Shown here: one piece after another, positions 1-22,314 of the stretch
Position numbering within the stretch: the stretch's first letter is position 1
Layout of the letters: every line of letters begins with the position of its first letter
From: a virus
Virus record (IMG/VR): IMGVR_UViG_3300010885_013243
Location: 1-22,314 of that record
Length of the DNA stretch: 22,314 nt
Strand: one strand, 5' to 3'
Position numbers and translations under genes: made by a program
Notes under the pieces: model-generated
Databases searched by the model: none
What the model saw: only the letters and a program-made list of their open reading frames with translations
What the model was told of the DNA's origin: nothing

Positions 1-2
1 AA

Positions 3-1553
3 ATAAAAAACAAAATAAATTCCGCTGATAATCATTTAGATTTAGATAAAAATTTAGAAACTGCTCAACAGAATCTAGTAAGAGCTACAAATACACCTAT
101 AATAAAAAATAAACCTGTATACGAAGATAAAGAATTTACAAAAGAATTTTTTGATAAAGCTAAAGAATCTAAGTATATAGTAGACGATGTCTTACCCAAT
201 GCCGGTAGAGCTTTAACTTCTTTATATACTAAAGGTAATCTTAGTGACGTGCCTAAAAGTTACGAACTGTACAAAAGGTATGGAGTTAAAATGCCAAATA
301 AAGGTGGTTATGGTGATGGTGTTATGGCAGAAGATTCTGGTTCTCAAATATTAGAAGCCTTCAATCCGGTGAGGTCTTTGCAAGATGCTATTTATAATGT
401 ACAAGATAAAGAATTTGGTAAAGCAGCACTTAATACTCTAGGAGCTCTCCCTATATTTGGTTTGGCTAAGCCTACTGCAGGCCTTGTTACTAAAGCTGGG
501 CATTTGTTAAAAACAGCGCAACCTATCGCAACTACAGGTTTACCTGGAAGACTAGCAACCAATGCTTTAGCTGTAAATAAGACAGTAAATTTATCAGGTG
601 TAGCTTTAGAAGGTGCTGGCAAAAGTTTAAGATTTGGCTCTGATAATGCTTTAGATATAGCAGGTGTAGGAGGCAGTTCTACTTTAAAGCCTAAAATTAC
701 TTATAATAAAAATACACCAGAAGTAATTATTAATCCGACAATAAAAACCCCAACACCTTTAAAAGACAAATTTAGCCAAATTGCAGAAGGTTATGTCTGG
801 AATGAAGATTGGATGAAACATCCTGTTACTCAAGCAAAAATTAGGGAAGGATTTATAAATCCAACAGATTTAATATTAAATGAAGATTTATATTTGAAAC
901 ATAAACCTGAATTACCTATACTAGATAATAGGTATAACAGCAACACAAAAGGTGCTGGGGGAGTTTATGACCATAATACTAAAGAGCAATTTATAAGTCA
1001 TGATTTAGATAAGCTGGATGTAGATACTAAATCGCCTTATGCTCTAGTAACTGTGCATGAAAATAGACATGCCCATGATTTAGACTACGGTTTGTTGAGA
1101 GCATCAGGCGCATATACCACGCTTAGAGGGTTGATACCAGAAAGAGCAAAAAGAGCGGCTACAAATTTTGCAGCTGCAAGGGAAAAAGGTAAAGATGCAG
1201 TAAACGAACTTTATAATAAAGATAAATTTATGCATGACCTAGGATATATATCTACCCCCGAAGAAATAGCTGCTCATATACAAGAATTAAGATATTCATT
1301 TAGATTAAGGCCTGACCAAGAGATTACGCCAAGTATGGCTCAACAAATGCATAATATTGTAAAAAATAAAAAAGGCTTCAATGTAAGTGCAGTTATGATG
1401 GATAAACATGTACTAGGTTCTTGGGATAATGTACCTTTAGAACAAAGACCTTCAAATTGGAAAGAAGTTCCTAATTATAAAAACGTAGCAAAAGCTTTTA
1501 ATAAATTGTATATTGCCGCGCCAGTTGCAGGAGCTACTTTATTAAATAAATAG
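3..1553 (+). CDS. Large protein, 3' part, with HExxH metallopeptidase-like C-terminal domain (5' truncated by window)
   Basis: The frame is open from the first bases of the window to the TAA at 1551-1553, so the true start lies to the left. The GTG at 249 is internal and translates as valine in a continuous reading. The N-terminal half is low in recognisable features, with a Gly/Ala/Leu-rich stretch (about nt 420-680) that could be membrane-interacting or helical. The C-terminal half has the zinc-binding signature HENRH at nt 1056-1070. About 65 residues later comes a Glu-rich helix, TPEEIAAHIQELR (around nt 1254-1290), that could supply the third metal ligand as in gluzincins. Seen: the HExxH and the downstream Glu pair. 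Inferred: a virion-associated or ejected protein with peptidase activity. It lies just upstream of the packaging genes. The specific family is not recognised, and the enzymatic role could be lost or different. Confidence 0.6.
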   Translation: MKNKINSADNHLDLDKNLETAQQNLVRATNTPIIKNKPVYEDKEFTKEFFDKAKESKYIVDDVLPNAGRALTSLYTKGNLSDVPKSYELYKRYGVKMPNKGGYGDGVMAEDSGSQILEAFNPVRSLQDAIYNVQDKEFGKAALNTLGALPIFGLAKPTAGLVTKAGHLLKTAQPIATTGLPGRLATNALAVNKTVNLSGVALEGAGKSLRFGSDNALDIAGVGGSSTLKPKITYNKNTPEVIINPTIKTPTPLKDKFSQIAEGYVWNEDWMKHPVTQAKIREGFINPTDLILNEDLYLKHKPELPILDNRYNSNTKGAGGVYDHNTKEQFISHDLDKLDVDTKSPYALVTVHENRHAHDLDYGLLRASGAYTTLRGLIPERAKRAATNFAAAREKGKDAVNELYNKDKFMHDLGYISTPEEIAAHIQELRYSFRLRPDQEITPSMAQQMHNIVKNKKGFNVSAVMMDKHVLGSWDNVPLEQRPSNWKEVPNYKNVAKAFNKLYIAAPVAGATLLNK

Positions 1554-1608
1554 AACTTTGTAATTTAAAATTTTTATTTTATATTTTGTAAACTAAAAAT
1601 AAGACAAT

Positions 1609-1854
1609 ATGAATTATGAAGAAAGAGCTAAGGTTTTTTACCATGCTGGTGACTTAGTCAGATTAAAACAAGACCTACCAAATAAACCAATTATGTTGGT
1701 AGTGCGCATCCCCAAAGTAAAAATTTCAGATAATCAATCTCCTACAAAACCTATGTTACTAGGTGTAACTTGTTGTTGGTTTACTAAAGATGGATTATAC
1801 CAAGAAAAAACTTTCAATACTAAAGATTTAGAAATTATACCTTCTAAAAAATAA
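1609..1854 (+). CDS. Small YodC/DUF2158-like protein
   Basis: This 81-residue protein starts at an ATG after an A-rich leader. It has the layout of the YodC/DUF2158 family: an N-terminal GDLVRLKQDLP segment (compare the family's GDxVxLKSGGP), a short strand MLVVRI, then VTCCWF and QEKTFNTKDLEII near the end (compare CxWFDG...ETFxxxxLE). The family is a small beta-barrel-like fold of unknown function. It sits one codon ahead of the putative small terminase gene, so it is probably co-transcribed with the packaging genes. The match is by motif pattern, and the function is unknown. Confidence 0.6.
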   Translation: MNYEERAKVFYHAGDLVRLKQDLPNKPIMLVVRIPKVKISDNQSPTKPMLLGVTCCWFTKDGLYQEKTFNTKDLEIIPSKK

Positions 1855-1857
1855 ACT

Positions 1858-2472
1858 ATGCTTAAATTTACGGTCCACAATCACAAAGTTTGTATGGATC
1901 CCAGCGTAGTTCTTTTAGAAGAATTTTCTAATATACTTGCTTACGGCAAGAAGAAGAAAGACGAGGATCTCGGCAATCGTATGCTTTTATATATATTCTT
2001 CTGTTGCGACTTAACAGAAGATAATTTTATGCGTGATATAGATTTCAGGCAAAAACCTGAACAAGCTCTTATGCGCGCTTTTGCAGGTAAAAAATCAAAA
2101 TTTACAGATGAGGAGCAAGATCTTGTTGATGCTGGCATTGCTGCTTACAATTTCTTCAATGAAACTTCTGCAGAACGAGCTGTGCTTGCCATAGATAAAA
2201 AGATAGACGAGGCCAGAACAGTTTTAGAAAATGAAACTATAGAAATAATACGCACTACAAATGAAAATACTGGTGAAGTAAAATTTGTAACTAACGAAAC
2301 CATACTTTCTAAACTTGCTGAAAACATAGGAAAATTGATGACGCTAAAAATTAGTGTTATGAATGCCGCTAAAAAGATGGAAAATACCGGACGTGTACGT
2401 GGTGGAAAAGGTTCATCTTTATTGGAGCGTGGAGGATTGATACAAAGACCTGACGACGAAGACGATGAGTAG
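1858..2472 (+). CDS. Putative terminase small subunit (TerS-like)
   Basis: This 204-residue protein lies directly upstream of TerL, and its last 8 bases overlap the TerL start, which is the classic TerS-TerL arrangement. The first 130 residues are predicted mixed alpha-helical. The C-terminal half has long amphipathic helices (about residues 103-130 and 150-175), followed by a Gly/Arg-rich segment and a very acidic tail ending in DDEDDE. Small terminases usually have a DNA-binding N-terminus and a helical oligomerisation core, and an acidic or flexible tail could contact TerL. No specific helix-turn-helix was identified, so the call rests mainly on position and size. It could instead be another conserved crAss-like protein of unknown role. 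Confidence 0.5.
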   Translation: MLKFTVHNHKVCMDPSVVLLEEFSNILAYGKKKKDEDLGNRMLLYIFFCCDLTEDNFMRDIDFRQKPEQALMRAFAGKKSKFTDEEQDLVDAGIAAYNFFNETSAERAVLAIDKKIDEARTVLENETIEIIRTTNENTGEVKFVTNETILSKLAENIGKLMTLKISVMNAAKKMENTGRVRGGKGSSLLERGGLIQRPDDEDDE

Positions 2473-5400
2473 TATTAAAAAATTAAAGAAAGTGAATCTT
2501 AATAAAATACCTCATATGCATGGGGTTAAGAATAATTATGATCCTTTCAAATTAGATTTTTTACGTACTGATGAGCGCGGTAAAATATGGAATGGTGAGT
2601 TTGATGTTACAGATGCCCCTAAAAAATTAATAGGTGTATCTTCAGGCGCAGAAGAAATAAAACTTACAGATTACCTTGTCTACAGGCCCATACCCAAAGA
2701 GCTTATAGCTTGGAGAGAAATACCAAACTACCATCCAGATAGTATGGATATGGAAGACTGGTACAGGCCTCTAGTTAATTTTTGCTACAGAGGTGTTTGG
2801 GTAGACGGAGAATATTATAATCCTTATTTTGTATACTGGCTAAATATATTTGTATTTCCTGTGCCTGTATACGACAAAGACGGGCAGCCCACTGAAGATT
2901 TTATAGTCTCTCATCCTCAATATAGTAATATAGATAGATACTACTTTGATTACTCTTGGAAGGCTTATTTGAATCATAAGGATTCTGCTATAATGGGAGG
3001 TCGTGGCGTCGGAAAAGCCACAAGTCTGGGTACAGAGCTGCCAATTGTAGGAGGTCTATACAAAAAAATGGGGGATATAGAATTGGGAGACCAAGTATTT
3101 GACAGATCAGGTCGACCAACTACTGTGACAGCTATATATGACCATCAAGATAAAGACATGTACCGTGTAACTTTAAAAGATGGTAGGTCTCTGGATGTAT
3201 GTAATGAGCACCTATGGGGTGTATATGACCATAAGAAAAAATACAATTTACCAGAAAGAGATAAGCCTACAGATAGATACCCTAAAGGTAGATTTAAAAA
3301 AGTTAAAGGTGTATACACTGTAGTTGACACTCAAACTATCATAAATGAGGGATTGACTATGGGTACTAGATGTGATAACCGCTGGTATCTACCTATGCAA
3401 GAAGCTGTCCAAAGACCAGAGATTAATTACATAATAGACCCATATATAATGGGTGCTTTATTAGGAGATGGTGGTGTTTCTTTGAAATCCACTATCACTA
3501 TGACCACACACACAGATGATATTCAAATAATCAATTTGATAGCTGAAAGATTACCAAAAGGGGCTTTTATAAGTAAAAAGGCTGGTAAATATTCTTGGAG
3601 TATATCTGGCGATGGTAAATATAACCCAGTATTAAATGAATTACGCAGATTAGGGGTTCAAGGCCATAATTGCTATAATAAGTCTATACCTGAAACTTAT
3701 TTAACAGGGTCAGAGAGGCAAAGATTAGAGTTACTAAGGGGCCTGATGGACGCAGATGGTGGTACTACGTCTACTGGAACCCCTGAATGGTCTTCTGTGT
3801 CGGAAGAATTAGCAAATGATTTTTGTAAACTATGTGCTTCATTAGGAATTAGATTTTCAAGGGATATAAAATTAAGGGAGGGTAACGGTGTAGGTTATGA
3901 CTACAGAGTAAGATTAATAACTAGTAAGAGTGTCTTTAATTTACAACGTAAAAAAGATAAGGAGATCACAGAACCTGGTAATGGTTGGTCTGCAAGTATT
4001 AAAAATAGAGTTGCTGTAGTAGATATAAAATACTTGGGCAAACAAAACGCTAGGTGTATAACTGTAGACAATGAAGAACATTTATTTCAAGCTGGTGAGC
4101 ATCATATTGTTACACATAATACATATATGATAAATAATATATTAGATAGAGAATTTAGATTAATCCCCAATAGTCTTACTCTTGTGTCTTCCACTAATGA
4201 AGAAACCACTAACGAAGCTTGGAACAAAATAGAATCTGGTTTAAATGCGATTGAATCACTGCACCGCGCTTTAAAATTAAAACTTATAACAGATTCTTCT
4301 GAAACTAAATATGCTGGTGAGAGAGTAGAATTACCAGATGGCACGCCGGAAGATAGAGGAACTCTCAGTAGGTTTGAAAAAATTATATACGGTAAAAACC
4401 CAGGTAAAACCAGAGGTAAACGTCCTACTAAACAATTAGTAGAGGAGTTTGCGGCTTTTCCACCATCACACCAAAAAGGTTCTTTAGGGGCTTGTAAAAG
4501 AGAAAGCCGCGGTTCTTGGTATGTAATGGGTAGTATCAAAAAATGCCAAGTGTATTATTCTGGTACAGGAGGTACTATAGAAAATGATGAAGCAGAAGGA
4601 ATATTTTGTAACCCTGATGCACATGAAATTTTAGCTACTGAAGACTTTGGTATTAAGACTGGTTTCTTCTGCCCTACTCATATTAAGCGCGCGGGTACTT
4701 GGGAAAAGACTGGTTGCCCAGATGTAACTACTGCTACCACGGAAGTTATGCGAGAACGTGAAGCTGCTAAAAGTGATCCAGAATCTTACATGGGTTTACT
4801 ACAAGAATATCCCATGACCATTAAAGAAGTATTTATACGTAAAGGTTCTAATATATTTGATCAAGATAAAATAGCAACTCAACGTATAAATTTAGATATG
4901 AACCCAGATATACCTAAACCTGAAAAAGGTTTTCTTAAATGGGTGCGAGCAGAAAATGGAAAAATAACAGGAGTAGAATGGGATCCTAGTCCTTATGGAG
5001 ATATAGAAATTATAGAACACCCTCATTGGTTATCCGAGGCAGCGTTGCCAGAAGAAAGAGTTCCTTTACCAAATTTATATGTAGGAGGTGTCGATAGTAT
5101 TGACCAAGGTACAGGGGATTCTGCTTATGCAAAAGATAATAAAAAAGGATCTGAATTAGCAGCACTTGTTAAAAAGCGTATATTAGACAAGGGTTATTTT
5201 AGAACCACTTCTAATTTGTATGTAGCAAAGTATAAAAAAAGATCAGCAGACGTTCGAGATGACTGGGACAATGCTTTGAAATTAGCCTATTACTATAATT
5301 CAGAAATGAATATAGAGTACACTAAGATAGGTATAGTCAGTCATTTCCGTGACAGAGGATTTTATCACTTATTAAAGAAAAGGCCTACCATTAATTTACA

Positions 5401-5854
5401 AAACGCAGACCCTAATAAACAAACTCACCTTATAGGTACTACAGCTGGTGGCCCTATCATAGATCACCAAGATCAAAAGATAAAAGCGTATATAGATGAC
5501 TTTTATGACACTATATATTTTAAAGATCTTTTAGAACACTTACAAGATTACAACCGCGAGGATAGGACTAAATTTGACCTTGTTATAGCTATGGGATTAT
5601 GTGAATTATCTGATGAAGACCTTATGGGGGCTATAGCTAAACCTAAAGAAACTCAGTCTGATAAACTACAATTATTTGGTTACTACACAGAGTATGTAAA
5701 TGGTCAACCTGTAAAAAAATATGGTGTAATACCTGATAAATCCGACGGTAAAAAAGAATTAGATGCTGCTATGTCTAAATCCTTTAATCAGCATGGAGGT
5801 GTAAGATGGATAGATATGACTGACCCTAAAAACCCCCAATACATCTACGAGTAA
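2465..5854 (+). CDS. terL: Terminase large subunit (TerL) interrupted by an in-frame intein
   Basis: The translated product is 1129 residues. Removing the intein (residues 185-552) leaves a 761-residue TerL. TerL is the ATP-driven packaging motor and headful nuclease that docks on the portal. The ATPase half contains the Walker A sequence GGRGVGK, ending at Lys184 and continuing after the intein with Thr553-Tyr-Met. A likely Walker B is LVEEF, with Glu660/Glu661 in precursor numbering. The nuclease half begins near LYVGGVDSIDQG, where Asp877 is a likely metal ligand, and FDLVIAMG near the C-terminus fits the last conserved motif of RNase H-fold terminase nucleases. The ATG overlaps the end of the upstream gene. 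Because the intein splits the P-loop between Lys and Thr, the unspliced protein should not be able to hydrolyse ATP normally. Confidence 0.93.
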   Translation: MSSIKKLKKVNLNKIPHMHGVKNNYDPFKLDFLRTDERGKIWNGEFDVTDAPKKLIGVSSGAEEIKLTDYLVYRPIPKELIAWREIPNYHPDSMDMEDWYRPLVNFCYRGVWVDGEYYNPYFVYWLNIFVFPVPVYDKDGQPTEDFIVSHPQYSNIDRYYFDYSWKAYLNHKDSAIMGGRGVGKATSLGTELPIVGGLYKKMGDIELGDQVFDRSGRPTTVTAIYDHQDKDMYRVTLKDGRSLDVCNEHLWGVYDHKKKYNLPERDKPTDRYPKGRFKKVKGVYTVVDTQTIINEGLTMGTRCDNRWYLPMQEAVQRPEINYIIDPYIMGALLGDGGVSLKSTITMTTHTDDIQIINLIAERLPKGAFISKKAGKYSWSISGDGKYNPVLNELRRLGVQGHNCYNKSIPETYLTGSERQRLELLRGLMDADGGTTSTGTPEWSSVSEELANDFCKLCASLGIRFSRDIKLREGNGVGYDYRVRLITSKSVFNLQRKKDKEITEPGNGWSASIKNRVAVVDIKYLGKQNARCITVDNEEHLFQAGEHHIVTHNTYMINNILDREFRLIPNSLTLVSSTNEETTNEAWNKIESGLNAIESLHRALKLKLITDSSETKYAGERVELPDGTPEDRGTLSRFEKIIYGKNPGKTRGKRPTKQLVEEFAAFPPSHQKGSLGACKRESRGSWYVMGSIKKCQVYYSGTGGTIENDEAEGIFCNPDAHEILATEDFGIKTGFFCPTHIKRAGTWEKTGCPDVTTATTEVMREREAAKSDPESYMGLLQEYPMTIKEVFIRKGSNIFDQDKIATQRINLDMNPDIPKPEKGFLKWVRAENGKITGVEWDPSPYGDIEIIEHPHWLSEAALPEERVPLPNLYVGGVDSIDQGTGDSAYAKDNKKGSELAALVKKRILDKGYFRTTSNLYVAKYKKRSADVRDDWDNALKLAYYYNSEMNIEYTKIGIVSHFRDRGFYHLLKKRPTINLQNADPNKQTHLIGTTAGGPIIDHQDQKIKAYIDDFYDTIYFKDLLEHLQDYNREDRTKFDLVIAMGLCELSDEDLMGAIAKPKETQSDKLQLFGYYTEYVNGQPVKKYGVIPDKSDGKKELDAAMSKSFNQHGGVRWIDMTDPKNPQYIYE
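3017..4120 (+). mobile_element. Class 3-type intein with LAGLIDADG homing endonuclease inside TerL Walker A
   Basis: This segment encodes 368 residues between Lys184 and Thr553 of the TerL precursor. Block A begins ATSLGTELP, so the first residue is Ala, not Cys or Ser. Block B is DVCNEHLWGV, with the block B His (intein residue 65) and a Trp two positions on (67). Two dodecapeptides of a LAGLIDADG endonuclease follow: GALLGDGG (Asp at intein 151) and LLRGLMDADGG (Asp at 245/247). Block F contains RCITVD, with Cys at intein 347. The C-terminus is VTHN, with Thr366-His367-Asn368, followed by extein Thr. Trp (B:12), Cys (F:4) and Thr (G:5) form the WCT set known for class 3 inteins. In that class the block F Cys replaces the missing N-terminal nucleophile. 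Both splicing and endonuclease motifs look intact. Confidence 0.92.
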
Positions 5855-5909
5855 TTTCCCTTGGCTTATATAATATATTTTACTAATATTGTCAGTTAAA
5901 ATATGTAAT

Positions 5910-6509
5910 ATGAAAATAGAAAAAAGTAAAATTAATCCAAAGGGATTTAATGTATTAGCAGAAGTTACTGTCTTTGAGAAAATTAAAGATAATATTTATG
6001 TAGGCCCTGATGCTTTAGCCTCTAAAACTAGTATAGAGTTTTATTATGGCAAAGCTATAAAACTAGGAGATTCTGCAGACAGTGTGGAGCATTGCCCAGA
6101 GTTAAAAGAAGGAGATAATATTATATTTTCTCAATTTGCTGGTTACGCCGCAACCACTGTAGATGGATATTGTAAAATAATTAGAGGTCACGATATTGTG
6201 GCTATTGTTGAAGGTAATTTTGAAGATATGACAGAGAACACGTTAAAACCAACTGAAGAAAGAATTTTAGTTAAAATTATAGGTGAAGATTTAATAGATG
6301 AAAATGGTATATATGATGACACAGAAGACCCTAGGGATGCTGTTACTCAAAAAGGTGTAGTTATTAGATGCGCAGAAAACGCTACTCAATACGCCCCTGG
6401 TACTATTGTTTCATTTGACCCTTTTTGTGGTAATTTAATTGTTAATGAGCCTAATTTAAAACTAAAAACTATAAATAGTTTAGATGTATTATACACTATA
6501 GAAAAATAA
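5910..6509 (+). CDS. Protein with two tandem GroES/Cpn10-like domains (putative co-chaperonin)
   Basis: The ATG at 5910 gives 199 residues. The same frame is open upstream to a TTG at 5889, but the ATG is the better start. Domain 1 (about residues 10-102) has the GroES C-terminal pattern: GDNIIFSQFAGY, a short turn, DGYCKIIRGHDIVAIVE. This corresponds to the GDxVLFxxYAGxE...GEEYLILRESDILAIVE arrangement of Cpn10. Domain 2 (about 112-199) repeats it: PTEERILVKII, a variable mobile-loop-like stretch (130-147), KGVVIRCA, APGTIVSFDPFCGN, and INSLDVLYTIE. GroES caps GroEL, and T4 gp31 is a phage substitute used to fold its capsid protein. The gene sits between TerL and portal, consistent with a role in folding virion proteins. 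The domain-level homology is read from sequence pattern. Function as a GroEL partner is inferred. Confidence 0.7.
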   Translation: MKIEKSKINPKGFNVLAEVTVFEKIKDNIYVGPDALASKTSIEFYYGKAIKLGDSADSVEHCPELKEGDNIIFSQFAGYAATTVDGYCKIIRGHDIVAIVEGNFEDMTENTLKPTEERILVKIIGEDLIDENGIYDDTEDPRDAVTQKGVVIRCAENATQYAPGTIVSFDPFCGNLIVNEPNLKLKTINSLDVLYTIEK

Positions 6510-6513
6510 ATAA

Positions 6514-8880
6514 ATGAGTAGTTTAGGCAGGTATTATAACATAGAAGACACTGCGGTTTCTGAAGAAGAGAAATCACAGTTTAATTATCTTAGTCATACT
6601 ATAGATTTTTATATTGCTGCTCTAGTGAGAGAAAAAACTCACATTAAAACTGCTAGAAATTTATATGATGGGGTACGTAACAAAGATGAGTTTAGATATC
6701 TGGAGGAAACTTTTGGTATGGAAACTGCATTAGCGGTAAAGATGACTCCACTTATTAAAACAAGAATAGATGTATTAGTAGGATTATTTTTAGATGAAGA
6801 CTTTTTATATAGAGTCTCTGTAAACGATGCTCCTACTATTACTCAAATAGAAGAGCAAAAAAGAAAAGTTTATGCTGATAAACTTATACAAAAACTTGAT
6901 GCTTTTTATAAAGAAAATATTCAATTAGCGAATGAAGGTAAAGACCCTGTAAAAAATGCTTTTGAAAAAGATTTTTTTGAAAAATTAAATAAAAGTTTAA
7001 CTGAAGACTTTATCTCTGAATTTGAGATAGCTATACAAGCCTTGATTAAATTTTTCGAGCAAGATCCTACTATAAACATTAAGCAAAAAATGAAACAAAT
7101 GCTTATTGATTTCTTAGTTACAGGAGAAGCTTATTATAGAACTTATTTAGATTACGAAGGAGGAGATCCTAAATTAGAAGTTTGTAAACCTGAAAATTTA
7201 TTTTTTAGTAAAAATACAAACTACCAAAATTTATCTGAAGGAAACGAGCCTAGAGTATTTGCTGTAGTTCACCGTACTTACATGAAACGTATGGAGATTT
7301 TAAATCGCTGGGGCCATGTAATGACTGAAGAACAAAAAACAACTCTATACGGCCAAGCAAAATCCACAGCAGTAAATCGCATCAGAGATCCTAGACAATT
7401 AGACCACATGTATAATTTACAAGACGCTGTATATGATCAACATACTAACAGTACTTGGGATACATTACCAGTTTACCATGTAGAATGGCTGGCTAATAAT
7501 GAAGTGAAATTAGAGGCCGAAGAAGGTTCAAAGTTTGAAGTAGTAGAACATATAGCTAAAAGTAAATACTGGAAGGGCAGCTTAGTTCCTGATGGTTACT
7601 TAGGTAAGGGCGCTGGTACTGGTGAAGTAAATGAAAAAGGTTATAGGTTAGATCGCTACGAAGGAGTAAGAATAGGTTGGGATATATACTTAAATCTAGG
7701 TAAAAGTAAACATACACCACGTAGTATAGGGTCACCTTACAAAACTACTTTATCTTATAACGGGGTTTGTTACAATGATAGGAACTCTAAGCCTTATTCT
7801 TTAGCATTATCTTTAAAAGGTATACAAGATTCTTACGATATTATCACTTTCTTTAGGGATAATCTTATTGCAAATTCAGGAGTAAACGGTTCTCGCGTAA
7901 ATCTAGCTGCTATACCAAAAGTATTAGGCCAAGACTTTATGGAGCGTATACTTAAATTTATAGCTTTCCGTAAACAAGGATTAGAATTATATGACCCTAC
8001 AGAAGACGGAGCAGCTTTATTCAACAACTATGGTGACTTCAGCGGTTCTTTAGATGGTAATGTAATACAATCTTTGAGTTTAGTTCTAGAATCTTTAGAA
8101 AAACAAGCTGACATGGTCACAGGTATCAATAGATATATGTACGCCGCAGCTGAACAAAGAGACGCTGTTACCAATGTTAAAACCGGAATTAAACAAACAT
8201 CTTTGATTATTAAGGACATGTTTGAACTACTATTTGATGCACGCAAAAATGTACTTACAGATTTAGTCAACATGGGTAAAATTTCTTACAAAGAAGGTAA
8301 GAGAGGCTCATATATAGTAGGCCATAGGACTTTATTATTTAATGCTCAACCAGAAAACTTTAGATTTACAGACTACAATATACAATTAATAAATTCCAGT
8401 AGAGAGAATTTAAAAATGGAAAAATTATCTGCTTTAGCCCCACAACTTGCTGGTAAAGGCAGTATAGAAGATGAAGTGTTAGTTAAGTTAATGATGACTG
8501 ATTCTAGCACTGAGGCTTTAAGATTAGTAGATGAAAGTATGATCAAACGTAAAGAAGAGAATGATCAAGTAAAACAGTTGTCTCAACAATTACAACAACT
8601 TCAAGAGCAATCAAAACAACTACAAGCAGAATTACAAAAAGTCAGCCAAGAAAAAGAACAATTAGAAAAGGTTGATAGAGAATACAAAAATAAAGAGCTA
8701 GAATACAGGTATCAAAGAGAGGATAAACGTATAGAACTTGCTGAAGAAAAACAAGACCACGAAAAAGAAATAGCTGAAGCTGAAGTTGTTAAAGATCAAG
8801 AAATTGTAAAACTTGAAAGAGAACAATTATACTCTGACAATGTGAAAGGCAACGCTAAAGAAGTTAGAAATAATATATAA
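6514..8880 (+). CDS. Portal protein (crAss-like)
   Basis: This 788-residue protein starts 4 bases after the GroES-like gene. It has the features of large crAss-like and P22-type portals: an N-terminal helical region, LVREKTHIKTARNLYDG, with VKMTPLIKTRIDVLVGLFLDE (about residues 75-100), and a central wing/stem region. A long charged and Gln-rich coiled coil covers about residues 679-775 and probably corresponds to the portal barrel. The portal forms the dodecameric ring at the unique vertex and is the docking site for TerL and for the neck proteins. Its place after TerL and before scaffold and MCP is the usual head-gene order. The stop codon overlaps the start of a 46-residue ORF. The call is strong from size, order and recognised N-terminal sequence. 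Confidence 0.88.
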   Translation: MSSLGRYYNIEDTAVSEEEKSQFNYLSHTIDFYIAALVREKTHIKTARNLYDGVRNKDEFRYLEETFGMETALAVKMTPLIKTRIDVLVGLFLDEDFLYRVSVNDAPTITQIEEQKRKVYADKLIQKLDAFYKENIQLANEGKDPVKNAFEKDFFEKLNKSLTEDFISEFEIAIQALIKFFEQDPTINIKQKMKQMLIDFLVTGEAYYRTYLDYEGGDPKLEVCKPENLFFSKNTNYQNLSEGNEPRVFAVVHRTYMKRMEILNRWGHVMTEEQKTTLYGQAKSTAVNRIRDPRQLDHMYNLQDAVYDQHTNSTWDTLPVYHVEWLANNEVKLEAEEGSKFEVVEHIAKSKYWKGSLVPDGYLGKGAGTGEVNEKGYRLDRYEGVRIGWDIYLNLGKSKHTPRSIGSPYKTTLSYNGVCYNDRNSKPYSLALSLKGIQDSYDIITFFRDNLIANSGVNGSRVNLAAIPKVLGQDFMERILKFIAFRKQGLELYDPTEDGAALFNNYGDFSGSLDGNVIQSLSLVLESLEKQADMVTGINRYMYAAAEQRDAVTNVKTGIKQTSLIIKDMFELLFDARKNVLTDLVNMGKISYKEGKRGSYIVGHRTLLFNAQPENFRFTDYNIQLINSSRENLKMEKLSALAPQLAGKGSIEDEVLVKLMMTDSSTEALRLVDESMIKRKEENDQVKQLSQQLQQLQEQSKQLQAELQKVSQEKEQLEKVDREYKNKELEYRYQREDKRIELAEEKQDHEKEIAEAEVVKDQEIVKLEREQLYSDNVKGNAKEVRNNI

Positions 8881-9020
8881 TGAAGAAATATAAAATATTT
8901 TTAAATCCTAAAACTTTAGTAATTGTAAATGAATATCAATTATACAAAGAAAGATGGATAAAATATTTTGGTGGTATAGATGAAGTAAAAGAATTTATAA
9001 AAAATTATAAACAAGAGTAA
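8880..9020 (+). CDS. Small ORF of 46 residues, unknown
   Basis: The ATG at 8880 shares its A with the portal stop codon (TAATG overlap), and the ORF ends one base before the ATG of the next gene. It is tightly packed with no spare sequence, which argues that it is a real gene. The product is basic and rich in Lys, Tyr, Ile and Phe, beginning MKKYKIFLNPKTLVIVNEY and containing RWIKYFGG. It has no cysteine, signal peptide or clear membrane segment. No family is recognised. Coupled translation with the portal is likely from the stop-start overlap. Confidence 0.55.
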   Translation: MKKYKIFLNPKTLVIVNEYQLYKERWIKYFGGIDEVKEFIKNYKQE

Positions 9021-9021
9021 A

Positions 9022-10089
9022 ATGAGCGATATCAGAATTGTAGAATCTATGGCCACTAGTGGTGGATTAAAAGATCCAGTATTTAGATTAGATCCTAATA
9101 TAGAAAATATTAGCTTGGTTTGGAATCAAGAAAATGAAAATTTAACTGTTGTAGATTACAATTTAGATTATTTTTCTTTACCATTTTATCATAGCGATCC
9201 AAAATATTTTGTAAAAAAAGTGTTTTTAACTTACAATGGTAAGAATAAAAGTAATGGGGAGTTGACAGAAACAGTATTAATGGAGTCTGCTAACGGCGGA
9301 GATTTAAATCAAATACCCGGTTATAATAATTCTAATGAGTGGATATATAATCCTAAATCTTTTAGTTATAACCCTGAGTTAAGAAATTTAACTAATCCAG
9401 CGGATTATGCAAATTTACCATTTGATTATAGCCAAGGATTCACAGTAGTTAAACAATTCTTAACTTCTCAAGCAAATCTAACTCCAGGAACTCCTGCTTA
9501 CACTGCTTTTTACAGAGCACCTCATTTAACTTCTTTTTTACCTACCAACGTAGATAATAATAGAATATACGTAGATGGGTGGTACACAAGTTATGTAATA
9601 GCTTGTAAATCTTGGTATTCAGCAGGACCTACTGTAAATGGTACTTTTTTAGGGGATATTTTATTTTTCGATGGAGATAATCAATTTTATGTAAATATAA
9701 CAGGCTCTGCTGGGACCACTTCTTTAACACCAGATTTAAATCATTGGAAACCTAATCCTTCTTTTACAGACTGGACTAATTTGATGAGAGCTAATAGAGA
9801 TGTTTTGTCAGTAGATAGTTCTATACAATACATAGAAACACAACATTTGGTAACAGCTGAATTAAATTCTGCTATACTTAAGGAATTAAAATGCCAATGT
9901 AGTTGCTGTGATAAACCAGATTTTAATACGTCAAAATTATTGACTTACATGAAACTTATGCAAAAACGTTTAGGCGCTTATGTGCAGTTTAATGCAGAGA
10001 TATTCCATGAGGCTTCTTGTATCATAGAAAGCTCTAGACAAATTTGCTCATTATGTTTATATTCTAATTCTGCTGGAGGATGTTGTTAA
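9022..10089 (+). CDS. Unrecognised virion-type protein with Cys-rich C-terminal domain
   Basis: This 355-residue protein has an N-terminal beta-rich region rich in Asn, Tyr and Pro, typical of phage surface or fibre-like proteins. The C-terminal 65 residues (about 291-355) are helical and hold nine cysteines: 291, 293, 295, 296, 333, 342, 345, 354 and 355. They lie in KCQCSCC, IICSLC-like and terminal GGCC clusters. The cysteines suggest metal binding or disulfides. The start ATG is one base after the preceding small ORF, and the end overlaps the next gene by 10 bases. In crAss-like phages the stretch between portal and MCP commonly encodes head fibre or decoration proteins, so such a role is possible. 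That assignment comes only from position and composition. Confidence 0.65.
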   Translation: MSDIRIVESMATSGGLKDPVFRLDPNIENISLVWNQENENLTVVDYNLDYFSLPFYHSDPKYFVKKVFLTYNGKNKSNGELTETVLMESANGGDLNQIPGYNNSNEWIYNPKSFSYNPELRNLTNPADYANLPFDYSQGFTVVKQFLTSQANLTPGTPAYTAFYRAPHLTSFLPTNVDNNRIYVDGWYTSYVIACKSWYSAGPTVNGTFLGDILFFDGDNQFYVNITGSAGTTSLTPDLNHWKPNPSFTDWTNLMRANRDVLSVDSSIQYIETQHLVTAELNSAILKELKCQCSCCDKPDFNTSKLLTYMKLMQKRLGAYVQFNAEIFHEASCIIESSRQICSLCLYSNSAGGCC

Positions 10090-10475
10090 ATTTTACAGAT
10101 GATTATATTAATACTATTGAAAATGGTAGGCTATTACTAGGTGATATACAATTGTATTTATCACAAAAAGAACCTTACATGGGTAATTCTCCTGCTTTAG
10201 ATAGGCTATATGCACAATCAATAGTGATCTCCGGTATTATAGATTATTTTGAAAATTGCGATAACAGTAATCCTAGAGAAGATGAAGCTTTGCTTATGTG
10301 TTTGAGATCAGCTATAGATAAAAATATTTGCAGACGCAGCAGAAATATATTTAAAGATAAGACTAATTACCATGTGCCGTTGCCTTATAATCCTAACCCA
10401 GGAGGTCCAGTAATAGTACCTTATACCCCACCTAAAGAAGAAAATAACTTTGGCAACGTGGGAAGTTTTGACTAA
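10080..10475 (+). CDS. Unrecognised 131-residue protein coupled to the Cys-rich gene
   Basis: The ATG lies inside the last codons of the preceding gene (10-base overlap), so translation is probably coupled. The first 90 residues look alpha-helical (a NFTDDYINTIENGRLLLGDIQ-type start) with cysteines in ENCDNS, LMCL and NICRR. The last 40 residues are Pro-rich (LPYNPNPGGPVIVPYTPP), ending in a short flexible tail. The helical Cys-containing part resembles in style the C-terminal domain of the upstream protein, which suggests that the two products interact. No known family is recognised. A head-surface or accessory role is possible from position. Confidence 0.6.
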   Translation: MLLNFTDDYINTIENGRLLLGDIQLYLSQKEPYMGNSPALDRLYAQSIVISGIIDYFENCDNSNPREDEALLMCLRSAIDKNICRRSRNIFKDKTNYHVPLPYNPNPGGPVIVPYTPPKEENNFGNVGSFD

Positions 10476-10504
10476 TAAAAAATATTAACCATAATACAAA
10501 TAAC

Positions 10505-10942
10505 ATGCCTAATAACGGAACATACCAAAATAATAATACTATTTTAGGACAATCTACAACCAATCCTAAAGCAATGAAAGTATTTAATGTGCCTGACACA
10601 GATTGTAGACAAATTAAAATTTCTGGTGGAGCAACCTCAATTACTCCTAATTTCATGTATGACCATTGTATAGTGACTTATGTAGCCCCTATAAATAATA
10701 CACAAACGGTACATTTTAATTATCCAGCAAAAATAGAAAATAGATCTTTACATAGTTTTATTTTAGACAATAGAAGTAATAATAATACAAAAACTTTCAG
10801 TTTTTCAGCAGACTATGTATTTTTAGATGATCCATCTGGTAACAATATTTATGATGTTGATGGAGGAAAAGTTTTATCTTGGTATGGAGCAGTTATAAAT
10901 GGTAAATTTTATTTACGTTTAAGAAGTGATAGTACCAATTAA
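10505..10942 (+). CDS. Unrecognised small beta-rich protein, possible capsid decoration or fibre
   Basis: This 145-residue protein starts at an ATG behind an A-rich leader (ATACAAATAAC). It is Asn/Ser/Thr-rich and alternates short strands with turns (VFNVPDTDCRQIKISGG, YAPINN-type loops, TFSFSADYVFLDD), ending in INGKFYLRLRSDSTN. This is the composition of a single beta-sandwich or jelly-roll domain such as phage decoration or fibre-tip proteins. There is no signal peptide or catalytic motif. It is the last gene before the scaffold-MCP pair. Function is unproven. Confidence 0.6.
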   Translation: MPNNGTYQNNNTILGQSTTNPKAMKVFNVPDTDCRQIKISGGATSITPNFMYDHCIVTYVAPINNTQTVHFNYPAKIENRSLHSFILDNRSNNNTKTFSFSADYVFLDDPSGNNIYDVDGGKVLSWYGAVINGKFYLRLRSDSTN

Positions 10943-10993
10943 ATTTAAAATTTAATTAATATAATAGCGAATAATAACTTAAAATAAGTAAAT

Positions 10994-12145
10994 ATGAATG
11001 ATGATTTAACAAATTTAGAAGACCTTCATGATGATGGTGATCTAGCAACAGGAACAAGTACAGCAGATAAAAACGCAGGAACTGGGGACGGTTCAGATAC
11101 AACTCCTGTTAACGCAGACACAAATACTAACGACACTCTTGACTCTACTAACGTAGATGATAACGGTAACGCACCAACTAGTACTCCCACTAACTTAGGA
11201 GATTACGAACCTACAGAAGATGTACCTGCAATTGAGCAATATTTATCTCAATACGGTATTTTGGGCGGTATGATTCAATTTGAAGACGGAGAAACTAAGC
11301 ATTTCAATGATTTATCTGAAGTTGAAAAATTTAATATTTTAAGAGATTTGTCTGAAACCAACGCTCCTAGTATAGAAGATAAGTTTGGTTTAGATGATCA
11401 AGAAATTACTTTATTAAATTACCTTAGGGGCCAAGAAGTTCCTATTAATGAGGCTTTGGAAAATTTAGCTCAACAAAGAGCAGCTCAAATTTTAGCTTTA
11501 CAAAATTCTAGCTCTGTGGATGTTGCTTCTATGGATGATGATGCTGTAACTATGAAATGGTTAAAAGAAACTGATCCAGAAGCTTCTGAAGAAGATTTAG
11601 CTGAAGAATTAATTAGACAAAAAGAAAGTAAATTATACGCTAAAAATGTTGCTAAATTAAGAGAGCAATTTTCAGCTCAACAAGCGGCTGAAGTACAAGC
11701 TCAACAAGCAGCAGAGCAACAAGAATTTATGCAAGAATTAGAAACTCAACGCTCAGAAATTGCAACAGTTGTTAGTGGTATAGATGAAGTGGCTGGTTTT
11801 AATGTTTCAGATGAAGACAAAAACGAGATTTTGCACGACCTTTTAGAAATCAACGAGTATGGTGATTCTTTATTTATGGAACAAGTGTTTTCAGACCCTA
11901 AAGAGTTATTTAAAGCGGCTTGGTTTTACAAAAAAGGAGACGCTATTTTAGATAATTTAGAAAAATATTATAAAAGTGAAATTGCAAAAGCTTATCAAGC
12001 AGGTAAATCTGAAGCTGTTAATGGTTTATCCCGTACACCTATCTCTGGATCCCGCACTGATAATAGCCAGTCTAGTAACAACAATAATAACTCGCCTCGT
12101 AAGGAAAACATGATAGATGTTGATGACTTACACGCTAATGATTAA
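10994..12145 (+). CDS. Putative capsid scaffolding protein
   Basis: This 383-residue, strongly acidic protein lies immediately upstream of the MCP, the usual scaffold position. Residues 1-75 are a disordered Asp/Thr/Asn-rich leader. Residues about 80-160 are helical (AIEQYLSQYGILGGMIQFE, LSEVEKFNILRDL). A long Glu/Gln/Ala-rich coiled coil covers about 195-260, and the tail is Ser/Asn-rich with a few basic residues (SPRKENMIDVDDLHAND). High acidity, coiled coils and disorder are typical of scaffolds that bind MCP through a C-terminal segment and are lost on maturation. No protease motif is visible in it. It could alternatively be another internal head protein. The start ATG has the leader AAATAAGTAAAT, which is shared exactly with the gene at 13794. 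Confidence 0.62.
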   Translation: MNDDLTNLEDLHDDGDLATGTSTADKNAGTGDGSDTTPVNADTNTNDTLDSTNVDDNGNAPTSTPTNLGDYEPTEDVPAIEQYLSQYGILGGMIQFEDGETKHFNDLSEVEKFNILRDLSETNAPSIEDKFGLDDQEITLLNYLRGQEVPINEALENLAQQRAAQILALQNSSSVDVASMDDDAVTMKWLKETDPEASEEDLAEELIRQKESKLYAKNVAKLREQFSAQQAAEVQAQQAAEQQEFMQELETQRSEIATVVSGIDEVAGFNVSDEDKNEILHDLLEINEYGDSLFMEQVFSDPKELFKAAWFYKKGDAILDNLEKYYKSEIAKAYQAGKSEAVNGLSRTPISGSRTDNSQSSNNNNNSPRKENMIDVDDLHAND

Positions 12146-12249
12146 AATTTACCCTGGTATTTAAAAATAATTTTTTGTATATCGGGGTATTGAAAAACTT
12201 TATTTAATAACAAGGGAGGCACTACCTTCCACAAAACAAAAGCAAACAA
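12146..12249 (+). promoter_or_regulatory. Structured MCP leader with two predicted hairpins
   Basis: The 104-base gap before the MCP can form an 11-pair stem between 12150-12160 and 12179-12189, with two G-T (G-U) wobbles. The loop contains a further AAAAA/TTTTT pairing. A second 6-pair hairpin is formed by GGGAGG (12214-12219) and CCTTCC (12225-12230) around a 5-base loop. The start follows a G-poor, A/C-rich stretch (ACAAAACAAAAGCAAACAA). The first structure could be a weak terminator or attenuator of the scaffold transcript or an mRNA stabiliser. The promoter itself is not clearly identified. Confidence 0.45.
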
Positions 12250-13674
12250 ATGAAAATTGTAGACAGAAACACCGTCGTACAGCATTTAGGTGACACTAAA
12301 ACTGTACAAAATTTCGGTACTTTGTTGGGAGCTAAACCTCACAAACTTGGTACTGTAGTAACAATGTACAAAAACTTGGCATTGTCAACTTTAACTGATG
12401 CGTTAAAAAACGTATATTACAATCCTAAAAAAGATTCTAATTCTTATGTTCCAGTTAACTCTATGGTTATTGAATGGACTATTGATGTGAACTTTATCAA
12501 AAAAGTAAAAATTGTAAGTCCTGGTACTATCGTATCTGGTTCAGGTGCTAACAAATCTGTAGAGTCTATTATCTTAGCTGAAAAATACTACGATAAAAAT
12601 GATACATTTACATTGGAAAACAAACAACAATTATTCGTTGTTGCTCCACCACGTAAATTGGCTCAAGGTCGTTGGGAATACAAAGTTTCATTGGTAGGTA
12701 ATGATTATTCAAAAACTATCAACTATTTGTATTGTGCTGCTGGTAAAGATACTCGTTACCGTTCTAACTACCACCCAGAACTTTCTGAGAGAGGTTATTC
12801 TAAATTCATCTCCAACACTGAGACTCACCGTAACTACTTGTCTCGTCAAAGAGCATCTGTAAGCTGGTCATCTGACTTTGCTTTACATGAAGAAGTTTAT
12901 TTACAAATGGGAAAAAACGAAAAAGACGCTGATTCTTATTTCAAAATGAACAAGAAAGAAAAAGAATGTTTAGATACTTTCTTGATTTCTCGTGAGCAAA
13001 ACTGTCTTTTCTCTGAAACTAACTACGATGTTAATGGTCGTTGTTTAGATCAAGATGATCACGGACGTGACATTCCTATGGGAGATGGTGTTATTGCACA
13101 AATCGAAAGATACTGTGATAAATTCTCTTACTCTTTGTTGACTTCTGATGTATTAAATGACGTATTGTCTGCTATGCGTGAGAAATCTGAAACTCCTACT
13201 GGTAACATTTATGCTATTATCTGTAATGAGCGTATGTATGACCAAATGAACACATTGATGGCTAACGACTTACGTTTCATCTCTAGTGCAAATGGTGCTT
13301 ACTTCTGGTCTAAAGCAGCTAACGGTAAAGTTAAAGTAGGTGCTGAGTTTGATACTTACACTTTCTCTGGTAATACTGTTTCTTTCTTGCCTGACAGGGT
13401 TCTTTCTCAAGAATATCCAGAAGGTGGATATGGTATTTTCTTGGATACTGGTGCTGATTTATCTTCAGGTCGTCCTAACGTATCTATGTTTACTTTACAA
13501 GGTTCAGAAATGGTTTCTGGTACTTTAGTAGGTATGGGTGGAGCTTCAGGATCTACTTCAGGAGAAATTTCTACTTCAGTTGCTGGTTCTGAGTATCACT
13601 TGATGGGGTACAGTGGTGTGGTAGTGTTTAATCCATATCGTTCGTTCATAATTCAGGAATCAGTAATTGGTTAA
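12250..13674 (+). CDS. Major capsid protein (crAss-like)
   Basis: This 474-residue protein is followed by a terminator and preceded by its own leader. It has the length and overall sequence style of crAss-like HK97-fold capsid proteins: a short N-terminal segment, an extended basic stretch around VNFIKKVKIVSPG, a charged loop region with RSNYHPELSERGYSKF, a helical spine-like region near EQNCLFSETNYDVNGR to IERYCDKFSYSLL, and a Gly/Ser-rich C-terminal beta region. It is the subunit of the icosahedral shell. Codon use differs from most neighbours (many CGT Arg and TTG Leu codons rather than AGA and TTA), as expected for the most abundant virion protein. Position after the scaffold-like gene supports the call. 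The HK97 fold is inferred from the family. Confidence 0.85.
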   Translation: MKIVDRNTVVQHLGDTKTVQNFGTLLGAKPHKLGTVVTMYKNLALSTLTDALKNVYYNPKKDSNSYVPVNSMVIEWTIDVNFIKKVKIVSPGTIVSGSGANKSVESIILAEKYYDKNDTFTLENKQQLFVVAPPRKLAQGRWEYKVSLVGNDYSKTINYLYCAAGKDTRYRSNYHPELSERGYSKFISNTETHRNYLSRQRASVSWSSDFALHEEVYLQMGKNEKDADSYFKMNKKEKECLDTFLISREQNCLFSETNYDVNGRCLDQDDHGRDIPMGDGVIAQIERYCDKFSYSLLTSDVLNDVLSAMREKSETPTGNIYAIICNERMYDQMNTLMANDLRFISSANGAYFWSKAANGKVKVGAEFDTYTFSGNTVSFLPDRVLSQEYPEGGYGIFLDTGADLSSGRPNVSMFTLQGSEMVSGTLVGMGGASGSTSGEISTSVAGSEYHLMGYSGVVVFNPYRSFIIQESVIG

Positions 13675-13706
13675 ACAGTACTTTTCTTAAATAACCTAAT
13701 AAAATT

Positions 13707-13733
13707 AAGGCATTCTTTTAGAGTGCCTTTTTT
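13707..13733 (+). terminator. Rho-independent terminator after the MCP
   Basis: GGCATTC (13709-13715) pairs with GAGTGCC (13721-13727) around a 5-base loop TTTTA, with one G-T wobble and flanking A-T pairs. Six Ts follow. It lies 35 bases after the MCP stop and would end the highly expressed capsid transcript. Confidence 0.85.
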
Positions 13734-13793
13734 ATTTACATTAAAATTAAAAATTCTATTGTGATATTAACGCCAAATATTAAATAAGTAAAT

Positions 13794-14693
13794 ATGGAAA
13801 CAACTATTGAACAATTAGAAAACGGTACAGCTTTAGACCGCATCATCGAAATTAAAGCTATCTATAAAACTACAAAACATACCATCCAACCTGCGTTTGA
13901 CCCTAAAACAAAATGGTGGGCTGGAGTAGAGCGTTTGTCAGATGAGCAAATGAAAGCTAGAAATTATAATGTTATTGTAGGTAAGCAAGATACTAACGAT
14001 CGTAAAGAAGCCCATTTAAATACTAAAATCACTTTAAAAGATGGTCTTACTTTTGATTTAAATAATGAAGTAGATCTTACAAATTGGAGATGGGTAAAAC
14101 AATGCCCAGAAGTTGCAATGTCTTTTAAAGAAGCTCAATCTTCTAAAGCATTATTTTATGTACATATCCCAGGTAGAGAATCTGAAATCAAAAATAAATC
14201 TTTTGAACGTGTACACGAAGCTGGTTCTTTAATTTTACAAGACCCTACAGTTAATTATGCTAACCGTGCGTTATTGTTAGGTATGGATATGGAAGGAGAA
14301 AATCCTAGTACTATCAAAGAATTTTTGTTAGAAACCGCTAGTAAACACCCAGATAAAATTTTCCGTATTTACAGAGACCAGTCTATGAAAATTCATTTGT
14401 TGTTCTTGAAAGGTAAAAAATCTGGATTTATCAAAGTGGACCCTAAAGATAATGTGATTTATTACGGATCTACAATCTTAGGTATTTCAGATGAATCTGC
14501 TATTGCTTATCTTCAAGCTAACACAGATATTATGATGCTTTTAGAAAGAGATGTTAATCCTGAGTATTTCAATGAAAAAAATGAGGCTGTGGGAGGAATT
14601 TCTTTACCAGAAAAAAATACTCGCCCTTTAACGCCTATTGAAAAAGCTCAAGCAGCTCAAGCGGCTAAAAGATCAAGAGAAGAACAAAAATAA
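13794..14693 (+). CDS. Conserved-looking head/neck-region protein downstream of MCP, function unknown
   Basis: This 299-residue protein starts at an ATG with the same AAATAAGTAAAT leader as the scaffold-like gene. The N-terminal part (residues 1-130) is rich in beta-type and charged sequence, including KTKWWAGVERLSDEQ. The centre (about 160-245) holds a small helical/winged module: NPSTIKEFLLETASKHPDKIF, MKIHLLFLKGKKSGFIKVD, and NVIYYGSTILGISDESAIAYLQ. Similar modules are seen next to capsid genes in several tailed phages. The C-terminus is a charged Ala/Gln/Lys helix (EKAQAAQAAKRSREEQK). Position right after the MCP suggests a head-completion or internal protein. Function is not established. 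Confidence 0.65.
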   Translation: METTIEQLENGTALDRIIEIKAIYKTTKHTIQPAFDPKTKWWAGVERLSDEQMKARNYNVIVGKQDTNDRKEAHLNTKITLKDGLTFDLNNEVDLTNWRWVKQCPEVAMSFKEAQSSKALFYVHIPGRESEIKNKSFERVHEAGSLILQDPTVNYANRALLLGMDMEGENPSTIKEFLLETASKHPDKIFRIYRDQSMKIHLLFLKGKKSGFIKVDPKDNVIYYGSTILGISDESAIAYLQANTDIMMLLERDVNPEYFNEKNEAVGGISLPEKNTRPLTPIEKAQAAQAAKRSREEQK

Positions 14694-14703
14694 ATAATTT
14701 ATT

Positions 14704-15468
14704 ATGACATCGAAGGGGTTATACGAAAACATTTTAATAGAACTTAGAAAGGCTAAAGCCCCTTCTTTGCATTTAAGCGATTATTTATATTGGGTAAACA
14801 AAGGCACTCAAGAGTATATTAACGAGCGTTATAATAAATTTCAAATCGATCAGCAAGTTACTGATGATTTAACTGCTCTTATAACAGGAGATATTTTTGT
14901 TTTTAATTCTAACAATACAGGATTTTACAGAAAAGATCCTACCACTATTATAGCAGTCAGCTCTGGTAAAAGATATAATTCCTCTTTTGTAAAGTTTTTT
15001 ACGCCTGAAAATTATTGGCACATGGTAGGTTCTCACGTAACTAGCTACACTAAATTTCCAGTAAAATGTTACCCTGCTGGTTACGAATATTTCTACCCTT
15101 CTAAAAGATTAAATGCAAACACAGCAAATGGTATTATCACTAATGCTTATTTAAAACCAAACGCAGATAGAGTTTACCATGATTTTAGTAATAATTCTAT
15201 AACTAATACTCGCGCTGATTTAACTTATTATTTTGGGGATGATCGTAAATATGGTATAAAAGAAGTATCTATAGATTACTTAAAAAAACCTGAAAAAATA
15301 ATTTTGACACCGGTGCAGGTAAATTTACCTGTTGATAATTCTATGGTTATAGAATTTCCAGAGTATGTATGTAATGAGATAATTAAGAGATGTGTTAAAT
15401 TGATATTGGAAAACTCTTCGGACCCCAGGCTCCAAACCAACATTCCAATAAACCAGACAATTCCTTAA
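14704..15468 (+). CDS. Putative neck/ring (head-tail connector) protein
   Basis: This 254-residue protein starts 10 bases after the preceding gene. The N-terminal 35 residues form a helical SKGLYENILIELRKAKAP-type start that continues LHLSDYLYWVNKGTQEYINERY. This is the pattern seen at the start of crAss-like connector proteins, in which a short helical bundle packs against the portal. The rest is beta-rich with aromatic residues (YEYFYPSKRLN), and a second helical segment EYVCNEIIKRCVKLILENSSD precedes a short tail. The assignment as a connector is from gene order and this helix-beta-helix layout, not from a catalytic motif. It is followed by a terminator-like hairpin. Confidence 0.5.
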   Translation: MTSKGLYENILIELRKAKAPSLHLSDYLYWVNKGTQEYINERYNKFQIDQQVTDDLTALITGDIFVFNSNNTGFYRKDPTTIIAVSSGKRYNSSFVKFFTPENYWHMVGSHVTSYTKFPVKCYPAGYEYFYPSKRLNANTANGIITNAYLKPNADRVYHDFSNNSITNTRADLTYYFGDDRKYGIKEVSIDYLKKPEKIILTPVQVNLPVDNSMVIEFPEYVCNEIIKRCVKLILENSSDPRLQTNIPINQTIP

Positions 15469-15489
15469 TTTTACTTGAATATTTAAAAC

Positions 15490-15505
15490 GCATTTAATAA
15501 AATGC
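15490..15505 (+). other. Small perfect hairpin downstream of the connector-like gene
   Basis: GCATTT (15490-15495) and AAATGC (15500-15505) form a perfect 6-pair stem around a 4-base AATA loop, 22 bases after the stop codon of the upstream gene. No T-run follows directly. It may stabilise the transcript end together with the next hairpin. Confidence 0.4.
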
Positions 15506-15514
15506 CGAAGTTTT

Positions 15515-15537
15515 AGGGGATACCAGCTCCTTTTTTT
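15515..15537 (+). terminator. Probable terminator before the 15590 gene
   Basis: AGGGG (15515-15519) pairs with CTCCT (15527-15531), with one G-T wobble, around a 7-base loop, and is followed by a run of Ts. The stem is short, so it is weaker than the other two terminators in the window. The loop contains ATACCAG (15520-15526), which is complementary to CTGGTAT at 15556-15562, so an alternative pairing is possible. Confidence 0.5.
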
Positions 15538-15589
15538 ATAAACCGTATTGCTATACTGGTATAAGCTTTACAAATTAATATTTTTTATT

Positions 15590-16636
15590 ATGGCTTTCAC
15601 TCTTAGTGACAAACAACGTGTGATTAACACACCTTCCAGTGTTAGAATCTTTAATGCTTCTAATGTGGAATTAACTACAGAAGCTGGTATTACCAGTGCT
15701 TTGTTGACACCAGCTACGGCAGGTAAAATTTTAATTGATGGATTTGGTCATTTTGATACTTCTGCAATTACAGATATTCAATTACGTCGTGGACGTGTAG
15801 CAGTAAATGAAAGTTTAGACTTTACAGCTGTTGCTCCTGCAAACGTTGCAATTGGTGATGTTATTGAAGCTAAAGTTGAAATGGATACAAACCGTTACCA
15901 ATCTACTTTGTTTGTACAAGACAAATTAGGTGGTGCTAAACCTTTTGTATTTACAACTGCTCCATTGACTGCTATTACCCCAGCTGCTATCGCTACAGCT
16001 ATTTCTGATGCTTATGCTGCAGCTATTGCTAAATTTACTAAAGGAGAATATCCTGTAATTCTTAGTAACCCTTCTTCAGGTGTAGTACGTACTGTTACTG
16101 CTGCTGGTTTTGAATCTGTTACAGTTAGAAAATTTTCTATTCGTCGCTCTAACCAAGGTATTGGTACACAACCTTTCTACAAATTAGCTATTGCTACTAC
16201 AAATGCAATAGGTTTTGAAGGTGAGAACTTAGGTAAATTCTTGGAAGAGTCTATTCGTATGAATACTCCTTGGACTGCTAATGTATACGGTGTTGATACG
16301 GCAGATACAAGAGTTGATATTCGCGCTACTTATACAGCTTTGTATTTAGAAGTTTCTGCCCCATTTACAGAAAATTTATCTACACTTGCTGCTGACCATG
16401 GACCATTAGCTGCTACACATAGATTCGTATTATTCTTAAACGAAGCTACATGTTTAGGTGCTGACGGAGCTATTGGTAAATTAGCTAAATTCGCTCAAGT
16501 TGCTGGTACTGCTGGTACTGCTGGTATGACTATTGCAGGTGGAGTAGCATTAGGTACTTTACCAGGGGAAAGAACTGAGGTTTTATTCTTGGCTAACGGA
16601 GTTTCTACAACTACTGCTGCTTTGTTTAGAGCTTAA
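15590..16636 (+). CDS. Abundant-type structural protein, putative auxiliary capsid or decoration protein
   Basis: The ATG at 15590 gives 348 residues beginning MAFTLSDKQRVINTPSSVRIF. The frame is open further left to a TTG at 15548, but that segment lies in the structured leader and encodes an unlikely aromatic-rich extension. The protein is rich in Ala, Thr and Val, with beta-type sequence throughout, a helical AIATAISDAYAAAIAKF segment (about residues 127-145) and an Ala/Gly-rich end. It has its own leader, a strong terminator, and capsid-like codon use (CGT, TTG), so it is probably made in high copy number. Auxiliary capsid protein or another major virion protein is the best guess. No family motif was recognised with certainty. 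Confidence 0.6.
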   Translation: MAFTLSDKQRVINTPSSVRIFNASNVELTTEAGITSALLTPATAGKILIDGFGHFDTSAITDIQLRRGRVAVNESLDFTAVAPANVAIGDVIEAKVEMDTNRYQSTLFVQDKLGGAKPFVFTTAPLTAITPAAIATAISDAYAAAIAKFTKGEYPVILSNPSSGVVRTVTAAGFESVTVRKFSIRRSNQGIGTQPFYKLAIATTNAIGFEGENLGKFLEESIRMNTPWTANVYGVDTADTRVDIRATYTALYLEVSAPFTENLSTLAADHGPLAATHRFVLFLNEATCLGADGAIGKLAKFAQVAGTAGTAGMTIAGGVALGTLPGERTEVLFLANGVSTTTAALFRA

Positions 16637-16655
16637 TTTTTACTTTGATATATTG

Positions 16656-16683
16656 AGCCTCGCCCAACCCGGCGAGGCTTTTT
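16656..16683 (+). terminator. Strong Rho-independent terminator
   Basis: GCCTCGCC (16657-16664) and GGCGAGGC (16671-16678) form a perfect 8-pair GC-rich stem around a 6-base loop, extended by one A-T pair and followed by five Ts. It is the most GC-rich short segment in this AT-rich window and closes the transcript of the 15590 gene. Confidence 0.92.
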
Positions 16684-16714
16684 ATTTACCATAAAATTTA
16701 AACAATATTTTATA

Positions 16715-16730
16715 TATTAGTGCACTAATA
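16715..16730. promoter_or_regulatory. Perfect 16-base palindrome just upstream of a start codon
   Basis: TATTAGTGCACTAATA is a perfect inverted repeat with no spacer. It ends 8 bases before the ATG at 16739 and lies downstream of a strong terminator, in the short region where transcription of the tail genes would start. It could be an operator for a dimeric regulator, or a weak hairpin at the ribosome site. The function is unproven. Confidence 0.45.
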
Positions 16731-16738
16731 GACTTGTA

Positions 16739-17437
16739 ATGACAGCAAATGAAATATCCAGTACTATAAGAAATAGAGTATACGATGCACTAACAGGTAA
16801 CATCGCAGACCAATCTCTTAGTACTGATCAATTATATGATGAAATAGATTTAGTAAGAGCAGACTTTGTAAATAAGTATGCTATGACTTCTAAGTTAAAT
16901 ACTAAATATTTATTGCAGTCTATAGATAACTTAGAATTAAACTGCACTAGCTTGGCTTACACAGAATGTTGCGATGCATTTAGACATTGTTCAGATGAAG
17001 TGCCTGCCGTAGAAATTCCAGCTTTATTAGCTACACCAGATGATAGTGCAATAGAATATTTAGGGCTGACAAACAAACAAGAAAAATTTTCAGTGTATTT
17101 TAGCACTACAGATATAGATAACCATAAATACCGTATAAAAACAGCCAAGAGGCCTTATGTATTTGTTGATACTACTTTGAACGCTAACAACAAATATACA
17201 TTATACTTTTTTAATATGGGTTCTCATAATCCGTTAAAATACGTTTCTATTAGAGCCATGTTTACTCTGCCTTCTTCAGTTATGCCTTATGACTTTAACT
17301 ACTTAGATAGAGAATATCCTGCGCCTGCTCATATGCAAATGGCTATAATAGATAATCTTACAGAGAAATACGTTAGATACTACAGGCAGCTAGGAGTAAC
17401 CCAAGTTCCAAATCAACAAAACGATAACATTAAATAA
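16739..17437 (+). CDS. Putative ring/adaptor protein of the neck
   Basis: This 232-residue protein begins with an all-helical segment, TANEISSTIRNRVYDALTG, then LSTDQLYDEIDLVRADFVNKY (about residues 27-47). This is the helical-bundle start typical of podovirus head-tail adaptors. It continues as beta-rich sequence with a Cys-containing stretch (LNCTSLAYTECCDAFRHC) and ends in a helix, HMQMAIIDNLTEKYVRYYRQLG, with a flexible Asn/Gln tail. Helix-beta-helix order is common to P22 gp4/T7 gp11-like adaptors and to crAss-like ring proteins. It starts just after a strong terminator and palindrome, so it is probably the first gene of a new transcription unit. The ferritin gene follows 3 bases later. 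Assignment is by layout and order. Confidence 0.5.
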   Translation: MTANEISSTIRNRVYDALTGNIADQSLSTDQLYDEIDLVRADFVNKYAMTSKLNTKYLLQSIDNLELNCTSLAYTECCDAFRHCSDEVPAVEIPALLATPDDSAIEYLGLTNKQEKFSVYFSTTDIDNHKYRIKTAKRPYVFVDTTLNANNKYTLYFFNMGSHNPLKYVSIRAMFTLPSSVMPYDFNYLDREYPAPAHMQMAIIDNLTEKYVRYYRQLGVTQVPNQQNDNIK

Positions 17438-17440
17438 ATC

Positions 17441-17992
17441 ATGGCTTTAGAAAAGATTATAAACAATTCAGATAATAACGCTATTAAAAATGGCTTAATA
17501 AATACTGAATGTGTAGAATTATTAAACTTTAGAATTACAGAAGAAGATAAATCTGCTAGATTATATCATAACATGTATATGTTTTTGAATAATAAAGGTT
17601 ATACTGGGGCGGGAGAATTATGGCATAAGTACGGACATGAAGAGGAAGTACATTCTGATTGGGCTAGAAATTACTTATTAGATCTTGGTATACAACCAGA
17701 GCTTAGAGATTTACCAGCTATTATGCCCAAAGAGTATAAAAGTTTTCCAGAAGTAATACGCTTATCTTATGACCACGAAGTAGAAATTACAAATCAGTGT
17801 AAAGAACTAGCGGCTTGCGCTATGAAATGCGGAGACCATATGTTATATCAATTAGCGTTGAAATTTTTAGCAGAGCAAATAGAAGAGATTGGTAAGATGC
17901 AAACTTGGTTAGATAAACTAGAAGCATTTGGAGAAGGTCCAGAGGCTCTTAGATTTTTAGATAATGAAATGGGTGAATTAGCAAAAGGTTAA
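17441..17992 (+). CDS. Ferritin (FtnA-type non-haem ferritin) encoded in the phage neck/tail cluster
   Basis: This 183-residue protein has the four-helix ferritin pattern and all classic diiron-centre ligands. Glu35 lies in EEDKSARLYHNM, Glu68 and His71 in HEEEVHSDW, Glu113 in YDHEVEIT, and Gln146 and Glu149 in FLAEQIEEI. These align with Glu17, Glu50, His53, Glu94, Gln127 and Glu130 of E. coli FtnA. The similarity continues to the end: WLDKLEAFG...EALRFLDNEMGEL corresponds to the FtnA C-terminal helix. Ferritins oxidise Fe2+ and store it as ferric mineral in 24-subunit shells. The gene lies 3 bases after a ring-type gene and 3 bases before the next ORF, so it is an integral member of the late operon. 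Whether it assembles a cage, sits in the virion, or manages iron in the infected cell cannot be told from sequence. Confidence 0.93.
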   Translation: MALEKIINNSDNNAIKNGLINTECVELLNFRITEEDKSARLYHNMYMFLNNKGYTGAGELWHKYGHEEEVHSDWARNYLLDLGIQPELRDLPAIMPKEYKSFPEVIRLSYDHEVEITNQCKELAACAMKCGDHMLYQLALKFLAEQIEEIGKMQTWLDKLEAFGEGPEALRFLDNEMGELAKG

Positions 17993-17995
17993 TAA

Positions 17996-18118
17996 ATGTT
18001 ATTATACAAAAAAGGCGGGTCTGTAAAAGAATCTATGAATTGCGGAGAAGTTAAACCTTCACCCAATAAACATAAGAAAATCATGAAACTGTATTGTATT
18101 AATGGTAAGAAAAATTAG
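17996..18118 (+). CDS. N-terminal half of a frame-split small basic protein
   Basis: The ATG lies 3 bases after the ferritin stop. It encodes 40 residues beginning MLLYKKGGSVKESMNCGE and ends at TAG (18116-18118) just after a run of five A (18110-18114). The reading continues in the -1 frame without a gap: inserting one A into the run would join INGKK to KLVHAGDDRY. The full-length product would be about 83 residues. The start YKKGGSVK is of a kind common in crAss-like small proteins. Either a one-base deletion (biological or sequencing) or a frameshift signal separates the halves. Confidence 0.6.
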   Translation: MLLYKKGGSVKESMNCGEVKPSPNKHKKIMKLYCINGKKN

Positions 18119-18246
18119 TGCATGCAGGTGATGATAGATACGTAAATAATGTAGATTCTAAAAGAGCAGCTTTTAAAGCTAGGCATAAATGTAGTACAGC
18201 AAAGCCAGGCACAGCTAGACATTTGGCTTGCACAGAATTATGGTAA
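18118..18246 (+). CDS. C-terminal half of the frame-split small protein (RHKC...LACTELW module)
   Basis: This frame is open from 18109. A GTG at 18118 overlaps the TAG of the upstream half and would give 42 residues if used. The sequence VHAGDDRYVNN, then FKARHKCSTAKPGTARHLACTELW up to the TAA at 18244-18246, is a small Lys/Arg- and Cys-containing module recognisable in many phages as RHxC..AKPGTxxxLACxxLW. The two Cys and conserved His/Trp suggest a compact, possibly metal-binding fold. Preservation of the whole module argues that the frame break is recent, recoded or an assembly error. Function is unknown. Confidence 0.6.
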   Translation: MHAGDDRYVNNVDSKRAAFKARHKCSTAKPGTARHLACTELW

Positions 18247-18261
18247 TAAAATAAAAATATT

Positions 18262-19338
18262 ATGATATTAAAAAAATACCGATCCGGTAATGTTTTTTCT
18301 TTCCCAGAAAACCATGACTTTATTTACAGGGAGTCTGGAGGCACTTATGAAAAGCTACCTCTTAACGCCGTGTTTTTGAAAAATGCTAATAAAATTAAAG
18401 GCCCTTTAAAATATTATAAAGTTGATGAAAATCAGATTGAAAAATTAAATAATTATCACAAAACAATAGATGTGCCAGAGTTTTTGTACCCAGGAAATCC
18501 TAAATTTAAATACCAAGTTGATAGGTCTTCCGGTAAAATACTTAAAGCCCCTATAAATTCTAAAAATCCCAATAGCTATTACGAAGTTGATAGTAAGCAA
18601 CAAGCTAAAATGAAAGCCTACTTAGCAAACAATGCGGATAAAATCAAGGCTGAAAATGAAAAAAGATTTTACTCTGTGGAAGATCCTAAATATCAAGATG
18701 TAATTAATTTAACTACATTTAACAGAGAATTAACTGAACCAACCATTAAGAGTAATACTGCAAATTTAACTACTGGTAGATATAATACCGGTAAAGTACC
18801 TACACAAACTTTGGATAGCATTGTAGCTGCCGCAGATAGACATGGTATAGATAGAAGTATAGCTTTAGCTATGGCTGGCAGAGAAAGTACTTTTGGTTAC
18901 GGCGTGCAAGAGGAGACTGGAGAGCGTAGAGGGCAAAATCCTGTAAACGTCATGAGCGCCTGGGCTCCTAAAATAGCTGCAATGGACCCTGTAAATACAA
19001 CCTTCCACAGCAATAAAAAATTAGCTCAAAAATACGATAATTTATTACATAAATATAATCAAAAAGAAGGACTTTTTTATGATTTAACCTCTGATTATGA
19101 TAAGTTACCTTTACAAGAAAGAAAAGAATTATATAAAAAATTTGTAGATCAAACACAATATAGTAAAAAGTTTTTTGACTCAACAAATTCTGGTTCTTAT
19201 GAATATATCATGCGTCATCTGAAAAATGTTGGTATTCAAGGTTGGAATCCTAAAGACCCTAACTATGGAAGAGCTATACAAAAAGATGTTGAATTAATTA
19301 AAAGAGACCCAGTATTAAATAAATATTTAAAAAAATAA
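18262..19338 (+). CDS. Putative virion lytic transglycosylase-like protein
   Basis: This 358-residue protein has two parts. The N-terminal 130 residues contain two copies of an approximately 55-residue repeat, seen best as YYKVDENQIEKLNNY (51-65) and YYEVDSKQQAKMKAY (106-120). Each copy is preceded by an F-x-Y/SG...LP or KAPIN stretch. The middle (about residues 185-215) has SIVAAADRHGIDRSIALAMA followed by GRESTFGYG, which fits the SLT/lysozyme-like pattern with Glu208 as the likely catalytic acid. The C-terminal part is helical and includes NVGIQGWNPKDPNYGRAIQKD. Such enzymes cut peptidoglycan glycan strands, and in phage structural operons they help the genome cross the cell wall. No signal peptide is seen. 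The catalytic assignment is from motif pattern and needs structural confirmation. Confidence 0.6.
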   Translation: MILKKYRSGNVFSFPENHDFIYRESGGTYEKLPLNAVFLKNANKIKGPLKYYKVDENQIEKLNNYHKTIDVPEFLYPGNPKFKYQVDRSSGKILKAPINSKNPNSYYEVDSKQQAKMKAYLANNADKIKAENEKRFYSVEDPKYQDVINLTTFNRELTEPTIKSNTANLTTGRYNTGKVPTQTLDSIVAAADRHGIDRSIALAMAGRESTFGYGVQEETGERRGQNPVNVMSAWAPKIAAMDPVNTTFHSNKKLAQKYDNLLHKYNQKEGLFYDLTSDYDKLPLQERKELYKKFVDQTQYSKKFFDSTNSGSYEYIMRHLKNVGIQGWNPKDPNYGRAIQKDVELIKRDPVLNKYLKK

Positions 19339-19341
19339 TAT

Positions 19342-20088
19342 ATGGCACAGGAACAAACAGCTACACCTTTTTACGATTTTATGTATCCTAAGTTTTTACT
19401 GAAGGATCTTTATGATATAGATATGACTCCAGACGATTATTTAGAGCGAGCATATAATGTCTTCAGAGCTATAGGAAATATAGCTGTAGGTGTGCATTCT
19501 TTTTCTTTTACTGTGGATAGTACTAAAAAAGTAAAATTACCTTGCAATTGTGAATTTATAGAAGCAGTTTCTAGTGATGAAAACCCTCTTATGCGTGAAG
19601 AAGAATTAGTTATTTACTCTTCAAACTCAAATATATCTCCTAACGCTTATCTAGCTGATATAGTTTCTAATGAAGAATTAAGAAGAATCATTATACCTCA
19701 AAGTAGTAATTTACATCCTACAGGGCAATTAGTTCCTTATAATCTAGAGCATAAACATTTACATTTCAACGATGAACAAATTGGTGCAAGATGTGTATGT
19801 ATATATAGAGGGGTTTTAGTAGATGATCAAGATAATCCTTTATTATTCAGAAAAGAAGCCGAAGCCATAGCCGCAAAATTAGCTTTTGTACATACTCAAA
19901 AACAAGTATTTATGAGAGATCCTGCAGCAGCAAATATATTAGCTTATATAAAACCGGAATCTGAAAGATTAATGGCTGCCGCTAAAATACCAGAATATAT
20001 TTCTCAAAATCAATGGGATAGAATACTTGCAGCTAAAGTTAGGAATGATAGAAAAGTATTTAATAGATCTTTTAAATCATTACAATAA
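19342..20088 (+). CDS. Putative tail-tube/adaptor protein (P22 gp4 / T7 gp11-like type)
   Basis: This 248-residue protein begins with FYDFMYPKFLLKDLYDIDMTPDDYLERAYNVFRAIGN, a helical opening (about residues 10-46). It is followed by beta-sequence with KVKLPCNCEFIEAVSSDE, which matches the arrangement in crAss-like tail tubular proteins. It ends in long helices (about 165-245: EAEAIAAKLAFVHTQKQVFM, ESERLMAAAKIPEY) with a basic tail. Adaptors of this type form a ring between portal and tail tip. It directly precedes another conserved gene (TAATG stop-start overlap), two genes before the stabilisation protein, which is the expected neighbourhood. The exact ring position is inferred. Confidence 0.55.
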   Translation: MAQEQTATPFYDFMYPKFLLKDLYDIDMTPDDYLERAYNVFRAIGNIAVGVHSFSFTVDSTKKVKLPCNCEFIEAVSSDENPLMREEELVIYSSNSNISPNAYLADIVSNEELRRIIIPQSSNLHPTGQLVPYNLEHKHLHFNDEQIGARCVCIYRGVLVDDQDNPLLFRKEAEAIAAKLAFVHTQKQVFMRDPAAANILAYIKPESERLMAAAKIPEYISQNQWDRILAAKVRNDRKVFNRSFKSLQ

Positions 20089-20861
20089 TGTCTCTTTATG
20101 TAAACACTAAAAATGGTGGGCGTAAAAGGGTAAGAGAGTATGATACATCTTTAATGTTAACTTTAAAAGATGTAATACCTAATGATCCAGCATTTGCTAA
20201 AAGAAGTTTACAACGTAGTAAATCGGCTCCGGAAGGAAGATTAAGAGATTTTTACAATTCTAAATGTAATTCTTCCCTCATAAGAAAAATATTTACTTTT
20301 ACATTAAAGTGTATTCTGTGGGAAGTTGCGGCAGGTAATTGCTCTTTCTCATGGCCTAACAAAAGCACAGCTAAAATTTTTGTAGGCACTTTAAACGATT
20401 CTATAGTGCGTAGTAAAGCAAAATTTGGTAAATTAAACTATATAGATCTTACAAGAACAGATTACACAGTGCCTTACCTAACCATGTCTTTCCCTAAATA
20501 TACTAAAAAAGCAGATATAAAAGTCTATGTAAATAAAGAGATATTCAATACCATGATAGCTCAAGCAAATACAGGTAAAGGGTTTTCAAAAAGACCCAGA
20601 CAACTTGATTATTTTTTACCATATATTTATGAAGAATTTAGTTATATTTCAGAGTCTAGTATTAGAAATTTAATAACTGAATGTTTTAGTAAATTATTAT
20701 TTACTCTTAAACAAGGAGAAGAAGTTAGGATATTAGATAATACAGGAGAAATTAGGTTTTTCCGGGCTTTAGGTAATTTACACGATGAAGTTATGACTAA
20801 AGTTGTTAAAAGACGTATGGAAAAAGAACATAAAGAAAAGTATGAAAAATTCTTCATTTAA
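20088..20861 (+). CDS. Conserved-looking tail-module protein with possible IHF/HU-like C-terminal segment
   Basis: This 257-residue basic protein overlaps its neighbours at both ends (1 base and 20 bases). The C-terminal part (about residues 186-228) reads ISESSIRNLITECFSKLLFTL, then KQGEEVRILDNTGEIRFFRALG. This resembles the helix-helix-beta layout of HU/IHF subunits (helices, then LxxGexVxixxxGxFxxR). A related stretch around residues 62-100 may be a second, diverged copy. crAss-like phages are known to carry IHF-like genes near their structural genes. The C-terminus is highly basic (KRRMEKEHKEKYEK). The IHF relation is a weak pattern-level call, and a structural tail role is equally possible. 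Confidence 0.45.
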   Translation: MSLYVNTKNGGRKRVREYDTSLMLTLKDVIPNDPAFAKRSLQRSKSAPEGRLRDFYNSKCNSSLIRKIFTFTLKCILWEVAAGNCSFSWPNKSTAKIFVGTLNDSIVRSKAKFGKLNYIDLTRTDYTVPYLTMSFPKYTKKADIKVYVNKEIFNTMIAQANTGKGFSKRPRQLDYFLPYIYEEFSYISESSIRNLITECFSKLLFTLKQGEEVRILDNTGEIRFFRALGNLHDEVMTKVVKRRMEKEHKEKYEKFFI

Positions 20862-22314
20862 TATATTCTCAGAATTAAACGCCGACACTCACCCGTTAAA
20901 TGCTAAAAATTTAATGATGGTAGATGCTGTAAACGCGTCTCTTACTACTGAAGGTGAAAATCAATTAATTTTGCAAAACATGAAAGGTAATGAGGTTTTT
21001 AGCCAATTACCTGATGGTTATAAACCAGTTGCAATTTCAGTATATAACAATGTAGCTTATATATTATCTGCTAAATTTGATGGATTTGGCCAATTTATAT
21101 CCGCTGAATTAGGTAGTTTTCCTAGCCCACAGTGGGGAAATCCCATTAATCCTACATTAGAACCTGGTATTAATACCACAGAAGATTTCTACCCTTTATT
21201 GCAACAATATTCACCTTTAAAAAACTTCTTGCCTAGTAATGTTGTAGGAGCTTCTTTAGACGATGATAAAAATTATGTTTATCCTTTTCAAACATCTGCT
21301 TTTAATTTAAAGAATGATCGTCTGGTGGAAATGGAAGTACAGCCTTCTTATGATGATTCTGTAAATATAATTATTACGGACGACTACAATCCTATAAGAC
21401 TAATTAATAGTAGGTTTAGAGTTTCTGAAGATGGTAAACACGCAGCTATTGCAAACAGAAGACAAAAGAAAGATACTAATACTTATTCTGAATTACATTT
21501 TGATTCTACAAAATTAATCAAAAGTTCTGATTTAATACCTGATTTAAAATTTTTAGGGGTATTTAATGGCGGATTTTTCACAGGCGGTGGCTATAGATTT
21601 TATTTTAGATATTTAGATTCTGATGGATCTCTTACCGATATAATAGAAGAATCTCGTTTAGTGGCTATGGCTTACAGTGGCTATGGTGCTGCGGCTTCTG
21701 AAAACACGGGTCAATTAGTAAAATTCAGATTAGAAAATCTAGATACAAAATTTTCAGGTTTAAAAGTTTATTTTTCTAAAGGAGATAATCCTACATCTGA
21801 TGTAACTGTTGTATACGAAATTTTACAAATATATGATGTAACTGATACAAGTATAGATATTACTATATATGGTAATGAAACTACCACTTTGTACAACGTA
21901 GATAAATTAAATTTATCTTATTCTAGTATAGGTACAGTTAGAACAATGACTCAGTATGATGACCGCTTAATTTTAGGTAACGTCACCAGTGCAGTAAATG
22001 ATTACGAATTTTTGAGAGAAATCTGTAGAGATATAATTATAAAAGAAGGCGGAGAGCCTATGATTATTAGATCTTCTAATACTTTAAAGGTTGGTTATGC
22101 AGACCCTGAAAATGTGTATGATAAATTAGGTTATTGGGCCGGGGAAACTTATGAAGTGGGAGCTGTATTTATTATGCCTGATAACACACTTAGTCCAGTT
22201 ATACCTTTTAGAGGTGGGGACAACTTTGAAGATACTTATACACCCACTGCTAATTTAACTATAAATGATATAGGATCTGATGGATTTGTAAAAAATAGTT
22301 TATATGCAGAAAAT
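20842..22314 (+). CDS. Tail stabilisation (muzzle) protein, 5' part, truncated by window end
   Basis: The ATG at 20842 lies inside the end of the preceding gene (20-base overlap), and the frame stays open to the last base, giving 491 residues. The N-terminus has NADTHPLNAKNLMMVDAVNASL then ILQNMKGNEVF and LPDGYKPVAISVYNNVAYILS, with the beta-propeller-like pattern of crAss-like tail stabilisation proteins related to P22 gp10. Further on, TQYDDRLILGNVTSAVNDYE and a YWAGETYEVGAVFIMPDNTLSPV motif (near nt 22130-22200) are strong family signatures. These proteins form the distal tail nozzle and muzzle that hold the genome in and bind tail fibres. The C-terminal part lies outside the window. Confidence 0.85.
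   Translation, partial: MKNSSFNIFSELNADTHPLNAKNLMMVDAVNASLTTEGENQLILQNMKGNEVFSQLPDGYKPVAISVYNNVAYILSAKFDGFGQFISAELGSFPSPQWGNPINPTLEPGINTTEDFYPLLQQYSPLKNFLPSNVVGASLDDDKNYVYPFQTSAFNLKNDRLVEMEVQPSYDDSVNIIITDDYNPIRLINSRFRVSEDGKHAAIANRRQKKDTNTYSELHFDSTKLIKSSDLIPDLKFLGVFNGGFFTGGGYRFYFRYLDSDGSLTDIIEESRLVAMAYSGYGAAASENTGQLVKFRLENLDTKFSGLKVYFSKGDNPTSDVTVVYEILQIYDVTDTSIDITIYGNETTTLYNVDKLNLSYSSIGTVRTMTQYDDRLILGNVTSAVNDYEFLREICRDIIIKEGGEPMIIRSSNTLKVGYADPENVYDKLGYWAGETYEVGAVFIMPDNTLSPVIPFRGGDNFEDTYTPTANLTINDIGSDGFVKNSLYAEN

Follow-up and report, generated by a model that had tools for sequence, protein, structure and literature searches.

We found a complete FtnA-type ferritin gene within the neck/tail module of a phage that its capsid gene classes as crAss-like, and in two sister lineages the homologous position is filled in turn by ferritin or by a protein whose sequence resembles Dps. 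The stretch of DNA analysed (the window) is an IMG/VR virus record of 22.3 kb (22,314 nucleotides). We consider it fairly probable (approximately 0.6) that this catalytically complete ferritin oxidises and sequesters iron in late infection or assembly, with its N-terminal tail as the probable address.

The ferritin subunit (P0001) is encoded on the + strand at 17441-17992 by an ORF that starts with ATG, ends with TAA and has a product of 183 aa. A preliminary description of this DNA had recognised a complete ferritin here, and this was borne out. The Pfam Ferritin profile (PF00210, curated cut-off 24.5 bits) matched P0001 with 70.3 bits (E = 2.1e-19), residues 26-161 falling on profile positions 2-140, and the HMM search gave no placement in a non-ferritin family. 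The score against the NCBIfam FtnA equivalog (NF007638) was 68.3 bits, far under the cut-off of 178, so that the protein is, judged by its sequence, FtnA-like rather than an FtnA orthologue. The nearest solved proteins were the V. cholerae ferritin (3qz3, 6e-19) and E. coli FtnA (1eum, 6.5e-16), aligned over almost the full FtnA length. The monomer predicted by AlphaFold2 (input with 49 family members, pLDDT 90.8) has five helices (residues 22-51, 55-81, 102-129, 133-163 and 167-182), forming a four-helix bundle with the diiron site and a short fifth helix. It superposed on 3qz3 at 1.0 Å across 165 residues (Z 25.7), and Foldseek gave a TM score of 0.97 by target length against the V. cholerae ferritin. 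The agreement with FtnA along the whole length, C-terminal helix included, had thus been described correctly. P0001 shares with the E. coli and V. cholerae proteins the fold, ferroxidase sites A and B, most of site C and the short C-terminal helix, but differs from them in its identity of 30-34%, in an extra N-terminal tail of about 20 aa and in being phage-encoded within a virion module.

The six diiron ligands named in the preliminary description (E35, E68, H71, E113, Q146 and E149) fall on those of E. coli FtnA in the alignment and were unvarying across 68 distinct relatives, as were E145, E148 and Y42. E67 was discarded as a conserved ligand (G or D in 20 of the 68 ferritins). The argument that intact ligands indicate an active enzyme is supported by this invariance, and by likeness to FtnA the protein would form a 24-subunit cage with ferroxidase activity. 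The gene is under strong purifying selection: dN/dS was 0.06-0.14 against three related loci (L002, L003 and L005), equal to or below the values for the capsid and ring genes in the same pairs.

Within the window, the left border of the ferritin slot is a gene for a ring-2-type tail barrel protein (16739-17437, + strand), which scored 26.8 bits against CrAss_Ring_2 (PF25702), narrowly under the cut-off of 27, and 19.7 bits against Ring 3/4. The spacing of 3 bases on both sides of ferritin was confirmed, the ring-type ORF ending at 17437 and the next ORF starting at 17996. On the + strand, a terminator-like hairpin was detected 5' of ring 2 (16655-16680), with no further one separating ring 2 from ferritin; consequently, both genes are probably co-transcribed. 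The small gene 3' of ferritin (17996-18246, + strand) appears as two overlapping ORFs (40 and 42 aa) that jointly match one intact 84-aa ORF in L002-L004, the split being a frameshift, a sequencing error or a programmed event. It is followed by a glucosaminidase-like accessory gene (18262-19338, + strand; PF01832, 24.6 bits, below the cut-off of 30.2) with no counterpart in the ferritin-bearing loci compared from the same lineage (group A below). Gene-order comparison placed the right border of the group A slot at a conserved structural-module gene (19342-20088, + strand).

The major capsid gene (12250-13674, + strand) matched Crass_capsid (PF23898) with 69.6 bits, by which the window is assigned to the crAss-like phages (Crassvirales); the same profile matched representatives of two further lineages, group B (L053, 99.6 bits) and group C (L048, 449.5 bits). 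The portal gene (6514-8880, + strand; phrog_6547) clusters with the group B and C portals. The capsid match, the ring-2-type neighbour and a gene order repeated in relatives agree with the earlier view that the ferritin is native to a crAss-like structural module. Two other genes of the window deserve mention. The TerL ORF (2465-5854) encodes 1129 aa, compared to 754-774 aa in full-length group A copies; LAGLIDADG_3 is matched inside it with 28.7 bits and the edges look intein-like, so that TerL probably contains an intein. A 206-aa ORF at 5889-6509 matches Cpn10 (GroES) with 29.3 bits; its group A counterparts (about 195-199 aa) lie between terminase and portal. Proteins of 87 aa that look like GroES by eye are encoded in the portal-scaffold stretch of two group C loci (L171, 6470-6733; L173, 6466-6729), where "scaffold" is a name taken only from the position before the capsid gene.

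A profile search detected the ferritin in 58 virus loci. Gene clustering sorted these into three crAss-like arrangements linked by common capsid and portal clusters, and within each lineage related contigs keep ferritin in the same slot: 3' of ring 2 in group A, the lineage of the window; between c2 (a 232-aa gene with a virion structural PHROG match) and c7 in group B; and between the portal gene and the gene preceding the capsid gene in group C. The c2 protein did not match ring 2 and matched ring 3/4 weakly (probability 36%). DUF5872 (PF19197) proteins are encoded directly 3' of ferritin in L005 (10567-11187) and directly 5' of it in L002 (9643-9999). In L006, the tail gene that precedes ring 2 has a homing-endonuclease-like gene on either side (6515-7237 and 8445-9236); the two are related, and the second is of the GIY-YIG/NUMOD kind. 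L059, a 101 kb phage record without crAss gene cluster matches, encodes a ferritin of 163 aa (10001-10492) with an identity of 33% and almost no tail, between genes for proteins of 3330 and 1382 aa.

Slot occupancy was analysed by scanning with three queries (the capsids of groups A and C, and c2), taking phages irrespective of their ferritin content and counting each distinct flanking protein once. As the queries came from ferritin-bearing phages the samples are biased, the c2-based one least. Group A slots held ferritin in 8 cases and neither gene in 3; no DUF5856 was found in group A, where the slot holds ferritin or nothing. In group B, 33 slots had ferritin, 46 had DUF5856, 3 had both and 4 had none; the corresponding group C numbers were 19, 9, 3 and 9. 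In the c2-based sample alone, one or both genes were present in 55 of 59 slots (DUF5856 46, ferritin 7, both 2, none 4). Where the slot was empty, the remainder of the record (up to 107 kb) also gave no match to ferritin or DUF5856, which indicates that the trait is not essential; ferritin is an accessory gene, useful and dispensable at the lineage level. No ferritin was found in the stretches examined of the isolated crAss-like phages phi14:2, crAss001, ProJPt-Bp1 and FpV4.

The protein filling most ferritin-free slots of groups B and C belongs to DUF5856 (PF19174, 126-172 aa). Its profile matched H. pylori NapA and other Dps proteins (best 3.3e-7) with the ligands H, H, D and E aligned; the H-x11-H-x14-D-x3-E ferroxidase motif of Dps and miniferritins is retained, and 52 of 65 sequences have the ligand spacing of E. 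coli Dps. The structural neighbours of its model were mostly Dps (best Z 12.2, 2.6 Å over 120 residues), a Z that helical bundles can reach by chance, and Foldseek returned E values above 0.05. Identification of DUF5856 as a Dps-like mini-ferritin therefore relies on the sequence. It represents another branch of the ferritin superfamily than P0001, the classical Dps site being intersubunit. PHROGs names its family (phrog_858) "starvation-inducible transcriptional regulator"; we suggest the functions Dps-like ferroxidase for DUF5856/phrog_858 and ferritin for phrog_16594.

In groups B and C, ferritin and DUF5856 have repeatedly taken each other's place. The distribution of ferritin over the c2 tree requires 15 changes of label, of which well-supported branches force at least 8. 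The clearest case is the pair L085 and L089: the flanking DNA is 97.5-99% identical on both sides and the first 11 codons (MAEQPRNLLKR) are identical, after which one allele continues as ferritin and the other as DUF5856 up to the stop codon. A second contig (L087) holds the ferritin version of this pair. All these contigs are metagenomic and carry a risk of assembly error, but an artefact is unlikely, as the exchanges recur in different samples. The protein that takes over the homologous slot from ferritin is Dps-like and brings a ferroxidase motif of its own; hence, what is kept seems to be iron oxidation/sequestration and not one particular cage. This evidence comes only from groups B and C, the group A of the window having no DUF5856. 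The replacement of two distant ferroxidase types by each other in one crAss-like structural position is new; in a literature search of incomplete coverage, we came across no account of a ferritin that occupies such a slot in crAss-like phages, nor of one that trades places with Dps while the tail is retained.

The ferritin core of P0001 is preceded by an N-terminal tail (residues 1-20, 17441-17500, + strand), delimited by alignment and the AlphaFold2 model, in which residues 1-12 had pLDDT values under 50. Tails were 6-50 aa long across the ferritin relatives. Motifs such as MLKRP are frequent in the group B tails and recur in the DUF5856 proteins: an LKR[PNDT]-type motif was present in the first 22 residues of 23 of 68 ferritins and 33 of 67 DUF5856 proteins, compared to 20 of 2153 other ORFs. 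In pairs of one ferritin and one DUF5856 protein, the tail score tracked c2 identity (Spearman 0.24; 0 of 2000 permutations as high), a comparison of related sequences in which lineage permutation allows for kinship only partly. The tails thus appear to follow the phage lineage and not the body that they precede. The window tail (MALEKIINN...) is kept in close relatives and lacks the KR motif. In L175 and L176, the N-terminus (VMLKRIPRPGYFG) of a 265-aa protein encoded 3' of the capsid gene resembles the KR-type motif, a likeness that may be due to chance.

The mechanism that we favour would run as follows. A crAss-like phage would produce the non-haem ferritin subunit alongside the proteins of its neck and tail; as in FtnA, the subunits would assemble into a cage that oxidises Fe(II) at the diiron site and locks the iron as a ferric mineral. 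The selected job would be the removal of Fenton-active iron around phage DNA or particles in late infection or assembly, or, alternatively, the buffering of iron in the dying host. In the two sister lineages, the Dps-like mini-ferritin would do the same chemistry from the homologous slot. The tail would probably direct the cage to a partner of phage origin, perhaps within the particle under assembly. What we infer here is that cages form and are active, when they act, and what the tail does and where it takes them. The preliminary description had offered three functions (virion component, iron scavenger for the infected cell, protection against Fenton damage); of these, the oxidation and sequestration of iron is favoured, since related lineages have the Dps-like replacement at the same position, and the common tails leave a virion or assembly location open.

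Incorporation into the virion is a rival explanation. Under this reading, the tail would anchor the ferritin or Dps-like protein in the head or neck of the particle, where the protein would shield packaged DNA from Fenton chemistry or deliver iron or ferroxidase to the next host. The genes occupy structural-module slots only, with the portal immediately before them or with a neighbour of ring type or virion structural type, and the tails are kept while the bodies are exchanged. The P22-portal podovirus L238 (MW202483.1, 38.8 kb) also has a DUF5856-like gene directly after its portal gene (6019-6381), the position of group C. Ferritin-like cargo of encapsulins is loaded by a short peptide into a shell with the HK97 fold, and the common N-terminal tails would be compatible with loading of this type. 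EncFtn, a ferroxidase protein described inside the capsid-like encapsulin shell (PMC5012862), is a related case, from which the crAss-like ferritin differs in its N-terminal tail and its full FtnA-type core. The crAss001 virion offers much room for cargo in both its head and its tail (PMC10172136); on the proposed route of ejection, this cargo leaves through constrictions narrower than 50 Å, which a folded 24-mer could not pass. In the Kuttervirus Sajous1, the ferritin-like gp217, encoded beside a tail completion gene, was detected by MS in CsCl-purified particles, where the authors caution about debris; gp217 was called by Phyre2 only, and we liken it to the crAss-like ferritin by description only (PMC10892097). 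A Vi01-like precedent through phrog_858 of ChubbyThor was discarded, as that gene adjoins primase and adenylosuccinate synthase and its identity with the virion-detected gp217 is unsupported. Position is no proof of incorporation: in the tail module of the Cellulophaga phage phi14:2, accessory genes (PAS protein, endolysin, phosphoesterase) just upstream of the MS-detected g074 have no MS/MS annotation beside annotated neighbours. Some lineages also do without the gene. On balance, virion cargo is a tentative proposal, and somewhat improbable.

A cytosolic role would dispense with the virion altogether. Here, a host-like ferritin buffers iron or oxidative stress as a metabolic helper, and the tail is a functionless relic of recombination within the gene. 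Dps and Mn-catalase of other gut phages ("Gratiaviridae" and others) have been interpreted in this way, as proteins that limit oxidative damage (Benler et al. 2021, PMC8008677), and the crAss-like ferritin resembles them as a phage-encoded member of the ferritin superfamily. The sections of that paper on these proteins concern Dps/catalase families; they describe neither an FtnA-type ferritin in a structural slot of crAss-like phages nor an exchange or a common tail. DUF5856 relatives in the T4-like and Ackermannviridae phages examined sit among non-structural genes, unlike the crAss-like slot, and the breakpoint between L085 and L089 lies inside the gene; both observations suit a helper. By contrast, the tail motif persists over diverged lineages and on both bodies, two loci with ferritin and DUF5856 together (L115 and L177) have a similar tail on each, and random metabolic insertion would not be expected to be confined to a few homologous structural slots. 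We regard a purely cytosolic helper as conceivable, at clearly less than even odds.

A broader proposal is an exchangeable "iron-cage" position in the morphogenesis module: ferritin of the 24-mer type or Dps of the 12-mer type would be brought into the particle during assembly by a conserved N-terminal tag, and the virion would be an encapsulin-like compartment for iron handling or DNA protection; this is rather doubtful. The Ferrojan horse idea, raised in the preliminary description, holds that phages gain entry by offering iron in their tail to the iron receptors of the host. It was proposed for other phages (PMC10892097) and the gene does sit in a neck/tail module, but the protein is no tail fibre, we saw nothing that links it to one, and iron enclosed in a cage is not displayed; moreover, Salmonella deficient in TonB and FeoB was infected normally by Vi01-like phages, which are different phages with a ferritin-like virion-associated protein (PMC10892097). 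The idea is unsupported and very unlikely.

That a host gene entered by contig misassembly or recent bacterial transfer has a negligible probability, despite the homology of P0001 to bacterial FtnA: related contigs hold ferritin in the same slot, its GC content (32.4%) matches the window (33.0%), and identity is mostly 43-91% inside the phage family compared to 34% at most to those cellular ferritins that we found. Contamination or a chimera at the ferritin is ruled out by the matching GC and the recurring gene order, and no junction with bacterial DNA was seen. A recent host origin was likewise discarded in the absence of a close cellular relative, identities reaching at most 33% in plasmid records and, L060 aside, 32% as the best value in 61 genomes of one bacterial phylum; the contig scan for cellular ferritins used narrow peptide patterns, and the sampling did not extend to Bacteroidota ferritins. 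L060, a 5.5 kb contig of a Tissierellales MAG, encodes a ferritin 52% identical to that of the window and may be phage DNA binned with its host. Two unannotated Staphylococcus phage records (OR845001.1 and OR850087.1) contain a ferritin match with 28% identity, possibly host DNA in the deposit.

Our literature search on phage and viral ferritin returned only the ferritin of giant viruses, where it is known (PMC7136201), and a paper on gut viromes lists the KEGG ferritin K02217 among viral functions without context (PMC10098016). Ferritin-superfamily genes of phages are usually listed as stray metabolic genes; here, they are swapped within the head/neck module. The swap of the body behind an unchanged tail is natural evidence for iron oxidation as the selected trait. 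Since one phage species exists in both versions, with little else differing, the question of iron in the virion is directly testable. Together, this suggests that handling iron matters when these viruses assemble.
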